A stretch of DNA of 64,000 bases from Pseudomonas sp. SG20056 (GTDB taxonomy: Bacteria; Pseudomonadota; Gammaproteobacteria; Pseudomonadales; Pseudomonadaceae). Below are positions 1-64,000 of the stretch, piece after piece. The notes under the pieces were generated by a model. The model searched no databases. It saw only the letters and a list, made by a program, of their open reading frames with translations, and had not been told where the DNA came from. The position numbers and the translations under genes were made by a program. Positions within the stretch are counted from its first letter, which is position 1. Each line of letters begins with the position of its first letter. The stretch spans positions 3,100,001 to 3,164,000 of the forward strand of contig NZ_CP134499.1 of NCBI RefSeq assembly GCF_031764535.1. The letters run 5' to 3'.

Positions 1-181
1 CAACCGGCAGCAGATCGATGCCAGCGTCCTTCTGCAGCTGCCAGTGGGCGGCGCGCAGTTCACGACCTACAGCCCGCAGGCCGGCCTCGTCCAGTTCGCC
101 CTTCCAGTAGTCCTCCAGGGCTTTTTTCAGTTCACGGTCGCGACCGATACGCGGAAAACCAAGGGAATGGGACAGGGCCAT
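1..181 (-). CDS. metE: Cobalamin-independent methionine synthase MetE, N-terminal fragment
   Basis: Only the first 60 codons are inside the window; the gene continues past base 1. MetE (5-methyltetrahydropteroyltriglutamate-homocysteine methyltransferase) makes methionine from homocysteine in the cytoplasm without vitamin B12. The protein begins [20 protein letters not shown], the usual MetE start, in which the GxPRxGxxRELK segment helps bind the folate. The start ATG (179-181) has a GGAG sequence a few bases upstream. The gene is divergent from metR, whose product is the classical activator of metE. The catalytic C-terminal half is not visible, so integrity cannot be judged. Confidence 0.93.
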
Positions 182-238
182 GTCAGAACGCTCCAGCAGA
201 TCAATAAGATGCTGGCTATTCTCGGCACCCCGCCTAAG

Positions 239-251
239 TGAGACAAACTCA
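239..251. promoter_or_regulatory. Candidate MetR operator between metE and metR
   Basis: TGAG-ACAAA-CTCA is a perfect 4+4 dyad with a 5-base spacer inside the 150-bp divergent region. It resembles the enterobacterial MetR consensus TGAA-N5-TTCA in spacing and symmetry. Placement between the regulator and its expected target supports the call; binding is inferred. Confidence 0.5.
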
Positions 252-331
252 ATCTATTCGCCTTGATCTATAGTTTTACTCATGTTCTGCTTGTCGCTAG
301 AACGCCGACCCGCCAAACACCGAGGCCCGCC

Positions 332-1252
332 ATGCTCGAATTGCGCCACCTGAAAACCCTGCATGCCCTGCGCGAAAGCGAAAGCCTGGTGGATGCCGCC
401 GAACGCCTGCACCTCACGCAATCAGCGCTGTCGCACCAGTTCAAGGAGTTGGAAGAGCGTCTGGGCATGCCGCTGTTCGTGCGCAAAACCAAGCCCGTGC
501 GTTTCACCAGCGCCGGCCTGCGCCTGTTGCAGCTATCCGACACGGTATTGCCGCTGCTGCGCGGTGCCGAGCGTGATTTAGCCCGCCTGGCCGGTGGCAC
601 CGCCGGCCGTCTGCACATGGCCATCGAATGCCACAGCTGCTTCCAGTGGCTGATGCCGACCATCGACCAGTTCCGCGATGCTTGGCCGGAAGTGGAACTG
701 GACCTGGCCTCGGGCTTCTCCTTCGCCCCACTGCCCGCCCTGGCCCGCGGTGATCTGGACCTGGTGGTAACCAGCGATCCACTGGAGCTGGCCGGCATCA
801 CCTATGTGCCGCTGTTTACCTATGAAGCCATGCTCGCCGTGGCCAACCAGCATCCGCTGGCCAGCAAACCGTGCATCAAGCCGCAGGACCTGGCCACGGA
901 AACCCTGATCACCTACCCGGTGGAACGCGACCGCCTGGACATCTTCACCCGCTTCCTTGAGCCGGCGGATGTCGAACCAGCGCAGGTGCGCACCTCCGAG
1001 CTGACGGTGATGATGATGCAACTGGTGGCCAGCGGTCGCGGCGTGTGTGGTCTGCCCAACTGGGCGCTGCATGAATACAGTTCGCGTGGCTACGTGACGG
1101 CAAAACGCCTGGGCGATAAGGGCCTATTCGCCACCCTGTACGCCGGCATCCGCACCGACATGCTCGACGCGCCGTTTATGCGTGACTTCCTGCTGACCGC
1201 CAAGGACACCTCCTTCGCCAATCTGGAAGGCGTCAGCGTGGCACGCGGCTAA
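332..1252 (+). CDS. metR: LysR-type transcriptional regulator MetR
   Basis: A 306-residue LysR-family regulator that normally activates metE with homocysteine as co-inducer. The N-terminal winged helix-turn-helix covers about residues 1-60 (MLELRHLKTLHALRE start, then LTQSALSHQFKELEERLG recognition region). The remainder is the periplasmic-binding-protein-like effector domain. I chose the ATG at 332 because the protein then begins like other MetR proteins; a TTG at 263 would add 23 residues unlike the family. Divergent orientation against metE is the standard metE-metR arrangement and supports the specific name over a generic LysR call. Confidence 0.92.
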   Translation: MLELRHLKTLHALRESESLVDAAERLHLTQSALSHQFKELEERLGMPLFVRKTKPVRFTSAGLRLLQLSDTVLPLLRGAERDLARLAGGTAGRLHMAIECHSCFQWLMPTIDQFRDAWPEVELDLASGFSFAPLPALARGDLDLVVTSDPLELAGITYVPLFTYEAMLAVANQHPLASKPCIKPQDLATETLITYPVERDRLDIFTRFLEPADVEPAQVRTSELTVMMMQLVASGRGVCGLPNWALHEYSSRGYVTAKRLGDKGLFATLYAGIRTDMLDAPFMRDFLLTAKDTSFANLEGVSVARG

Positions 1253-1288
1253 GCTTGCATAACCCGCCGCCTGAATATCGAGCACTGC

Positions 1289-2053
1289 ATGCGTTGTTTG
1301 CTTTCCGTTTTGCTGCTCTGGGCTGGCCTTTGCCAGCCCCTGCATAGCCAGGAAAAAATACACATCGCCATCGGCGAATGGCCGCCGTTTATCAGCGCAT
1401 CGCTGCCTCACTACGGCGTAGTGCCGCAGTTGATCAGCGAAGTCTTCGCCAGCCAGAACGTCAGCGTGGAATACGGTTTCTTCCCTTGGAAGCGCGCCTA
1501 CACAGAGGTCAAACAGGGTCACTGGCAAGCCTCGGCCATCTGGGGTCGCACGCCGGAGCGCGAGGCCGACTGTCTGTTTTCTGCTGTGGTCTACAGCGAT
1601 GAACTGGTGCTGTTCTACCGTCGCGACAAACCGATCAGCTGGGACGGCCGCCTCGCAGGGGCCGAGCAGCTCAATGGTCTGCGCATCGGCATTCCGTTGG
1701 GATCGGCGAAGATGCCAGTGCTGGAGCAAGCCGAACAGCGCGGCTGGGTGCGGTACGAAGCCAGCGGGGATGAGCTGATCAACCTGCGCAAGCTGGCCGC
1801 CGGGCGCATTGATGCGGTGGACATCGTCAAAGGCTCGGGCAGCCATGTGCTCAGCCAACTCAGCGCCAAGGAACGCGCCCACCTGACCACCACGCAAACC
1901 TACGATACCTGGGATTACCACCTGATTTTCTCCCGCCAGTTGCCTGAGAGCGAACGCCTGCAGCAACTCTTCGATCAGGGCCTGCGCGAGCTGAAAGACA
2001 GCGGCCGTTATGCGCAACTCTGGCAACCACTCAGCACATCACACCATCCTTAA
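1289..2053 (+). CDS. Orphan periplasmic substrate-binding protein (SBP_bac_3 type)
   Basis: A 254-residue exported protein with a signal peptide (about residues 1-20, hydrophobic LLSVLLLWAGLC) followed by a family-3 solute-binding fold: IHIAIGEWPPFI at the start of the mature domain, then a GVVPQLISEVF segment. Proteins like this bind small polar ligands in the periplasm. No ABC permease or ATPase gene is adjacent, so it may not serve an importer. It lies 36 bases after metR on the same strand and could share its transcript. Ligand unknown. Two further proteins of this type lie in the window (31559-32446, 46455-47177). Confidence 0.75.
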   Translation: MRCLLSVLLLWAGLCQPLHSQEKIHIAIGEWPPFISASLPHYGVVPQLISEVFASQNVSVEYGFFPWKRAYTEVKQGHWQASAIWGRTPEREADCLFSAVVYSDELVLFYRRDKPISWDGRLAGAEQLNGLRIGIPLGSAKMPVLEQAEQRGWVRYEASGDELINLRKLAAGRIDAVDIVKGSGSHVLSQLSAKERAHLTTTQTYDTWDYHLIFSRQLPESERLQQLFDQGLRELKDSGRYAQLWQPLSTSHHP

Positions 2054-2108
2054 ACGCTGATCCATCCAATCACGGCAAAGCCTGTTACAACTGCCGGCTT
2101 GCCGCATC

Positions 2109-2141
2109 GTGACCAACAGTCATAGCATGACCGCCGGTCAC
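2109..2141. promoter_or_regulatory. 33-bp near-perfect dyad, likely TetR operator
   Basis: Arms GTGACC-N4-GTCAT and ATGAC-N4-GGTCAC flank a central AGC. The 15-base arms match at 12 positions. Read differently, it is two TGAC-N5-GTCA palindromes whose centres are 18 bp apart. It lies immediately upstream of the TetR gene, fitting autorepression and control of the pump genes downstream. Binding is inferred. Confidence 0.6.
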
Positions 2142-2159
2142 AACCTCCGACAAATCCGT

Positions 2160-2816
2160 ATGCGCTACCAAGATCAACTCTTCGAACAACGTGAGAACGC
2201 CCTCCTAGACGCGGCCCGCCAGCTGTTTGCCGAGCAGCCCTGGGATCGCGTGACGATTGCCGAAGTGGCGCTTGCCGCCGGCATCGGCAAAGGCACGGTG
2301 TACAAGCACTTCCCCAGCAAGGAAGCGCTGTATGCGCGCCTGGTGCTCGACCTCAGCCGCGCCAACCTGCTGGAACTGCGCCAGCTGCATGCCGCCAGCC
2401 CCGCACAGGACGCCATGCGCCGGGTGATCCACCGCGCCTTCGAGCAGATGCTGGCCAACCCGATCCAGGCGCAGCTGTGCCTGCACTGCGACCGCCCGGA
2501 GTTTCAGGAGCGCCTGGAAAGCCCGTACCGCCAGCAATTCCTCGATATAGAGCGCGAATTCCAGCTGTTCTTCAGCGACATGCTCGGCGTGGCCCTGAAC
2601 AACCAGGCGCTGAGCCAGAGCGACTGTCAGAACCTGTTGTGGGGCGTGGAAGCCTGCGTCAACGGGGTAATGGCACGCATCGCCTCCGGTGGCTTTGCCC
2701 ACTGGGCCGAGCCGATTGCCCTGGATGAGTACTTCGCCCGCGTCACCGATTTCATCATTGCTGGCCTGCGCACTCAGGCCGCCGAACTGCTTGCTCAACC
2801 CCATTGCCACGAGTAA
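2160..2816 (+). CDS. TetR/AcrR-family repressor of the adjacent RND pump
   Basis: A 218-residue TetR-family protein. The helix-turn-helix is clear near residues 25-50 (VTIAEVALAAGIGKGTVYKHF). The C-terminal part is the variable ligand-binding/dimer domain. The start is uncertain: GTG at 2109 and ATG at 2127 are also in frame, but both lie inside a strong dyad that looks like the operator, and no start has a convincing ribosome site, so I prefer the ATG at 2160. The gene is followed after 5 bases by the efflux adaptor, so regulator and pump are probably one operon that the repressor controls itself. The inducer is unknown. Confidence 0.85.
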   Translation: MRYQDQLFEQRENALLDAARQLFAEQPWDRVTIAEVALAAGIGKGTVYKHFPSKEALYARLVLDLSRANLLELRQLHAASPAQDAMRRVIHRAFEQMLANPIQAQLCLHCDRPEFQERLESPYRQQFLDIEREFQLFFSDMLGVALNNQALSQSDCQNLLWGVEACVNGVMARIASGGFAHWAEPIALDEYFARVTDFIIAGLRTQAAELLAQPHCHE

Positions 2817-2821
2817 CCACC

Positions 2822-3904
2822 ATGTTCAGTCAGCTGTCCAAACGCCCCTGGTTGATCGCCGTCGCCATCAGTCTGCTGCTCGTGCTGTGGCTGTTCAGCG
2901 GCTCGCTGTTCAAGACCCAGGAAACCGCCACCGCCGATGCGCCAGTGGCGGAAAAGGGTCTGACCAAGGTTGAAGTGCAGTGGCTGGAAGCCAGCCCGAT
3001 GCAGCGCCAGCATGTGGTGCAAGGGCAGATCGAAGCCTGGCGCCGGGTCGAGCTGCGTTCGCAGATCAGCGGCACGGTGACGCGCCTGGATCAGGACAAA
3101 GGCAACCCGGTCAAGCAGGGTCAGTTGCTGCTCAGCCTCTCCACCGACAACCGCCCGGCCCAAGTGGCCAAGGGCGAGGCCGATGTACGCCAGCGCGCCG
3201 CCGACGCCAGCGCCGCCGAACGCCTGCGTGAACGCAACCTGGTTTCCACCAATGAACTGATCCGCCTGCAGAGCGAACTGGCCAAAGCCCGCGCCGAACT
3301 CGACCTGGCACGCATCCAGCTGGGCAACACGCAGATCAACGCGCCGTTTGCCGGGGTGTATGACCAGCGCATGGTCGAGCTGGGTGATTTCGTTCAGCCG
3401 GGGCAAAGCTTGCTGACCCTGGTGGACATCAGCCAGCTCAAGGTCAGTGCGCAGATTGCCCAGCAGGAAGTCACCCAACTCAAGCTGGGGCAGCCGGTGA
3501 AGGTCGAATTGCTCGACGGCCGCGAATTACAGGGTGAATTGCACTTTATTGCCGCTGCCGCCGACCCGGGTTCACGCAGCTTCCGCATCGAGGTCAAGGT
3601 CGCCAACCCGCAGGCCCTGCGCTTGGCGGGCGCCAGCGCGACCCTGCATGTACAGACCGGCGAAGCCCTGGCCCATCGCCTGTCGCCCGCCCTGCTGAGC
3701 CTGGATAAAGCCGGCCGGCATGGCGTCAAGTGGGTTAACGAGCAGCAACAGGTGGAGTTCACGCCCGTGCAGCTGATCAGCGTCGACAACCAGGGCGCCT
3801 GGGTCAGCGGCCTGCCTAACAAGGTCGCCTTGATCACCCTCGGTCAGGGCTTTGTCGAGCCGGGCCAGCAGGTGATCAGCCAGCTGGCCAAAGGGGGTAG
3901 CTGA
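2822..3904 (+). CDS. RND efflux periplasmic adaptor (membrane fusion protein)
   Basis: A 360-residue HlyD/AcrA-type adaptor with one N-terminal membrane segment (about residues 10-25). It links an inner-membrane RND pump to an outer-membrane channel. It contains a biotinyl-lipoyl half (VELRSQISGTVTRL and NTQINAPFAGVYDQRMVELG), a short coiled-coil hairpin rich in Ala, Arg and Glu, and a beta-barrel region. I chose the ATG at 2822, with GAG upstream, over a TTG six codons earlier. It sits 5 bases after the TetR gene and its stop is one base before the RND start codon, so translation of the two pump genes is probably coupled. Confidence 0.88.
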   Translation: MFSQLSKRPWLIAVAISLLLVLWLFSGSLFKTQETATADAPVAEKGLTKVEVQWLEASPMQRQHVVQGQIEAWRRVELRSQISGTVTRLDQDKGNPVKQGQLLLSLSTDNRPAQVAKGEADVRQRAADASAAERLRERNLVSTNELIRLQSELAKARAELDLARIQLGNTQINAPFAGVYDQRMVELGDFVQPGQSLLTLVDISQLKVSAQIAQQEVTQLKLGQPVKVELLDGRELQGELHFIAAAADPGSRSFRIEVKVANPQALRLAGASATLHVQTGEALAHRLSPALLSLDKAGRHGVKWVNEQQQVEFTPVQLISVDNQGAWVSGLPNKVALITLGQGFVEPGQQVISQLAKGGS

Positions 3905-3905
3905 T

Positions 3906-6900
3906 ATGCACGGCCTGATCGCTGCGGCGCTGGACCGCAGCCGCACCAGCCTGCTGGTGCTGCTATTTCTTATGCTGGGCGGACTGACGGCGTATTTCGC
4001 CATCCCCAAGGAAGCCAATCCGGATGTCAGCATCCCAATCATCTATGTTTCGGTAACCCTCGAAGGCATCAGCCCGGAAGACGCAGAGCGCCTGCTGGTT
4101 CGCCCCCTGGAGCAGGAGCTGCGCAGCCTCGAAGGGGTCAAGGAAATGCGTTCCATGGCCAGCGAAGGCCATGCCTCGGTAACCCTGGAGTTCGACGCCG
4201 GCTTCAACGCCAAGTTGGCCCTGGCCGATGTGCGTGAGAAGGTTGATACCGCCCGCAGCAAGCTGCCAGAGGAAGCCGAGGAACCGACAGTCAATGAAGT
4301 CAACGTGGCGCTGTTTCCGGTGCTGTCGATTGGCCTGTCCGGGCCGATTGCCGAAACCGAATTGGTCTACATCGCCCGGCGCCTGAAAGAGAACGTCGAA
4401 GGCATCGCCGAAGTGTTGTCGGTGGAAATCGGCGGCGACCGCGAAGACCTGCTGGAAATCGTCGTAGACCCACAGGTGCTCGACAGCTACGGCATTGACT
4501 ACAACGAGCTGTTCAACCTGGTTAGCCGCAACAACCGCCTGGTCGCAGCTGGCAGCCTGGACACCGGTGCCGGGCGCATGAGCATGAAAGTGCCCGGGGT
4601 AATCGAAGACCTCGAAGACGTACTGTCCATGCCGATCAAGGTGGTCGGCGACAGCGTGGTGACCTTCGGCGACGTTGCCACCATTCACCGCACCTTCAAG
4701 GACCCCACCGGTTACGCGCGGATCAATGGCCAACCGGCGGTGGTACTGGAGGTGTCCAAGCGCAGCGGCGCGAACATCATCGACACCATCGAGCAGGTCA
4801 AGGCGTTGATGGTCAAAGCCCAGCCACTGCTGCCCGAAGGCCTCAAGGTCAGCTACATCATGGATCAGTCGCAGCAGGTGCAGAGCATGCTCAGCGACCT
4901 GCTCAACAACGTGATGACCGCCATCGTGCTGGTGCTGATTCTGGTGGTGGCGAGCATGGGCATGCGCTCGGCGCTATTAGTCGGGCTGACCATTCCGGGG
5001 GCTTTTCTCAGCGGCATCCTGCTGATCTGGATGCTCGGTTTCACCCTGAATATCGTCGTGCTGTTTAGCCTGATTCTGGTCGCCGGCATGCTGGTGGACG
5101 GCGCCATCGTCGTCTCCGAACTGGCCGACCGCTACCTGCACCAAGGGCAATCGCCGCGCCAGGCCTGGGCTAACGCCGCCACGCGAATGGCCTGGCCAGT
5201 GATCGCCTCCACCGCCACCACCCTGGTGGTGTTTCTGCCGCTGCTGTTCTGGCCCGGTGTGGTCGGCCAGTTTATGAAATACCTGCCGGCCACGGTGATC
5301 GTCTGCCTGCTCGCTTCGCTGGCCATGGCCCTGGTGTTTTTGCCGGTGCTCGGCGCCGTCACTGGCGGCCAACCCCTGCCGCAAGCCACCCAGCCTGGCC
5401 TTGGCGCCGTCGGTTATCGCCGCCTGCTCGGCACCTTGCTGAAGCGCCCTGGGCTGACCCTGCTGGGTATGCTCGCGCTGATTGCACTGATCTACACCGC
5501 CTATGGCCGCTTCAACCATGGCGTGGAGTTCTTCCCCGAAGTCGAACCGGAGAACGCCCAGATCTGGTTGCGCGCCCGTGGCGATCTATCAGTGCAGGAG
5601 AAAGACGCCCTGCTGCAGCAGGTAGAGAAACGTCTGCTCGGCATGAGCGAGGTCAAGGCGCTGTACGCCCGCTCCCTGGCGCAACCGGATGGGCAGCTCG
5701 GTGCAGACGTGATCGGCACCCTGCAGTTCCAGTTTGTCGAATGGCATGAACGGCGTTCAGCCGGCAAGATTCTTGCCGACATGAGCACGCGCACCGCCGA
5801 TATTCCCGGCATCGTTCTGGAGTTTCGCAAGCAGGAGGAAGGCCCGAGCAGCGGCAAGCCGGTGAAATTGCAGATCAGCTCGCAGGACCCGACCAAGGCC
5901 GATCAGCTGATCGAACAGGTACGCGGCAACATGCAGCGTCTGGGCGGGTTCAAGGATATCGAGGATGACCGCGCCCTGCCGGGCATCGAATGGCGGATCA
6001 AGGTCGACCGCGAAGCAGCTGCGCGTTTCGGTGCAGACGTGCTGAGCGTGGGCAATGCCGTGCAGATGGTCACCAATGGCCTGAAACTGGCCACCTACCG
6101 CCCGGAAGACGCCACCGATGAAGTGGATATCCGCGTGCGCCTGCCAGCCAACTGGCGCTCTCTCGACCAGCTCGGCCGGCTGACCCTGAACACACCGGCC
6201 GGGCAGATTCCGCTGAGCAACTTCGTCTCGCTGCAACAAGCGCCGAAGGTCGGCACCCTGCGCCGGGTCGACGGCAACCGCACCATTACCCTGCAAGCCG
6301 ACATCGCCGAAGGCGCACGCCTGGACGAACGCCTGCAAGCCTTGCGCAAGGCCATGGGCGAGGTGCCCAGCGATGTACAGGTGAAGTTTGCAGGCGAGGA
6401 CGCCGACCAGCGTGAAGCGGCAACCTTCCTTGGCACGGCCTTTGTGGTGGCGATCTTCCTGATGTTCATTATCCTGGTGACGCAGTTCAACAGCATCTAT
6501 CAGTCGCTGCTGGTGCTCTCGGCCATCGTGCTGTCCACCGCCGGGGTGCTGATGGGGCTGCTGGTAAACGGCCAGTCGTTCGGCATCGTCATGGTCGGCA
6601 TGGGCCTGATCGCCCTGGCGGGCATTGTGGTGAACAACAACATCATCCTCATCGACACCTACAACCAGCTACGCCGCCAGGGCCTGGAACCGCGTGAGGC
6701 GGCGCTGGAAACCGGCAGCCTGCGCCTGCGCCCGGTGCTGCTCACCGCCGTGACCACGGTGCTCGGGCTGGTGCCGATGGTAATCGGGGTCAACGTCGAT
6801 CTGCTCACCCCCAGCCTGGGCTTTGGTGCGCCGTCGACCCAATGGTGGACCCAGCTGTCCAGCGCGATTGCCGGTGGCCTGACCTTCGCCACCGTGTTGA

Positions 6901-7052
6901 CCTTGCTGTTGACGCCTTGCCTGCTGGTACTTGGCTCGCGCTTCGAACGTCGCCCGCCGCCGCTGGAAACCTTCGACGACGACCTGCTCGACTTGCCGGA
7001 GCACCTACTGGCCAGTGCCACCGGCAAGGTCGAGCTGCAACGCACGCCCTAA
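3906..7052 (+). CDS. RND-family efflux permease with atypical proton-relay residues
   Basis: A 1048-residue inner-membrane RND transporter with the usual duplicated plan: TM1, a large periplasmic loop, TM2-6, TM7, a second loop and TM8-12. It should export drugs or other amphiphilic compounds using the proton gradient with the adaptor encoded just upstream. The TM4 signature reads LVDGAIVVSE, so only D398 of the usual Asp-Asp pair remains and residue 399 is Gly. The TM10 position normally held by Lys (GLLAKNA in AcrB) reads GIVVNNN, with N910. These look like features of a sub-clade, not damage. No outer-membrane channel gene lies nearby, so a TolC/OprM-like protein elsewhere is presumably shared. 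Confidence 0.9.
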   Translation: MHGLIAAALDRSRTSLLVLLFLMLGGLTAYFAIPKEANPDVSIPIIYVSVTLEGISPEDAERLLVRPLEQELRSLEGVKEMRSMASEGHASVTLEFDAGFNAKLALADVREKVDTARSKLPEEAEEPTVNEVNVALFPVLSIGLSGPIAETELVYIARRLKENVEGIAEVLSVEIGGDREDLLEIVVDPQVLDSYGIDYNELFNLVSRNNRLVAAGSLDTGAGRMSMKVPGVIEDLEDVLSMPIKVVGDSVVTFGDVATIHRTFKDPTGYARINGQPAVVLEVSKRSGANIIDTIEQVKALMVKAQPLLPEGLKVSYIMDQSQQVQSMLSDLLNNVMTAIVLVLILVVASMGMRSALLVGLTIPGAFLSGILLIWMLGFTLNIVVLFSLILVAGMLVDGAIVVSELADRYLHQGQSPRQAWANAATRMAWPVIASTATTLVVFLPLLFWPGVVGQFMKYLPATVIVCLLASLAMALVFLPVLGAVTGGQPLPQATQPGLGAVGYRRLLGTLLKRPGLTLLGMLALIALIYTAYGRFNHGVEFFPEVEPENAQIWLRARGDLSVQEKDALLQQVEKRLLGMSEVKALYARSLAQPDGQLGADVIGTLQFQFVEWHERRSAGKILADMSTRTADIPGIVLEFRKQEEGPSSGKPVKLQISSQDPTKADQLIEQVRGNMQRLGGFKDIEDDRALPGIEWRIKVDREAAARFGADVLSVGNAVQMVTNGLKLATYRPEDATDEVDIRVRLPANWRSLDQLGRLTLNTPAGQIPLSNFVSLQQAPKVGTLRRVDGNRTITLQADIAEGARLDERLQALRKAMGEVPSDVQVKFAGEDADQREAATFLGTAFVVAIFLMFIILVTQFNSIYQSLLVLSAIVLSTAGVLMGLLVNGQSFGIVMVGMGLIALAGIVVNNNIILIDTYNQLRRQGLEPREAALETGSLRLRPVLLTAVTTVLGLVPMVIGVNVDLLTPSLGFGAPSTQWWTQLSSAIAGGLTFATVLTLLLTPCLLVLGSRFERRPPPLETFDDDLLDLPEHLLASATGKVELQRTP

Positions 7053-7059
7053 GCTGTTC

Positions 7060-7083
7060 GCCCAGGCCAGCAATGGCCTGGGC
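7060..7083 (+). terminator. Hairpin after the RND operon
   Basis: GCCCAGGCC and GGCCTGGGC form a perfect 9-bp stem with a 6-base loop, starting 8 bases after the permease stop. No T-run follows, so it may stabilise the transcript end or act weakly as a terminator. Confidence 0.45.
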
Positions 7084-7177
7084 ATGGCGCCCCCAACGAA
7101 AGCCTGGACTGCCGATTGCGACTGGGTAGTCGGCGCAACAGGCCGTACACTCGACGCACTATTGTCGAGGGCCCACC

Positions 7178-7918
7178 ATGCGCACGCTTTATCAGTTCCC
7201 GATTTCCCACTACTGCGAAAAAACCCGCTGGCACCTGGATCACAAGGGCCTCGACTTTCAGGTGGACAACCTCTTCCCCGGCCTGCATCGGCTGAAAAGC
7301 AAGCGCCTGGCCAATATCGTCACCCTGCCGATCCTCAAGGACGGCGACAAGACGATCGGTGACTCCACCGAGATCGCCCTGTACCTGGAACAACATTATC
7401 CCGAGCGCCCGTTACTGCCTGCCGATGCCGCGCAACGGGCCGAGGTGCTGGAACTGGAAGCGCATTTCGACCATATGGGCGTGCATGTGCGCCGCTGGTT
7501 GTATGGCCAGATCAAGCAATGGGATTCGGTGATGCATGCCATGCTCAAGGTCTACCGCCCGCTGCTGGGTTTGCGCGACCTGATGAAACCGGTGCTGATC
7601 AACGGCGTACAGCGCCTGTATGGGGTAACGCCACAGCGCGTGGCGAAATCTCAGGCTGAACTGCTTGAAGGCCTGGCGTTGATCGAGTCGCGTATCCACG
7701 GCGATCCATCACGCTATCTGGTCGGTGAGCAACTGACCCTGGCCGACATCAGCGCCGCCGCGCTGTTCGCCCCGCTGTTCACACCTGCCGGCACACCATG
7801 GGAAGGCATTGTCGGGCACGATGCCAAGACTCAGTCCTTCCTCGATGAGCTGCACGCCCACCCGGCCGGTCAGTGGGTGATGCGCCGCTATGCCGAAGAT
7901 CGCCAGCGTCGCAGCTGA
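7178..7918 (+). CDS. Glutathione S-transferase family protein
   Basis: A 246-residue cytosolic protein with an N-terminal thioredoxin-like GST domain: LYQFPISHYCEKTRWHLDHK near the start, a cis-Pro loop in VTLPILKDG and the glutathione-contact DSTEIALYLEQ at about residues 65-75. A helical C-terminal domain contains the usual LTLADISAAALFAP segment near residue 190. Such enzymes conjugate glutathione to electrophiles or reduce disulfides; the Cys in SHYC suggests an Omega/Beta-like or reductase activity. The substrate is not inferable. The cupin gene follows after 25 bases on the same strand. Confidence 0.87.
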   Translation: MRTLYQFPISHYCEKTRWHLDHKGLDFQVDNLFPGLHRLKSKRLANIVTLPILKDGDKTIGDSTEIALYLEQHYPERPLLPADAAQRAEVLELEAHFDHMGVHVRRWLYGQIKQWDSVMHAMLKVYRPLLGLRDLMKPVLINGVQRLYGVTPQRVAKSQAELLEGLALIESRIHGDPSRYLVGEQLTLADISAAALFAPLFTPAGTPWEGIVGHDAKTQSFLDELHAHPAGQWVMRRYAEDRQRRS

Positions 7919-7943
7919 GCGGTTTGACTAAAGGATTCACATT

Positions 7944-8273
7944 ATGAACATCAGCGATATCCCATTCGGCGTTACCGACTGGAGTCAGATTGAACGCAGC
8001 GAACATGCCGGCGAGACCGGCATGGCCTACTGGCGCACCCAGGTATTTGGCAGCATCCGCGTGCGCATGGTCGAGTACAGCGCCGGCTACCTGGCCGATC
8101 ATTGGTGCAAGAAAGGCCACATCCTGCTGTGCCTCGAAGGCGAACTGCACACCGAGCTGGAAGATGGTCGGCGCTTTGTGATGACGGCAGGCATGAGCTA
8201 TCAGGTGGCTGATCAAGCTGAAGCGCATCGCTCATCAACCGCCAGCGGGGCGCGGCTGTTTATCGTCGACTGA
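7944..8273 (+). CDS. DHCW-motif cupin-fold protein
   Basis: A 109-residue single-domain cupin. The motif ADHWCKKGHILLCLEGEL (about residues 52-69) supplies the His/Cys/His set that names the DHCW cupin family, and a second strand set follows around GMSYQVADQAEAHRSST. The fold usually binds a metal ion, but no reaction is established for this family. The gene lies 25 bases behind the GST and has AAGGA upstream of its ATG, so the two are probably co-transcribed. It converges on the methyltransferase gene with an 18-base gap containing the palindrome ATCAGGCCTGAT. Confidence 0.85.
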   Translation: MNISDIPFGVTDWSQIERSEHAGETGMAYWRTQVFGSIRVRMVEYSAGYLADHWCKKGHILLCLEGELHTELEDGRRFVMTAGMSYQVADQAEAHRSSTASGARLFIVD

Positions 8274-8291
8274 AGGCTTTATCAGGCCTGA

Positions 8292-8978
8292 TCAGTTGCG
8301 CTCGGAGCTCAGCAGCATCAGCAGCGACACCGGCTGCTCGCTCTCCGGGTGCAACGGCTCCTGTAGCCATTGCAGGCGCCAGCCGGTTTCACTGAACAAC
8401 GCCAGCCAGGACTCCAGCGTGCGGAAGAACCAGGGCATCGGCTGAGCAAAGCCCTCGCCGAAGCCGGCAAAGGTTTCCACCCGCCAACCGTCGCGATAGC
8501 TCGCATCGTTGCAGGCACGCCAGGGATGCAGGGTCTGGATCAGTAAGCGACCGCCCTCCGCCAGTAAACCATGCAAGGCATTCAGGGTCGGTGCCAAGGG
8601 CTCTTCCAGCAGGGCAAAGTTGCACACCAGCACATCGAAACGGCCCAGCAGCTCAGCCTGGCTTTCCAGCTCGGCATAACCACATACGCGGTACTGCGAT
8701 GCACCTGTCGCCGCCTGCTGCGCCACGGCGATCAGCGGGGCGGAAGCGTCCACGCCAACCGCCTCAATGCCATGCTCGACCAGCCCACGGCACAACCAGC
8801 CCTCGCCACAGCCCAGATCCAGCACACGCTTGGGTGCCAGGGCGAGAATCGCCTGAACGATGGCGGCATCAGTCACCAGTCGACGGCTTTCAATGCGCTG
8901 CTCGCGCACGGCCGCCGTCCAGGCATCAGCATTAGCCTGCCAGCTGAGGTTGAGTTGCTCCCGATGGTCGCGCTGCAT
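8292..8978 (-). CDS. Class I SAM-dependent methyltransferase
   Basis: A 228-residue cytosolic methyltransferase. The SAM-binding motif I is VLDLGCGEGWLCRGLVEHG at about residues 54-72, with the acidic ribose contact in VGVDAS about 20 residues on. Motif IV-like FDVLVCNFALLE and the post motif GRLLIQTLHPW follow. It most resembles the UbiE/BioC-like group that methylates small molecules, but the acceptor cannot be deduced. The gene stands alone on the minus strand, convergent with the cupin gene, with about 300 bases upstream separating it from the divergent penicillin-binding protein gene. Confidence 0.86.
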   Translation of the reverse strand: MQRDHREQLNLSWQANADAWTAAVREQRIESRRLVTDAAIVQAILALAPKRVLDLGCGEGWLCRGLVEHGIEAVGVDASAPLIAVAQQAATGASQYRVCGYAELESQAELLGRFDVLVCNFALLEEPLAPTLNALHGLLAEGGRLLIQTLHPWRACNDASYRDGWRVETFAGFGEGFAQPMPWFFRTLESWLALFSETGWRLQWLQEPLHPESEQPVSLLMLLSSERN

Positions 8979-9273
8979 AGCTCACTCGTCGCCTGTTCCG
9001 TCACGGCAAAATTCTAGCAATCTGCAGTTGCCCGCAACGCCAGAGGCAATCCTGCGCCAGTTGCGGGACATCTGTGTTGCCGCTGATCACTTAATCCACG
9101 TATCGGCAGATAAAAAACAATGAAAAACCCTCCGTCTGCCAAGCCCATCCCGGCCTGCCCGGTGCGCCAGCGGCTAAACTGCAGACAGTGGCCAGCTGAG
9201 AGGAACTCAGTGTTTAAGCCCGCTGATGTTATTCAGCAACCTGTCAAACCTATGGATGAGTACATCAGGCTAA
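8979..9273. other. Divergent intergenic region, no gene seen
   Basis: This 295-base stretch separates the methyltransferase and the penicillin-binding protein. Short frames cross it, but none has a believable start, composition or family resemblance. It should hold promoters for both flanking genes; I see no clear operator. Confidence 0.5.
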
Positions 9274-12200
9274 ATGAATATGGGCGCACCTTGGCAACTC
9301 GACATCACCACCCTGCCGGCCGGCGAGCAACCCAACCGGCGCAAGCGCACCAGCAAGCTGAAAGTCACCTTCTGGCTGCTTGTTCTGTTGCTGTGCATCG
9401 CTAGCGGTTTTTTGCTTGTCGAAGAAGCCCGCACCTCGCGCTTGCAGGCTCAGGAGCTCAGCCGCTATGCGCAAACCCTCAGTTATCGGGTCAAACCGGG
9501 GCCCAGCCCATCGATCATCTACCCCAAGGAAGGCCCTTTCGATAAGCGCCAGGGCTACACCTACCTGCCCTTGATGCTGGAACGCCTTGGCCAGCGCAAC
9601 TTTGTTGTGCAGCAACAGGCGCAGTTTTCCCCCGCCTTGCTCGACTATGCCCAGCGCGGCCTGTTTGTACCCTACCCGGAGAAGATCCAGAGCGGACTGC
9701 GCATCAGTGACTGTAGCGGCACGCCGTTCTATGAGTTCCGCTACCCACAGCAGCGCTACCCAAGCTTCAACGCCATCCCGCCACTGGTAGCCGGCAGTCT
9801 GTTGTTTATCGAAAACCGCAAACTGCTCGACCCCGAGCAGCCGCTGGCCAACCCGGCAGTGGACTGGCCACGCTTCGTTATGGCGGCCATCTCCCAGGTC
9901 GGCAAGCTGCTGGATATGCAGGACCAGTCTGCAGGCGGCAGCACCTTGGCAACCCAGCTGGAGAAATACCGCCACTCCCCGGATGGCCTGACCTTGTCGG
10001 CCACGGAGAAACTGCGGCAGATGCTTTCCGCCAGCGTGCGCGCCTACCAGAGCGGCCCGCAGACACTGGCTGCACGGGAAAATATCGTGCGCGACTACCT
10101 CAATAGCGTGCCGCTCTCCGCCGCCCCCGGGCATGGCGAAGTGCATGGCCTGGCCGATGGCCTGCGCATCTGGTTTGGCGCGGACTTCGCCCAGGTCAAT
10201 CTGCTACTCGACCCAGCACGCTCACCAGATGCCAGCCTGGCCGAGCGCGGCCTGGCGCTGCGTCAGGTACTGGCCCTGATGATTGCCCAGCGCCGCCCGT
10301 CCTATTACTTGGCTCAGGGCCGTAATGACCTGGCCGAACTGACCGATAGCCATATCCGCCTGCTGGCCGGCGGCGGCCTGATTGACGCGGCGCTACGCGA
10401 TGCGGCGCTGAACCAGCCACTGGCCTACCGCGACTGGGCACTGGAGCCCAACCTGCAGGTGGTGGACAGTAACAAGGGCATCAGCGTTTCGCGGGCGCGG
10501 CTGTCAGCCATGCTCAACATGCCGCTGTATGACCTGGATCGCCTCGATCTGAGCGCCACCAGCACGCTGAACAACGAACTGCAGCAAGCCGCCAGTCAAT
10601 ACCTGCAGCAATTGGCCGACCCGGAATTTGCCGGGCAGATCGGTCTGTTTGGCGAACGCCTGCTGTCCCCGGAAAAGACCGCCGACGTGCGCTACAGCTT
10701 CACCCTGTTCGAACGCACCAGTAACGGCAGCGTCGTGCGCGTGCAAACCGATAGCACCGACCAACCGTTCGATATCAACGAAGGCAGCAAGCTGGAACTG
10801 GGCTCCACCGCCAAGCTCCGGGTACTGGCCACCTACCTGGAAATCATTGCCGAACTACATCAGCGTCATGCCGGCCAAAGCGCCAGAGAATTGCGCGCAG
10901 TCAACGCCCAGGACAACCTCACCCGCTGGGCCATCGGTTATCTGCAAAGCACTCCCAACGCCAGCCTGCCAGCCATGCTGGATGCCGCGCTGGAGCGCAA
11001 ATACTCGGCCAGCCCTGGGGAACGTTTCTTTACTGGCGGCGGCATTCATACCTTCGCCAACTTCCGCCGCGAAGATAACCAGCGCATTGCCAGCATGCGT
11101 GAAGCGTTGCGCGAATCGCTGAACCTGCCATTTATCCGCTTGATGCGTGATCTGGTGCGCTACAGCACCTATCAGGGCCCGAACAACAGTGCCGAGCTGC
11201 TCAAGGACGACAAGGATCCACGCCGCCAGGCCTATCTGCAGGACTTCGCCGACCGTGAAGGCACTACCTTCCTGCTGCGTTTCTGGCGCAAATACCAGGG
11301 CCAGCCGGAGCAGCAGCGCCTGGACACCTTTCTCAACGGCCTGCGCCACACCTCGGTACGGCTCGCCGCCGTGCACCGCTACCTGATGCCGCATAGCGAT
11401 GAAGCCAGCTTCGCCGCCTTCCTGCGCAAATACCTGCCCCAGGAAAAGCTCAGCGATAAGCGCATCGCCGAGCTCTATAAGAGCTACGGCCCCGGCACCT
11501 ACAGCCTGCCTGATCAGGGCTATATCGCCCGCGTCCACCCGCTTGAACTGTGGCTGTTGGGCTACCTGATCGAACAACCGCAAGCCACCTTCAGTAATGC
11601 GGTGGCCGCCAGCCAGGACGAACGCCAGGAAGTCTACGGCTGGCTGTTCCGCAGCCGGCATAAGAGCGCCCGCGACAGTCGCATCCGCATCATGCTCGAG
11701 GTGGAAGCCTTCCTCGATATTCACCGGCGCTGGCAGAACCTCGGCTACCCTTTCGCACATCTGGTGCCGTCGCTGGCCACCGCCATCGGCAGCTCTGGCG
11801 ACCGCCCGGCGGCGCTGGCCGAGCTGGTGGGAATTATTCAGAACGACGGCATTCGACAGCCCACTGCACGCATCGACAGCCTGCACTTCGCCGCGGATAC
11901 CCCCTATGACACTCTGGTGGTACGCGACCATACCGAGGGCAAGCGAGTCATGGCCTCCGAGGTAGCGGCCGCGCTGCGCAGCGCCCTCGCCGATGTGGTT
12001 GAGGCCGGCACTGCGCGACGCTTGCTGGGCAGCTTTATCCAGGCCGACGGCCAACCGCTGAAAGTCGGCGGCAAAACCGGCACGGGCGATAACCGCATCG
12101 AAACCGTCGGCGCCGGTGGCCGGGTACTCAGCTCGCGGGCGATGAACCGTACGGCAACGTTCGTGTTCTACCTCGGCGCTCGCCACTACGGGACGCTTAC

Positions 12201-12363
12201 CGCTTTCGTCCCAGGCCGCGCGGCAGAAAGCTTTCGCTTCACCTCCGCACTACCGGTGCAGGTACTCAAGGGCATGGCCCCAATTCTGCAGCCCTACCTT
12301 GAGCCGGATACCCACAGCCAGTGCTTGCCACCCAGCCCCGCGACGCGGGTCAGCAACTCGTAG
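9274..12363 (+). CDS. Class A penicillin-binding protein-like transglycosylase/transpeptidase
   Basis: A 1029-residue bitopic inner-membrane protein with one membrane segment (about residues 29-48) and a large periplasmic part. The glycosyltransferase-51 region has Glu180 in FIENRKLLD (the canonical motif is EDxxFxxHxG, so it is divergent), GGSTLATQLEK at 221-231 and ENIVRDYLNSVPL. The transpeptidase region has STAK at 511-514, SLN at 615-617 and KTGT at 934-937, the full serine-acylation triad. It should polymerise and cross-link peptidoglycan. The wide spacing between SLN and KTGT and the length distinguish it from PBP1a/1b; it is a separate, less studied class A-like group. It stands next to chemotaxis genes but ends at a shared terminator. 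Confidence 0.85.
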   Translation: MNMGAPWQLDITTLPAGEQPNRRKRTSKLKVTFWLLVLLLCIASGFLLVEEARTSRLQAQELSRYAQTLSYRVKPGPSPSIIYPKEGPFDKRQGYTYLPLMLERLGQRNFVVQQQAQFSPALLDYAQRGLFVPYPEKIQSGLRISDCSGTPFYEFRYPQQRYPSFNAIPPLVAGSLLFIENRKLLDPEQPLANPAVDWPRFVMAAISQVGKLLDMQDQSAGGSTLATQLEKYRHSPDGLTLSATEKLRQMLSASVRAYQSGPQTLAARENIVRDYLNSVPLSAAPGHGEVHGLADGLRIWFGADFAQVNLLLDPARSPDASLAERGLALRQVLALMIAQRRPSYYLAQGRNDLAELTDSHIRLLAGGGLIDAALRDAALNQPLAYRDWALEPNLQVVDSNKGISVSRARLSAMLNMPLYDLDRLDLSATSTLNNELQQAASQYLQQLADPEFAGQIGLFGERLLSPEKTADVRYSFTLFERTSNGSVVRVQTDSTDQPFDINEGSKLELGSTAKLRVLATYLEIIAELHQRHAGQSARELRAVNAQDNLTRWAIGYLQSTPNASLPAMLDAALERKYSASPGERFFTGGGIHTFANFRREDNQRIASMREALRESLNLPFIRLMRDLVRYSTYQGPNNSAELLKDDKDPRRQAYLQDFADREGTTFLLRFWRKYQGQPEQQRLDTFLNGLRHTSVRLAAVHRYLMPHSDEASFAAFLRKYLPQEKLSDKRIAELYKSYGPGTYSLPDQGYIARVHPLELWLLGYLIEQPQATFSNAVAASQDERQEVYGWLFRSRHKSARDSRIRIMLEVEAFLDIHRRWQNLGYPFAHLVPSLATAIGSSGDRPAALAELVGIIQNDGIRQPTARIDSLHFAADTPYDTLVVRDHTEGKRVMASEVAAALRSALADVVEAGTARRLLGSFIQADGQPLKVGGKTGTGDNRIETVGAGGRVLSSRAMNRTATFVFYLGARHYGTLTAFVPGRAAESFRFTSALPVQVLKGMAPILQPYLEPDTHSQCLPPSPATRVSNS

Positions 12364-12390
12364 GGCCAGCATCAAAAACTGTCCACAATA

Positions 12391-12420
12391 AAAAACGGGA
12401 GGCCAATGCCTCCCGTTTTT
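12391..12420. terminator. Bidirectional rho-independent terminator
   Basis: A 13-bp perfect stem, AAAAACGGGAGGC paired with GCCTCCCGTTTTT, with a CAAT loop. The A- and T-runs let it end both the penicillin-binding protein transcript and the convergent cheR transcript. Confidence 0.92.
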
Positions 12421-12434
12421 CAATACAACGACTG

Positions 12435-13262
12435 TTACTTCGCCTTGTAGATGATTCCAGGACTGCACTGGACCATCTGATAGTGGTTAGGCAGACCATT
12501 GAGCGCTTCAGAAGCCCCCAGGAACAGATAACCGCCGGGCTTCAACATGGCATGAATGCGCGTGAGGATGTCCTTCTTCACCTCGGCCGAGAAATAGATC
12601 AGCACGTTACGGCAGAACACCACATCGAACTTGCCCAGGCTGGCGTAACTGTCCAGCAGGTTCAGCGGGCGAAACTCGATACGGCTACGAATCGCCGGTT
12701 TGACCACCCAGCGCCCCGGCCCCTTGGGGTCGAAGTAGCGCTGCAGACGCTCCTGGGAAAGCCCACGCCCCATCGCCAGACTGTCGTATTCACCGGATTT
12801 ACAGTTGATCAACATGGTCGGTGAGAGGTCGGTGGCAACAATCTGCAAGCCGCCCTTGAGCTGACCAATATTGGTCTTCTCAAACTCATCGATAGTCATC
12901 GACAACGAATAAGGCTCCTGACCGGAGGAACAAGCCGCCGACCAGATGCGCAGGCGCTGACCGGGGCTGGCCTTGATCATCTCCGGCAGCACACGGTTCT
13001 TCAGTACCTCGAACGGATAAGTATCGCGAAACCAGAGGGTTTCGTTGGTGGTCATGGCATCAACCACCTGCTCACGCAGACCGCTGCGTGGCTGACTCTG
13101 CATGCGCTGCACCAGCTCACCCAGGGTCTTGATGCTGTTCTGCTCCATCAACTTGTTGAGCCGACTGGAAACCAGATACTGCTTGTTGGTGCCAAGCAGG
13201 ATGCCGCAGGCTTTTTCCAGGAAAGTCCGGAACTGCTCGAAATCCAAATTACCTGTAGACAC
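12435..13262 (-). CDS. cheR: Chemotaxis protein methyltransferase CheR
   Basis: A 275-residue enzyme that methylates glutamates on chemoreceptors using SAM, setting adaptation together with CheB. An all-helical N-terminal domain (DFEQFRTFLEKACGILLG) precedes the SAM domain, with LRIWSAACSSGQEPYSLSM and FDVVFCRNVLIYF as hallmark motifs and GYLFLGASE near the end. I chose GTG at 13262 because it yields the family's usual start (STGNLDFEQFR) and length, and has GAGG upstream; ATGs at 13283 and 13292 are in frame. It follows cheV on the same strand with a strong inverted repeat between them. Confidence 0.93.
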   Translation of the reverse strand: MSTGNLDFEQFRTFLEKACGILLGTNKQYLVSSRLNKLMEQNSIKTLGELVQRMQSQPRSGLREQVVDAMTTNETLWFRDTYPFEVLKNRVLPEMIKASPGQRLRIWSAACSSGQEPYSLSMTIDEFEKTNIGQLKGGLQIVATDLSPTMLINCKSGEYDSLAMGRGLSQERLQRYFDPKGPGRWVVKPAIRSRIEFRPLNLLDSYASLGKFDVVFCRNVLIYFSAEVKKDILTRIHAMLKPGGYLFLGASEALNGLPNHYQMVQCSPGIIYKAK

Positions 13263-13291
13263 TCGCGAGGCCTCGACAAACATATGATTCA

Positions 13292-13310
13292 CTGAGGGCC
13301 AGGCCCTCAG
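13292..13310 (-). other. Perfect inverted repeat between cheV and cheR
   Basis: CTGAGGGCC-A-GGCCCTCAG is a 9-bp perfect stem with a single-base centre, overlapping the cheV stop codon. There is no T-run, so an intercistronic mRNA structure or binding site is more likely than a terminator. Confidence 0.6.
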
Positions 13311-14239
13311 TCCCCTGCCGCGATATTGATGCGGTCAGCTACCCGTGCAGCCAGGTCATCCGGGCGAAACTTGGCGAGAAAATCATCCGCGCCGACCTTC
13401 TTCACCATGGCCTGGTTGAACACGCCCGATAACGAAGTATGCAGGATGATGTGCAGCTTTTGCATGCGCGGATCAGCGCGGATCTCTGCGGTTAGCGTAT
13501 AGCCATCCATTTCCGGCATCTCGATGTCGGAAATCAGCATCAAAAACTCCTCTGCAGGGTTTTTGCCTTCGTCAACCATCGCCTTCAGATAATCCAGCGC
13601 CTGACGCCCGTCGTTCAGCGCCACCACCTCAACGCCAACAGTCTCCAGGCAGCGGGTTACCTGTTTACGCGCCACCGATGAGTCGTCGCAAGTCAGTACA
13701 CGTTTACTGACCGCACGAGCCTGGGTTTCGGCATTCAGAACGCCTTCTGAAATGACTTCTGATGTCGGCGCCACCTCGGCAAGAATCTTCTCGACATCAA
13801 TGATCTCGACCATTTTGTCGTCCAGGTGGGTGACCGCCGTCAGGTAATGGTCACGCCCGGTGCCCTTGGGTGGTGGATGAATCGACTCCCAGTTCATGTT
13901 GACGATGCGTTCGACCGAGTGCACCAAAAAGCCCTGAACCTTCGTGTTGTACTCAGTGATGATCACAAAGCTATTGTCGATATTGGCCAGCGGCGCGCTA
14001 CCGGTGGCCATGGACAAATCAAGAATCGGGATAGTGCCGCCACGGATATTGGCGACACCGCGAACAACCGGACTGGATTTCGGCATGATGGTGAGTTTGG
14101 GGCATTGCAGCACCTCTTTCACCTTGAACACGTTGATCCCATACAGCTGGTTGCTGTTCAGACGAAACAGCAACAACTCCAAACGATTCTGTCCAACCAA
14201 CTGAGTTCGCTGGTTAACCGAATCCATCACACCGGCCAT
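13307..14239 (-). CDS. cheV: Chemotaxis coupling protein CheV
   Basis: A 310-residue fusion of a CheW-like coupling domain (about residues 15-160, with VVRGVANIRGGTIPILDL) and a C-terminal response-regulator receiver domain (about 180-305). The receiver keeps the acidic pocket (VLTCDDSSVARKQ), the phospho-acceptor Asp in LISDIEMPEMDGY, the Thr/Ser in LHTSLSG and the conserved Lys in FLAKFRPDD. It couples receptors to CheA and is thought to tune signalling by phosphorylation. ATG at 14239 is preceded by AAGGAG at good spacing. It is divergent from flgA and upstream of cheR on the same strand. Confidence 0.94.
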   Translation of the reverse strand: MAGVMDSVNQRTQLVGQNRLELLLFRLNSNQLYGINVFKVKEVLQCPKLTIMPKSSPVVRGVANIRGGTIPILDLSMATGSAPLANIDNSFVIITEYNTKVQGFLVHSVERIVNMNWESIHPPPKGTGRDHYLTAVTHLDDKMVEIIDVEKILAEVAPTSEVISEGVLNAETQARAVSKRVLTCDDSSVARKQVTRCLETVGVEVVALNDGRQALDYLKAMVDEGKNPAEEFLMLISDIEMPEMDGYTLTAEIRADPRMQKLHIILHTSLSGVFNQAMVKKVGADDFLAKFRPDDLAARVADRINIAAGD

Positions 14240-14286
14240 ACCCAAACTCCTTATTTGAGTAACAGATTGCTGTCAGCGTAGCAGGC

Positions 14287-14300
14287 GGCACGCGCCTTGC
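14287..14300 (+). promoter_or_regulatory. Sigma-54 promoter of flgA
   Basis: GGCACG-CGCC-TTGC gives GG at 14287-14288 and GC at 14299-14300, exactly 12 bases apart, matching the RpoN -24/-12 consensus (TGGCACG-N4-TTGC). RpoN with FleQ controls early flagellar genes in Pseudomonas. The predicted transcript start is about 14312, next to the flgA ATG. Confidence 0.78.
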
Positions 14301-14312
14301 TATCCAACCCAT

Positions 14313-15071
14313 ATGAACACTGAAACGACAACTAACCGACACTCACTGGCAAAATGCCGCTACTGGCTGGCAGTTGTACCCGCTTTGCTGGCACTCGGCT
14401 ATAGCGCTTTGGCAACAGCCAACGCCACGCGGCCTGAACAACTTATCGGCGCTGGCGAAGTTTTTCTTGAGCAAGCGGTGAGTGATTATTTACAGCGTAG
14501 CAACATCGCTGGCCGCCATGAGATTCAAATCAACCGACTCGACCCACGCTTGCGCCTGCCGCTGTGCCCGCAGCCATTGACTACTACCCTGGAAAGCCCT
14601 GCTGAGCCTATTGGCCGCGTGACCTTACGCGTGCGCTGTGACGGTGCGGCCCCCTGGACAGTGTTTGTGCCTGGGCAAGTACGCCTATACCGCGAAGTGG
14701 TGATCGCCAGTCGCCCGCTGAAACGCGACAATCTGCTGACGGATATGGATGTGGTGTTAGCCGAACGAGATGTTGGGCTACTCAACCAGGGCTATCTCAC
14801 TGCCCTCAAGCAGGCAATCGGCAAAAAATTGACGCGCCCACTGCTGCCTGATCAGGTGCTTGCGCCGATTCATGTGCAAATGGCCGAAGCCATACGCAAA
14901 GGTGATCAGGTGGTGATCAGCGCCCGCAGCGCTGGCATCAGTGTGCGTATGCCCGGCGAAGCCTTGTCGGACGGCACGATTGGCAAACAGATCAGCGTGC
15001 GCAATCAACGCTCTAATCGAGTGATCAGAGCCAGAGTAGTTGGCCCTGGACAAGTTGAAGTGGCGATGTAG
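14313..15071 (+). CDS. flgA: Flagellar P-ring assembly chaperone FlgA
   Basis: A 252-residue exported protein needed in the periplasm to assemble FlgI into the flagellar P ring. A signal peptide covers about residues 15-37. The SAF-like domains follow, with REVVIASRPLKRDNLLTDMDV and the C-terminal IRKGDQVVISARSAGISVRMPGE..DGTIGKQI..NQRSNRVIRARV characteristic of FlgA. No ribosome-binding site precedes the ATG, and the sigma-54 element predicts a transcript starting at about the same base, so translation may be leaderless. It is followed by flgM after 157 bases containing a FliA promoter. Confidence 0.93.
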   Translation: MNTETTTNRHSLAKCRYWLAVVPALLALGYSALATANATRPEQLIGAGEVFLEQAVSDYLQRSNIAGRHEIQINRLDPRLRLPLCPQPLTTTLESPAEPIGRVTLRVRCDGAAPWTVFVPGQVRLYREVVIASRPLKRDNLLTDMDVVLAERDVGLLNQGYLTALKQAIGKKLTRPLLPDQVLAPIHVQMAEAIRKGDQVVISARSAGISVRMPGEALSDGTIGKQISVRNQRSNRVIRARVVGPGQVEVAM

Positions 15072-15162
15072 GCATGATTCTTGTTTTAACTTTGTGCACT
15101 TGGTGAGCTGACGATTATCCACACTGTGTTTAGACTGTTACCTGACGCACACTTTTTTGTCC

Positions 15163-15189
15163 TAAAGTTTTCCAGGTCAATGCCGACAA
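15163..15189 (+). promoter_or_regulatory. FliA (sigma-28) promoter of flgM
   Basis: TAAAGTTT, then 11 bases, then GCCGACAA; the consensus is TAAAGTTT-N11-GCCGATAA. Only one base differs and the spacing is exact. The predicted start near 15197 leaves a leader of about 30 bases before the flgM ATG. It lets FliA drive its own antagonist. Confidence 0.9.
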
Positions 15190-15228
15190 GCTAGGCAAGC
15201 GTCCAAACACTGTTCGAGGTTTTGCATC

Positions 15229-15573
15229 ATGGTCATTGACATCAACCGGCTCAACAATGCCGCATCGCCAGCCAATTCGGGGCGGACCGGCAGTGCGCAG
15301 GCAGGTGGCCAGAACGAAGCCATCGGCGGTAAACAACCCGGCAATGTACCTAGCCCCGTCGAGCAGGCGCAGCAAGCCGGCAAGAGCGGTGAGTCGGTAC
15401 AGCTGAGCCGCGAGGCCCAACAGTTGCAAAAAGTCAGCGAAAAGCTGCGCGATCAGCCGACCGTCAACAAAGAACGCGTCGCTCAGCTCAAGCAGGCGAT
15501 CGAAGATGGCAGCTACCAAGTCGATAGCCAGCGCGTCGCCAGCAAACTGCTTAATTTCGAATCCCAGCGCTAG
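15229..15573 (+). CDS. flgM: Anti-sigma-28 factor FlgM
   Basis: A 114-residue small, hydrophilic, largely disordered protein that binds and inhibits FliA until it is exported through the completed hook-basal body. The N-terminus [10 protein letters not shown] matches the FlgM start; the C-terminal half ([17 protein letters not shown] then [25 protein letters not shown]) forms the FliA-binding helices. The ATG has GAGG upstream. A near-consensus FliA promoter lies 40 bases before it, giving the usual feedback loop. flgN follows after 85 bases. Confidence 0.94.
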
Positions 15574-15658
15574 TCACCGGGCTACGCTGGGGTAATTGGT
15601 CGCCCAATAGACACTGCACACCACATCCTGCAGCGTCTGTTACCCCGAAGAGCCCGCA

Positions 15659-16126
15659 ATGCACGACACCAGCCTGCTTGAACTGTTCACCAACGATATC
15701 GGCACCGCCGAGCAGTTGCTTGAATTGATCGACACCGAATTCCAAGCCCTCAGCGACCGCGACCTCCCCCGCTTGCAGAGCATTCTGGCTGACAAGCTGC
15801 CGCTATTGAATCTGCTTGACCAGCATGGCAAGGAGCGCAGTCAACTACTCGCCAGCCTCAACCTCAGCCCCGACCGCACAGGCCTGCAAGTGCTTGCCAC
15901 ACAATCTAGCCAGGGCGAACTGCTGCTTGAGCGTGGCGATCAACTCAACGCCCTGCTTGAGCGCTGCCAAGCGGCCAACCTGCGCAATGGCAGGCTGATT
16001 CGCTCCAGCCAGGCATCGACTCACAGCATGCTCGGCATTCTGCGTGGCAACGATACTCCCAGCCTCTATGACAGTCGCGGCAGTGCCGCTAGAATCGGCC
16101 AGCAGCGCCCGCTCAGCCAGGCCTGA
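15659..16126 (+). CDS. flgN: Flagellar export chaperone FlgN
   Basis: A 155-residue helical cytosolic protein with the FlgN plan: an N-terminal helix (LELFTNDIGTAEQLLELIDTEFQAL) and a helical middle ending in LLERCQAANLRNGRLIRSSQ. FlgN escorts the hook-associated proteins FlgK and FlgL to the type III export gate. Identity rests on position after flgM and the helical pattern, as FlgN sequences diverge strongly. It is likely transcribed with flgM; no terminator is visible between them. Confidence 0.88.
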   Translation: MHDTSLLELFTNDIGTAEQLLELIDTEFQALSDRDLPRLQSILADKLPLLNLLDQHGKERSQLLASLNLSPDRTGLQVLATQSSQGELLLERGDQLNALLERCQAANLRNGRLIRSSQASTHSMLGILRGNDTPSLYDSRGSAARIGQQRPLSQA

Positions 16127-16207
16127 AACCTATAAAAGGCACAGGGGACATACTGTCACATTGCCAGTATGCTAGTGCCATAGCATTTGCTCGGAGAGTT
16201 ATGGACC

Positions 16208-16957
16208 GTGTCCAGTCCTTTTAGCCAGGAAGATGGCCCGCAGCCACCCAAGGTGCTCAAGGCACCGGTGGAAATAGTTGCCAACCTGCGCCAACTGCAA
16301 CAAAACCATGACCCGCTGATCATCACCTTCCACGAACGCAATCAACGCTTCCAGAGCTACGTGATCAACGTTGATCGCGACAAGAACCTGTTGATTCTCG
16401 ATGAGCTGGTGCCAAATGATGGCGAGCGCTACCTGGCCAATGGCGAGGCGTTCAATGTCGAAGCCTTCCATGAAGGTGTACGTGTAGCCTGGAAATGCGA
16501 ACAGAGCGTGCGCATCACCGAACATGAAGGTGCGCGCTGCTATTTCAGCCCGATGCCGCTTGAGGTGACCTACCACCAACGACGCAGCGCCTTCCGCGCC
16601 CCGCTCAAGCAAAGCGAACTGATCAAGATCGAGTTGGCCGGCGATAAACTACGCACAGCCATACCCGGACATTTACTGGATATCTCTGCTACCGGCTGCA
16701 AATTGCGCTTCCCCGGCAATATCAGCAGCAGCCTGCAAGCAGGCCAGGTATACGAGCGGTTTACCGCCCGTTTTCCTTTTGGCGCCATGACCACCGCCAT
16801 TGAAATGCGTCATGTGCAGTATGAAGATAAGGTCGACACCACCTTTGTTGGCGCACGTTTTCACCGCATCAATGGTCAAGAGCAGCGCCTGGTCGAACGC
16901 TTCGTCTACCAGCTGCAACGTGAAGCGCGGCGCTTCGAGAGTGACGGACTGTTCTAG
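16208..16957 (+). CDS. flgZ: Flagellar brake protein with PilZ domain (YcgR/FlgZ)
   Basis: A 249-residue cytosolic c-di-GMP receptor that slows or redirects the flagellar motor. An N-terminal YcgR domain (about residues 20-120) is followed by a PilZ domain with the two ligand motifs intact: QRRSAFR (RxxxR) and DISATG (D/NxSxxG). I chose GTG at 16208 because GGAGAG lies 9 bases before it; TTG at 16187 is also in frame, while the nearby ATG at 16201 is out of frame and stops quickly. Its stop codon overlaps the stop of the convergent glycosyltransferase gene. Confidence 0.9.
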
Positions 16958-17565
16958 ATCAGAATATTCAGTGCCGCCAGGCGTGATAAATCCTCAGGCC
17001 GATCCACATCCCACAACGCAGGCAGCAGCGCCGGACGCCAGTCCAGCTGCTGCAGCCGCTGCAGCGTCATATCGAAGACCCGCTCCGTCCCCCAGGGCAT
17101 ATCGCTGAACAAGGCAGCATCTATACGGCGCAGCCCCAGCAGCACGTAACCACCATCTTCTGCCGGACCGATCACCACGGGCTGCTCCTGCAGCGCGCCG
17201 CAAGCCGCCCGCAGATAATCGCCGTCGAGTGCCGGGCAGTCATTGCCCATCAGGATCACCGCATCGCTTTCCGCCAGCCCCAGGGTGGCGATACGACGCA
17301 TGCGTTCACCCAGGTCGCCCGCCGGTTGCTCGACCAGCGTCCAACCAAGACGTTGCGCAAACGCCTGCAAATTCGCATCAGGTAAATCATCCAACCACAG
17401 AAAACGCTCACTAAAGCCAAGCGCCGGTAACTGCAGCGCACGCTCCAGCAACAACTGCTGCAAATCGCAGGCGCCCTGAGCACCCAAGGCCGGGATCAGA
17501 CGCGTTTTCACCCGCCCGGCAACAGGCGCTCGCGCGAGCATATGCAATGAAATCGACAGGTTCAT
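16954..17565 (-). CDS. TIGR04282-type small glycosyltransferase
   Basis: A 203-residue cytosolic protein of the group labelled TIGR04282 (arsenosugar biosynthesis glycosyltransferase). It begins [22 protein letters not shown], the nucleotide-binding start of the cofC/MobA-like fold, and has [17 protein letters not shown] and [17 protein letters not shown], which are diagnostic. ATG at 17565 overlaps the stop of the upstream gene in ATGA, implying translational coupling. The arsenosugar role is a family label only: no arsM or arsenic gene occurs in this window, so the sugar acceptor is unknown. Confidence 0.88.
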
Positions 17566-18254
17566 AGCAGCGACCCTCGACGGTACTGACGAGCCAGCTT
17601 GTCCGGGCTGGCACCACAGTAATAGGCCAGGCGCAGACACCACATCAGCATCACGGTACGCCAGATCCCGTTCTGCTCCCAGCGCCGACTGGAGGTCGAC
17701 AAAGGTGGCCGCAGGCAACGCGGGCGAGCCAGCGCCTTCAAACGACGGCACAGCTGCAAATCCTCCATCAGCGGAATCTGCGCATAACCGCCCAAAGCCT
17801 CAAATCGCTGCCGGGCAACGAATATGCCCTGATCACCCGAGGCAATCCCGCTAAGGCGCGAACGCAGGCTGATCATCGCACCAATCACTCGCAATGCCAG
17901 ACCTGGCCCGGACAGGCGCACATCAAAGCGCCCCCACAGCGGCCGCTCGCTAAGCGTGCGTTGCAGACTTTCCAACGCCTCAACACTGACCCGCGTATCG
18001 GCATGCACGAACCACAGGTACTCACCACACGCCGACGCGGCGCCAGCATTCATCTGTAATGCACGACCAGGGGCGGTTCTGAGCAACTGATCAACCCGCC
18101 CCAGCGCCAGCTCGCAGGTGCCATCACTACTGCCCCCATCGACCAGGATCAACTCGGCACCACCAGCGCGCAGATCCATCAGATCATCCAACAAGGCCGG
18201 CAGCGCCTGAGCCTCATTGCGCACCGGGATCACCACACTAAGCAGCGGCGTCAT
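17562..18254 (-). CDS. TIGR04283-type family 2 glycosyltransferase
   Basis: A 230-residue GT-A fold glycosyltransferase: LLSVVIPVRNEAQALPALL at the start, the nucleotide-binding acidic residues in ILVDGGSSDGT, and a DTR motif in WFVHADTRVS. The C-terminal part, with LCRRLKALARPRCL, may contact membrane. It carries the TIGR04283 pattern and forms the usual pair with the TIGR04282 gene immediately downstream, joined by a 4-base ATGA overlap. The upstream MFS gene also overlaps its start by 4 bases, so all three are made from one coupled message. Confidence 0.88.
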   Translation of the reverse strand: MTPLLSVVIPVRNEAQALPALLDDLMDLRAGGAELILVDGGSSDGTCELALGRVDQLLRTAPGRALQMNAGAASACGEYLWFVHADTRVSVEALESLQRTLSERPLWGRFDVRLSGPGLALRVIGAMISLRSRLSGIASGDQGIFVARQRFEALGGYAQIPLMEDLQLCRRLKALARPRCLRPPLSTSSRRWEQNGIWRTVMLMWCLRLAYYCGASPDKLARQYRRGSLL

Positions 18255-19579
18255 CCGCGCGTCTCTGTGTGAGTAGGCGACTCCCCTGCTGGTTCGGCGC
18301 CCGGCTCTTGCACGGCGCTGTTGTCATGCATCTGCTCATGCACTACCTGCTCATCGACACGCGGATCAAGTGCTGCCGTGAGCGGCGAGCTGGTGGTGCT
18401 GTCCGGCATGGGAATGTGATGCAACGGTGCGTCGTCGACCTGATGCAGGTGAGTGACACGTTCCGGCCGAATACGCAGCACCAGAATCAAGGCGCAGCCA
18501 CAGACGAAGGCGTACAGCATGTTGGCGCCGAGAAAGCGCATCAGCACGCCAGCCAGCAACGGCCCGATACTCGCGCCAACACCGAAGGTGACCAACAGCA
18601 TGGCCGTCAGCGATACCCGTCGCTCGGCCTCGACATGGTCATTGGCCAGCGCCACTGCCAGCGGATAGAGACTGAATTGCAAGGCGCACACCGCAAAACC
18701 GCCGGCGAACAAAAGCGGCAAGCTGGCCTGCGACAGAATCGCCAGCGGCAACGCAGCCAGCGCCAACAAGGCGGCACAGCCGCGAATCAGCTGCACGCGG
18801 TCATGTCGGTCAGACAACCAGCCCAACGGCCACTGCACCACCAGACCAGCGATGATGCAGCAGCCCATAAACAGACCGATCTGCTCGGTAGACAAGCCCA
18901 TACGCGCGCCATACAGCGGCGCAAGGCCGTAAAACGAGCCGATCAGCAGGCCCGACACCACAATGGTGGTCAGCGACAACGGCACACGGTCGATAAAGAA
19001 GCGCATTTCCAGCGGCGCTGGATGCAAGGGCGCAGGATGCAGTTTGCGAGTCAATGCCACCGGCACCAGACACAGGGCAAAACACAACGCCACTAGCATC
19101 AGCAGCTCAAGGCCCAGCGTCGGATGCACCACCAGCACCAACTGGCCGAGGATCAGCCCGAGGTAAGAGGCCCCCATATAGCCGGCAAACACCTGGCCGC
19201 GCTGGCTGGTTTCTGCCTGCTCATTGAGCCAGCTCTCGATCACCATGTACTGGCACATCATGCCCAGACCGACCAGCATCCTCAGCAGCAGCCAGCTGGG
19301 TAGCCAGTCGCTAAGCCCATGCCCGAGGACTGCCGCGGTTACCACACCGGCACAAGCAACATAGGCACGAATATGACCAACCCGGGCAATCAGCCGATGA
19401 CCGATCTTGCCGCCCAGCACCAATCCCACATAGTTGGCCGCCATCAGCGCACCGACCCACAAACCATCGGCCGTTTCCGCCAGCCGCAGTGCCAGGTAAG
19501 TACTCAACAGACCAGAGCCCAACAGCATCAACAGGGTGGCGAAATACAGCGAACTAAATGACTTGAGGATCACAGACAT
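18251..19579 (-). CDS. MFS transporter, 12-TM, with long C-terminal tail
   Basis: A 442-residue major facilitator protein with about 12 membrane helices; LYFATLLMLLGSGLLSTYLALRLAE is TM1 and GHRLIARVGHIRA the loop 2-3 motif. It resembles the YcaD-like group in plan. A polar tail of about 65 residues after the last helix is rich in Asp, Glu, His and Pro. The start is either ATG 19579 or ATG 19591, neither with a strong ribosome site. Its stop overlaps the start of the glycosyltransferase pair, so it probably moves a substrate or product related to those enzymes. Confidence 0.84.
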   Translation of the reverse strand: MSVILKSFSSLYFATLLMLLGSGLLSTYLALRLAETADGLWVGALMAANYVGLVLGGKIGHRLIARVGHIRAYVACAGVVTAAVLGHGLSDWLPSWLLLRMLVGLGMMCQYMVIESWLNEQAETSQRGQVFAGYMGASYLGLILGQLVLVVHPTLGLELLMLVALCFALCLVPVALTRKLHPAPLHPAPLEMRFFIDRVPLSLTTIVVSGLLIGSFYGLAPLYGARMGLSTEQIGLFMGCCIIAGLVVQWPLGWLSDRHDRVQLIRGCAALLALAALPLAILSQASLPLLFAGGFAVCALQFSLYPLAVALANDHVEAERRVSLTAMLLVTFGVGASIGPLLAGVLMRFLGANMLYAFVCGCALILVLRIRPERVTHLHQVDDAPLHHIPMPDSTTSSPLTAALDPRVDEQVVHEQMHDNSAVQEPGAEPAGESPTHTETRG

Positions 19580-19639
19580 GGGGCGGCACATGGCTCCAAT
19601 GTGCTGCCGAAACCATGCTCGGCAGCCAGGTTTTTAGAG

Positions 19640-19815
19640 CCTGTTTACGATCTCGCGAGCGAGAGCCTTATAGGGCTTTACGTCAGTAACAGCCTTCGGC
19701 TGATCAAAACAGGCGAGGAAGCGGACTGGGCTCGCACACACGTGCACGAGTTGTAATGAGCATCCTAGCCAGTTTTTGACCCAGCAGGGCCGACGCGCAG
19801 CAGGTCGTAGACAGG
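19640..19815. repeat. MITE-like intergenic repeat, copy 1
   Basis: 176 bp bounded by imperfect terminal inverted repeats: CCTGTTTACGATCTCGCGAG on the left, and CCTGTCTACGACCTGCTGCG reading inward from the right. Internal segments match, in inverted orientation, the element at 59353-59626 (shared GCTGCGCGTCGGCCCTGC, TCGCCTGTTTTGA, CTGTTACT.ACGTA and the ATGCTCAT core). There is no coding capacity. It ends 4 bases from the stop codon of the glutamine synthetase-like gene. Confidence 0.75.
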
Positions 19816-19818
19816 TTC

Positions 19819-21162
19819 CTAGGCGTGAGCCGCCAATACACGGCGCTCCCACGGGGTAATTTCGTCAAAGAAGCTGGTGAGCTCCAATGTCTTACTGGCA
19901 ATGTAGCCTTCGATGAACTCTTTGCCGAACAGTTCCAGTGCCAGCGTACTGCGTTTGAGACGTTCAATCGCGGCATGCATGGTACAGGGTAGCGCCAATT
20001 CGTCCGGCACTTCGAACTCACCCTGAATCGGCGCACTGGGCTGCAGCTTCTGCTCAATCCCATACAGACCCGCTGCAAGGCTCGCCGCCAACGCCAGATA
20101 AGGATTGGCATCGGCGCCCGGCAAGCGATTCTCCACCCGCCGCGCCACAGGCGCACTGGCGGGAATACGCAGACCGGCGGCGCGATTATCCTCCGACCAG
20201 CAGGCGTTGTTCGGCGAAGCATAAGGATGACAAAGGCGCTGATAGGAATTTACATGCGGGGCAAATAGCAGAGTGAAATCGGCCATGGCCGCCTGCTGTC
20301 CGGCGATAAAGTGGTAAAACGCCGGCGTTGCCTGGCCATCGGCCGCGCTGAAGATATTCCGCCCACTGCCCTGCTCCACCACGCTCTGATGAATATGCAT
20401 GGAGCTGCCCGGCGTATGCGCCAGCGGCTTGGCCATGCAAACCACAGTGAGCCCGTGCTTGAGCGCGACCTCCTTGAGCAGGTGTTTGAACAGAAAGGTC
20501 TGATCGGCCAGCAGCAGCGGATCGCCGTGCAACAGGTTGATCTCGAACTGGCTGACACCCATCTCGTGCATAAAGGTATCGCGCGGCAGACCCAGCGCCG
20601 CCATGCACTGATAGACCTCACGGAAGAACGGGCGCAAGCCATTGTTGGAGCTGACGCTGAAGGCCGAGCCGCCATCTTCACGCCGGCCATCGAGCCCCAG
20701 CGGCGGCTGAAACGGCTGCAGCGGATCGGCATTGCGGGAAAATACAAAAAACTCCAGCTCGGTCGCCACCACTGGCTGCCAGCCATGACTGGCATAACGC
20801 GCAATCACCTGTTTAAGCAGGCCGCGGGTCGACAAACCGGAGCTGCGCCCATCCAGTTCATCGGCATCACAGATGGCCAACGCACGCGGCGTTTCACTCC
20901 AAGGCAGCCGATGAATCTGCGTCGGCTCAGCATTCAATGCCAGGTCACCGTCATCGCTGCCGTAATAACACGGCGCTGGATAGCCACCCATGATGCATTG
21001 CAGTAAAACCCCGCGCGCCAACTGCAAGCGTCGCCCCTCCAGAAAACCCTCAGCCGTCATCACCTTGCCACGCGGCACGCCATTGAGATCGGGCGTCACA
21101 CATTCAACTTCATCAACACCACGCAATAGCTCAGCCAGGGCGGTGCGGTCGAGGGTACTCAT
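19819..21162 (-). CDS. Glutamine synthetase-family ligase, gamma-glutamylpolyamine synthetase-like
   Basis: A 447-residue cytosolic enzyme with the GS beta-grasp N-domain (DLNGVPRGKVM) and catalytic domain (ELEFFVF, HEMGVSQFEINL, PGSSMHIHQS, NSYQRLCHPYASPNNACWSEDNR, RVENRLPGADANPYLALAA). The pattern fits the PuuA/PauA group, which joins glutamate to putrescine or other polyamines at ATP cost to start their breakdown. The asparagine-free NSYxR loop and ENR ending differ from nitrogen-assimilation GlnA, as does the shorter length. Other members act on ethanolamine or isopropylamine, so the amine is not certain. No other polyamine genes lie adjacent. Confidence 0.85.
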   Translation of the reverse strand: MSTLDRTALAELLRGVDEVECVTPDLNGVPRGKVMTAEGFLEGRRLQLARGVLLQCIMGGYPAPCYYGSDDGDLALNAEPTQIHRLPWSETPRALAICDADELDGRSSGLSTRGLLKQVIARYASHGWQPVVATELEFFVFSRNADPLQPFQPPLGLDGRREDGGSAFSVSSNNGLRPFFREVYQCMAALGLPRDTFMHEMGVSQFEINLLHGDPLLLADQTFLFKHLLKEVALKHGLTVVCMAKPLAHTPGSSMHIHQSVVEQGSGRNIFSAADGQATPAFYHFIAGQQAAMADFTLLFAPHVNSYQRLCHPYASPNNACWSEDNRAAGLRIPASAPVARRVENRLPGADANPYLALAASLAAGLYGIEQKLQPSAPIQGEFEVPDELALPCTMHAAIERLKRSTLALELFGKEFIEGYIASKTLELTSFFDEITPWERRVLAAHA

Positions 21163-21506
21163 TTGCTGTTGTCCTTATTGATGCAAGAGGCCGTAGTCGA
21201 ACGGCGAAGCGTACAAAATACGCACCAGCCGTTCGATATTTCAAGCAAAGCCATGCCCACCACCTGAAGCGCAGGCTAGCAAACGCAATACATCGACAAA
21301 TTAGATATTAATGATCATGCACAATCGCTCCAAAAACCATCATTTAGACACTCAAAAAACAATATAACAACATGATAAATAAAACATTAACCCTACTATC
21401 GATGCCATCGATGATTACCATGCCCAGCCTGCACTTCTTCATCAAATTTTCATCAGTATGATTGGCTCTGTACTCACTTACACCCGCCCTTACGAGGAGC
21501 CTGAAC
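21163..21506. other. AT-rich intergenic region before the tandem-repeat gene
   Basis: A 344-base gene-free stretch. From about 21280 to 21460 it is much richer in A+T than the neighbouring genes and contains a direct repeat, ATCGATG-CC-ATCGATG, near 21399-21414. It should carry divergent promoters for the ligase and the repeat protein. No other gene is credible here. Confidence 0.55.
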
Positions 21507-22061
21507 ATGAAAAAGCAAATTCTTACCGCCGTGATCCTGAGCAGCCTGTCCATCAGCGCCTTTGCCCTGCCACAGAACAACCCGCAGCCACTGCTGGGTG
21601 AAATGCAGGACAGCAGCGTAAAGACCCTGATGGGTTTTGGTAGCAACCTGCAAACTGAAGGCGGCGCTGAGCGCACTGGTGCAAACCGCGTTGCCGAAGG
21701 TGGCGCTGATCGTTTGCAAGAGCGCCTGCGTGTAGCCGAAGACGGTGCCGACCGCACTGGCGCAAACCGTGTCGCTGAAGGTGGTGCTGATCGCCTGCAA
21801 GAGCGTCTGCGTGTAGCCGAAGACGGTGCCGACCGCACTGGTGCAAACCGTGTCGCTGAAGGTGGCGCTGATCGCCTGCAAGAGCGCCTGCGTGTAGCCG
21901 AAGACGGTGCCGACCGCACTGGTGCAAACCGTGTCGCTGAAGGTGGCGCTGATCGTTTGCAAGAGCGTCTGCGTGTAGCCGAAGACGGTGCCGACCGCAC
22001 TGGCGCAAACCGTGTCGCTGAAGGTGGCGCTGAACGTACACCCGGCCTGCGCTTTAGCTGA
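21507..22061 (+). CDS. Exported protein of tandem 27-residue repeats
   Basis: A 184-residue protein with a signal peptide (KKQILTAVILSSLSISAFA, about residues 1-20) followed by a short linker and a repeat array. The unit is GANRVAEGGADRLQ followed by ERLRVAEDGADRT: four full copies and one partial, each 27 residues (81 bp). Each unit is itself two related halves sharing RVAExGADR. ATG 21507 has GAGGAG upstream; earlier in-frame ATG/TTG starts would spoil the signal peptide. I recall similar RVAEGGADR-repeat proteins in Pseudomonas carrying the name phage infection protein, but no function is established. A terminator follows directly. It is expected in the periplasm or outside. Confidence 0.8.
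   Translation: MKKQILTAVILSSLSISAFALPQNNPQPLLGEMQDSSVKTLMGFGSNLQTEGGAERTGANRVAEGGADRLQERLRVAEDGADRTGANRVAEGGADRLQERLRVAEDGADRTGANRVAEGGADRLQERLRVAEDGADRTGANRVAEGGADRLQERLRVAEDGADRTGANRVAEGGAERTPGLRFS
21681..22040 (+). repeat. 81-bp tandem repeat array inside the exported repeat protein
   Basis: Unit starts at 21681, 21762, 21843, 21924 and 22005, always 81 bases apart. The four full copies encode identical residues; their few base differences (for example CGC/CGT, GTT/GTC, TTG/CTG) are all silent. The fifth copy diverges after about 27 bases. Confidence 0.95.
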
Positions 22062-22082
22062 TCACAGCTAATAGGCAACACA

Positions 22083-22112
22083 AAAAAAGGTGCTCAATCG
22101 AGCACCTTTTTT
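22083..22112. terminator. Bidirectional rho-independent terminator
   Basis: AAAAAAGGTGCTC and GAGCACCTTTTTT form a 13-bp stem with an AATC loop, ending the repeat-protein transcript and the convergent yceH transcript. Confidence 0.92.
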
Positions 22113-22114
22113 GT

Positions 22115-22774
22115 TTATTGCGCAGGCGACTCCAACTGCGCCAAGCGCTCTTCCAGCGCCGCGATCCGCGCCTCCAGAGCTTCCAGGCGCTCATCCTGCT
22201 GACCGACCGCCGTCGCGCGCTGCGGCTCACTGGCTCTGGCCGCCAATGCAGCCTGCAAATCGGCCGGGTCACCCAGCACGTGCATATAACGGTCTTCACG
22301 CTGCCCCGACTGGCGTGGCAACAGGCAAGCCAGTTCGCGACTGATCAAACGTTCAAGGTGATGCTGCACCTGCTCGGCATCATCAAAATCATGCATGCGG
22401 CTGCTGCGGGTCAGCAGCTCGTTGATGGTCTGCGGGCCGCGCAGCAGAAGCAACCCCAGCAACACCACCTGCGCCGCCACCAACTCCAGCGCCTTGTCGG
22501 CGCGGTGCTCCCAGCGATCCGCCCGGCTGCCCATCACCAGGCGCGCCATTTCGCGCCCTTCCAGGCTACGCAGGGCCTGGCCGACCTGGCCAGCGGTAAG
22601 GTTGAGCACCGGTTCACGACTGGTTTTCTGATTGCAAGCCAGCACCAGTGCATTCAGCGTCAGGGGATAGGCTTCGGGGGTAGTCAGCTGCTTTTCGATC
22701 AGGCAACCCAGCACCCGCGCTTCAACGATCGTCAGGGTTTCAACCGCCATAGCGTTCGCATCATCGTTGGACAT
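22115..22774 (-). CDS. yceH: YceH family protein (DUF480)
   Basis: A 219-residue cytosolic protein with two winged-helix-like domains: [29 protein letters not shown] at the start and [21 protein letters not shown] in the middle, both diagnostic of DUF480/YceH. A C-terminal coiled coil ([23 protein letters not shown]) follows. The molecular role is not established. ATG 22774 has GAGG five bases upstream; a longer frame to 22861 lacks family resemblance. It is divergent from sstT and ends at the shared terminator. Confidence 0.9.
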
Positions 22775-23047
22775 AACAACCTCATGGCCGCGCAAAGGCC
22801 CTAGCCTAGCCCGCCTGACGACCGGTTGATAGGTATAACCGCCGCTGGGCGGGGCAGGCACTTCGGCGGCGCGTAAACGCGGATCACTGTGATAGAGTCG
22901 CGCGCTATTTTTCAGCGTGGCCTTGTTTCATCCCCCGCGAAAAGCCTCATAACGCGCACTGCAGCCATGCATCCAGCCCCGGCGCCCCGAGCCCGGCAGG
23001 CAATAAAAAGAGATCGCAGGCCTGCCCGCCAAGTAGAGATGCATGTC

Positions 23048-24268
23048 ATGACCACTGCCCAACACCCGCTTATCCAACTGCTCAACCGCACCAGCCTGGT
23101 GCTGCAAATTGCTATCGGCCTGGTGGCTGGTATAGCCCTGGCGCTGTTTCTGCCTGAAGCCGCGGCAAGCGTCAGCTTCCTCGGTACGGTGTTTGTCTCG
23201 GCGCTGAAGGCCGTGGCTCCGGTGCTGGTATTCGTACTGGTGGCGGCGTCGATTGCCAACCATCAGCACGGCCAGCAGACCCATATCAAACCGATTCTGC
23301 TGCTGTACCTGATCGGTACCTTCAGCGCCGCGCTGATTGCTGTAGCCGCCAGCTTTGCCTTCCCGTCCAGCCTGACCCTGGTGAGCAACAGCGCTGAACT
23401 GTCGCCACCCGGCGACATCAGCGAAGTGCTGAAAACCCTGCTGCTGAATGTGGTGGATAACCCGGTCAACGCCCTGCTCAAAGGCAACTTTATCGGCATC
23501 CTGGCCTGGGCCATTGCCCTGGGCTTTGCCTTCCGCCATGCCAGCCCAAGCAGCAAGCAAATGCTCGCAGACCTCTCCGGCGCAGTCACCAGCATCGTCA
23601 AGCTGGTGATTCGCCTGGCGCCACTGGGGGTTTTCGGCCTGGTTGCGGCCACCCTGGCCGAGTCGGGCATGTCGGCCCTGCTCGATTACCTGCACCTGCT
23701 GCTGGTACTGGTGGGCTGCATGCTGTTTGTCGCCCTGGTGACCAACCCGGCGATTGTCTACTTCAAGACCCGTCGCAACCCCTACCCACTGGTGCTGACC
23801 TGCCTGCGCGAAAGTGGCCTGACGGCGTTCTTTACCCGTAGCTCGGCGGCCAATATCCCGGTCAACCTGCAGCTCTGCCAGCGTCTGGGCCTGCATGAGG
23901 AAACCTACTCGGTGTCGATCCCACTGGGCGCGACCATCAACATGGCCGGCGCGGCGATCACCATCACCGTGCTGACCATGGCCGCCGTGCACACACTGGG
24001 CATCGCCGTCGACCTGCCGACAGCATTGCTGCTCAGCCTGCTCGCCTCGATCAGCGCCTGCGGCGCCTCGGGCGTGGCCGGTGGCTCGCTGCTGCTGATC
24101 CCGCTGGCGTGCAGCCTGTTCGGCATCCCCAATGATGTGGCCATGCAGGTGGTCGCCGTCGGCTTTATCATCGGCATCGTCCAGGACTCTGCGGAAACCG
24201 CGCTGAACTCCTCCACCGATGTGCTGTTCACCGCCGCCGCTTGCCAGGCTGAGCAACAACGCAGCTAA
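23048..24268 (+). CDS. sstT: Sodium:serine/threonine symporter SstT
   Basis: A 406-residue inner-membrane protein of the dicarboxylate/amino acid:cation symporter family that imports serine and threonine with sodium. It matches SstT throughout: [40 protein letters not shown] (the serine-rich re-entrant hairpin HP1), [14 protein letters not shown] and the C-terminal [24 protein letters not shown]. The length equals the E. coli protein. I chose the ATG at 23048, giving MTTAQHP; earlier in-frame codons add a non-conserved tail. It is single-gene and terminates at a strong hairpin. Confidence 0.96.
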
Positions 24269-24285
24269 ACGCTTGCCGAAACAAC

Positions 24286-24315
24286 AAAAGGCTTACCCAT
24301 GGGTAAGCCTTTTTT
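24286..24315 (+). terminator. Rho-independent terminator of sstT
   Basis: AAAAGGCTTACCC and GGGTAAGCCTTTT form a 13-bp stem with a 2-base loop, followed by more T residues. Confidence 0.92.
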
Positions 24316-24468
24316 ATATGCCCCATCCCTGACGGCCGTCGCAGCACAGCGTTAGTAAGTGCTCCAGGCACTTATTTATTGGCCAACCGATAAACGTCGC
24401 ACGCCCAGCGTTTGAATAGCCGAACGATTCCGGTAGGCTTTGCCGCTTCTTTATAAGGAGTAATTCCC

Positions 24469-24750
24469 ATGGCCCGCGCCACTGCCCGTCACATCCTGGT
24501 TGCCAGCGAAGACAAGTGCAACGAACTGAAAGCCGCAATCGAAGGCGGTGCCGACTTCGCCCAAGTCGCCAAAGACAACTCCAGCTGCCCATCCAGCCGC
24601 AGCGGCGGTGACCTCGGCTCATTCGGCCCAGGCCAGATGGTCAAGGAATTCGACACCGTCGTATTCAGCGCACCGATCAACGTGGTGCAAGGCCCGGTGA
24701 AGACCCAGTTCGGTTATCACCTGCTGGAAGTGACCAGCCGCCAGGACTGA
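24469..24750 (+). CDS. ppiC: Peptidyl-prolyl isomerase PpiC (parvulin)
   Basis: A 93-residue single-domain parvulin in the cytoplasm, catalysing cis-trans isomerisation of peptide-prolyl bonds. ARHILVASEDKC, FAQVAKDNSSCPSSRSGGDLGSF, FDTVVFSAPINVVQGPVKTQFGYHLLEV are the standard parvulin landmarks, with active-site His near both ends and the catalytic Cys region in between. The length equals E. coli PpiC. ATAAGGAG lies upstream of the ATG. It is monocistronic. Confidence 0.95.
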   Translation: MARATARHILVASEDKCNELKAAIEGGADFAQVAKDNSSCPSSRSGGDLGSFGPGQMVKEFDTVVFSAPINVVQGPVKTQFGYHLLEVTSRQD

Positions 24751-24902
24751 TCCTGCCTGTTCGCTGGGCCGCCCGGCCCGGCGAATCCTATTTTTTCGCG
24801 CAGCGCCCTTCGGGCATCACGCCACTGACCAACAGTCCAGAACCTCGGGCAATAGCCAGGTATACTCGCCGGCCTTTTCTTCTCGCACCCGCGGACCTTG
24901 TC

Positions 24903-25154
24903 ATGACCCAGACTCCAGCAGCTGAACCCACCCTCGCCGTTCAGTCTGCCGACAGCGCCGCGCCGTCCGCCAGCGAGAGCAACGCCACCAACGCGGTTAA
25001 AGCCAGCGGCTTTGCCTCGCTATTCGGCGCCGCCAAAGCTGCTTCTGGCAAACAGGACGATCAGCCCTGGCACCAGAAGGGCAACAAGTCGAGCCACGAA
25101 AAGAAGATTGGCCCAGCGCCAAGTGGGACTCGCCGCGCCATGGGTAAACGTTAA
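24903..25154 (+). CDS. Small hydrophilic protein of unknown function
   Basis: An 83-residue protein rich in Ala and Ser at the N-terminus and basic at the C-terminus (QKGNKSSHEKKIG..TRRAMGKR). No signal peptide, membrane segment or known domain. The N-terminal half looks disordered; the basic end could bind nucleic acid, which is a guess. It has coding-like third-position GC bias. Its TAA stop lies in TTAA, shared with the stop of the convergent exporter gene. Confidence 0.62.
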   Translation: MTQTPAAEPTLAVQSADSAAPSASESNATNAVKASGFASLFGAAKAASGKQDDQPWHQKGNKSSHEKKIGPAPSGTRRAMGKR

Positions 25155-26035
25155 GCCCAACGCGCGCGCAAACGCTCCTGCAACCAGCCGCCGCAAAAAT
25201 TCAGCAGCAAACCGAGCATCACCAACAGCGCACCGACTAGCTGCAGGCTGCTCAGGCGTTCATCGAGCAGCAATGCCGAAGAGGTCAGTCCGACCACTGG
25301 CACCAGCAGCGAGAACGGCGCCACCTGGCTAGCCGGATAGCGCGACAGCAAGCGACTCCACAGGCCATAGCCAAGAATGGTCGCGCCGAACGCTAGGTAG
25401 ACCAGTACCAGCAAGGTATCAAGGCTAAAGCCACGCAGCGCTGATTCGATCACTTCGGGACCTTCCAGCAGCCAAGACAGCGCAAAAAACGGCAGTGGCG
25501 GCACCAGGCTGCCCCACACCACCAAGCCAACCAGATTCACCTTGCCCAACTTGCGCGTCACGATATTGCCCAGCGCCCACATGGCGGCAGCGCAGAGCGT
25601 TAGAAGAAAACCGGCCAAGGTCATCAGGCCATTGCCCTGCGAGCCAATCAGCAGCAACCCACCGGCCGCCACTAGCAGGCCGAACAGATTGGCCAAGCGA
25701 AAACGCTCCCCCAGCAACAGCACGGCAAATAGCAGGGTGAACATCGCCTGTGACTGCAGCACCAGCGACGCCAGGCCGGCCGGCATGCCGACGGACATGG
25801 CCGAGAAGAGAAAGGCGAACTGCCCCAGCGAGATGGTCACGCCATAGGCCAGCAGCCAGCGCAACGGAATCTGCGGGCGCTTGATAAACAGCACGGCAGG
25901 AAAGGCCGCCAGAAGAAAACGCAACGCGCCCAGCAGCATCGGCGGCATCTCGTGCAGGCCGATCTTGATCACCACAAAATTCATGCCCCAGACGATGATC
26001 ACCACCAGGGCCAGCAGTAAATCCTTGGGTTGCAT
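25151..26035 (-). CDS. EamA/DMT-family exporter
   Basis: A 294-residue inner-membrane protein with ten predicted helices in two EamA repeats, of the drug/metabolite transporter superfamily. LLLALVVIIVWGMNFVVIKIGLHEMPPML and LRFLLAAFPAVLFI at the start, and APFSLLVPVVGLTSSALLLDERL in the second half, fit the EamA/YdeD group, some of which export O-acetylserine and cysteine. ATG 26035 (MQPKDLLLAL) is preferred over a start eight codons earlier. The substrate is not known. It converges on the small gene with overlapping stops. Confidence 0.86.
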   Translation of the reverse strand: MQPKDLLLALVVIIVWGMNFVVIKIGLHEMPPMLLGALRFLLAAFPAVLFIKRPQIPLRWLLAYGVTISLGQFAFLFSAMSVGMPAGLASLVLQSQAMFTLLFAVLLLGERFRLANLFGLLVAAGGLLLIGSQGNGLMTLAGFLLTLCAAAMWALGNIVTRKLGKVNLVGLVVWGSLVPPLPFFALSWLLEGPEVIESALRGFSLDTLLVLVYLAFGATILGYGLWSRLLSRYPASQVAPFSLLVPVVGLTSSALLLDERLSSLQLVGALLVMLGLLLNFCGGWLQERLRARWA

Positions 26036-26306
26036 GGGCGTTCCAGAGTAATTAATCAACGCTTATTAAAGCGGCCAGCAGCGCCACAACGCCCATACAG
26101 AGACTCGGCAAATAAGCCGTACAGCACAGTACTGATCGGCAGATTGCAGCGCCACAGGTGCCGCCAGCGCCTCGAAGGGCTAGAATCGCAGCCTTTAGAA
26201 TTTGTTTCGGATCTTGCGCTGGCAAGCGCGGCCATTGTTAACGCGTAACCACCGGCGCACAGCAGATCCGAGACCCACCTATTAACCCGCAACGACGAGA
26301 TAACCC
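26036..26306. other. Intergenic region, no gene seen
   Basis: 271 bases between the divergent exporter and YebC-like genes. Frames crossing it have no credible start or composition. It presumably carries both promoters. Confidence 0.5.
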
Positions 26307-27008
26307 ATGGGCGCCCAGTGGAAAGCCAAACCTAAAGAAGCCGCGGCCAACGCCAGAGGCAAGATCTTCGGCCGCTTGGTTAAGGAAATCATGATCGCCG
26401 CCCGTAACGGCGCCGACCCAGACCTGAACCCCAAGCTGCGCCTAGCCATCCACCAGGCAAAAAAAGCCTCGATGCCCAAGGAAACCCTCGAGCGGGCGAT
26501 CAAGAAAGGCGCTGGCCTGCTGGGTGACACCGTAACCTTCCACTCAGCCACCTATGAGGGTTTCGCCCCGCACCAGGTGCCGGTGATCATCGAGTGCCTG
26601 ACCGACAACATCAACCGCACGGTGGCGGAAGTCCGCGTGCTGTTCCGCAAGGGCCAGATGGGCGCTTCCGGCTCGGTGACCTGGGATTTCGACCATGTCG
26701 GCATGATCGAAGCCAGCACCGAGAACGGTGCCGACCCGGAAATGGCTGCCATCGAAGCCGGTGCTCAGGATTTCGAGCCGGCCGATGAAGGCAACACCCT
26801 GTTTATCACAGAGCCGACTGACCTCGACGCCGTGTGCCGCGCACTGCCGGAACAGGGTTTCAGCGTCAACTCGGCGAAAATCGGCTATATCCCGAAAAAC
26901 CCGGTGAGCAGCCTGACTGCAGAACAACTGGAAGAAGTCGAAGCCTTCCTCGAAGCCCTCGACGCCCACGATGACGTGCAGAACGTCTACGTCGGGCTTT
27001 CCGGCTAA
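26307..27008 (+). CDS. YebC/PmpR-family protein, YeeN-type
   Basis: A 233-residue cytosolic protein of the YebC/TACO1 family. It starts [33 protein letters not shown] and has [44 protein letters not shown] and the acidic C-terminal region. The MGAQWK start and truncated N-terminal segment fit the YeeN subgroup and not YebC itself (MAGHSKW). Relatives act as transcription regulators or help ribosomes through difficult proline-rich sequences; which applies here is unknown. It is probably monocistronic. The genuine yebC, normally beside ruvC, is not in this window. Confidence 0.88.
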
Positions 27009-27197
27009 ACAGAAACAGACCAGGCCCGCCGTGCAGGATGCGCTGCGGGCCCACCAACTGCCCCCATCAATGTGCGCAGTTCGTCGAATTGGCCGATTGA
27101 CCACTGCCCGCGCCTCACAAAGCGGGTAGAATCGCCGCCCGCCGCGCCACCCACGCCCGGCGTGTACACAAGGACGTTGTCACACAGGAGTTTTACC

Positions 27198-27818
27198 GTG
27201 CACAAGTTTCTGATTCTGGCCGCTTGCCTACTGCTCGGCGCCTGCGCCAGCAACCCGCAGACGACCTACCAGCAAGAGGTCAGGGCGGGCAAAACGCCAA
27301 TGGCCAAGAGCGCCCTGGAAGCCATCCACAACACCCAGGCCATCCCGCTGCCGCTCAACCCTGGCCTGCTGGCGCCGCAATGGCCGATCAGCGCCGACGA
27401 GCCGCGCCTGGACTTCGGCAGTTCGATCTCCAACTACCGGATATTTTCCCTGCAGCTTAAGAAAGGCGAGCGCTACACCCTCAATGTGCACTCGCTGTGT
27501 AACGAGCCGTGCATGGGTGTCAGCAAATACGCCCTGAAACCGCGCGCCATGCTGCTGGACGCCTACGGCGCAGTGATTGCCGACAAGCCCTCGCGTGCCG
27601 AAGCCGTGGTTGGTCAGATCAGCCTCAGCTGGGATGGCGAAGCCGCCGAAGACGGCACCTACTACCTACTGGTGGCCGCCGATAACGACGACATCGGTGA
27701 AACCATCGTGATCGATGATGTCTGGGTTAACAACTCGCCGCTGATGGCGGTAAAGGTTGATATGCAAAGCGCACCGTTCGGCAAGATCAGCGCATTTTCC
27801 AGCACCAGCAAAGACTGA
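27198..27818 (+). CDS. Outer-membrane lipoprotein of unknown function
   Basis: A 206-residue lipoprotein: the signal segment KFLILAACLLLGAC ends in a lipobox with Cys16, and the next residues Ala-Ser give no inner-membrane retention signal. The mature part has a beta-rich feel (YRIFSLQLKKGERYTLNVHSLC, LLVAADNDDIGETIVIDDV), suggesting a jelly-roll-like domain. GTG 27198 is chosen because AGGAG lies at proper spacing and the lipobox then falls in place. I do not recognise the family. The gene for another exported protein follows after 148 bases. Confidence 0.72.
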   Translation: MHKFLILAACLLLGACASNPQTTYQQEVRAGKTPMAKSALEAIHNTQAIPLPLNPGLLAPQWPISADEPRLDFGSSISNYRIFSLQLKKGERYTLNVHSLCNEPCMGVSKYALKPRAMLLDAYGAVIADKPSRAEAVVGQISLSWDGEAAEDGTYYLLVAADNDDIGETIVIDDVWVNNSPLMAVKVDMQSAPFGKISAFSSTSKD

Positions 27819-27966
27819 ACCCATTCTCCTGGCGAGCTGCAATGGCGCGCCAGGTGCTCCCCACAGCAACGACCGCCCCTCACCTCCCCAGCAAATTGCC
27901 AAGCGGCCACAACGGCCTATGGTATGAACAACGCCCCCGCTTTGACTCGCTGACGGAGCCCCGCCT

Positions 27967-29130
27967 ATGCCCCTTCGCTGGCTGACCACCCTGGGTTTGA
28001 TGATTGGCCTGCAGATCGCACCGGCAAGCGCCCGCACGCTGCAGGTCGAGCTGGACATTCAGCATATTGGTGGCCTGCTGCCGGCCGCCGAATTGGACAG
28101 CATGCTCGCCTCAGCCCAGCTGCGAGTCGATGCCATCTACGAGCCGCGCTGGCTGATCCCAGGCGTTACTGCCAGACGTGAACGCACCCTACCGATCGGC
28201 AGCAAGTTGCTACCGATCCTTCAGCAAATGGAATTGACCCAGCAGCAGATTGCCAGCCATGGCCGCACCCTGAGCTTTAGCGTCAACGAAAAGAACCCCG
28301 AGCACCGTGGTTACACCCTGAGCACGCTGCAACTGTTTCTGCCGATTGTTGGCGGGTTTGGTCGGCCGCAGCCAACGTTGGAGGTAATACTGCCGGCGGT
28401 GCCGGAAACCGGACTGGCGCAGCAATACGGCCTACTGTCGCGCCAGGGCTCAGTAGAGCTGGGTATTCGCCTGCGCTACCGCTGGAGCGACGCGAGCGGG
28501 GCCATGCAGCAGCAAACTGCCGCCTGTGACGAACAAGTGCAGATCGTCGATGCCGATCACTACCGTTTTCGTCCCAGCCACAGCCATGCCGGCCTTTATC
28601 TCGAGCTGGCATCGGCCGTACAAAGCGACCCGCCAAGCACAGCCGTCGCCGGCCAACGCAGCTTGCAACTGAGGCCGCCTCTACCCGCCGAGCTGCATGG
28701 TTGGCAACTGTCGCGCCATCATCTGCTGCAATTGCAGGTCAACGAGACGCAGGTTGAACGCCTGTCGCTCTACGCTACCCGCGAGGTATCCGCCGAGTGC
28801 CAACACAGCCTGAGCTATGAAGCGCTGTTCGCTGATGGGCAACTGGTGGAGCTGGAGCACAACCATTCGACCAGCGGTTGTGCCGACGGGGCTGCGGACA
28901 ACCTGTGGCTCACTGCCAGCTGGCTGAATGACGGCAGCCTGGCGCGACTACTGAGCAGCCAGGGGCATGCGGCGACAATCCGCTGGGATGCCTTTACGGC
29001 AGTCCAGCCCGCCGCATGCCTCAACCCGGATAACCCGCAAAGCCGCCAACCGGCAGCCGCCCAGCTGGCAATTCTTGAGCAACATGTCGCGGCTCTCCAG
29101 CGCCTGCGCAACGCGTTTCTTGAGCAATAA
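27967..29130 (+). CDS. Exported protein of unknown function
   Basis: A 387-residue protein with a signal peptide (LRWLTTLGLMIGLQIAPASA) and no further membrane segment. No family is recognised. Features: an early VELDIQHIGGLL segment, a middle part with strand-like pattern (YRWSDASG, YLELASAV), four Cys in the second half (AACDEQ, AECQHS, TSGCAD, AACLNP) that could form disulfides, and a helical, Ala/Leu-rich C-terminus (QLAILEQHVAALQRLRNAFLEQ). It has ordinary Pseudomonas codon use. It may be periplasmic. The role is not inferable from its neighbours. Confidence 0.65.
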   Translation: MPLRWLTTLGLMIGLQIAPASARTLQVELDIQHIGGLLPAAELDSMLASAQLRVDAIYEPRWLIPGVTARRERTLPIGSKLLPILQQMELTQQQIASHGRTLSFSVNEKNPEHRGYTLSTLQLFLPIVGGFGRPQPTLEVILPAVPETGLAQQYGLLSRQGSVELGIRLRYRWSDASGAMQQQTAACDEQVQIVDADHYRFRPSHSHAGLYLELASAVQSDPPSTAVAGQRSLQLRPPLPAELHGWQLSRHHLLQLQVNETQVERLSLYATREVSAECQHSLSYEALFADGQLVELEHNHSTSGCADGAADNLWLTASWLNDGSLARLLSSQGHAATIRWDAFTAVQPAACLNPDNPQSRQPAAAQLAILEQHVAALQRLRNAFLEQ

Positions 29131-29248
29131 ATAGCCCAACAACAGATCAGCGAGCCTGCCGAACCCACTTATTGATCCACCGCAAGACGCTCAACACCCA
29201 GCGCCTTAGCCTATGTCGATGACTTCCACTGCCATCGACGAGGTTTCC

Positions 29249-29575
29249 ATGAGCATCACCTCCGCCAGCATTTGCGCGGCTGCCGACCAACTGCAGGGTT
29301 TTGTTGGTTTCAACGCCAAGACCGGGCGCTATATCGTACGCTTCTCCGAGGATTCCTTCGGCCTCGACGTACTCGAACAGAGCATCACGCCCACTTGCGA
29401 ATTCGTCTGGCGCGCCTTTGAAGGCGAGCTGATGAACCTCGACCGCACGCGCCTGCAACTGCTGCTGGAACAGAACATCGATGACCGCCTGGCGATCAGC
29501 GAACCGCTGCGGGTCTACGTACGCCGCACGGACCTACCGGAGATCAGCGCCGAGCGCCGTCGCCTTAACGTCTGA
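29249..29575 (+). CDS. Small protein of unknown function
   Basis: A 108-residue soluble protein without signal peptide. It has FNAKTGRYIVRFSEDSFGLDV and RVYVRRTDLPEISAERRRL segments; no family recognised, but the coding bias is typical of the region. ATG 29249 is preferred since GAGG lies 5 bases upstream; in-frame ATGs at 29213 and 29219 would extend it by 10-12 residues. It lies 124 bases before the amidohydrolase gene on the same strand. Confidence 0.62.
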   Translation: MSITSASICAAADQLQGFVGFNAKTGRYIVRFSEDSFGLDVLEQSITPTCEFVWRAFEGELMNLDRTRLQLLLEQNIDDRLAISEPLRVYVRRTDLPEISAERRRLNV

Positions 29576-29699
29576 ACGGCTGACGGGTTTACGTGCCCAT
29601 GGCCGAATAGGCCCCAGCTTGTTCACTTACGCCCTCATAGCCACCGCGCGTAGCAGACTAAGCTCGATTGGCCGAATTCATTCGCCCAGGAGCCTGCCG

Positions 29700-31442
29700 A
29701 TGTTCGATGTGCTGATCAAAAACGCGCTGTTTTTCGATGGCACCGGAGCACCCGGCGTCGTACGTCACCTCGGCATCCGTGACGGCAAGCTGGCCTGCAT
29801 CAGCGCCAGCGCCCTGGATGAACAGGGCTGCGGCCAGGTGATTGATGCACAAAACCGCTGGGTGACACCCGGTTTTATCGACATGCACACCCATTACGAC
29901 GCCGAACTGGTGGCCGCCCCGGCGCTCAAGGAGTCGGTACGCCATGGCGTGACCACCGTGATGATCGGCAGCTGCTCGATCAGCATGGTGCTGTCCAGCC
30001 CGGAAGATTGCTCCGACCTGTTTACCCGCGTCGAATCGGTGCCGCGTGAACATGTGCTGCCGCTGCTGCAGGCGCGCAAGACCTGGAACAGCGCCGGCGA
30101 ATTCGCCGCCTTTCTCGATCAGCATCCGCTGGGGCCGAATATCTGCTCCTTCCTCGGCCACTCCGATTTGCGCGTCGCCGTGCTCGGTCTTGAGCGCGCG
30201 GTAGACGCCAAGGTACGCCCCAGCGAAAACGAACAGCAGCAGATGGAACGCTTGCTCGAAGATGCGCTGGATGCCGGCCTGCTCGGCCTGTCGAGCATGA
30301 CCAACCCCTGGGACAAGCTTGATGGCGACCGCCAGCGCTCGAAATCCCTACCCTCGGTGTATGCGCCCTGGGCCGAGTACGCGCGACTGAACAAGATCCT
30401 GCGGCGGCGCGGACGCATCCATCAGGGCGCGCCGAACCTGGTGACCAAGCTGAATGTGCTGGCCTTTCTCTGGGACAGCATCGGCGGCTGGTGGCGCAAA
30501 CCGCTGAAGACCACCCTGATTACCCTGATGGACGTCAAAGCCGACCCTTGGCTTGCGCCGATCCTCGGCCCGCTGACGCGCTGGATCAATCGCCTGGCCC
30601 GCGCCGACTTCCGCTGGCAAACCCTGCCGGTGCCATTCGAAACCTATGCCGATGGCATGGAGTTCGTGGTCTTCGAGGAATTCCCCGCCGGCCAGGCCGC
30701 GCTGCACCTGGCTAACCACGACATGCGCAGCCAACTGTTTCAGGACCCGGCCTACCGCCTGCGCTTTCGCCAGGACGTGGAGAAGAAATTCGGCCCACGA
30801 GTCTGGCACCGCGACTTCGACGACGCCTGGATTGTCGATTGCCCGGACGCCAGCGTGGTCGGCAAAAGCGTCGGCGAACTGGCCAAGGCCCGCGACGAAC
30901 ATCCCGCCGACCTGTTTCTCGATCTGCTGGTGGCCCACGGCCCACGCCTGCGCTGGCGCACCCTGATCGCCAACCATCGCCCCGAGGTGGTGGAGAAACT
31001 GGTGTGCGAACCCAGCACCCTGATCGGCTTTGCCGACTCCGGCGCGCATATCCGCAATATGGCCTTCTACAACTTCGGCGTGCGTCTGCTCAAACTGGTG
31101 CGCGACGCCGAGCTGCGCGGGCAAGCGGTAATGCCGATAGAAACCGCAATCTGGCGCCTGACCGGCGAGCTGGGCGAGTGGTTCGATATCGATGCCGGCA
31201 GGCTCTACGAAGGCGCTCGTGCCGATCTGGTAATCATCGACCCGAGTGCATTGGATGAGTCACTGGCCAGTTACCAGGAGGCACCGATGGACGCCTTCGG
31301 CGGCCTGCAGCGCATGGTTAACCGCGGCGCGGCGGTGGATGCCGTGCTGATCAACGGACGCATCGCCTTTCAGCAGGGCGAGTTCGCCAGCGACCTGGGG
31401 CATGCGCGCGGCTACGGACAGTTTCTGCGCAGCAACGCCTAG
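29700..31442 (+). CDS. Amidohydrolase, N-acyl-D-amino-acid deacylase family
   Basis: A 580-residue cytosolic enzyme of the amidohydrolase superfamily. The metal ligands begin with TPGFIDMHTHYDAEL (HxH at about residues 64-66), with the cysteine motif VTTVMIGSCSISM typical of D-aminoacylases, FADSGAHIRNM late in the barrel (catalytic Asp), and WRLTGELGEWFDI..GARADLVIIDPSALDE at the C-terminal beta-sandwich. Such enzymes cleave N-acyl groups from D-amino acids or related amides using zinc. The exact substrate is unknown. ATG 29700 has CAGGAG upstream. It appears monocistronic. Confidence 0.88.
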   Translation: MFDVLIKNALFFDGTGAPGVVRHLGIRDGKLACISASALDEQGCGQVIDAQNRWVTPGFIDMHTHYDAELVAAPALKESVRHGVTTVMIGSCSISMVLSSPEDCSDLFTRVESVPREHVLPLLQARKTWNSAGEFAAFLDQHPLGPNICSFLGHSDLRVAVLGLERAVDAKVRPSENEQQQMERLLEDALDAGLLGLSSMTNPWDKLDGDRQRSKSLPSVYAPWAEYARLNKILRRRGRIHQGAPNLVTKLNVLAFLWDSIGGWWRKPLKTTLITLMDVKADPWLAPILGPLTRWINRLARADFRWQTLPVPFETYADGMEFVVFEEFPAGQAALHLANHDMRSQLFQDPAYRLRFRQDVEKKFGPRVWHRDFDDAWIVDCPDASVVGKSVGELAKARDEHPADLFLDLLVAHGPRLRWRTLIANHRPEVVEKLVCEPSTLIGFADSGAHIRNMAFYNFGVRLLKLVRDAELRGQAVMPIETAIWRLTGELGEWFDIDAGRLYEGARADLVIIDPSALDESLASYQEAPMDAFGGLQRMVNRGAAVDAVLINGRIAFQQGEFASDLGHARGYGQFLRSNA

Positions 31443-31558
31443 CCTGGCTTCAGGGCATGCGACCTACGGCATAACGGCGGCTCGCCAGGCTGGCATAATG
31501 CGCGCCGCACAGTCCGGTCACGTAACCCCGGACCGGTATTGAAAGGACTCTAACCGAA

Positions 31559-32446
31559 ATGCCCCGCATGCTTTCGCAGGCGGCCTGGCGCTGGCTTTGC
31601 GGCCTGCTGCTGGTCAGCCTGCTAACCCCGCCACTGCAGGCCGATGAGAGCGACACCCTGCGCTACCCCCGCCGGGCCGATGGCGATGAGTTTCGCTCCA
31701 TCTATGCCCTGGCGCAGCTGCAACTGGCGCTGGATAAAGCCGGCAGCGCGCTGCGCCTGGAGCCTTCGCACTACAGCATGGAGCAGGAGCGCGCGCTGGT
31801 TAACCTGGAGCACAACGACCGCCTCGACGTGGCCTGGAGCATGACCAGCGTCGAGCGCGAGCAGCGCCTGCTGCCGGTGCGTATTCCGCTGGACAAGGGC
31901 CTGTTCGGCTGGCGCATCGCTCTGCTGCCCAAAGAGCGCGCGCAGCTGCTCAAGAATGTGCGCAACCTTGAGGATCTGCGCCAGTTTTCCGCAGGCCAGG
32001 GCCATGATTGGCCGGACAGCGAAATCCTCCGCGCCCATGGTTTGCCGGTCAGGGTTTCATCCAGTTACGGCAGCCTGTTTCGCATGCTGCAGGCGCAGCG
32101 CTTCGACTACTTTCCGCGCTCGGTGATCGAAATCTGGGATGAGCTGGAACACCCGCGCGGGCAGCAACTGGTCGTCGATCCGCATGTGCTGCTGCACTAC
32201 CCCACGGCGATGTATTTCTTCTTCTCGCGCAAACGCCCGGAGCTGGCGGAAACCGTGCGCATAGGCATGGAAAAAGCCATTGCCGATGGCTCCTTCGAGC
32301 GTCTATTCCAGCAGCACTTCGCCGCCAGCCTGCAGCGTGCGCAACTCGACCAGCGTCAGCGGATCGAACTGCATAACCCGCTGCTACCCAGCGCCACGCC
32401 CTTGCAGCGGCGCGAGCTGTGGTTCACTGCGCCGCCGGTACGCTAG
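31559..32446 (+). CDS. Orphan periplasmic binding-protein-like protein
   Basis: A 295-residue exported protein (signal peptide about residues 1-28, LCGLLLVSLLTPPLQA). The mature part matches the SBP family 3 plan loosely: a LALDKAGSALRLEP segment, a DVAWSMTSVEREQRL ligand-loop region, SSYGSLFRMLQAQRFDYFPRSV and a C-terminal ETVRIGMEKAIADGSFERLF. No permease or ATPase gene is near. Its 3' end overlaps the convergent phospholipase-like gene by 23 bases. The ligand is unknown; a sensing or transport-independent role is possible. Confidence 0.7.
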   Translation: MPRMLSQAAWRWLCGLLLVSLLTPPLQADESDTLRYPRRADGDEFRSIYALAQLQLALDKAGSALRLEPSHYSMEQERALVNLEHNDRLDVAWSMTSVEREQRLLPVRIPLDKGLFGWRIALLPKERAQLLKNVRNLEDLRQFSAGQGHDWPDSEILRAHGLPVRVSSSYGSLFRMLQAQRFDYFPRSVIEIWDELEHPRGQQLVVDPHVLLHYPTAMYFFFSRKRPELAETVRIGMEKAIADGSFERLFQQHFAASLQRAQLDQRQRIELHNPLLPSATPLQRRELWFTAPPVR

Positions 32447-33746
32447 GCGCTGGCTGCGCCAGGGTGGTTTGCACAACGTTGCGGGTGTGCGCACCGAAGC
32501 GCTTGAACAGCTCCACCAGCAACTGCTCCAGCAGTGGATCAGCTTCAGCCTGGGCCAGCTGGTTACCACCGCTAAAGCCCGGAGCCGCCGCCGGTTTGCG
32601 CGCCAGCCACTGACCAATCAACTCATCAAAGGCATCGGCACTGGCATAGGACTCGGCCGCCACCACCTGCTGCGCGTAGTTCACCGAGTAGACCGGGTAG
32701 CTGTCCTGCGGGTTCTGCGTATAGGCCTGCAAAAGGGGCGAGGCCGCCTGCTCATCCATCAGCTGCTGCATACGCTCCAGCTGATATTCCTCAATCGCCG
32801 TGTGCCGGTCCGCCACTCGGGCAATGGTTGCCAGACGATCTTCGGGATAACCGCTGGCCGCCTTGAGGGCGATCAGCATCAGCTCGGCTGTGGCGACGCC
32901 CGGCACGGTCTTGGCGTGGTAGGGCTGAGTCAGGTCCTGCATGTAGTGCAGCGCCCAGCCGAGAAAACGGTAACCCCAGTAATCGTGGCCGCTTTCCAGG
33001 GCCAGCCGCGCCAGACTGGTGTACTGATAGATGCGCCAGTGCGGCAGAGTGCGGCGCAGATAGGGCGCCGCCTGCAACACCAGCTCCGGCTCGTGGTAGT
33101 AGCCAATATGAAATGGCGCCTGGGAGGAATACTCGAAGCGCGCATCACCAAAGGGCTGCGCGCCAAAGTTGTAGTGCGCGCCGACTTCGCCTGGGTTGTC
33201 GCTGAACAGGTTGATGTCGTGGCCATAGTCCGGCTCGTCGGCCGCACTGCTGAGCACCTGCACGGCACTCACCGCCTCGCCCGGCTGCAAGGCCAGGTAA
33301 CGCCAGTGGCTCCAGGGGCCGATCTTGCGAAACACCAGCACCTGCTCGGCAGCCAAGCGCGGCCGGCCGTCATCGACCTGCCCCGGCAATTGTTGAACGA
33401 AACCGGCCAAGCGAATCTGCGGATTGACCCGCAACGCCTGCAGAAACGCACTGCGTCTGTCAGCTGCAGTTGTGGTCGCAGCGCTAAAGCGCAAGGCATC
33501 CGGACGCGCCGGGTAATCCGCAAAATGCGCGCGGGCAAAGGCTTCCTGCTGATCCAGCAGCTGCTCGATGGCCGGAGCCTGAGCATCGAGAAAAGCCTCC
33601 AGCGGCTCGTAACTCAAGGTGCGCTGCAACTCGGGAACGGCCTGCAACGCCAACTGGCTGCCCAGCGAATGATTGGACCAGGCCAGCGCGCTTAACGGCT
33701 GGCACGCCAGGCAACAGGCAGATAGCAACAGGAGCAATGGCTTCAC
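32424..33746 (-). CDS. S1/P1-nuclease or zinc phospholipase C-like exported enzyme
   Basis: A 440-residue exported protein. After the signal sequence, cleavage at ALA would leave Trp23 as the first mature residue (WSNHSLGS), the rule in trinuclear-zinc S1/P1 nucleases and phospholipases C, where the N-terminal Trp ligates zinc. A second hallmark is the HYMQDLTQPYHAK segment (HxxxDxxQPxH). GHDINLF and the GHDYWGYRFLGWALHY region add candidate ligands. GTG 33746 is chosen for GGAGTCTCC upstream. A lipobox-like LSAC at residues 8-11 makes lipidation an alternative. Substrate, nucleic acid or phospholipid, cannot be decided. Confidence 0.72.
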   Translation of the reverse strand: MKPLLLLLSACCLACQPLSALAWSNHSLGSQLALQAVPELQRTLSYEPLEAFLDAQAPAIEQLLDQQEAFARAHFADYPARPDALRFSAATTTAADRRSAFLQALRVNPQIRLAGFVQQLPGQVDDGRPRLAAEQVLVFRKIGPWSHWRYLALQPGEAVSAVQVLSSAADEPDYGHDINLFSDNPGEVGAHYNFGAQPFGDARFEYSSQAPFHIGYYHEPELVLQAAPYLRRTLPHWRIYQYTSLARLALESGHDYWGYRFLGWALHYMQDLTQPYHAKTVPGVATAELMLIALKAASGYPEDRLATIARVADRHTAIEEYQLERMQQLMDEQAASPLLQAYTQNPQDSYPVYSVNYAQQVVAAESYASADAFDELIGQWLARKPAAAPGFSGGNQLAQAEADPLLEQLLVELFKRFGAHTRNVVQTTLAQPAPSVPAAQ

Positions 33747-33874
33747 GGAGACTCCGACAACAGATGGCAGTGCAAAGAGGCGTAGCCTAACGCCAAAGCA
33801 GCCATCTGGCACTGTCGTATCAAGTCAGATTATTCACCAATCGGGCAGAGCGGAACGCACCTGCCAGGTCGTAT

Positions 33875-34735
33875 TTAAAGAACAAACACCGCAGCGGCCA
33901 CCAATAGCCCCGTCACCAGCAAAAACCCCAGCACTAGCAGTGGTTTGTTCAGGCCGCTGGGCGCACTGACGGGCGCGACCGCAGCGCGCATCGGATTGGC
34001 CTGCGCGGCCGTGCGCAACGGGTTGGCCTGGCTGCTCTGTGAACTGGACAGAGGCGCCGGCTTGAGCGGTTTGGGCAGATCCACGGCGCGCATAAACAGC
34101 GTGGCATCTTCATCCTCGCTCGGCGCCACGGTGCTTTTCGGGCCGATCACCAGCAGGCTGACCGAGCCCATCCTCAGCTGGTCACCCGGCTGCAATACCG
34201 CCGTCGCAACCTTCTGCTGGTTGACCAGCAGGCCATTAGCCGAGGCCAGGTCCTTGACCTCCAGCACGTCATCCTTGAGGTAGAACTCGCAGTGCCGGCG
34301 CGACAATTCCTGATCGCTGAAGCACAGCTCGCACTTCACCGAACGGCCAAAAGTCATGGAACCGTTGATATGGAATTTCTTGCCTTCGTGCTCGCCCTGA
34401 ATCACCTGCAGATACCAGCGCGCGGCCTGTTCGGCCTTGGTCTTGCTGCGCGCCGGATCGACCAGCAGCAGCTCCACAGCGCCTAGGCGCACACGGTCGT
34501 CAGCACGCAGTTGAAAGCGCGTATTGATCCGCTCGTCATTGACGAAGGAGCCGCTCGGGCTACCGACATCGGTCAGGTAGTAAAAACCATGATCCTGGCG
34601 AATTTCCGCATGGAACGCGCCAATGCTCGGATCTACCAACACCAGGCTGTTGCGGCTGTCCTGGCCAATGGTGAAACGCTCGTCGACCAGCCAGATCGGC
34701 GCCTGACGATTATCACTGAAGTGAATTTTGAGCAT
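33875..34735 (-). CDS. Double-FHA-domain protein with C-terminal membrane anchor
   Basis: A 286-residue protein with two forkhead-associated domains. The second (about residues 120-185) is canonical: FGRSVKC, SRRHCEF and SANGLLVN supply the phosphothreonine pocket. The first (about 15-85) is weaker: IGQDSRNS and SIGAFHA replace the usual Arg and Ser/His. A Pro/Ser/Ala linker with repeated NPxR motifs leads to a single hydrophobic helix at the end (LLVLGFLLVTGLLVAAAVFVL), a tail anchor. It should read phosphothreonines made by the kinase encoded upstream on the same strand. Start chosen at MLKIHF; ten more codons are in frame. Confidence 0.86.
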   Translation of the reverse strand: MLKIHFSDNRQAPIWLVDERFTIGQDSRNSLVLVDPSIGAFHAEIRQDHGFYYLTDVGSPSGSFVNDERINTRFQLRADDRVRLGAVELLLVDPARSKTKAEQAARWYLQVIQGEHEGKKFHINGSMTFGRSVKCELCFSDQELSRRHCEFYLKDDVLEVKDLASANGLLVNQQKVATAVLQPGDQLRMGSVSLLVIGPKSTVAPSEDEDATLFMRAVDLPKPLKPAPLSSSQSSQANPLRTAAQANPMRAAVAPVSAPSGLNKPLLVLGFLLVTGLLVAAAVFVL

Positions 34736-34825
34736 CTGCGCACTCCGCCAACATCGGTTAAACAACCATCTGTAACCCGCCGCACCCTGGCATCAACCGG
34801 CGGCACTAAGGGCTAGGCGCGCATG

Positions 34826-34844
34826 CTGCCTGCCAATCAGGCAG
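34826..34844 (-). other. Small inverted repeat between kinase and FHA genes
   Basis: CTGCCTG-N5-CAGGCAG is a perfect 7-bp dyad 25 bases beyond the kinase stop. No T-run, so attenuation or mRNA stability is more likely than termination. Confidence 0.4.
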
Positions 34845-34868
34845 GTAGCAATACGCCAGCATGACGAG

Positions 34869-36371
34869 TTAATCAAATAGGTTGTTCCACAGCCGCTTGA
34901 CCGGGTTAACCGGTGCTGGCTGTTCGGCCGCCGCAGGCCGGCGCCGCGGCGTTTGGGCCAGTCGCACGCGCTGCTCGTGGCCATCCAGCAACTGCAATAA
35001 CTGCTCGTTGGCCGGCTCTACTTCCAGGCCCTGCTGCACCAGCGCCAAGGCCAGGGCAAACTCGCGGCGCTTATAGGCGCCCTCACTTTGCTCGATATAG
35101 CGCTGCGCCACTCGGTTGATCCCGGCCAGGGCCAGCAGATTATCAGGCTCCCAGGCCAGCACCTGACGGAAGTAGTAAGTCGCACTGTCATCCTCAGGCA
35201 GCAGCAACTGCTGATCAGCCAGACGCTGCTCAGCCAATGCCAAGTACTGATTGATCCGCGCCTGCAGCACCCGCGCCAGGCCGTCCAGAGCCGCTGGGTT
35301 ATCTGCATCCAGCGCCAGCACCTGGCGGAACAGGTAATCCGCGTTGTCCTGCGGCGGCGCCAGCAGGTTGCCGGTTTGCAGGCGCAGTTCGGCACGCGCC
35401 AGGTAGTCGCTGATCTGTTTCTGCTGATACAGGTAATAACCGCCGCCGGCAGCACCGGCCAGCAACACGACACCGGCGAGCAGCGAGACCCACAGCGTAC
35501 TGCGCGCAGTTTTGCGCCTGGCCGGCTTGCCCAGGCTGAGCGCGGGGGCGATGCGCGTGCTGTCCGGGTCATCGCGGGTCAGCTCATCGAGGCTCGCCAG
35601 CAGCACCTTGCAGTCGGCAAATCGCTCATCCGGGTCTTTTGCCAGCATGCGTTCGAGCAGCCACTGGTGGTTCTGCAAATGTGCCGGCAGTTGCGGCACG
35701 TCCATCTGCAGGTGGTTCATCACGGTCTGGGTGTAGTTGGCGGCGCGATAAGGATTACTTCCAGTGAGCATCTCCAGCAGGATCACCCCCAGGCTGTAGA
35801 TATCACTGCGCGCATCCAGCGCCTGGCACTGCGCCTGCTCAGGGCTGCTGTAGGACGGGCTGCCGACGGCGATGCCGAACTGGGTCAGATCATGGTCCAG
35901 CTCGACTTCCTTGGCCACGCCGAAATCGGTGATTACCGCCGTGCCGTCGCTGCGAAAGAGAATGTTGGCCGGTTTGATATCGCGGTGTACCAGGCCCTTG
36001 TCATGCACCACGGCCAGGCCGCTGGCCACCTGCTGCACGATCCGCAAGGCACGCGGCAGGTCGAACACCTCGCCCTTGTGCTGCGCCAGATCGCCACCCG
36101 GGACGAACTCCATGGTCAGGTAGTGGCGACCATCGGCCAGTTGGTCGATGTCGTAGATGGTGATGATCGAGGGGTGATGCAGGGACGCCACGATGTGGCC
36201 TTCCTTGAGAAAGCGCTGGCTGAACGCTTGATCATCCGCGCTCAGCAGCACCTTGATCGCCACCTTGCGCTGCAGCGACGTTTGGGTGGCCAGGTACACC
36301 TCGGCCATGCCGCCTTTACCCAGGCGACCATGCACCTGATAACCGGGGATTTCGAGCAATTGTTCAGTCAT
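34869..36371 (-). CDS. Membrane-anchored serine/threonine protein kinase with TPR-like extracytoplasmic part
   Basis: A 500-residue Hanks-type kinase. Catalytic features are intact: glycine loop GRLGKGGMAEV, Lys40 in VAIKVL, HRDIKPAN with Asp131, DFG with Asp149, and SPEQ in the activation region. A membrane helix lies at about 293-315 (LWVSLLAGVVLLAGAAGGGYY), then a helical repeat region with YLARAELRL.LLAPPQDNADYLFRQVLALDADNPAALDGL repeated as YLALAEQRL.LLPEDDSATYYFRQVLAWEPDNLLALAGI, TPR-like. It would phosphorylate cytosolic targets in answer to a periplasmic cue. The phosphatase gene lies 23 bases upstream. No type VI secretion genes flank it. Confidence 0.92.
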   Translation of the reverse strand: MTEQLLEIPGYQVHGRLGKGGMAEVYLATQTSLQRKVAIKVLLSADDQAFSQRFLKEGHIVASLHHPSIITIYDIDQLADGRHYLTMEFVPGGDLAQHKGEVFDLPRALRIVQQVASGLAVVHDKGLVHRDIKPANILFRSDGTAVITDFGVAKEVELDHDLTQFGIAVGSPSYSSPEQAQCQALDARSDIYSLGVILLEMLTGSNPYRAANYTQTVMNHLQMDVPQLPAHLQNHQWLLERMLAKDPDERFADCKVLLASLDELTRDDPDSTRIAPALSLGKPARRKTARSTLWVSLLAGVVLLAGAAGGGYYLYQQKQISDYLARAELRLQTGNLLAPPQDNADYLFRQVLALDADNPAALDGLARVLQARINQYLALAEQRLADQQLLLPEDDSATYYFRQVLAWEPDNLLALAGINRVAQRYIEQSEGAYKRREFALALALVQQGLEVEPANEQLLQLLDGHEQRVRLAQTPRRRPAAAEQPAPVNPVKRLWNNLFD

Positions 36372-36394
36372 GGAAGTCAGTGCACACCGGCAGG

Positions 36395-37168
36395 TTAGGG
36401 CTTGCGGGAGGTAAACAGGCGGCTGAGCAAACCACGCGGTTTGGCCTCGACGCTGGGCGCGGCCGCATCACGGCCGAGCACGATACAGGAGATATTATCC
36501 TTGCCACCCATTTCGTTGGCCTGCGCCAGCAGCTGTTCTACCAGTTCATCAAGGGTCTGGGCGTTGCTGCACAATTGCTGGATCTGCGCGTCTTCCAGCT
36601 CGCCGGTCAGGCCGTCACTGCACAGCAGCAGCAACTCATGCTCGCCGAGCAAGCCTTGCAACATGCCGACTTCCAGCGGCTGATCATCACGGCCCAGGCA
36701 CTGCAGAATGACATTGCGCTGCGGATGGCTACGCGCCGCTTCAACGCTCATCTGTCCGGCATCGATCATCGTCTGCACCCAGCTGTGATCATGGGTCAGG
36801 CGCTCGATATGCCCGGCACTGACCCGATAGGCGCGACTGTCGCCGACCCAGGCAATGCTGAACGCAGCACCCGCGAAGCGTACCGCCACCAGGGTGGTGC
36901 CCATGCCGCGCTGCTCATCGGCGCGCGCAACGCTGAGAATCGCCTGATTGGCCGCATGCACCGCCTCAACCAATTCCTGACCGTCGGCGCAGGCCGCCTG
37001 CAGCGCCTGCAGCGCCAGGGCACTGGCCACTTCGCCGCATTGATGACCGCCCATGCCGTCGGCAATCGCCCACAGATTCAGCTGCGGGCAACACAACAGA
37101 GCATCTTCATTGTGCCCACGCACCCGCCCAGGCACGCTCTGGCCGGCATAAATCAGCGCTTGTTCCAT
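36395..37168 (-). CDS. PP2C-family serine/threonine phosphatase
   Basis: A 257-residue cytosolic PP2C phosphatase with all metal-binding motifs: RGHNEDALL, IADGMGGHQCGE, GMGTTLVAV, IAWVGDSRAYR, LLLCSDGLTGEL and GGKDNISCIVL. It should reverse the kinase encoded directly downstream. The basic tail (PRGLLSRLFTSRKP) may aid membrane contact. ATG 37168 is preferred; a GTG at 37201 adds 11 residues without a ribosome site. Order is phosphatase-kinase-FHA on one strand, likely a single operon. Confidence 0.92.
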   Translation of the reverse strand: MEQALIYAGQSVPGRVRGHNEDALLCCPQLNLWAIADGMGGHQCGEVASALALQALQAACADGQELVEAVHAANQAILSVARADEQRGMGTTLVAVRFAGAAFSIAWVGDSRAYRVSAGHIERLTHDHSWVQTMIDAGQMSVEAARSHPQRNVILQCLGRDDQPLEVGMLQGLLGEHELLLLCSDGLTGELEDAQIQQLCSNAQTLDELVEQLLAQANEMGGKDNISCIVLGRDAAAPSVEAKPRGLLSRLFTSRKP

Positions 37169-37447
37169 CAATGTCTCGACTTCGGGGTTCAACAGTCGCA
37201 CAGCAAGCAGGCTGTACGCGGCGTAATAAGCCCATGATGCGGCGGCAAGCCCAGGCTGTCACCGCCAGCCACCGATTTTGCCGGTGAACTGTTAACCAGT
37301 CGAACCCAGGCTTGCAACCAAACGCCCGGATAACGCCTCAGCTATTCGTCCAGCATGGGCGTAGACTCCAAGTACCAGCCTCGCTTCACCGCGAGGGGAT
37401 GGCCCGCTCCAGAATGTTCAACCACGACATTGTCAGAGGTGAAGATC

Positions 37448-37579
37448 ATGAGCAAAGGTATGGATTCGAAGAAACAAGTAAAGAAAAAGCCGCTGAAAAC
37501 CGCCAGCGAAAAGCGCATGGACAAGAAAGACAAGCAAGGTGCGAAAACCCTGCTCGGCAGCCACGCAGCCAACGCCTGA
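37448..37579 (+). CDS. Small lysine-rich protein
   Basis: A 43-residue, strongly basic protein (SKGMDSKKQVKKKPLKTASEKRMDKKDKQGAK). No signal peptide or domain. GTGAAG precedes the ATG. Such short Lys-rich proteins recur in Pseudomonas and could be nucleic-acid or ribosome associated, which is a guess. It lies between the phosphatase and acetyltransferase genes and stands alone. The upstream 246 bases carry no other gene. Confidence 0.6.
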   Translation: MSKGMDSKKQVKKKPLKTASEKRMDKKDKQGAKTLLGSHAANA

Positions 37580-37647
37580 GCCACCAGTCTGAGGCAAGCA
37601 TCGCGCTTGCGCTCAGGCATCCACTCACCGTCTCAACAGTACCCGCA

Positions 37648-38082
37648 ATGCACTACCGCTTACTCCCCTCCTCGCATAAACCCCTTGCCGACAAGTTTTA
37701 CCGCAGCCAACGCTCCGCCATGCGTGCCACTGCTGGCGCACAGCTGTGGGTGGCAGAAGATCGGGAAATCGTCGCCGCGCTCTGCCTGCAGCAGGTCGCG
37801 CACGGACATTGGCTAACCAGCCTACTGGTCGATACACGCTGGCGTGGGCAAGGTGTAGCACGCCAGTTGATCGCAGCCGCGTTGGCCGATTGCGCCTCAC
37901 CGGTCTGGTTGTTCTGCCATCCACAGCTCAGCGACTTCTACCTGCGCCAGAACTTTGCCCCCTGCACCGAGCTGCCTCAGCCATTGGCTGAGCGCCTGGC
38001 CCGCTATCAGCGCAGCAAAAGCCTGCAGGCACGCCTCCGCGCGCCGCGCCCAAGCCTTGCAGCACAAGGGCTGGAACCTTAG
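37648..38082 (+). CDS. GNAT-family acetyltransferase
   Basis: A 144-residue cytosolic protein with the GNAT acetyl-CoA fold: VAALCLQQVAHGHWLTSLLVDTRWRGQGVARQLIAAALAD holds strands 4-5 and the pyrophosphate loop R-G-Q-G-V-A, and DFYLRQNFAPC the last strand. It transfers acetyl groups to an unknown amine. The ATG at 37648 is chosen for the family start (YRLLPSS); longer in-frame extension through the upstream gap has no resemblance. A basic tail (SLQARLRAPRPS) follows the domain. Confidence 0.83.
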   Translation: MHYRLLPSSHKPLADKFYRSQRSAMRATAGAQLWVAEDREIVAALCLQQVAHGHWLTSLLVDTRWRGQGVARQLIAAALADCASPVWLFCHPQLSDFYLRQNFAPCTELPQPLAERLARYQRSKSLQARLRAPRPSLAAQGLEP

Positions 38083-38212
38083 TACCAGATCATCAGGGCG
38101 CCATTCGGCAGATAGTGGCCCATGCTGGCACTTTGCTGGATTTTACTATTGCCATCGCCAGGGCAAGCTCTGCATGCTTAGCTCATAACAACGACAACAA
38201 TGGCCTTTACCT

Positions 38213-39250
38213 ATGCGGATATCGCGGCTGCTCAGGCGCCTGCGTAACGACTTCCAGCTGTCCATCATCACCTTGATGGGCCTGTTTGGCGTGATTGGTA
38301 TTACCCCTTATGCCGTTTACCGGCTAGCAACCGGTAACTACTTGGTAGGCTCCGCTGACACAGTGATTGTCGTCTCCACTGTGCTCGCGGTGCTCTATGC
38401 CTGGCGTACCGGTGACACGATCAAACCCGGCATTTACCTGGCGACCATCTTCTCTGCCGGCGCAACGCTGATCGCCATCAACCTGGGGGTCAACGGCCTG
38501 TTCTGGATCTACCCGCTGATCCTCTTCAACTTCTATATGGTGTCGCCCACCAAGGCCTTGATTGCCACCATTCTGGTGCTCACAACCCTGGTCGGTTACG
38601 GCCAGCTGAACCCGGGGGCGGTGTTCGAAAGCGACTACCAGATGGTTTCATTTCTGGTCACCAGCATGATGGCCAGCATCCTCAGCTTCGTTTTTGCCTA
38701 CCGCACCAGCAGCCAACGCGACCAGCTGCAACAACTGGCCATCCATGACCCGCTGACCGGCGCACGCAACCGCCGGGCGATGAATGAAGAGCTGAAGATC
38801 GCCGCCTCCATCTACCGCCGTCACGGCAACAGTTACGGCGTGCTGGTGATGGACCTGGATCATTTCAAACGGATCAACGACAACCACGGCCATCAGGCTG
38901 GCGACCAGGTGCTGGTGGACTTCGTGAAGCTGATCAAAAGCTCCTCGCGCAAGGAAGACCGGCTGTTCCGCTTCGGCGGCGAGGAATTCCTCCTGCTGCT
39001 GCCCAACACCGAGCGCGCCGGCCTGCTGGCAGCCGCACAACATCTGCAGCAACAAGTGGCGCAGCATCTGCGCGGGCCTGGCGGGGCGGTAACCATGTCG
39101 GTCGGAGGGGCCATCCTGCGCCGCGACGAGCATTGGGAAAGCATGCTGCAGCGCGCCGACGAACGCCTCTATCGCGCCAAGAATGCCGGGCGTAACTGCA
39201 TCATCATCGATGACGGCGTCGATACCACCAGCAGCCTGCCTATCGCCTGA
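38213..39250 (+). CDS. Membrane-bound diguanylate cyclase (GGDEF)
   Basis: A 345-residue inner-membrane enzyme producing cyclic di-GMP from two GTP. Six helices occupy about residues 15-165 as a sensor region. The GGDEF domain follows, with DPLTGARNRRAMNEEL, VMDLDHFKRINDNHGHQAGDQVL and the active site RFGGEEF at residues 255-259. The inhibitory I-site is present as RKED (246-249), five residues before. There is no EAL domain, so it should be an active, feedback-inhibited cyclase. It could feed FlgZ at 16208-16957. It is followed by msrB on the same strand after 119 bases. Confidence 0.93.
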   Translation: MRISRLLRRLRNDFQLSIITLMGLFGVIGITPYAVYRLATGNYLVGSADTVIVVSTVLAVLYAWRTGDTIKPGIYLATIFSAGATLIAINLGVNGLFWIYPLILFNFYMVSPTKALIATILVLTTLVGYGQLNPGAVFESDYQMVSFLVTSMMASILSFVFAYRTSSQRDQLQQLAIHDPLTGARNRRAMNEELKIAASIYRRHGNSYGVLVMDLDHFKRINDNHGHQAGDQVLVDFVKLIKSSSRKEDRLFRFGGEEFLLLLPNTERAGLLAAAQHLQQQVAQHLRGPGGAVTMSVGGAILRRDEHWESMLQRADERLYRAKNAGRNCIIIDDGVDTTSSLPIA

Positions 39251-39369
39251 GCGTGCGATTTATCTTTGCTTACAACTTACCGCGAGAAAATTATCGCGCG
39301 CGGCCGGCACAGCTGTAACAACTCGGTTTTACCTCTGTCTATTGGCCACACCTCACACAGAGCACCGCC

Positions 39370-39885
39370 ATGAAAAGACGCTCCCTGCTCAAGGGAATGG
39401 CCCTGTTGCCAGCCCTGCCCCTGCTCGGTCACGCCCCACTCAGCCTGGCGCAAGCCATCGCCAGTAGCGTGACACCCTTGGATAAACCCCATGGCGACTG
39501 GCGCGCCCTACTGACGCCCGAAGCCTATGCCGTGCTCTTCGAAGAAGACACCGAAGCCCCCGGCAGTAGCCCGCTGAATCAGGAAAAACGCGACGGCACC
39601 TACCTTTGCGCCGCCTGCTACCTGCCGCTGTTCGCCAGCCAGGACAAATATGAAAGCGGCACCGGTTGGCCCAGCTTTACCCAGCCAATTGCCGGCCACA
39701 TGGGCACCAAGCGCGACTTCAAGCTGTTCTTCCCGCGCACCGAATACCACTGCGCACGCTGCGGCGGGCATCAGGGCCATGTCTTCGACGACGGCCCAAA
39801 ACCGCGCGGCGAACGCTGGTGCAACAACGGCGTGGCCTTGCGCTTTATCCCCGAAGGCGAAGCCTTACCTGAGCTGCGGAGCTGA
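39370..39885 (+). CDS. msrB: Methionine-R-sulfoxide reductase MsrB with Tat-like signal
   Basis: A 171-residue protein that reduces R-methionine sulfoxide. KRRSLLKG followed by a hydrophobic stretch to residue 28 is a twin-arginine signal, so the enzyme is likely exported folded. Zinc cysteines are in LCAACYLPLF and HCARCGGHQGHVF; the catalytic Cys lies in RWCNNGVALRF. Most Pseudomonas MsrB are cytosolic, so this is a periplasmic second form. msrA starts 2 bases after its stop. Confidence 0.9.
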   Translation: MKRRSLLKGMALLPALPLLGHAPLSLAQAIASSVTPLDKPHGDWRALLTPEAYAVLFEEDTEAPGSSPLNQEKRDGTYLCAACYLPLFASQDKYESGTGWPSFTQPIAGHMGTKRDFKLFFPRTEYHCARCGGHQGHVFDDGPKPRGERWCNNGVALRFIPEGEALPELRS

Positions 39886-39887
39886 AC

Positions 39888-40550
39888 ATGACTGCGATCA
39901 CCTCGACCTGGCGCAGCCGTCTGCTGGCCAGCAGCATCCTCGCTCTGGGCGGCCTGCTGGCTGCCTGTGAACCCACCGCTGCGCAAGCGCCGCAGCCACA
40001 AGTCAGTGCGCCAACGGTGGAAAACCCAGGCGTGGCGATCTTTGCCGGCGGCTGCTTCTGGTGCACCGAATCGGACTTCGACAAAGTGCCCGGCGTGATT
40101 GAAACCACCTCCGGCTATATCGGTGGACATGTCGACAACCCTACCTACGAACAAGTATCAGCCGGCAGCAGCGGGCATATCGAAGCGGTGCAGGTGCGCT
40201 TCGATCCGAGCAAGACCAGCTACGCCAAGCTGCTGGAAGCCTTCTGGCCCACCATCGACCCAGTCACCGCCAACGCCCAGTTCTGCGACCGCGGCCCGCA
40301 GTACCGCAGCGCAATCTTCTACAGCAACGCCGAAGAACAGCAACTGGCCGAGGCCTCCAAGGAGACGCTGGAGCAGTCTGGACGATTGCCGGCCCCAGTG
40401 GTCACGGAAATTCTCGCCGCCAGCACCTTTTACCCGGCCGAGGACTATCACCAGGACTATTACCAACGTAATCCGCTGCGCTACAACTACTACCGCAACG
40501 GCTGCGGCCGTGATCAACGCCTGGAAAAACTCTGGGGCAAGAAGCAGTAA
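39888..40550 (+). CDS. msrA: Methionine-S-sulfoxide reductase MsrA, probable lipoprotein
   Basis: A 220-residue MsrA domain with the catalytic GGCFWCTESDF, followed by TTSGYIGGHVDNPTYEQVSAGSSGHIEAVQV and EDYHQDY, all standard. The N-terminus ends in lipobox LLAAC with Cys27, next residue Glu, predicting an outer-membrane anchored lipoprotein. It reduces S-methionine sulfoxide and completes stereospecific repair with MsrB encoded 2 bases upstream. A 12-bp hairpin follows the stop. Confidence 0.92.
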   Translation: MTAITSTWRSRLLASSILALGGLLAACEPTAAQAPQPQVSAPTVENPGVAIFAGGCFWCTESDFDKVPGVIETTSGYIGGHVDNPTYEQVSAGSSGHIEAVQVRFDPSKTSYAKLLEAFWPTIDPVTANAQFCDRGPQYRSAIFYSNAEEQQLAEASKETLEQSGRLPAPVVTEILAASTFYPAEDYHQDYYQRNPLRYNYYRNGCGRDQRLEKLWGKKQ

Positions 40551-40557
40551 ACCGCGC

Positions 40558-40587
40558 TCATCAGCTGGCCCTCGCGCCAGCTGATGA
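40558..40587 (+). terminator. Hairpin after msrA
   Basis: TCATCAGCTGGC pairs perfectly with GCCAGCTGATGA (12 bp, 6-base loop), beginning 8 bases after the stop. A weak T-rich stretch follows. Confidence 0.6.
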
Positions 40588-40671
40588 CGTTGTATTCAGC
40601 CGCTGATACCTAGGGGCAGCAATCACCGCATCCGCTATGGTTGAGCTCACACCTTGCCCAGTGAGCACGCC

Positions 40672-41109
40672 ATGGCCCCGTTGAAACCCTTGTTCAAACT
40701 CACTTCGCTGATCGCCTTGGGCGGTTGGCTGATGCTGGTCTGTCTGCCGTTCTGGCCCTATACCGATGAGTTGGTGCTGGGCCTCAGCGTGGTCCTACTG
40801 GCCATCGTCTACAGCTGGCTACTGTTTGTCGCGATGCGCCAGCGGCCTGAGCCGGGTACCGGCAGGCCCGGTTTCTTCAGCCTCGGCGGGGTGCTCTCAC
40901 TGCTGCGCCAACCCACAGCCGCACTGGCAGCCTGGATACATATTCTGGCGTTCGATCTGATGGTCGGGCTGTATATCCGCCACGAAGGTGCCATCGCGGG
41001 CATCAGCCACTGGGCACTGCTGCCCTGTTATGTGCTGACGCTAATGTTCGGCCCACTGGGCCTGTTGGCCTTTCTAGCGCTGCGCTGGGGAATGGTGATG
41101 GCTGTCTGA
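40672..41109 (+). CDS. ABA4-like (DUF4281) membrane protein
   Basis: A 145-residue inner-membrane protein with four helices: IALGGWLMLVCLPFWPY, LVLGLSVVLLAIVYSWLLF, WIHILAFDLMVGLYI and LLPCYVLTLMFGPLGLLAFLAL. FDLMVGLYIRHEG and LTLMFGPLG are diagnostic of the ABA4-like family, named from a plant protein needed for neoxanthin. The bacterial role is unknown. ATG 40672 is chosen over a TTG six codons earlier. It ends directly before a MITE-like repeat. Confidence 0.82.
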   Translation: MAPLKPLFKLTSLIALGGWLMLVCLPFWPYTDELVLGLSVVLLAIVYSWLLFVAMRQRPEPGTGRPGFFSLGGVLSLLRQPTAALAAWIHILAFDLMVGLYIRHEGAIAGISHWALLPCYVLTLMFGPLGLLAFLALRWGMVMAV

Positions 41110-41113
41110 ACTA

Positions 41114-41257
41114 GCAGGTCGTTGAGAATGTTGGCGAGGCAGTCGAGACAAGGCGAAAACGGGCAAGGAAGCGGAGTTTACGAGCTGTAAATGAGCATTC
41201 CGAGCCTGTTTTCAACGCAGTATCGGCAACGTAGGTAATTCTTCAACGGCCTGTTAG
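41114..41257. repeat. MITE-like intergenic repeat, copy 2
   Basis: About 144 bp bounded by inverted repeats CAGGTCGTTGAGAAT (left) and CAGGCCGTTGAAGAAT (reading inward from right). The minus strand holds AAAACAGGCTCGGAATGCTCAT, then ACTCCGCTTCCT, shared with the repeats near 19.7 kb and 59.5 kb. It overlaps the stop codon of the following minus-strand gene. Confidence 0.75.
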
Positions 41258-41589
41258 CGGCTGCGCTTGTAGTATTCGGTGCTTTGCCCTGGATACTGCT
41301 GCACCCGGTAGCCATTCGGGTACTCAATCGTTTGCTTGATCGTCCCGCGGTTTTCTATCGACTGGCTGCCGTAACGCTGCTCATGGCGCGGCTGGCCATC
41401 GGGTAGACGCTGCCCACCGTAGAGGTTATGGCTTTCGATGGTCTGCGAGCTGCCGATGCTGCCACTGGCACCGGGGCTGATATAGGTCTTCGGAATGACC
41501 CGCAACGTCTGCGGCGCCTGCTGCTCGGCATACAGCGGCGTTACCAACAGCAGCCCAACCAGGCTGATCGCATATCGACACATTGTCAT
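41254..41589 (-). CDS. Small exported protein of unknown function
   Basis: A 111-residue protein with a signal peptide (YAISLVGLLLVTPLYA). The mature part is polar and rich in Gly, Gln, Tyr and Ser, with loose repetition (IGSSQTIESHNLYGG, YGSQSIENRGTIKQTIEY, YPGQSTEYYK). No family recognised. ATG 41589 has GAGG upstream. The stop lies in the terminal inverted repeat of the MITE-like element, so the present C-terminus may have been set by that insertion. It is divergent from the nuclease gene. Confidence 0.66.
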   Translation of the reverse strand: MTMCRYAISLVGLLLVTPLYAEQQAPQTLRVIPKTYISPGASGSIGSSQTIESHNLYGGQRLPDGQPRHEQRYGSQSIENRGTIKQTIEYPNGYRVQQYPGQSTEYYKRSR

Positions 41590-41872
41590 CACAACCTCTG
41601 CGCCATCGGCGCGAAACGAACCTGAATCTTTGGCAACACCGCCCCACCTGCAGTTCCGACCGCTGATCCAGGGGAGCAAGCGCGAGCCACATAATCGCTC
41701 GAATAATGAGCAATCATCCTCGATTGGCGAAAAAGCACAAGCAACCCAGGGCGTCAGTGCAGGAAAACACTCTGTACGTTCACAGTGCTGTTTCGCGATA
41801 CCCGTCCCGCTTAATCTGCGGAGCTTTCATTACTATCACTGGCTATATATTCGCCTGAGCATCGCCAACCAG

Positions 41873-42409
41873 ATGACTATCCGTATCGCTCTACTCCTTC
41901 TCGCTTGCCTGCCCGGCCTGGCGGCTGCTGAGCAATTCATCTGCCGGGTGATGACCATCAGCGAAGGCGACACCTTCAGCTGCCTGACCACTGACAACAA
42001 ACGGCTACGGGTGCGCCTTGCGGAAATCGACGCGCCAGAAAGAAAGCAGCCCTATGGCACCGAAGCCAAGCAGGCACTGTCTGATCTCGTGCTGGAAAAG
42101 CAGGTGGTCCTGCATGTGCAAGAAGTCGACCGCTACAGCAGAACGCTAGCGCGCGCTTTCGTCGGCGGCTTAGACGTGAATTACACCCTGGTCGCACAGG
42201 GCGCGGCCTGGGCTTATAGCAAACAGTTGAAGGATCACCGCCTCAAGGATGCCGAAACCCTGGCCAGAAACATGGGTAAAGGCCTCTGGCAGCTGCCCGC
42301 CGAAGACATAGTCGCGCCCTGGGACTGGCGCTACGCCGGCAGAATTGCCGCGCCGCAAAAAACCAAACCCAGTCGAACGGCATCGTTCTCCCAGTTTGGT
42401 GGCGGTTAA
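41873..42409 (+). CDS. Thermonuclease-family nuclease, exported
   Basis: A 178-residue protein with signal peptide (IRIALLLLACLPGLAAA) and a staphylococcal-nuclease-like OB domain. EGDTFSCL supplies the calcium-binding Asp, VRLAEIDAPERKQPYGTEAK the first catalytic Arg and loop, and DRYSRTLARAF the second part including an Arg. It cleaves DNA and RNA, likely in the periplasm. ATG 41873 is preferred because earlier in-frame starts precede the signal peptide with unrelated sequence. The gene is followed by the tRNA gene on the opposite strand. Confidence 0.88.
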   Translation: MTIRIALLLLACLPGLAAAEQFICRVMTISEGDTFSCLTTDNKRLRVRLAEIDAPERKQPYGTEAKQALSDLVLEKQVVLHVQEVDRYSRTLARAFVGGLDVNYTLVAQGAAWAYSKQLKDHRLKDAETLARNMGKGLWQLPAEDIVAPWDWRYAGRIAAPQKTKPSRTASFSQFGGG

Positions 42410-42423
42410 CTGATTGGCTTAGA

Positions 42424-42499
42424 TGGTGCCGGAGACAGGAATCGAACCTGCGACCTTCGCGTTACGAGTGCGCTGCTCTACCGACTGAGCTACACCGGC
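42424..42499 (-). tRNA. tRNA-Thr (anticodon CGU)
   Basis: A 76-base cloverleaf with encoded CCA. D arm GCUC/GAGC, T loop UUCGAUU, and anticodon loop CUCGUAA with U33 and CGU anticodon reading ACG codons. Two pairs are unusual: U6-U67 in the acceptor stem and A31-C39 at the top of the anticodon stem, with 27-43 G-A as in E. coli. The gene is single, on the opposite strand to the nuclease. Confidence 0.93.
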
Positions 42500-42509
42500 A
42501 AGATGCCCA

Positions 42510-42546
42510 TTGAGTCGCGCAGTACGCCACCTGCAACGCGACTCAA
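42510..42546 (-). other. Perfect inverted repeat upstream of tRNA-Thr
   Basis: TTGAGTCGCG and CGCGACTCAA, 10 bp each, with a 17-base spacer, just 5' of the tRNA gene. A related hairpin lies at 42584-42618. Confidence 0.6.
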
Positions 42547-42583
42547 GCTGACACCTCAAGCCTAGCAAGCTAACTACAGAACG

Positions 42584-42618
42584 TACGACTCACTGCTGGT
42601 GTAATGCCGTGAGTCGTA
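42584..42618 (-). terminator. Perfect hairpin after cvfB
   Basis: TACGACTCAC and GTGAGTCGTA, 10 bp, with a 15-base loop, 19 bases beyond the cvfB stop. No T-run on the transcribed strand, so a terminator role is uncertain. It shares CGACTCA with the neighbouring repeat. Confidence 0.45.
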
Positions 42619-42636
42619 AACGCGGAGCGCTGCTGC

Positions 42637-43479
42637 TTACTTGCTCGGCAGCTCGATACGGTCTTCGTGGATCACGATGCGACCCTGCTTGTACAAACCG
42701 CCAATGGCCTTCTTGAAGTTGCCCTTGCTGACCCGAAACAGCCCGGCAATTTCTTCAGGTGAACTTTTGTCATTCACCTTGAGTACGCCATCGTGCTCGC
42801 GCAGCTTGGCCAGAATCTGTTCCCCAAGGCTGCTGGCAGCCTCCTGACCCACTGGCTGCAGGCTCAAGCTGATTTTGCCATCGGCGCGCACTTCCTTGAT
42901 AAAGCCTTTTTCCTGCATACCGCTGCGCACGAACTTGAACAATTCGTTCTTGTGGATCAGGCCCCAGTGCTTGCCATTGATAATGGCTTTGAAGCCCATA
43001 TCCGTGGATTCGGCCACCAACAGGTCGACTTCCTCACCCGCCTTGTAGTTGGCCGGCACGTTATCCAGGTAACGATCCAATCGAGCAGTAGCGGTGATGC
43101 GCTTGCTGCGCTTATCAAGGAATACATGCACCACGCAGTAATCACCAATCTGCAACGGGCGCTTTTCTTCGGAGTGCGGTAACAATAAATCTTTCGGCAA
43201 ACCCCAATTAAGGAATAAGCCCACTCGATTTATATCCACAACTTTCAAACTGGCGAATTCGCCCACCTGAACTTTTGGCTTTTCCGTGGTGGCAATCAAT
43301 TTGTCTTCACTGTCCAAGTAAATAAAGACGTTCAACCAGTCTTCCACTTCACTTGGGGTATCACTTGGGATATAGCGTTTGGGCAATAGAATTTCGCCAT
43401 CCGCGCCGCCATCCAGATACAGGCCGAAGTCGGTGTGCTTCACGACCTGCAAACTATTCATTCGTCCAATTACCGCCAT
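42637..43479 (-). CDS. cvfB: S1-domain RNA-binding protein CvfB
   Basis: A 280-residue cytosolic protein with three S1-like domains and a C-terminal winged helix. MAVIGRMNSLQVVKHTDFGLYLDGG..EILLPKRYIP is the first S1, GEFASLKVVDINRVGLFLNWGLPKDLLLP the second, GEEVDLLVAESTDMGFKAIINGKHWGLIHKNEL the third, and SPEEIAGLFRVSKGNFKKAIGGLYKQGRI the winged helix. This is the CvfB/YitL plan; the Staphylococcus protein binds RNA and affects virulence gene expression. It is monocistronic. Confidence 0.93.
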   Translation of the reverse strand: MAVIGRMNSLQVVKHTDFGLYLDGGADGEILLPKRYIPSDTPSEVEDWLNVFIYLDSEDKLIATTEKPKVQVGEFASLKVVDINRVGLFLNWGLPKDLLLPHSEEKRPLQIGDYCVVHVFLDKRSKRITATARLDRYLDNVPANYKAGEEVDLLVAESTDMGFKAIINGKHWGLIHKNELFKFVRSGMQEKGFIKEVRADGKISLSLQPVGQEAASSLGEQILAKLREHDGVLKVNDKSSPEEIAGLFRVSKGNFKKAIGGLYKQGRIVIHEDRIELPSK

Positions 43480-43792
43480 GATGCCCTACCCTCATTACCA
43501 GGCCGGCATTCTAGCCGACTCGCCTGTTAATTTCTCGGCCTACCGGCCATCGCCCTGCGCCAGTCTGATGTCCGTAACGGGTAATCCGACCGATGGAGCA
43601 AATCGCAAGGCACGGGCTCAGCACGAATTATCTATTCTTATTAAAACAATCACTTACTGGCATATTCGCTAATTATTCGGACTATTCGCAGAATAATTTC
43701 ACGGCATATCGTTACATCCGAGCTTTATTTACCAAGCAATTGTCAAGCGTTTCGAGTATCATGCGCGGCCAAATTAATTTTTAAATAGGTTA
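43480..43792. other. Intergenic region with AT-rich half
   Basis: 313 bases with no believable gene. From about 43620 to 43790 the composition is clearly more AT-rich than the surroundings, with runs such as AATTAATTTTTAAATAGG near 43771-43788. It must include divergent promoters for cvfB and the following small gene. Confidence 0.5.
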
Positions 43793-43981
43793 ATGGCCGT
43801 CATGCGCGTAAAAGCATCCAACAGCAAACCCAAGCCGGCTCCAGCCGTGGAAACCAGCGCCTCGATCGACGCACAGATCGAAGCCTTCCTGAAATCCGGC
43901 GGGGAAATTCAGCAAATTGCCAAAGGCGTCAGCGGCCAGGTGTACGGCACCACCAAGCAGATCACCATCGGTAAAAAGTAA
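43793..43981 (+). CDS. Small protein of unknown function
   Basis: A 62-residue soluble protein with a basic, Pro/Ala-rich N-terminus (RVKASNSKPKPAPAV), a short helix-like core (SIDAQIEAFLKSGGEIQQIAKGVSG) and a basic end. The core recalls short regulatory proteins that contact the transcription or translation machinery, but I do not recognise a named family. Start at 43793 or 43802. It stands alone after an AT-rich upstream region, suggesting strong or regulated expression. Confidence 0.66.
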   Translation: MAVMRVKASNSKPKPAPAVETSASIDAQIEAFLKSGGEIQQIAKGVSGQVYGTTKQITIGKK

Positions 43982-44209
43982 CGCTTTCTGGCCATGCAGC
44001 GCTTTGCTCGCAATGACAAGGCGCTGGCCAGTGCATAACCCCTCCCAATCCCTCGCTTCCTTCCCCATTACGACATCAGTTGTTTTGCCCTTTTGCGCCC
44101 CGCCTACTGGCGCTTAGCACAAGCTTGTTTCAGAATCATGTCAGCCCGCATTTTGCGGCTGTTTCGGCATTGCCACTGCTGAACGATGGCAATCGCCCCA
44201 GGAGTACCC

Positions 44210-46438
44210 GTGCGCGTTACCTGCAATTGGCTGCGACACCCTTCCAGCGCCCTGCTGACCCTCGGTTTGTTATTACTCGCCCTGCCATTGCTTAGCCGCT
44301 ACGCGCTGGGCTGGTCGCACGCTTATGGCTATCTGTCTGACCTGGCGATCGGCAGTTTGCTGGTGGTAGTCCTGCACCAACGCTCCTGGCTGCTGAGCAT
44401 TGCCCTGTTGCTGACCTGGTGCATCTTTACCCTGAGCACCGCCGAGTTGGTCAATGCAGTGGGGCGCATGCCGGAGCCGGCCGACCTGCAATACCTGGGC
44501 GATGCGCAGTTCGTCAGCCATTCGACCCAGGGCAGCGGCTTGAGCCAGCCTCTATTGGCTATCGCCATGGCCGTTCTGGTGGCGCTTTACCTGGGCCTGC
44601 GCAGCGTACAAACACCGCGCCGCGCCGCGCCATTTGCACGCAGATGGCTGCTGCTACCGCTGGCACTGCTTGCCGTGCACACAGCCGGCCAGCAATTCAA
44701 ACCCAGCGAAGCTGACCAATGGTTGCAGTTCAACCTGGCGCACAAGCTGTTGGCGGAAAGTACCAATAGCAGCCAGCAATACCTGGCCGACTGGCTGGCG
44801 GGTGATGAGCCGAGCAGCCCACCCGACATCCGCAGCCTGAATCAGCTGGATCTGCACGGTACGCCGCTGCTCAAGCAAGCCGGCAGCGCCCGCAACGTCC
44901 TGATCATCACCCTGGAAGGCGTAACCGGTGCCTACCTGCAAGCCAGCCGTCAGGCCATTGGTAGCAGCTACGCGCAAGACCCGATGCCGCGCCTGAGCCA
45001 GTGGGCCGAGCGCGGCATGCTCACCACTGACTACGTGCTGCATGGTCATCAGACCATCCGCGGCCTCTATGCCATGCTCTGCGGCGATTACAACAAACTC
45101 GACTCCGGTACCCCGAAAGGCGTCGAACTGCTCAACAACCCAGCGCGCAGTGAACAATGCCTGCCCGCACAACTGCGCGAACGCGGCCTCAGCACGCACT
45201 TCCTGCAAGGGGCCGGGCTGCGCTTTATGGCCAAAGACCAGATCATGCCGCAGATGGGTTTCGACAAGACCCTGGGCCGCGACTGGTTCAAGAACAAGCC
45301 CTATATCGATTTCCCCTGGGGCATGGACGATAAGGCCTACTTCGAAGGCGCGCTGGGTTACGTGCAACAGCTGCGCAAAAAGCGTCAGCCCTGGATGTTG
45401 ACCCTGCTGACCGTGGGTACTCACCAGCCCTACTCCGCCCCGCAGGACTACCTGGACCGCCACCCTAACGCCAAGCTGGCGGCGATTGCCTACCTGGACG
45501 ATGCAGTTGCTGACTTTCTCAACGCGCTGGAAAAACAGGGCGTGATGAAAGACACCCTGGTGATCGTCACCTCGGATGAATCCCACGGCCTGGAAAACGT
45601 CCGTCTGGCTTCGGCCTGGGGCTTCAACTTGCTGTTGGCGCCCGAGCAGGCGCAACTGCCCGCCATCAAGCAAGGCGTGTATGGCCATGTCGATCTGACA
45701 GCGTCGGTGCTCGACTACTTCGCCTTCCCGGTACCGAGCAATATCGCCGGCCGTTCATTGCTACGCGACTACGCCACGGGCCGCGAGATCATCTCCTACA
45801 CCAACGGCCTGCTACGCCAGCATGACGGCAACGGCACGCTGACCGAGTGCGACTTCCAGAATGTCTGCCGGCGCTACGCTAGCCCTGGCTTTATTGCCGA
45901 CAGCGCACGCTACCTGGGCCGCTTCAGCGGCAAACCGGCACGCCTGATCAGCCAGCAAGCGGCCCTGCTTGACCAGTCACTGAGCAATGGTGGTCAGATC
46001 AAGCAAAGCTATCAGTTCGCCAACCAGCAGCCTATCAGGCTAAAACCCAGCGTCAGTGATGATTGGGCAGACAACCTGGTGGGCGCGCAGTACCTGACCT
46101 TGGGTGCAGCTACCCAGACCACCGTCACCCTGAAAATCCGCGCCCTGCGTATGGATAAAAAAGGCGCCACGCTGCAATTGAAAACCAAGGAGTACGACCG
46201 CGATGTCGACGTGGCGATCCCAACGCTGCCACTGCTGACACGCGACAAACCCGTCCAGGTCAGCTTCACCTTCGACAACCCGCAAGCACGCAAGGCGTTC
46301 TCCTTCCACCTGCTGGGCCAGGGTCAGGGTGCAATCGAGATTGTTGATTTCAGCGTCAGCAGCTTGCCCATGCCCAGCGAGGAGGAGCTGCTCGCTGCGC
46401 AAGAAAGCCTGGAAGAAGTGGCGCCCGTCAGCCAGTGA
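44210..46438 (+). CDS. LTA synthase/sulfatase-family membrane phosphotransferase
   Basis: A 742-residue inner-membrane protein with several N-terminal helices and a large periplasmic sulfatase-fold domain. RNVLIITLEGVTGAYL gives the metal-binding Glu, HGHQTIRGLYAMLCG the nucleophile loop (Thr/Ser region), FPWGMDDKAYFEGAL and VTSDESHGLENV the Asp/His metal ligands. Relatives transfer phosphoglycerol or phosphoethanolamine to glycans. The C-terminal part after about residue 560 is extra beta-rich sequence. GTG 44210 is chosen for AGGAG six bases before; ATG 44186 lacks it. The target polymer is unknown. Confidence 0.85.
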   Translation: MRVTCNWLRHPSSALLTLGLLLLALPLLSRYALGWSHAYGYLSDLAIGSLLVVVLHQRSWLLSIALLLTWCIFTLSTAELVNAVGRMPEPADLQYLGDAQFVSHSTQGSGLSQPLLAIAMAVLVALYLGLRSVQTPRRAAPFARRWLLLPLALLAVHTAGQQFKPSEADQWLQFNLAHKLLAESTNSSQQYLADWLAGDEPSSPPDIRSLNQLDLHGTPLLKQAGSARNVLIITLEGVTGAYLQASRQAIGSSYAQDPMPRLSQWAERGMLTTDYVLHGHQTIRGLYAMLCGDYNKLDSGTPKGVELLNNPARSEQCLPAQLRERGLSTHFLQGAGLRFMAKDQIMPQMGFDKTLGRDWFKNKPYIDFPWGMDDKAYFEGALGYVQQLRKKRQPWMLTLLTVGTHQPYSAPQDYLDRHPNAKLAAIAYLDDAVADFLNALEKQGVMKDTLVIVTSDESHGLENVRLASAWGFNLLLAPEQAQLPAIKQGVYGHVDLTASVLDYFAFPVPSNIAGRSLLRDYATGREIISYTNGLLRQHDGNGTLTECDFQNVCRRYASPGFIADSARYLGRFSGKPARLISQQAALLDQSLSNGGQIKQSYQFANQQPIRLKPSVSDDWADNLVGAQYLTLGAATQTTVTLKIRALRMDKKGATLQLKTKEYDRDVDVAIPTLPLLTRDKPVQVSFTFDNPQARKAFSFHLLGQGQGAIEIVDFSVSSLPMPSEEELLAAQESLEEVAPVSQ

Positions 46439-46454
46439 CGACAATCACAGGCCT

Positions 46455-47177
46455 TCAATACACAGCGTAACGGCGCTCGATGGTCGTGTACTCACCATTC
46501 TCCCGAATCGCCGCCAAACCCTGATTGAAGCGCTCGCAATCGACCTGCAGGCGGCAGCCCAGCTTGTAGTCCGTGGGCGAAAAAATCGGGTACAGGGTCA
46601 GCGGCTGCGTCACATCGACCTGGGTATACACCTCGCGATTGAAGTAACGCAGAATGCGCATATCCGACACCACCACATCCACCCGACCGCTGTAGAGCAT
46701 GCGGTTGCGGGCGATCTGAAAGGCTTCCTCACGATAGCGCGGGTTGTTTTCAGCCATGGCCTGAAACTCACTGCCAAGCAGAAAGCGCGCACGCTGGAAG
46801 GCATTTACCGAGTAGCCGCCCAGGTCACTGATGCGTTGGATATCCAGGTTTCGTGAACGCAAGGCCACCGCAACGTTCTGGTAACGGATATAGACATCCG
46901 AATAGAAAATAGAACCGCCGTTGCGTTCGTTGGTAGTGGCAATAACATCAATCTGGCCTTTGCTCAGCATCAGATTCAAGCGTTCCATCGGCGCGAAGTA
47001 CGCCACCGGTTCCAGCCCGCCGCGCTGCGCGGCAGTCATCACGATGTCGTACTCCAGGCCGCGGGCTTCACTCTCGAAGATATACGGCGGCTTGTGCGTA
47101 CCAAAGCCTACACGCAAGGCTTGCGCCGAGACATTCAGGCTGCACGACAGCACACAACAGACCCACAACCACTTCAT
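46455..47177 (-). CDS. Orphan periplasmic substrate-binding protein (SBP_bac_3 type)
   Basis: A 240-residue exported protein (signal peptide KWLWVCCVLSCSLNVSA). The family-3 fold is clear: LRVGFGTHKPPYIFESEARGLEYDIV, LMLSKGQIDVIATTNE, FYSDVYIRYQNVAVALRS and RVDVVVSDMRILRYF. It should bind an amino-acid-like ligand in the periplasm. No transporter genes adjoin, as for 1289-2053 and 31559-32446. It converges on the sulfatase-like gene with a 16-base gap. ATG 47177 is chosen because the signal peptide starts there. Confidence 0.78.
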   Translation of the reverse strand: MKWLWVCCVLSCSLNVSAQALRVGFGTHKPPYIFESEARGLEYDIVMTAAQRGGLEPVAYFAPMERLNLMLSKGQIDVIATTNERNGGSIFYSDVYIRYQNVAVALRSRNLDIQRISDLGGYSVNAFQRARFLLGSEFQAMAENNPRYREEAFQIARNRMLYSGRVDVVVSDMRILRYFNREVYTQVDVTQPLTLYPIFSPTDYKLGCRLQVDCERFNQGLAAIRENGEYTTIERRYAVY

Positions 47178-47394
47178 GGCGATACCCGAGTTAAACCAGT
47201 GCCCAGCATAGCCGGCTATGACCTGACTCTGCATTGCCCTATCGCGGAGATTGATTACTCGGAATTAGCTCTCAGGCGTTATTGCACCTCGCCCTCCTAA
47301 TTTCCGACCAACCCAGGCCCGCTTAGGTTCGACCTGAACTTTCGTCAGCCAAGCGCACGCAACCGAAGACGCAAGCCTGTTCTCCCGCGAGGAC

Positions 47395-47706
47395 ATTGCC
47401 AGAAAGATCACTCTGCCCAGTAAAACCGCTCTGAGCCTTTGCGCTGCCTTCGCTCTATTTGCCCAGAGCAAGGCCTACGCTTCGTGCAGTTCCGAGGAGG
47501 CGATCGCCAAAGCCGGGCAACTCGCAGCCAAAGTTGCAGAGATCACCGGAAAAGACCCTGCCCGCGCGGAATAGCTGCGCGCAGAACTGAAGTAAACCTC
47601 ACCCGATACTTCCTCTGACCAGCCGGAAAACGCTTGCGTAGGCTACGACCAGCGCATCAAGGAACTGGAAGAAGCCGGCGATGAGATGCAAGACGCCCCA
47701 AACTAG
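47395..47706 (+). pseudogene. Decayed small exported-protein gene
   Basis: One frame reads ARKITLPSKTALSLCAAF then ALFAQSKAYASCSSEEAIAK, a signal peptide and Cys-containing mature start, continuing through a helical AGQLAAKVAEITGKDPA segment and a final ENACVGYDQRIKELEEAGDE. It is broken by TAG at 47572-47574 (probably from CAG) and TAA at 47593-47595 (probably from GAA), and the expected ATG position after GAGGAC reads ATT (47395). No frameshift is present. This pattern resembles small Cys-containing periplasmic proteins of Pseudomonas. It seems recently inactivated by point changes. Confidence 0.66.
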
Positions 47707-47826
47707 CCGCCACTCGGTTTGCTCACCGCAGCCAATCACCCGCATCGATAACGGAGGATTCGTCGCACCTTGGCCACTCCGGTCTAGACTTCAGCCACTT
47801 TGTTCAGCCACTACCGGAGAATTCCC

Positions 47827-48807
47827 ATGCTTAAAGCCGAGTATCAAACCCGCGGCCCCGCTCCTCAGGAAGTAATCGCCGCCGTTGCTCTGCAGTTAGC
47901 GGAGCCTGGCGCAGGCCAAGTACGCATCAAGGTGCTGGCGGCGCCGATCAACCCGTCCGATGTGCTTACCCTGACCGGCGAATACGGCATGTTGCCACCG
48001 CTGCCAGCGATTGGCGGCAACGAAGGGGTTGGCCGAGTGGAAGCGCTCGGCGCTGAGGTCGGCAACCTGAAGGTCGGCCAGATGGTGCTGTTGCCGGTTG
48101 GCTGCGGCACCTGGGTCAGCCATTTGAATGCACCGGCCAATAAACTTATTCCCCTGCCGGAAGCTGACCCGCAACAACTGGCGATGCTCACAGTCAACCC
48201 GCCGACCGCATCCCTGATGCTCAGTGAATTCGTCGACCTCAAGCCCGGCGATTGGGTGATCCAGAACGCTGCCAACTCAGGCGTCGGCAGCTACCTGATC
48301 CAGTTGGCCAAGCTGCGCGGCTTCAAAACCATCAACGTGGTACGCCGTGAGTCGGCAGTAGCCGGCGTTGAGGCCGAAGGCGGTGATGTGGTGCTGGTTG
48401 ATGGGCCTGACTTGGCCAAGCGCGTGCGCGCAGCCACTGGCGGTGCAAACGTGCGTTTGGGTATTGATGCCGTAGGCGGCGAGTCTACCGACCACCTGGC
48501 TGCCAGCTTGTGCGACGGCGGCGTGCTGGTTAACTACGGCATGATGAGCCGCCAACCATGCCAGGTATCGCCCGCCTCGTTCGTGTTTCGCGACGTCAGC
48601 CTGCGCGGTTTCTGGCTGGCCAAGTGGTTCCAGAACGCCAGCCAGGCCGAGCAGATGAAGGTGTTTGGTGAACTGGTGCAGTTGATTGCCAGCGGCAAAC
48701 TGCACACCCGTGTCGCTGCCACCTATGACGTCAGCGAAATCAAGCAAGCCGTGGCGGCCGCCGCCAGTGGCGAGCGCGATGGCAAGATCTTGATCGTACC
48801 GAAGTAA
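47827..48807 (+). CDS. Zinc-type alcohol dehydrogenase-like oxidoreductase
   Basis: A 326-residue medium-chain dehydrogenase/reductase. GroES-like half with INPSDVLTLTGEYG and IGGNEGVGRVEALG; Rossmann half with DWVIQNAANSGVGSYLIQLAKLRGFKTINVVRR, where the AANSGVG loop binds NAD(P)H. The zinc ligands of classical alcohol dehydrogenases are missing, so it belongs with quinone reductase/enoyl-reductase (MECR-like) members. It probably reduces an alpha,beta-unsaturated carbonyl compound. It lies 120 bases after the pseudogene; AGAATTCCC precedes the ATG and its ribosome site is weak. Confidence 0.88.
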   Translation: MLKAEYQTRGPAPQEVIAAVALQLAEPGAGQVRIKVLAAPINPSDVLTLTGEYGMLPPLPAIGGNEGVGRVEALGAEVGNLKVGQMVLLPVGCGTWVSHLNAPANKLIPLPEADPQQLAMLTVNPPTASLMLSEFVDLKPGDWVIQNAANSGVGSYLIQLAKLRGFKTINVVRRESAVAGVEAEGGDVVLVDGPDLAKRVRAATGGANVRLGIDAVGGESTDHLAASLCDGGVLVNYGMMSRQPCQVSPASFVFRDVSLRGFWLAKWFQNASQAEQMKVFGELVQLIASGKLHTRVAATYDVSEIKQAVAAAASGERDGKILIVPK

Positions 48808-48842
48808 GGATCAAGCGGCAGACGGCGGAAAGCCCGCCGTCT

Positions 48843-49364
48843 TCAGCTGCCTGCTGGCGTATTGATCAACCACAGCACCAGCCCCGCCAGGGACAAGTGC
48901 AGCAGAACGATCAACCAGAACAGCAGCTGATAACTCAGCTTGCGGTTCTTGTGCCGAATCAGCCGCTGCGCCAGCAACCCGCCGGGCCAGCCGCCCAATA
49001 ACTCATACAGATGCAGGCGCGCCTCGGGCGTGCGCTGCTGGCCTTTGATGGCGCATTGTTTGTCGCGGTAATAGGCGATAAAGCAGACCAGGCTCATCAG
49101 CCCGTAAAGCAGCGCTAGCAAAGAGAGAAGATCGACCCCGACCAGCAACGGTTGAACCCGTTCGTGCCAGAGCTGCGCAACACCCTGCAGCAACGGCGGG
49201 TAACTGGCGTAGTCGCTGACACTCAAGGCCAGGTTGCTGTGCGCAATGCTGCAGGGCTGATCGGTGTAGAGCACCACACCGTCAGGCTGCACGCATTTGT
49301 GTACCGCGCCCTGCGCCTGCGCGGCCACAGCCAGCGCGGCGAACAGGCCCAGACGCCAAACCAT
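48843..49364 (-). CDS. DUF4124-DUF1294 membrane protein
   Basis: A 173-residue protein: signal peptide, a DUF4124-like piece (HKCVQPDGVVLYTDQPC, with two Cys), then helices and a DUF1294 unit (FIAYYRDKQCAIKGQQRTPEARLHLYELLGGWPGGLLAQRLIRHKNRK), an integral-membrane domain of unknown role. It begins 4 bases after the helicase stop on the same strand, so the two are likely co-transcribed. The fusion of the two domains is seen in other Pseudomonas proteins, though its purpose is unknown. Confidence 0.83.
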   Translation of the reverse strand: MVWRLGLFAALAVAAQAQGAVHKCVQPDGVVLYTDQPCSIAHSNLALSVSDYASYPPLLQGVAQLWHERVQPLLVGVDLLSLLALLYGLMSLVCFIAYYRDKQCAIKGQQRTPEARLHLYELLGGWPGGLLAQRLIRHKNRKLSYQLLFWLIVLLHLSLAGLVLWLINTPAGS

Positions 49365-49368
49365 TGGC

Positions 49369-50718
49369 TTACTCGGCGGTTGGAGCGCGGCGTTTCAGCG
49401 GGGCCAGGCCGTCCTGGCTGACCAGCACTGGCGCATCGGGTTTCGGCCGGTTGATGGTGTTGCGCTTCGGCGCCTTGGCTGCAGGCTTTTTCGTGGGGAG
49501 CTTCTTGCCCGTTTTCGGGTCGACCTTTTTCTTCTTCGGGCCAACCGCCTTGCCGGACGCCTTGAGGTTTTTCGGGCCTTGGTAGATGCCCTTGAGGTCC
49601 TTGATATTACGGCGTTCGAAGCGCTGCTTGAGGTAGCGCTCGATGCTCGACATCAGCGCCCAGTCGTTATGGCAGATCAGCGAGATCGCCAGACCTTCGG
49701 CGCCAGCACGACCGGTACGGCCGATGCGGTGCACGTACTCGTCGCCGGAACGCGGCATATCGAAGTTGATCACCAGGTCCAGGCCGTCAACATCCAGGCC
49801 GCGGGCGGCCACATCGGTGGCCACAAGAATCTTCACCGCGCCCTGCTTGAGGCGGTCGATGGCCAGCTTGCGATCCTTCTGGTCCTTCTCACCGTGCAAC
49901 ACAAAGGTCTTGAAGTCGTGGGCAACCAACTTGCCATACAGGCGGTCAGCCTGGACGCGGGTATTGGTGAAGATGATCGCCTTGTCGTAGGTCTCGTTTT
50001 TCAGCAACCACTCGACCAGACGCTCTTTGTGGTGGTTATGGTCAGCGGTGATGATCTGCTGACGGGTACCTTCATTGAGCTGACTGACGCGGTTGAGCTG
50101 CAGATGCTCAGGCTCTTTCAACACCTTGCCGACCACTTCGCGCAGCACTGCGCCGCCACTGGTCGCGGAGAACAGCAGGGTCTGGCGGTCGGCATTACAC
50201 AGCTCGGACAAACGCTGTACGTCCTCGGCAAAGCCCATGTCGAGCATGCGGTCGGCTTCATCGAGCACCAGCACTTCGACTTCATCGAGCAGCAGGTTGC
50301 CGGCGTTGGCGTGTTCGATCAGACGGCCTGGCGTGCCGATCAGGATGTCGACCTTGCGCAGCATGGCGGCCTGCACCTTGAAGTCTTCGCCACCGGTGAT
50401 CAACCCGCCCTTGAGGAAGGTGAACTGAGCGAAGCGCTCGACTTCCTTGAGGGTCTGCTGCGCCAGCTCGCGGGTCGGCAGCAGGATCATCGCGCGCACG
50501 CTCATGCGCGGCTGGGAAGCACCATCGCCGAGCAGGCGATTGAGCATGGGCAGCACAAAGGCTGCGGTTTTGCCGCTGCCGGTTTGCGCGGTAACCCGCA
50601 AGTCTTTTCCTTGCAGCGCCAGCGGAATGGCCGCCAACTGCACCGGGGTGGGCTCGACAAAATTAAGCTCGGCCACGGCTTTGAGCAGGCGTTCATGCAG
50701 GGCGAATTGGGAAAACAC
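49369..50718 (-). CDS. DEAD-box ATP-dependent RNA helicase
   Basis: A 449-residue cytosolic helicase with the complete motif set: FVEPTPVQLAAIP (Q motif), AQTGSGKTAA (I), PTRELAQQ (Ia), DEADRMLDMGF (II), FSAT (III), ARGLDVDGLDLVINFDMP (V) and HRIGRTGRAG (VI). The C-terminus is a lysine-rich tail (KKKKVDPKTGKKLPTKKPAAK) that binds RNA. It is related to the RhlE/SrmB branch used in RNA decay or ribosome assembly. GTG 50718 has GAGG at good distance; the longer frame upstream is unrelated. The DUF1294 gene follows at once. Confidence 0.92.
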   Translation of the reverse strand: MFSQFALHERLLKAVAELNFVEPTPVQLAAIPLALQGKDLRVTAQTGSGKTAAFVLPMLNRLLGDGASQPRMSVRAMILLPTRELAQQTLKEVERFAQFTFLKGGLITGGEDFKVQAAMLRKVDILIGTPGRLIEHANAGNLLLDEVEVLVLDEADRMLDMGFAEDVQRLSELCNADRQTLLFSATSGGAVLREVVGKVLKEPEHLQLNRVSQLNEGTRQQIITADHNHHKERLVEWLLKNETYDKAIIFTNTRVQADRLYGKLVAHDFKTFVLHGEKDQKDRKLAIDRLKQGAVKILVATDVAARGLDVDGLDLVINFDMPRSGDEYVHRIGRTGRAGAEGLAISLICHNDWALMSSIERYLKQRFERRNIKDLKGIYQGPKNLKASGKAVGPKKKKVDPKTGKKLPTKKPAAKAPKRNTINRPKPDAPVLVSQDGLAPLKRRAPTAE

Positions 50719-50932
50719 GGGTATACCTCGACAAAAAATCAGCAATACAGCGACATAGATTACCGGTTCTGCCGGCTAAAAGCCCGAACGGCCTGGCCAA
50801 CGGCGTCTGTAGCCTGGTTTGCAACCGTACGGCAGGAGGTAGAAACAACGCAGATCGACGCCTCCCGTCAGACCACTACGCATCTACGGCATCGCGCCGG
50901 TAGAATGCGCGCCGCCATTCAATTCCGGGTGG

Positions 50933-50964
50933 CATGGGTTCCCTAACCCCATTCAGCAAAAAGG
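50933..50964 (+). ncRNA. Candidate preQ1-I riboswitch aptamer before yhhQ
   Basis: P1 pairs AUGGG (50934-50938) with CCCAU (50948-50952). The loop UUCCCUAAC keeps U after P1 and UAAC before CCC, matching the Thermoanaerobacter preQ1-I aptamer, whose C15 pairs with preQ1. An A-rich tail ends in AAGG (50961-50964), which is also the Shine-Dalgarno of yhhQ seven bases on. Pseudoknot P2 would pair loop CC with this GG, hiding the ribosome site when preQ1 binds. Confidence 0.78.
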
Positions 50965-50971
50965 TTCCGTC

Positions 50972-51625
50972 ATGCTAATTACCGCCCCTCAGCGCCTGCG
51001 TAATGCACTTATCGCACTGGTGCTGTTTCATATCCTGATCATCATCGCCAGCAACTACCTGGTGCAGCTGCCCATCACTCTGTTTGGCTGGCACACCACC
51101 TGGGGCGCGTTCAGCTTCCCGTTTATCTTCCTGGCCACCGACCTGACCGTACGCCTGCTCGGCAAACAGGCGGCGCGCCGGGTGATTGCCCGGGTGATGC
51201 TGCCGGCGCTGCTGATTTCCTACATCGTCTCGGTGCTGTTTCAGGAAGCCAGCTTTCGCGGCTTCGGCGCCTTGCTGGAGTTCAACGAGTTCGTGCTGCG
51301 CATTTCCATCGCCAGCTTCCTCGCCTACGTGCTGGGACAGTTTCTCGATATTCAGGTATTCGACCGCCTGCGCCAGCTGTCGCTGTGGTGGGTAGCGCCA
51401 ACCGTGTCGACCATCTTCGGTAACCTGCTTGACACCTACGCGTTCTTCTCGGTGGCGTTCTGGAACAGCAGCAACCCGTTTATGGCCGAGCACTGGGTGG
51501 AAATCGCCACAGTGGATTACGGGGTCAAACTGGTGGTCAGCCTGCTGCTGTTCGTACCGCTCTACGGCATGCTGCTCAATGCCATACTGCGCATTATGAC
51601 CGCCACCACGGCGAAGACGGCCTGA
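50972..51625 (+). CDS. yhhQ: Queuosine-precursor transporter YhhQ
   Basis: A 217-residue inner-membrane protein of six helices, importing 7-cyano-7-deazaguanine (preQ0) or 7-aminomethyl-7-deazaguanine (preQ1) for tRNA queuosine. FGWHTTWGAFSFPFIFLATDLTVRLLG, FRGFGALLEFNEFVLRISIASFLAYVLGQFLDIQVFDRLR and PTVSTIFGNLLDTYAFFSVAFW are diagnostic. The AAGG ribosome site lies within a probable preQ1-I aptamer. The riboswitch upstream supports the transport role. No other queuosine gene is adjacent. Confidence 0.95.
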   Translation: MLITAPQRLRNALIALVLFHILIIIASNYLVQLPITLFGWHTTWGAFSFPFIFLATDLTVRLLGKQAARRVIARVMLPALLISYIVSVLFQEASFRGFGALLEFNEFVLRISIASFLAYVLGQFLDIQVFDRLRQLSLWWVAPTVSTIFGNLLDTYAFFSVAFWNSSNPFMAEHWVEIATVDYGVKLVVSLLLFVPLYGMLLNAILRIMTATTAKTA

Positions 51626-51681
51626 GGAACCTTAGCATCAGGCCGACCTCCAAAGTTCATACCTCGCTACAGAGTTCTGCC

Positions 51682-52086
51682 ATGTCCCGCTCGCTGCCCC
51701 TGTTATTAACCGGCCTTGGCCTGGTGCTAGCACTCGCTAACGCCGACGCCGCGCCCAAACATGACAAAGCCCACAAACATGGCGATGACAGCGATGTGCG
51801 CGTCGACATCAGGGGCCCGAGCATCGACATTGGCCAGGTGCGCATCATCCTTGGCGATAACCGCGACCTGATCGGCCCAGCCCAGTCTCTGCCACCGGGT
51901 ATTCGCAAGAATCTGGCGCGCGGCAAGCCCCTGCCGCCAGGCATCGCCAAGCGTTTCGACAATCGCCTGCTCGGCCAACTGCCGCACTACGAGGGCTATG
52001 AGTGGCGGCAGGCTGGCACCGACGTGGTGCTGGTAGCCCTGGCTACAGGGCTGATCTACGAAATCTTGCAGAACGTGCTGGATTGA
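51682..52086 (+). CDS. CigR/RcnB-like exported protein
   Basis: A 134-residue exported protein with signal peptide (LPLLLTGLGLVLALANADAA), a charged His/Asp-rich segment (KHDKAHKHGDDSDV) and the LPPGIRKNLARGKPLPPGIAKR proline-glycine motif, followed by GTDVVLVALATGLIYEILQNVL, a membrane-like end. These fit the CigR/RcnB-like family, one member of which represses Salmonella virulence. The function here is unknown. It follows yhhQ after 56 bases on the same strand. Confidence 0.78.
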   Translation: MSRSLPLLLTGLGLVLALANADAAPKHDKAHKHGDDSDVRVDIRGPSIDIGQVRIILGDNRDLIGPAQSLPPGIRKNLARGKPLPPGIAKRFDNRLLGQLPHYEGYEWRQAGTDVVLVALATGLIYEILQNVLD

Positions 52087-52172
52087 AGATCGCCAGGAAA
52101 CTTTGCCCCCTATTGCCACTCCACTGATCAGGGGCTTCAGCCGGGCCCTTCGCCTGTGTTTGGGGGCTTAGC

Positions 52173-52727
52173 ATGAAATCCACCCTGATCTACTACGTAG
52201 CCGCCAGCCTGGACGGCTATATCGCTCGCCCGGATGGCCGGGTCGATTGGCTGGAAACCATCCAGGCTGCTGGCGACGACCACGGTTACCACGCTTTTTA
52301 TGACGGCATCGACGCTCTGCTGATGGGCCGTATGACCTTCGACACGCTGCTGAACTACCAAGGTGATTGGCCCTACCTCGGCAAACCCTGCCTGGTACTG
52401 ACTCGTTATCCGCACGAACAATTACCGGATGGCGTGAGCATGCGCCATTGCACGCCGAGCGAAGCCCTGGCGCAGCTGGCCGAACAAGGCTATGAGCGTA
52501 TCTGGCTGGTCGGCGGCGGTTCGCTGGCCGGCAACTGTTTCGCCGCAGGGCTGCTCGACGAGCTGGTGGTGAGCCTGGTGCCTTATCTGCTGGGCGCCGG
52601 CATTCCAATGTTCGCCAGCGGTCTGGAGCGCAGCCTGAAACTGCATGAACAACGCAGCTTCAGCAGCGGCGTAGTACAGCTGCATTATCACGTACTGCCG
52701 GAAAGCCTTCTGGGCAATGACCTATAA
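52173..52727 (+). CDS. Dihydrofolate reductase/RibD-like reductase family protein
   Basis: A 184-residue cytosolic protein with the DHFR-like fold (RibD C-terminal domain): STLIYYVAASLDGYIARPDGRVDWLE, a YDGIDALLMGRMTFDTLL segment and IWLVGGGSLAGNCFAAGLLDELVVSLVP (the GGG nucleotide loop). It binds NADPH; the substrate is unknown and may not be dihydrofolate. Its stop codon overlaps that of the convergent rarD. Confidence 0.87.
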   Translation: MKSTLIYYVAASLDGYIARPDGRVDWLETIQAAGDDHGYHAFYDGIDALLMGRMTFDTLLNYQGDWPYLGKPCLVLTRYPHEQLPDGVSMRHCTPSEALAQLAEQGYERIWLVGGGSLAGNCFAAGLLDELVVSLVPYLLGAGIPMFASGLERSLKLHEQRSFSSGVVQLHYHVLPESLLGNDL

Positions 52728-53618
52728 ACCTTGCCTTGCCTGCTTGATCAGCAGTCGTGCACTGTCCCAGCCGACCAAAACCACCGCCAACCAGATCGGC
52801 AGATAGGTCAGCCATTGCGCGCTGTTGAATTGCTCGCCAAGAAACAGCAGCGCTACCAGAAAAAGCAGCACCGGCTCGACATAACTGAGAATGCCGAACA
52901 AACCCATTGGCAGCAGGCGACTGGCAGCCATCATCGCGGCAAACGCCAGAGAACTGAGGATTGCCAGCCCCGGCAGCAGCCACCACAACTGCGGCGCCTG
53001 GCTGAACAGCTGCGGCGGGCTCCATTGCAGCACCAGCCAGATCGCCACCGGCGCCATAAACAGCATCTCGAAGGCAAAACCGGACAAGGCGTCCAGACGC
53101 ATCCAGCGGCGCAGCATGAAATACGGCGGATACCCCAGCACCGTGACCATCACCACCCAGGAGAACGCCTGGGTCAGCCACAGTTCATGGGCCACGCCAA
53201 GCAAGGCGCAGAATACTGCCAAACGCTGCAACGGCCGCAGCCGCTCGCCATAGAACACCCGCCCGGCGAGCACCATGGCCAATGGCAGCAGGAAGTAGCC
53301 CAGCGACACTTCCAGCATGCGCCCGGCCAGCGGCGCCCAGACAAACAGCGCCCACTGAATACCCATCAGCAGCGCCGCCAGCGGCAAGCTGGCAAGCAGT
53401 AATGGCTCGCGCCGCACGCGGCCGCAGGCCATGAGCAGCATCGGCCATTGCCGCGACAGGGTAATCAGCAGCAATACCGCCGGTATCGACCAGAGCACCC
53501 GCTGGGCAAACACCTGCAAGCCATCCAGCGGCGCCAACAGCCGCACATAGCCGGGCACCACGGCAAACAACACCGAGGCAATAATCGACAGCGCCACACC
53601 GCGCCCAGACAGCTGCAT
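52722..53618 (-). CDS. rarD: RarD-type EamA exporter
   Basis: A 298-residue inner-membrane protein of ten helices of the drug/metabolite transporter superfamily. GVALSIIASVLFAVVPGYVRLLAPLDGLQVFAQRVLWSIPA is the RarD/YojE start; MGLFGILSYVEPVLLFLVALLFLGE with QWLTYLPIWLAVVLVGWD occurs near the end. It is the EamA-type group linked to chloramphenicol sensitivity in naming only; the substrate is unknown. ATG 53618 is chosen over longer, unrelated starts. Confidence 0.84.
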   Translation of the reverse strand: MQLSGRGVALSIIASVLFAVVPGYVRLLAPLDGLQVFAQRVLWSIPAVLLLITLSRQWPMLLMACGRVRREPLLLASLPLAALLMGIQWALFVWAPLAGRMLEVSLGYFLLPLAMVLAGRVFYGERLRPLQRLAVFCALLGVAHELWLTQAFSWVVMVTVLGYPPYFMLRRWMRLDALSGFAFEMLFMAPVAIWLVLQWSPPQLFSQAPQLWWLLPGLAILSSLAFAAMMAASRLLPMGLFGILSYVEPVLLFLVALLFLGEQFNSAQWLTYLPIWLAVVLVGWDSARLLIKQARQGL

Positions 53619-53735
53619 CACATCACCCTGCTCAATCCAACCCCGACATCTTGCCTGGCTTGTAGTTAAGACCACAGCCGCAAAGCGACACAGCCAGGCA
53701 CTTAAACAGCCGTACAGCGCAAAAATGCAGCGCAT

Positions 53736-53767
53736 AAAAAAGCCCGCGCTGCATCAGCAGAGCGGGC
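53736..53767 (-). terminator. Rho-independent terminator of azoR
   Basis: On the minus strand GCCCGCTCTGCTG...CAGCGCGGGC folds into an interrupted GC-rich stem followed by six T residues, 50 bases after azoR. Confidence 0.85.
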
Positions 53768-53817
53768 AGAGACGCCCAGGAGCACCGGACGCCAGGAGAG
53801 CAGTGTGCAGCGGAAAA

Positions 53818-54417
53818 TCAGATGGCCTGGGCCAGTTGTGCCTTGGCCTGGTTCAGACCCTTTTCCATAAAGTCGCCGCCCAGGTTGAGGCCTTCGGCAT
53901 GGATAAAGCTGACATCGTGGATACCGACAAAGGCCAGCGCCTGACGCAGGTAGGGTTCCTGATGATCCTGCGTACCGCCGGCGTAAATGCCGCCGCGCGC
54001 GGTCAGGACAAAGGCGCGCTTGCCGCTGAGCAGGCCTTGCGGGCCAGTTTCGGTGTACTTGAAGGTCACCCCGGCGCGCAAAACGTGGTCGAGCCAAGCC
54101 TTCAAGGTGCTGGGGATGGCGAAGTTGTACATGGGGGCGGCCAGCACCAGCACATCGGCGGCCAGCAGCTCGTCGGTGAGCAGGTTGGACAGCGCCAACG
54201 CAGCCTGCTCGGCCTCGCTTTGCTGCCCAGCCGGGGTCATCCAGCCACCCAGCAGGTTGGCGTCCAGGTGCGGCACCTGATCAACCGCAAGGTCACGCAC
54301 CTTGATCTGATCGGCCGGGTTGGCAGCCGACCAGTTGGCAATAAATTGTGCTGTCAGCTGACGCGAAACCGAACCTTGCTGACGAGCGCTGCTTTCAATT
54401 ACCAGGACGTTTGCCAT
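53818..54417 (-). CDS. azoR: FMN-dependent NADH-azoreductase AzoR
   Basis: A 199-residue flavodoxin-fold enzyme reducing azo dyes and quinones with NADH. The start NVLVIESSARQQGSVSRQLTAQFI holds the FMN phosphate loop, APMYNFAIPSTLKAWLDHVLRAGVTFKY contacts FMN, and the length equals other AzoR proteins. ATG 54417 has GGAG eight bases before. Pseudomonas carries several paralogues; which one this is cannot be told. It ends at the terminator above. Confidence 0.92.
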   Translation of the reverse strand: MANVLVIESSARQQGSVSRQLTAQFIANWSAANPADQIKVRDLAVDQVPHLDANLLGGWMTPAGQQSEAEQAALALSNLLTDELLAADVLVLAAPMYNFAIPSTLKAWLDHVLRAGVTFKYTETGPQGLLSGKRAFVLTARGGIYAGGTQDHQEPYLRQALAFVGIHDVSFIHAEGLNLGGDFMEKGLNQAKAQLAQAI

Positions 54418-54573
54418 GTTGCTTGCTCCATCGAAGGGTTGTTGAACGTCGATGGGCAAAGAATAGGAGCACACAATCCGATTAAAAAGCGCAAATAACT
54501 GCGCCAAACAATCTAATAATTTGATTTATAGCCAACCCGCGCTTAGTCTCTGGGTTGTGTGGCCAAGTACTGA

Positions 54574-54888
54574 TTAGCTGATTTCGCAGGTCAGTTTGAC
54601 CCGCAGCTTGATAATGCTGCGGCTGAACTTCACCGCCAGGCTGTTGCTGTCACCAGCGGGCAGGACGACCTTGCGGGTGCGCGGCGCTTCCGGGCCGTTG
54701 CGAAATACCGCCGTGCACTTAGCATCGCTGCGGCCATAGTTGTACAGCTGCAAACCGCCCATGTTGTGGTCAATTTCCTGGGTGGTGGCCGAGACTTCAG
54801 CGCCATTGAGCTGTTTCTCCACCTCGATCGGGTAGGCCATTACAGTCAGCGGTAGGCAGGCCAGCAGTGCACAACAGAGCTTTTTCAT
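54574..54888 (-). CDS. Small exported protein of unknown function
   Basis: A 104-residue protein with signal peptide (KKLCCALLACLPLTVMA) and a beta-rich mature part: VEKQLNGAEVSAT, LQLYNYGRSDAKCTAVFRNGPEAPRTRKVVLPAGDS and a terminal KLRVKLTCEIS with a second Cys, so one disulfide is likely. Pseudomonas annotations sometimes call such proteins 3-phosphoglycerate kinase, which must be wrong: they are far too short and exported. It is divergent from the LysR gene with 77 bases between. Confidence 0.78.
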   Translation of the reverse strand: MKKLCCALLACLPLTVMAYPIEVEKQLNGAEVSATTQEIDHNMGGLQLYNYGRSDAKCTAVFRNGPEAPRTRKVVLPAGDSNSLAVKFSRSIIKLRVKLTCEIS

Positions 54889-54965
54889 CAGGGCAGTCTC
54901 CGGCAAAAGACGGCCAGTTTAGGTTGATTGAGTGGGTATTTGCACCCTAAGTACGGGAATCGATT

Positions 54966-55892
54966 ATGAAAGCCCCCCGCGTAACCCTCGACCAATGGCG
55001 CACCCTGCAGGCAGTGGTCGACCATGGCGGCTTTGCTCAGGCCGCCGAGGTGCTGCACCGCTCGCAATCCTCGGTCAGCTACACCGTGGCGCGTATGCAG
55101 GAGCAACTGGGCGTACCGCTGCTGCGTATCGATGGGCGCAAAGCGGTGCTCACCGAAGCCGGTGACGTGCTGCTGCGCCGCTCGCGGCAGCTGGTCAAAC
55201 AGGCCAGCCAGCTGGAAGACCTTGCCCATCATATGGAGCAGGGCTGGGAAGCCGAAGTGCGCCTGGTGGTCGATGCCGCCTACCCCAACGCCCGCCTGGT
55301 ACGCGCGCTGACCGCCTTTATGCCGCAAAGCCGTGGCTGCCGGGTGCGCCTGCGCGAGGAAGTGTTGTCTGGCGTGGAAGAAGTGCTCAAGGACGGCATG
55401 GCCGACCTGGCCATCAGCGCGCTGAATATCCCCGGTTTTCTCGGTGCGGAAATGAGTACCGTGGAATTTGTCGCCGTGGCTCACCCCGATCACCCGCTGC
55501 ACCGCCTGCAGCGGGTCGTAACCTTCCAGGATCTGGAAGCCCAGATGCAGGTGGTGATCCGCGATTCCGGGCGCCAGCAACCGCGCGACGTTGGCTGGCT
55601 CGGCGCCGAACAGCGCTGGACGGTCGGCAGCCTGGCCACCGCTGCCACCTTTGTCAGCAACGGCCTGGGCTTTGCCTGGTTGCCGCGCCATATGATTGAG
55701 CGCGAACTCAAGGACGGCCTGCTCAAACCCTTGCCGCTGGATCAGGGCGGCAGCCGTAATCCGCTGTTCTTCCTCTATTCAAACAAGGACAAGCCCCTGG
55801 GCCCGGCCACGCAGATTCTCGTCGAGCTGATCCAGCGCTTCGATGCAGCGCCTTTGAATGCAGCCTTTGCTGCGCCCCTGCCCTCAGCCTGA
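54966..55892 (+). CDS. LysR-type transcriptional regulator
   Basis: A 308-residue LysR-family protein with the helix-turn-helix at about residues 20-45 (FAQAAEVLHRSQSSVSYTVARMQEQLG) and a C-terminal effector domain. It is followed by a hydrolase gene 16 bases later on the same strand and may share its transcript. The divergent small exported protein is a possible target, since LysR genes often regulate the neighbour across. The co-inducer is unknown. Confidence 0.88.
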   Translation: MKAPRVTLDQWRTLQAVVDHGGFAQAAEVLHRSQSSVSYTVARMQEQLGVPLLRIDGRKAVLTEAGDVLLRRSRQLVKQASQLEDLAHHMEQGWEAEVRLVVDAAYPNARLVRALTAFMPQSRGCRVRLREEVLSGVEEVLKDGMADLAISALNIPGFLGAEMSTVEFVAVAHPDHPLHRLQRVVTFQDLEAQMQVVIRDSGRQQPRDVGWLGAEQRWTVGSLATAATFVSNGLGFAWLPRHMIERELKDGLLKPLPLDQGGSRNPLFFLYSNKDKPLGPATQILVELIQRFDAAPLNAAFAAPLPSA

Positions 55893-55907
55893 TAAGGAGT
55901 CCAGTAG

Positions 55908-56720
55908 ATGTCATTTTTCGATAACGACGACTGCCAGCTGCACTACGAGGAATACGGCCACGGCGCGCCCGTGCTGTTGGTCCACGGCCTCGGTTCGAGC
56001 ACCCGCGACTGGGAATACCAGATTCCCGAGCTGGCTCGTCACTACCGGGTTATCGCCCTCGATGTGCGCGGCCATGGCCGCTCGGACAAACCCCGCGAGC
56101 GCTACAGCATCCAGGGTTTCGCCGAGGATGTGGCGGCGCTGATCGAGCACCTGCAACTGCCGCAGGTGCATCTGGTGGGCATCTCCATGGGCGGCATGAT
56201 CGGCTTCCAGCTGGGGGTGGATCGCCCCGAATTGCTGAAGAGCCTGTGCATCGTCAACAGCGGCCCGGAAGTGAAGGCGAAAAGCCCGCGCGACTATATC
56301 GAGATTGCCAAACGCTGGAGCCTGTCGCGCCTGCTCAGCCTCGATACCATTGCCAAAGCCCTGGGCAAACTGCTGTTCCCCAAACCCGAGCAGGAAGAGC
56401 TACGGCAGAAAATCCTGGTGCGCTGGCCGCAGAACGACAAGCGTGCTTACCTAGCCAGCCTGGATGCGATTATCGGCTGGGGCGTGCGGGAACGCCTGAC
56501 ACGGATCAGCTGTCCGACTCTGGTGGTTACGGCCGACCGCGATTACACCCCGGTGGCGCAAAAGCAGGCCTACGTTGACGAAATGCCCAATGCGCGTCTG
56601 CTGGTAATCGAAGACTCGCGTCACGCCACACCGCTGGACCAACCCGAACAATTCAACAGCAGCCTGCTAGCCTTCCTTGCCGAAGTCGAACAGGCCGCCC
56701 CCACTGCCAAGCCACAATAA
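55908..56720 (+). CDS. Alpha/beta-fold hydrolase
   Basis: A 270-residue cytosolic hydrolase. VLLVHGLGSSTRDWEYQIPEL forms the oxyanion region, HLVGISMGGMIGFQLG has nucleophile Ser in GISMG, ADRDYTPV supplies the acid Asp and DSRHATPLDQPEQF the His, so the catalytic triad is complete. It resembles 3-oxoadipate enol-lactonase or other BioH/carboxylesterase-like enzymes. The substrate is unknown. It lies between the LysR regulator and ppiA, separated by 16 and 12 bases, so probably in one operon. Confidence 0.88.
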   Translation: MSFFDNDDCQLHYEEYGHGAPVLLVHGLGSSTRDWEYQIPELARHYRVIALDVRGHGRSDKPRERYSIQGFAEDVAALIEHLQLPQVHLVGISMGGMIGFQLGVDRPELLKSLCIVNSGPEVKAKSPRDYIEIAKRWSLSRLLSLDTIAKALGKLLFPKPEQEELRQKILVRWPQNDKRAYLASLDAIIGWGVRERLTRISCPTLVVTADRDYTPVAQKQAYVDEMPNARLLVIEDSRHATPLDQPEQFNSSLLAFLAEVEQAAPTAKPQ

Positions 56721-56732
56721 GGACGACCCCGC

Positions 56733-57287
56733 ATGTTCAAGACCCTCACCCTCGCCGCCTGCTCCATCCTGTTTGCCGGCAGCTTGCTCGCCGCCGAAAA
56801 TCCAAAAGTGCTGCTGACCACCAGCCTTGGGGACATCGAGATCGAGCTGAATGCCGAGAAGGCGCCGATCAGCACCGCCAACTTCCTCAGCTACGTCGAC
56901 AGCGGCTACTACGCCGGCACCCAGTTCCACCGGGTGATTCCGGGCTTTATGGTGCAAGGCGGCGGTTTCGATGCCGACATGCAGCAGAAAGACACCCAGG
57001 CGCCGATCAAGAACGAAGCCGACAACGGCCTGCACAACGTTCGCGGTACCCTGGCCATGGCCCGCACCCAGGTACGCGACTCCGCCACCAGCCAGTTCTT
57101 TATCAACCACAAGGACAACGCCTTCCTCGACCACGGCTCGCGTGATTTCGGTTACGCGGTGTTCGGCAAAGTGGTGAAGGGCATGGACGTGGTCGACAAG
57201 ATCGCCCAGGTGCCGACTGCCAACCGCGGCGGCCATCAGAACGTCCCGAGTGAGCCGGTGCTGATCACCGCCGCCAAGCGTCTCTGA
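56733..57287 (+). CDS. ppiA: Periplasmic cyclophilin PpiA
   Basis: A 184-residue peptidyl-prolyl isomerase with signal peptide ([18 protein letters not shown]) and a cyclophilin domain: [46 protein letters not shown] (catalytic Arg and Phe), [21 protein letters not shown] and [14 protein letters not shown]. It speeds proline isomerisation in the periplasm. The length matches E. coli PpiA. It is 12 bases after the hydrolase gene and ends at a terminator hairpin. Confidence 0.94.
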
Positions 57288-57296
57288 TAACCCCAC

Positions 57297-57327
57297 GCGG
57301 GGTGAGCCTGCTCACCCCGCGCGTTTT
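57297..57327 (+). terminator. Rho-independent terminator of ppiA
   Basis: GCGGGGTGAGC and GCTCACCCCGC form an 11-bp stem with a 2-base loop, followed by GCGTTTT. Confidence 0.88.
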
Positions 57328-57350
57328 AACCCTCCTTTTTCTGCGCAACA

Positions 57351-57478
57351 CCCTCCTGAGCATTTGATTCGCTTCGCTCACCCCTTCGGAGCCGTGCTAA
57401 AGCACGTTCAGCCTCCGGCTGTGGGCTTGTTTTTAACGCCGCGATGGCAACGCAGGTAGTTTTTCAACAGCCTGTTAG
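57351..57478. repeat. MITE-like intergenic repeat, copy 4 (one end only)
   Basis: The right end reads, on the minus strand, CTAACAGGCTGTTGAAAAAC, like copy 2. The following GGCGTTAAAAACA, AACGTGCTTTAGCACGGC and AATGCTCA segments match copy 3. No matching left inverted repeat is seen, so it is truncated or one-ended. Confidence 0.68.
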
Positions 57479-57517
57479 AATCGGGCGCTATTCCCTGATT
57501 TAGGCAGGATGCCTGAC

Positions 57518-59350
<1,833 letters not shown>

Positions 59351-59352
59351 AA

Positions 59353-59626
59353 CCTGTTCACGATCTGCTGCGCGTCGGCCCTGCGGCGTTAAAAACAGGC
59401 TCGGAAAGCCGCTTGCGGCTAACGCGCTTTAGCGCGGCCGAAGGGCGAGCGGAGCGAGTAATGCTCATGTACAAAAGTACACTCCGCTTGATTCGCTGCG
59501 CTAACCCTGCGGGCCAGCCGTTGGCTGTTACTCCGCTGCGCTGCGTTTCTCGCCTGTTTTGACCAGCCGGAGGCTGTTACTAACGTAGCGCCTTGCAGGA
59601 CTCTAGCTCGCGAGATCGTGAATAGG
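59353..59626. repeat. MITE-like intergenic repeat, copy 3
   Basis: 274 bp bounded by inverted repeats CCTGTTCACGATCT (left) and CCTATTCACGATCT (reading inward from right). The outer parts match copy 1 in opposite orientation; the inner AACGCGCTTTAGCGCGGC, GGGCGAGCGGAGCGAGTAA and AATGCTCATGTACA match copies 2 and 4. No coding capacity. Confidence 0.78.
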
Positions 59627-59649
59627 CTTTAAGAACGGATGGGCGAAGC

Positions 59650-60390
59650 TCAGTTGCGCGCATGGGCCATCTGAAACTTCGCCACCCCTTCCAGCTGCGC
59701 CAGCTCGTCGGCCATATCGCTGATCCGCGCACTCTTCTGCCCGTCCACCGCCACGGCGACAAAGCGCCACTCCAGCTGGCCCTGATCAAAGCTCACGGTG
59801 AACGAACCGCCGGCAATCACATAGCCGCGCTCGCGGGCAATCTCGCGCAAACGCGCCTCATGCGGGCGGACAAACCCCGGAGCGAAACGCAGCACAATGG
59901 CCAGCGCCGGGCGCGATGGTAGCCGCGCTTCCAGCTTGGCGCCCCACATCATCAACCCGGCGGAAATCAGGCTAAGCAGCACCGCCGCGCCATAAAAGCC
60001 CACGCCCACCAGCACACCAATCGCCGAAGACGCCCAGATCGACGCCGCTGTGGTCAGGCCGCTGATGCTCATGCCGTCCTTCATGATCAGCCCGGCGCCG
60101 AGAAAACCGATACCGGTGACCACGCCCTGAATCACCCGTGTCGGGTCGACGCTGGCCAATGAGTGATCACCCAACCAGTGCTGCGGGTACACGCAGAGCA
60201 CCGTCAGCGCACAAGACGCCATGCAGACCATGCCATAGGTGCGCATGCCCGCCGCCCGGCCATGGTAGGAACGCTCATAACCGACCAGCAGGCCGAGCAG
60301 CAGCGCACCAAGCATATTCAGAAACAGGGTCAGGTTGACCGCCACGCCCGGCAGCAGCCAGAGCTTATCGACCAGGGCAAATGCACTCAC
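59650..60390 (-). CDS. MgtC/SapB-family membrane protein
   Basis: A 246-residue protein with an N-terminal MgtC membrane domain: LNMLGALLLGLLVGYERSYHGRAAGMRTYGMVCM, VIQGVVTGIGFLGAGLIMKDGMSISGLTTAASIWASSAIGVLVG. A soluble C-terminal domain of about 85 residues follows, ACT-like in pattern. MgtC proteins influence magnesium limitation and intracellular growth by modulating other membrane machines. GTG 60390 is chosen because GAGG lies six bases before; the longer frame is unrelated. It is adjacent to repeat copy 3 at its 3' end. Confidence 0.87.
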   Translation of the reverse strand: MSAFALVDKLWLLPGVAVNLTLFLNMLGALLLGLLVGYERSYHGRAAGMRTYGMVCMASCALTVLCVYPQHWLGDHSLASVDPTRVIQGVVTGIGFLGAGLIMKDGMSISGLTTAASIWASSAIGVLVGVGFYGAAVLLSLISAGLMMWGAKLEARLPSRPALAIVLRFAPGFVRPHEARLREIARERGYVIAGGSFTVSFDQGQLEWRFVAVAVDGQKSARISDMADELAQLEGVAKFQMAHARN

Positions 60391-60463
60391 AACACACCTC
60401 GCAAAGCTGCGGACATGCTCAGAGCGTAGTTGCCGGCCCGCTAAGCTGCGCGAGCCGGCGGTG

Positions 60464-61585
60464 CTATTGGCGGTACGGCAGCAGCTCGCGAGCCTGTTCG
60501 GCGTAGCCGCGCACGCCGTGCTGTTCTTCGGCGAGAAAGTTCGCCACGGCATTGCGCAAGCCGGGGTGGCAGAGGTAGTGCCAGGAGTGGGTGATGACCG
60601 GTTCAAAACCACGAATCAGCTTGTGCTCGCCCTGGGCACCGGCGTCGAAGCGTTGCAGGCCATTGGCAATGGCAAAGTCCATGCCCTGATAAAAACAGGT
60701 CTCAAAATGCAGCCGATCAAACTCGGCCAGACAACCCCAGTAACGTCCGTACAGGCTGTCTCCACCGACCAGGCTAAAGGCCATGGCCACCGGTCTACCG
60801 GCCTGATGGGCGAGCACCACGCGGATCATCTCGGGCATGCGCTCGGCCAGCAGACTAAAAAAGGCGCGCGTCAGATAGGGTGACTGGCCGCGCACCCGGT
60901 AGGTATTGGCGTAACACAGGTAGACGAAATCCCACTCCAGCTCACTGAGCTGATGGCCCTCACGCCAGTCAAACTCGATGCCCTGCCCCGCCACCTGCTC
61001 ACGCTCTTTGCGCATCTGTTTACGCTTGCGCGAACTGAGCGCATCAAGGAAATCCTGAAAATCCCGGTAGCCACGGTTACGCCAGTGAAACTGACAACCC
61101 AGACGCGACAACCAGCCATCGCGGCCCTGCAGCAGGGCATTTTCGGCCTCGGTGGTGAAGTTTATATGCAGGCTCGACAGCCCCTGTTGCTCCAGGCCAG
61201 CGCTGAGCTCATCAAGTAACAGCCCAGCCGCCTGTGGCTCGCCCAACACGCGCTGGCCCGCCACAGGCGAAAAAGGAATCGCACCGAGCAGCTTGGGGTA
61301 GTAGTCGATGCCCGCACGGTGGCAGGCATCCGCCCAGCCATGATCGAACACGTATTCGCCGTATGAGTGGCTTTTCACGTAGCTCGGCATGGCTGCCAGC
61401 AGTTGGCTTTGCTCGCCCTTTAAAACCATATGGGCCGGCTGCCAGCCAGTGCGCCCGCCCACACTGCCACTGTCTTCCAGTGCCGCGAGAAAGGCGTGGC
61501 GCAAGAAAGGCTGCGCATCAGTCAGCAGCGCGTCCCACTGACTGGCGGCAATTTCATGGATGGAGTTCAGGCTGGTCGGCAACAT
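60464..61585 (-). CDS. DUF482-type GNAT-fold N-acyltransferase
   Basis: A 373-residue cytosolic protein with a FemAB/GNAT-like double fold. AAMPSYVKSHSYGEYVFDHGWADA and the central SRKRKQMRKEREQV are hallmarks of the DUF482 family, as are VYLCYANTYRVRG and GGDSLYGRYWGC followed by LHFETCFYQGMDFAI. Some annotations say peptidogalycan biosynthesis protein, unproven. The acyl donor and acceptor are unknown. It lies 73 bases upstream of the MgtC-like gene on the same strand. Confidence 0.88.
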   Translation of the reverse strand: MLPTSLNSIHEIAASQWDALLTDAQPFLRHAFLAALEDSGSVGGRTGWQPAHMVLKGEQSQLLAAMPSYVKSHSYGEYVFDHGWADACHRAGIDYYPKLLGAIPFSPVAGQRVLGEPQAAGLLLDELSAGLEQQGLSSLHINFTTEAENALLQGRDGWLSRLGCQFHWRNRGYRDFQDFLDALSSRKRKQMRKEREQVAGQGIEFDWREGHQLSELEWDFVYLCYANTYRVRGQSPYLTRAFFSLLAERMPEMIRVVLAHQAGRPVAMAFSLVGGDSLYGRYWGCLAEFDRLHFETCFYQGMDFAIANGLQRFDAGAQGEHKLIRGFEPVITHSWHYLCHPGLRNAVANFLAEEQHGVRGYAEQARELLPYRQ

Positions 61586-61667
61586 CGGTAGCTCGGTGAT
61601 TCGGGCAAGGCTGCACTATAGCGCCAAGCCCAGCGCCAGACACCTTGCCTGGCGCGCCATGGCAGTT

Positions 61668-62585
61668 TCAGCGCGTGGCCTTGTAGGCAACCATATACGG
61701 CAGTTTCTTGCTGGCCATCTTGCTCATTTCCTTGCGGTCGACGGAGGAGTAGCCGCCCAGCTCAGCCGCCTTGAAGCCGCTGTCACCCACCGGGCTGTCA
61801 GCCTGCAGCGCTACCATCAGCTTGGCTGCCTCGCCAATCGCGTCGCGGTAGTCGCCTTTGTCGCGCAGGTCGTACTCGCTCAGGTTGAGCTGCCCGCGCA
61901 GCCAGTTGCCCCAGTAGAACTCAAGAAACTCCGGTGCCACGTCGCCCGAACGCGGTTTGTCGTAGGCCACTTCACGGGTGAAATACACCAGCGCGCGGAA
62001 GGGATCATCCCCCAGGCTGTTCAGGCCGAGCTGCGCTGGAATCTGCTCTGGGGTGATCACCTGACCCTGGCCATTCTTGAGCCAGACCTTGCGTGCATCC
62101 TGCATGCGCTGCCAGAAGCTGGCCAGATCCGCGCTGTCGCTGAAGTTGTCGGTCACCTTGACCCACATCTGCAGCTTTGCACCGCCTTCAGGCTGCTCCC
62201 ACAACGTGGTGAACGTATGGTGACCATCGGTCAGGTACAACTTACCCTCTGGGCCGACCACCACAGTTTTCATCTCACTGCTGCGTGAAGCCACTGCGCC
62301 CTGGCAACTAAAGCTGTCCGGCTGATGCAGATTGGCGCCCTTTGGCACCTTACTGCTTTCGCCCTGGCCATTGCCCTCGCAGTACTCATCGAAGAGTTTG
62401 TTCGGCTCTTTGGCAAAACGCCCCAGTTTGTAAAAAATCTGGTCATAACCCACCACGGCCTGGGTCGGGTGCAACTGTTCAAGGCGCACCTGCAACAACT
62501 CACCGGGCTTGGCCGCACGGTAATCCTCAGCCACAGCCGCAGCACTCATACCCGCCATCAGTAGCAACACAGCCAAAACGCGCAT
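61668..62585 (-). CDS. Exported ParB/Srx-like protein
   Basis: A 305-residue protein with signal peptide (RVLAVLLLMAGMSAAAVA) and a ParB-nuclease-like N-terminal domain: LLQVRLEQLHPTQAVVGYDQIFYKLGRF and LYLTDGHHTFTTLWEQ, where the GHH segment matches the ParB/Srx nucleotide motif (GxHR in ParB). Its export is unusual for this fold, since ParB and sulfiredoxin act in the cytoplasm. The function is unknown. ATG 62585 has GGAAGGA upstream. It is 82 bases upstream (5' side) of nothing else on this strand; the next gene is separated by a terminator. Confidence 0.78.
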   Translation of the reverse strand: MRVLAVLLLMAGMSAAAVAEDYRAAKPGELLQVRLEQLHPTQAVVGYDQIFYKLGRFAKEPNKLFDEYCEGNGQGESSKVPKGANLHQPDSFSCQGAVASRSSEMKTVVVGPEGKLYLTDGHHTFTTLWEQPEGGAKLQMWVKVTDNFSDSADLASFWQRMQDARKVWLKNGQGQVITPEQIPAQLGLNSLGDDPFRALVYFTREVAYDKPRSGDVAPEFLEFYWGNWLRGQLNLSEYDLRDKGDYRDAIGEAAKLMVALQADSPVGDSGFKAAELGGYSSVDRKEMSKMASKKLPYMVAYKATR

Positions 62586-62610
62586 CGGTCCTTCCCCACA
62601 TAAAAATTGC

Positions 62611-62639
62611 GAAAAAAAGCCCCGCACTAGGCGGGGCTT
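62611..62639 (-). terminator. Terminator of the porin gene
   Basis: AAGCCCCGC and GCGGGGCTT pair with a 5-base loop; on the minus strand seven T residues follow. It sits 32 bases beyond the porin stop. Confidence 0.9.
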
Positions 62640-62670
62640 AAAGATAGGAGCAGCAGTTGAGCGGTGTTAC

Positions 62671-64000
62671 TTAGAACACGTACTGCAGACGACCAACGAT
62701 GGCCTGGCCGTCGTCTTCTACTTTGTAGGTTTTGCCGTTCTTGGTCAGGCTGGCATTGGTGTTGACGTTGTCAACTTCATAATCGACGTAGTTCAAGCTC
62801 ATGCGAATGGCTTTAGTCGGGAAGTAGTTGACGCCGACAACCATGGCACTGGTTTCAAACTCGTCATTGACGCTAACCGGAGCCACGCCAGCGATGATGT
62901 TGGTGCTAACGGCGGAAGCATCACCGTCGATAGTGCTGTTTTCATAGCGGGCAAACACTTCGATTGCACCGGCTTCAGTTGGTTTATCCCACTTGCCATC
63001 GGCAGCTTTGAAACCACGAACACCGCCAAACATGTAGCCAACCTGAGCGTAGTAACCGTCAACATCAACGTCCTGGGAAGTGCCAGTTGTGCTCTTGCCA
63101 CTGATGCTACGGCTGAAGTATTCGGCTTGTGCACGCAGACCGCCGAACTGGGCACCGGCTTCCAGCAACCACTCGATATCTTTGTCGGTCACGCGAGTAT
63201 CGGTGAAGGCCAGACGGTCATCACCATCACTGCGCAGGCCCATACGGGTGCGAACGCGGGCACGGTCGTCATCCGGGTTGTTGCTGTGGAAGTTGGCGCC
63301 GAGGTGAACAACGTCGGTACCGTTCATGTAAGGAGCCCAGTTGGCACGCAGCGTATAACCAAACGACTCATCGTTATCTGTATCGCCATCGTTGTATTCG
63401 GTCTTGTAGGTAGCAGCCTGAGCCAGCAGACCATAATTGTCGCCGCTGTGTTTAACCGCCACGCCAAAGTTGGTGTCTTCGTCACCATTGAGGTAGTCGT
63501 ACATGAACGGACGCTCAATACCAGTGATCCACGAAGAGCTGGTGGTGTTTTCCAAGCCGTAATCCACGCCAAAACGACCAATGGTCACGCTGGCAAAATC
63601 AAGACCGTCGTAGCTGAAGTAGGCATCGGTAAACTCAGTCGCGTTGTCATCCGAACCATCGTGTTCCAGGGTGAAACCGTAACCCCAGTTCTTGTACGCA
63701 ACACCTTCGATAGACAGCTCAGCACGACGGATATAGGTGTTGAAAGTGCTATCGAACGGGCTGTCCTCTGCTGCGGCGCGCAGACCATCAAAGTTGGTGG
63801 CATCCCACTGCAGCTTGCCGCCCAGTTTGAAGCTGAATTCTTTGTCGGTGGTGGCGACTTCCAGGCCACCCTTGGTCTTGATCACGAGATCGGCGCCGTC
63901 AGTGGTGACGGTACCGGCGAAAGCCTGGGCGGAAACGGCCAGGGCCAGAGCGCTGGTTGCGAAGCCGGCCATTACTCCACGAAAGCTGTGCTTACGGATC
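62671..64000 (-). CDS. OprO/OprP-family porin, 5' end cut by window
   Basis: 442 residues are visible; the frame continues to the window edge reading IRKHSFRGVMAGFATSALAL, so only the first codon or two are missing. The signal peptide ends near SAQAFAG and the mature start TVTTDGADLVIKTKGGLEVATTDKEFSFKLGG equals OprP/OprO. Beta-barrel strands alternate with Asp/Asn-rich loops, and the last residues GRLQYVF end in the Phe needed for outer-membrane insertion. These porins take up phosphate or polyphosphate, typically under phosphate starvation; the Pho box would lie outside the window. The second half differs from OprP, so specificity is unknown. Confidence 0.92.
   Translation of the reverse strand, partial: IRKHSFRGVMAGFATSALALAVSAQAFAGTVTTDGADLVIKTKGGLEVATTDKEFSFKLGGKLQWDATNFDGLRAAAEDSPFDSTFNTYIRRAELSIEGVAYKNWGYGFTLEHDGSDDNATEFTDAYFSYDGLDFASVTIGRFGVDYGLENTTSSSWITGIERPFMYDYLNGDEDTNFGVAVKHSGDNYGLLAQAATYKTEYNDGDTDNDESFGYTLRANWAPYMNGTDVVHLGANFHSNNPDDDRARVRTRMGLRSDGDDRLAFTDTRVTDKDIEWLLEAGAQFGGLRAQAEYFSRSISGKSTTGTSQDVDVDGYYAQVGYMFGGVRGFKAADGKWDKPTEAGAIEVFARYENSTIDGDASAVSTNIIAGVAPVSVNDEFETSAMVVGVNYFPTKAIRMSLNYVDYEVDNVNTNASLTKNGKTYKVEDDGQAIVGRLQYVF

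Follow-up and report, generated by a model that had tools for sequence, protein, structure and literature searches.

Small tandem-repeat proteins of Pseudomonas with signal-peptide-like starts and a MexT nod-box-like site at their promoters

Positions 21,507–22,061 of the window, as we call the whole 64,000 bp stretch of the Pseudomonas sp. SG20056 genome that was analyzed, hold a forward-strand gene for a 184 amino acid protein built of tandem 27-residue repeats. It belongs to a multi-gene family, shared by Pseudomonas and closely related genera, whose members are small and probably exported repeat proteins, and a LysR-type site resembling the nod box of the regulator MexT recurs at a set place in the family's promoters. 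The explanation that we lean toward joins MexT control with a disordered repeat polymer in the periplasm, and as a whole it seems somewhat probable. Its regulatory half, that the gene is under MexT control, is quite likely on the sequence evidence given below; its other half, a periplasmic polyampholyte role, is a tentative proposal that could well be wrong.

The family is widespread in the genus. A tblastn search finds a match in 285 of 298 Pseudomonas genomes, at up to 12 places per genome, and a profile search of the 13 negative genomes finds the family in nine of them (weakly in one). SG20056 has three copies, the window gene and those at C1:1335769 and C1:1083702. From the 143 loci gathered, 129 were parsed (left unparsed were L098, L134, L135, L138, L139, L140, L142, L146, L148, L149, L152, L155, L157, and L161) and gave 117 distinct proteins, all of which enter the pN/pS, repeat period, and composition counts below. 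Removal of 14 proteins whose loci had been chosen by their promoter box left 103 for the box counts; a first box count had used 83 loci, 79 of them parsed (without L016, L089, L098, and L099). No account of a genus-wide repeat-protein family was found in the literature searched, which covers few subscription journals.

A Shine-Dalgarno sequence, GAGGAG (21,494–21,499), precedes the window gene. The original prediction spoke of a signal peptide, and the start of the protein (MKKQILTAVILSSLSISAFA, 21,507–21,566) indeed looks like one by eye, with KK, a hydrophobic run, and AFA-LPQ; a simple pattern of a basic start plus an AxA-type site fits 110 of the 117 family proteins. A linker of 29 residues follows (LPQNNPQPLLGE..., 21,567–21,653) that is kept in relatives with another array length or unit, and after it the array parses into a partial unit TEGGAERTGAN (21,654–21,686), four 27-residue units (21,687–21,767, 21,768–21,848, 21,849–21,929, and 21,930–22,010), and a partial unit with the C-terminus, RVAEGGAERTPGLRFS (22,011–22,058). 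The predicted AT-rich promoter region is present, with 38.3% G+C at 21,280–21,506 against 60.5% for the window. The predicted terminator fares less well: a terminator-like stem-loop with a T tail does lie at 22,083–22,112, between the repeat gene and the convergent DUF480/YceH gene (22,115–22,861, reverse strand), but it is weak when taken alone, as the shuffled region averages 1.8 such sites. The other neighbors are a glutamine-synthetase-like gene (19,819–21,162, reverse strand) and a dicarboxylate symporter gene (22,889–24,268, forward strand), and the repeat gene forms no obvious operon with any of the three.

The four full units all read RVAEGGADRLQERLRVAEDGADRTGAN and begin at residues 61, 88, 115, and 142. 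TRF reports the array with period 81, 4.7 copies, 93% matches, and a score of 642; the runner-up array in the window scores 63. As had been predicted, the units differ only synonymously: 8 of the 81 nucleotide positions vary, every change is silent, and all are C/T transitions. The chance that all eight would be silent is 2.6e-5 for random changes and 2.7e-4 if only transitions are allowed. The two half-repeats that were said to make up each unit are real but unequal, 14 amino acids (RVAEGGADRLQERL) and 13 amino acids (RVAEDGADRTGAN). Across the family the best repeat period is 13 amino acids in 60 of the 117 distinct proteins, 26 in 24, 27 in 18, 18 in five, and some other value in ten.

The array was also predicted to be recombining, with a comparison of copy number among related strains as the check, and this comparison bears the claim out: close relatives carry from one to four blocks at the same place. 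The series was drawn from loci with a DUF480/YceH signature downstream, called by a pattern; this signature lies near 23 proteins and is downstream in 19, the window included, while in four proteins of genus g12 (L166, L178, L183, and L189) it lies upstream and the locus may be another one. There is one LQERL-TGAN block in L092 (a 90 amino acid protein whose block begins TEGGADR and keeps 25 of the 27 residues), two in L081 and L136 (130 amino acids), three in L076 (157 amino acids), and four in the window protein (184 amino acids); L004 has two full blocks and one partial block. The first 49 residues of five close genes have 95–97% DNA identity over 147 nt. In L077 nearly identical ends enclose some nine 13-mers of TGAN or TGVN type, and L085, L010, and L016 carry other spacers in the array. 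Since these relatives differ in block number or unit between like ends, the array ends and the promoter are fixed while the middle is exchanged. Units differ by 5.8 nucleotides within genes versus 7.6 between genes (13 units from five genes), a modest within-gene homogenization among the closest relatives. The window units themselves contain three incompatible site pairs (all four combinations present), but one site, in codon 13, is part of every pair, and a single repeated mutation there would explain them as well as recombination would.

Strong protein-level selection on the array had been proposed, and this can be kept in a milder form. Comparison of adjacent units gives pN below pS in all 117 genes, and the pooled pN/pS is 0.35, an upper estimate in that array ends and out-of-phase units are included; relatives such as L136 do carry amino acid changes. 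A fixed copy number together with a sequence drifting across species had been named as what would speak against the prediction; copy number in fact varies, but unit sequence outside a core does change. The core R-V-A-E-x-G-x-[DE]-R is kept in the arrays, and the spacers differ between species (LQERL/TGAN, VHERQLERL, TYKPQMEH, and TPGF); in genus g9 (six loci) the units are about 19–20 amino acids long and of the RVADNGSERTIDRLHKQMDEA type. One might imagine that the array is a by-product, a repeat that slips in length and does little behind a signal peptide and a stress promoter. The one to four copies in close relatives would suit this, as would the repeatless L140 and L155 (described below), which keep promoter and N-terminus. 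It is nonetheless quite improbable, given that pN is below pS between units in every gene, that the changes among the window units are silent only, that the core persists in arrays whose other residues differ, and that most genomes of the genus have the family, often in several copies.

Absent from the original prediction was the LysR-type box ATCGATGCCATCGATGATTACCAT at 21,398–21,421 of the forward strand. It includes a palindrome, ATCGATG-C-CATCGAT (21,398–21,412), which has the ATC-N9-GAT, T-N11-A form of LysR sites. The box searched for was ATCR(N5)RTCGAT(N4)ACYAT, obtained by relaxing two positions, after the family promoters had been seen, of ATCA-N5-GTCGAT-N4-ACYAT, which we take to be the MexT nod box. 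The window site matches this relaxed box without a mismatch, as no other place in the 4.48 Mb genome does. Against the MexT consensus in print, ATYA(N7)YGAT(N4) (as quoted in PMC11432991), it has one mismatch in ATYA(N7)YGAT, the G at position 4. One-mismatch boxes occur at three places in the genome, among them that of the paralog, at 1336223; the box of the third copy has three mismatches. Another of the three, at G000:C1:2594011-2594034 (L039 1501–1524), lies 103–109 nt before a gene for a small exported-looking protein without repeats (MTMTSFSAIASLLAAS...), a possible MexT target. An identical 24-mer occurs five times in this genome (G000:C1:634638, 640187, 1147253, 1152802, and 2504085), twice in pairs spaced by 5549 bp, a pattern that tandemly repeated long elements, for instance rRNA operons, might explain.

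The geometry of the window promoter recurs throughout the family. A −10-like TATGAT (21,457–21,462) begins 59 nt after the start of the box; it is not among the promoters listed by a consensus promoter scan, and the transcription start predicted from it is about 21,469. With TAnnAT fixed at this distance the center of the box falls at about −64, which is the usual position of a LysR site. Among the 103 family proteins the box has no mismatch in 54, one in 21, two in 14, three in seven, and four to six in seven, that is, two or fewer in 89; when the upstream sequences are reversed, none has two or fewer and five of 103 have three. In those 89 genes the box lies 103–116 nt before the ATG, and in 81 of them TAnnAT follows its first nucleotide at exactly 59 nt; among upstream sequences thinned to representatives below 75% identity the count is 25 of 28. 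The upstream regions of distant paralogs share the box and then ACCAT or a similar word. The six loci of genus g9 have the relaxed box with two to four mismatches and, in four of the six, a site at about −150, though one that fits the printed consensus. An OmpR-type direct repeat, TTCATCA-AATT-TTCATCA (21,438–21,455), was considered as a second operator and set aside, being poorly kept in distant relatives (by eye); a CACTTCTT-like word at the same place is kept in them.

The reverse search asks what perfect boxes stand before. A scan of 398 genomes from the same taxonomic family finds them in 228, and the pattern read backwards gives eight matches in six genomes. Thirty of these places were taken as loci on the strength of the box alone; at 18 of them a repeat ORF (one with two or more core motifs, L146 included) starts 103–115 nt downstream. 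At three of the other 12 (L134, L140, and L155) a degenerate or repeatless homolog follows by eye; L140 and L155, with the box at 1501 on the reverse strand, encode 44 amino acids with a signal peptide and an ALPSR.PAPILGE start and no repeats, and in these two genes the promoter and N-terminus persist, but the entire array seems either to have dropped out or never to have been acquired. The box of L139 precedes a glutathione-dependent disulfide-bond oxidoreductase gene (1611–2453; NF008731, 522.5 versus a cut-off of 325 bits), those of L135 (1597–2595) and L152 precede LLM oxidoreductase genes (TIGR03558 for L135, by eye for L152), and those of L138 (1597–2196), L142, and L157 precede a lipoprotein-like gene (by eye), which in L138 adjoins a LysR-like gene (also by eye). 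The downstream genes of the remaining three loci (L148, L149, and L161) have no assignment. The L139, L135, and L138 genes are candidates for further members of the regulon, and the disulfide-bond oxidoreductase would fit the redox role that one cited paper assigns to MexT in its title. Perfect boxes are also found in four of six genomes of genus g5 (G301, G317, G340, and G358), which have neither a close MexT nor the family, so that MexT cannot be the sole user of this box.

SG20056 has a putative MexT ortholog, a 305 amino acid LysR protein that is 92% identical to a 96 amino acid MexT bait; the other LysR proteins of the genome reach 53%, 47%, and 43% over the bait. No NCBIfam model above its cut-off names the 305 amino acid protein among the best 25 of 29 matches. 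A divergent gene for a zinc-type quinone reductase (MexS-like) adjoins its gene on one side, and the gene that follows it reads by eye as mexE. The promoter of this mexE-like gene carries ATCATTCACGATGATAGTCACCTT, which fits ATYA(N7)YGAT(N4) and has three mismatches to the relaxed box. Co-occurrence of MexT (present at E<=1e-60) and the family was scored in 80 genomes, 67 from 18 other genera and 13 of the same genus that had been picked for lack of a tblastn match: 34 have both, 13 MexT only, one the family only, and 32 neither (Fisher 8.9e-11, a statistic that ignores relatedness). The lone family-only genome, G284, is 86% complete and its match is partial. In the six sampled genera without any MexT (g3, g5, g7, g13, g16, and g18; 23 genomes) the family is absent as well, and it is absent also from g10, g11, and g17, where MexT is patchy. 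Two counts speak against MexT control: 14 of the 103 family genes have at least three box mismatches, and 13 of the 47 genomes with MexT do not have the family.

Two MexT-dependent genes of P. aeruginosa invite comparison. PA2486, which is presumably PtrC, a protein reportedly linked (in the title of a paper) to type III secretion, has the MexT dependence that is predicted for the window gene. PA4881 is described as a tandem-repeat protein under MexT, and its likeness to the window gene is one of description. In PMC12607905, PA4881 shows the largest fall in Table 1 of the PAO1 mexT deletion (log2 −6.5), followed by mexEF-oprN, PA3229, PA1942, PA4623, PA1744, and PA2486 (log2 −4.5 for the last). 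PMC3557286 calls PA4881 a hypothetical tandem repeat protein under MexT and describes no extra H2O2 sensitivity of a PA4881 mutant in a disk test, which counts against a simple peroxide role; according to PMC3848899, PA4881 falls strongly in parS and parR mutants.

The box might instead be used mainly by another MexT-related LysR regulator, a MexT paralog or a protein of the PA2206 type, in which case the family would answer a different signal. Candidates are not lacking, as MexT paralogs of 52–70% identity exist in many genomes and SG20056 has its own more distant LysR proteins; the g5 boxes in genomes without MexT and the LysR-like neighbor of the box-bearing L138 gene would agree with such a regulator, and the PA4881 promoter is a binding target of the LysR protein PA2206 as well (PMC3557286). 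This alternative is possible but unlikely: of the 33 sampled genomes that have no close MexT, 32 do not have the family, the mexE-like promoter of SG20056 fits the printed MexT consensus, and PA4881 falls about 90-fold without MexT (PMC12607905).

The original prediction warned that a name such as phage infection protein would have no clear basis, and the searches agree. A collection of 50,697 phage records has no match at E 1e-5, the PADLOC models do not match the window protein, and PHROGs gives a single match, at E 0.01; a plasmid collection searched at E 1e-5 has one match, NZ_CP047266.1 72163–72624 (L212) of P. asturiensis, annotated "hypothetical protein". Nothing found points to the phage adsorption and biofilm roles for which deletion mutants had been suggested. 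A variable polymer of the surface, for biofilm or as a phage receptor, would in principle go with a variable repeat number and with export, but it is very improbable here, as Pfam gives the window protein no domain for anchoring, sorting, or the outer membrane above its cut-offs, the phage and defense searches offer no link, and the promoter resembles those of a redox-stress regulon.

We thus return to MexT control and a periplasmic polymer, the second of which draws on the nature of the protein itself. No Pfam family matches the window protein above the curated cut-offs (there are sub-threshold matches only), matches among 38 family members are scattered and of the composition type, and the family profile finds nothing below E 0.015 among solved structures. 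AlphaFold2, run with 38 sequences, gives a mean pLDDT of 46.9 and a pTM of 0.15; pLDDT is below 50 at residues 82–175, ten-residue means are 53 where the repeats begin and fall to 35 in mid-array, and the only helix drawn is a short one at residues 69–76. According to this model the protein is most likely disordered. Arginine makes up 13.0% of the full-length and 14.6% of the mature protein, while none of the window's 45 other long ORFs exceeds 12.4%; glycine makes up 15.2%, GRAVY is −0.92, and the mature protein has no cysteine or histidine. The arrays of the family, 13,799 residues in all, are 16.1% glycine, 14.9% arginine (2062 residues), 14.9% alanine, 9.8% glutamate, and 9.3% aspartate, with 3 cysteines, 2 tryptophans, 79 lysines, 92 histidines, and 50 methionines. 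The low share of lysine in the window protein is less telling: one other ORF in the window equals it (K/(K+R) 0.04) and several come close. A glycine-rich, charged, predicted disordered protein with a short repeated motif and a stress promoter recalls the hydrophilins and LEA-like stress proteins. Hydrophilins are defined by glycine above 6% and GRAVY below −1; only 11 of the 117 family proteins pass this rule and the window protein does not, so the label was dropped.

A second likeness is to PtrA (PA2808), also a small periplasmic protein of Pseudomonas. NF041599, the 46-position model of the PtrA N-terminal domain, matches the window protein at the repeat core, and among 38 aligned family members it reaches E<=0.01 with 29 (best 2.6e-26). 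The window protein scores 22.8 bits, below the 31-bit cut-off, and its own paralog at 1336030 passes with 37.6. This resemblance is why metal binding is kept as an alternative, in which the product would be a periplasmic metal-binding protein like PtrA whose acidic repeats bind copper, zinc, or calcium. PtrA is described as periplasmic and copper-binding and is listed under CopRS (PMC7922089), and MexS and MexEF-OprN of P. putida are involved in resistance to toxic ion chelators (PMC7697342). The window protein, in contrast, is an array below the cut-off without cysteine or histidine, and the family's arrays are very poor in the cysteines, histidines, and methionines counted above, all of which makes metal binding distinctly unlikely.

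The favored explanation, MexT control of a periplasmic polymer, runs as follows. The gene would be transcribed alone, from an activator-dependent promoter at which MexT binds the nod-box-like site centered about 64 nt before the start, and the stresses sensed by MexT (disulfide, electrophile, or envelope stress) would therefore induce it. The product, a polymer of Arg, Asp, Glu, Gly, and Ala without Cys, His, or Trp, would be exported to the periplasm and stay largely unfolded there; it is this predicted disorder, with the composition of the arrays, that leads us to propose a MexT-induced periplasmic polyampholyte. Selection would keep the short core, putatively the functional element, while copy number, free to vary, and the spacer residues turn over by recombination. 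As to biochemical role we can offer only a guess, and our conjecture is that, under stress sensed by MexT, the protein serves in the periplasm as a multivalent polymer for protection or binding that tolerates changes of length. A narrower form, which we regard as quite doubtful, makes the family a genus-wide electrophile-response polymer, purged of Cys, Lys, and His and enriched in Arg, that forms a sacrificial or shielding layer whose capacity would be set by repeat number and quickly changed by recombination. If that were true, the MexT regulon outside P. aeruginosa would be an envelope-polymer response first and an efflux response second.

The promoter box is the new point beyond the repeats themselves, which the original prediction had described. 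It suggests that such repeat proteins, of which a genome often has several copies, are a main target of this box across Pseudomonas and its relatives (18 of the 30 box loci), and the gene that falls most in the P. aeruginosa mexT deletion is itself an uncharacterized repeat protein. The locus also supplies a natural series of one, two, three, and four blocks between fixed ends in which the growth and uniformity of arrays can be studied. A family of unassigned role thus gains a likely regulator, a stress context, and natural length variants for functional tests.

Follow-up and report, generated by a model that had tools for sequence, protein, structure and literature searches.

A probable class I type III preQ1 riboswitch overlapping the Shine–Dalgarno sequence of yhhQ in Pseudomonas sp. 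SG20056

The yhhQ leader of Pseudomonas sp. SG20056 contains a 32-base element, at 50933–50964 of the window (the whole 64,000-nucleotide stretch analysed), that we read with a probability of about 95% as a class I type III preQ1 riboswitch mediating translational feedback by preQ1. The original prediction had described the yhhQ Shine–Dalgarno sequence as embedded in a preQ1-I riboswitch; near-identity with the E. coli yhhQ leader and conservation among relatives make this the best reading, which is refined here to type III. The element is real but unremarkable within a subtype that is already known, and is not novel. That subtype was described from 293 sequences, almost exclusively from Pseudomonadota (PMC11625349), and for its E. 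coli yhhQ representative a 2.3 Å co-crystal structure with preQ1, a preQ1 affinity of 58 nM and in-cell switching have been reported (PMC10622847).

Read directly, positions 50925–50980 hold the element CAUGGG UUCCCUAAC CCCAU UCAGC AAAAAGG, followed by a UUCCGUC spacer and the yhhQ ATG at 50972, which leaves 7 nt between the Shine–Dalgarno sequence and the start codon. The P1 strands AUGGG and CCCAU, the UAACCC segment (50944–50949) and the A-rich tail ending in AAGG (A run at 50958–50962, then GG at 50963–50964) all lie where they had been predicted. So do the proposed U6 and C15 equivalents, U50939 and C50947, which delimit the loop; the specificity cytosine is C14 in crystal numbering and C15 in wild-type E. 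coli numbering. The features of the leader and gene are:

50901..50906, + strand: putative −10 box TAGAAT of the yhhQ promoter, from a hexamer conserved in leaders
50934..50938, + strand: P1 5′ strand AUGGG, from sequence and compensatory change among relatives
50939, + strand: L1 U, the U6 equivalent of the predicted ligand pocket; invariant, from alignment with the E. coli yhhQ leader (numbering of PMC10622847)
50940..50944, + strand: UCCCU pyrimidine loop, the predicted anti-Shine–Dalgarno; identical in the crystallised E. coli RNA
C50942-G50964, C50943-G50963 and U50944-A50962, + strand: predicted P2 pairs, from identity with the crystallised E. coli RNA
50945..50947, + strand: L2 AAC, with C50947 as the probable specificity base for preQ1, by homology to E. 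coli C12-A13-C14 (crystal numbering)
50948..50952, + strand: P1 3′ strand CCCAU, from sequence and the held-out covariance model alignment
50953..50957, + strand: variable linker UCAGC, differing in length and sequence among relatives (GGUUAAUC in E. coli)
50958..50964, + strand: A-rich L3 and Shine–Dalgarno sequence, AAAAAGG; tail invariant among relatives, assignment after the structure paper
50972..51625, + strand: yhhQ, encoding a 217-residue preQ0/preQ1 transporter (COG1738; NCBIfam NF008406, TIGR00697; Pfam PF02592)

The E. coli yhhQ leader reads AUUGGG UUCCCUCAC CCCAAU GGUUAAUC AAAAAGG UACAAU AUG, and the same linker is given for the E. coli RNA in PMC10622847. In that RNA, U6, C14 and A27 contact the ligand and P2 consists of U11-A28, C10-G29 and C9-G30 (PMC10622847); all of these contact residues and P2 partners have equivalents in the window element. 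In crystal numbering, G5 corresponds to 50938, U6 to 50939, U7–U11 to 50940–50944, C12-A13-C14 to 50945–50947 (A-A-C here), C15 to 50948 and A27-A28-G29-G30 to 50961–50964 (A50961, A50962 and G50963–50964, in that order). The two leaders share the gene, the position, the loop UUCCCUNAC, the GGG/CCC core of P1, the Shine–Dalgarno-bearing AAAAAGG tail and the P2 partners. They differ in the first base of L2 (A here, C in E. coli), in the linker (5 nt, UCAGC, here and 8 nt in E. coli) and in the outer pairs of P1, which are A-U then U-A here and A-U, U-A, U-A in E. coli.

Several traits of type III are present: a P1 of 5–6 bp with a GGG/CCC core (AUGGG/CCCAU, with covariation in relatives), a short pyrimidine-rich loop at 50939–50947 where UU follows P1 and AC precedes the P1 3′ strand, an A-rich tail ending in AAGG with letters complementary to the loop CCU (P2), and a position upstream of yhhQ in Pseudomonadota. 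The placement in type III is a sequence-based assignment that rests on the UUCCCUNAC loop and on AAGG as its predicted 3′ partner; in this type the Shine–Dalgarno sequence takes part in P2 pairing and touches the ligand through its first A (PMC10622847). With type II (T. tengcongensis, B. subtilis) the element shares the predicted H-type pseudoknot, the AC before the P1 3′ strand and the A-rich tail. However, types I and II have a longer, purine-containing P2 loop and only partial burial of the Shine–Dalgarno sequence, or a terminator, whereas the loop in the window is all-pyrimidine up to L2.

The covariance search proposed with the original prediction came back empty, and a search with a type III model was positive. 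RF00522 (PreQ1), the preQ1-I family of the Rfam library, did not match the window, whether at the gathering threshold (39 bits) or at E 10; it matched none of 38 genomes (this one and relatives), and among 14 control genomes it matched B. subtilis only. It likewise gave no match, even at E 10, in the E. coli yhhQ leader (L063:9100-9300) that contains the crystallised RNA. Because the E. coli element is missed as well, the negative in the window reflects a blind spot in the model's coverage and is not evidence against the element, and RF00522 was rejected as a test of it. The only Rfam match within the window is a tRNA gene at 42427–42499 on the − strand. By contrast, a held-out model of 32 positions (R1), made from 17 elements of which none came from the Pseudomonas group, scored the window element at 47 bits (E 9.8e-9; next match E 3.5), and this was its sole match in the genome (genome-wide E 6.9e-7). 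Across 119 genomes of the genus, 19 matched this model, at one place each, and all 19 have a close yhhQ orthologue. The twentieth genome with a close yhhQ orthologue (G095, locus L018) falls outside the model's matches and carries the motif with a longer linker.

A motif of only 32 nt could in principle arise as a chance resemblance in a GC-rich leader; we regard this as vanishingly improbable, and conservation has already refuted it. The strict pattern, GGGTTCCCTNACCC-(4-24)-AAAAGG, had a single match in the window, against 0 in 100 shuffles, and was found in 7 of 369 genomes of the class, where the reversed-pattern control gave 0. With P1 left free, a looser pattern had its single match in the 4.48 Mb genome at the 50933–50964 element, and its reverse did not match. 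Against chance also stand the single match per genome and the motif's presence in 20 of 20 orthologues: a protein search found 20 close YhhQ orthologues in the 119 genomes of the genus, and in all of them the motif lies a few bases upstream of the start codon.

In a wider set, the motif was found at 48 of 54 yhhQ orthologue loci from the genus, order and class, chosen by protein alone and without regard to the motif (42 strict, 5 with a GAG/CUC variant and 1 with a long linker), and was absent from the other 6. In the GAG/CUC loci (L037, L198, L200, L202 and L209) the P1 core GGG/CCC is replaced in a compensatory manner that strict type III patterns miss. Three close yhhQ orthologues of one genus (L188, L190, L192) lack the element and share another conserved leader, AUAAAUCGAUUAAAAAACC. 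P1 and the A-rich tail are separated by long linkers in L189 (more than 40 nt; the long-linker locus among the 54), L191, L094, L195 and L137, and the L191 linker contains what looks like a GC-rich hairpin of its own. An extra C in the P1 3′ strand (ACCCCCA) occurs in Vibrio and others (L076, L091, L104, L107, L149, L028, L033, L102), which would give many Vibrio elements either a one-base bulge or a shifted L2.

The association with yhhQ is near-exclusive. A pattern scan of named genomes, in a collection of about 85,000, returned at least 119 stretches, 118 of them long enough to judge, and among the matches listed 113 of these 118 lay immediately upstream of yhhQ. The other five among the matches listed (three Rhizobium, one uncultured bacterium and one Oscillospiraceae) look like chance matches. 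Hosts among the matches listed included Enterobacterales, Vibrio, Shewanella, Aeromonas, Halomonas, Pseudomonas, Pasteurellaceae and Marinomonas, with a few beta-proteobacteria and two Desulfobulbales-type MAGs.

P1 is backed by strong compensatory change. Among 116 distinct hairpins, pair 2 was G-C in 111 and A-U in 5; pair 4 was U-A in 76, A-U in 21 and C-G in 14; and pair 5 was U-A in 31, A-U in 27, G-C in 27 and C-G in 5. The pairing observed at these three pairs was reached by 0 of 2,000 shuffles of the 3′ letters. Pair 6 was unsupported in the same column-shuffle test of the 116 hairpins, and pairs 1 and 3 were invariant, partly because the search pattern fixed both. When 17 elements were aligned without gaps, the score for covariation was 0.208, against 0.056 when shuffled and 0 to 0.137 in slid registers; this alignment was restricted to 32-nt elements, as MAFFT put the P1 3′ strand in the wrong place when linkers of variable length were included. 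P2 did not vary in the 17-element alignment, so covariation is silent on it; such invariance is expected if the Shine–Dalgarno sequence and the pocket fix the P2 letters.

We infer the ligand, the pocket contacts and translational repression from the E. coli RNA, and other functions for the same leader were weighed against this. The fold could be the same and the physiological ligand preQ0, or both precursors, in which case the switch would report total importable precursor. E. coli YhhQ prefers preQ0 for import (PMC5372724), and an earlier in-line probing study, as cited in PMC10622847, suggested preQ0 binding. However, the E. coli type III RNA loses affinity ~138-fold for preQ0 (PMC10622847) and the pocket letters in the window equal those of E. 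coli except for C12, which is A in L2; we regard this reading as improbable. Still less probable is that the leader is a plain hairpin or a site for protein binding and has no ligand-related function. The silence of RF00522 would fit this, but the loop and tail letters outside P1 do not change across gamma-proteobacteria and some beta-proteobacteria and coincide with pocket residues of the solved RNA, and the motif is tied to one gene.

A nested minimum free energy fold of the leader, by a method that cannot represent pseudoknots or ligand, favours another helix that includes the start codon (−10.2 kcal/mol). This helix pairs 50930–50936 (UGGCAUG) with 50971–50977 (CAUGCUA) and is not clearly conserved. 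Its stem length was reached by 37 of 200 partner-swapped leaders and thus does not stand above the swaps, while its duplex energy lay below all but one of 200 partner swaps, with relatedness uncontrolled. It is unlikely that the unbound leader in this species is held in such a second state, with the P1 5′ strand paired to the start-codon region; if it were, the switch would pick one of two folds, each in contact with the site where the ribosome lands, and the choice would not be one of open versus closed.

The yhhQ product scored 346.3 bits with NF008406 (cut-off 252) and 190 bits with TIGR00697 in profile searches, which also assigned Pfam PF02592, and the gene upstream of yhhQ, on the opposite strand, encodes a DEAD-box helicase. 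YhhQ is needed for preQ0/preQ1 salvage in E. coli (PMC5372724). Since queF, queC and tgt are all present in the genome, preQ1 is made as a normal intermediate. In all 25 Pseudomonas-group yhhQ leaders a hexamer (TAGAAT, TACAAT or TACACT) with a GC-rich stretch after it lies 36–44 nt before the loop start. A canonical −35 box was looked for in the yhhQ leader and none was found. The hexamer suggests a transcription start near 50913, which would place the riboswitch ~20 nt from the 5′ end.

In the type III riboswitch proposed here, scarcity of preQ1 would leave the AAGG Shine–Dalgarno sequence free and YhhQ, the preQ0/preQ1 importer, would be translated. When plentiful, preQ1 would stack on P1 and be read by C50947, with U50939 and A50961 as the equivalents of the residues surrounding the ligand, and would lock an H-type pseudoknot in which C50942-C50943-U50944 pairs with A50962-G50963-G50964. 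The closed pseudoknot would bury the ribosome-binding site and lower translation, a feedback in which enough preQ1 means no import. Repression would be translational because the Shine–Dalgarno sequence is part of both the pocket and P2; no terminator-like site was found in the yhhQ leader.

These findings support the view that a Pseudomonas-type genome regulates its import of queuosine precursors by feedback. As the Rfam PreQ1 model is blind to both type III elements tested, annotation that relies on Rfam will probably overlook such elements, and a small type III covariance model such as R1, with its 32 positions, recovers them cleanly.
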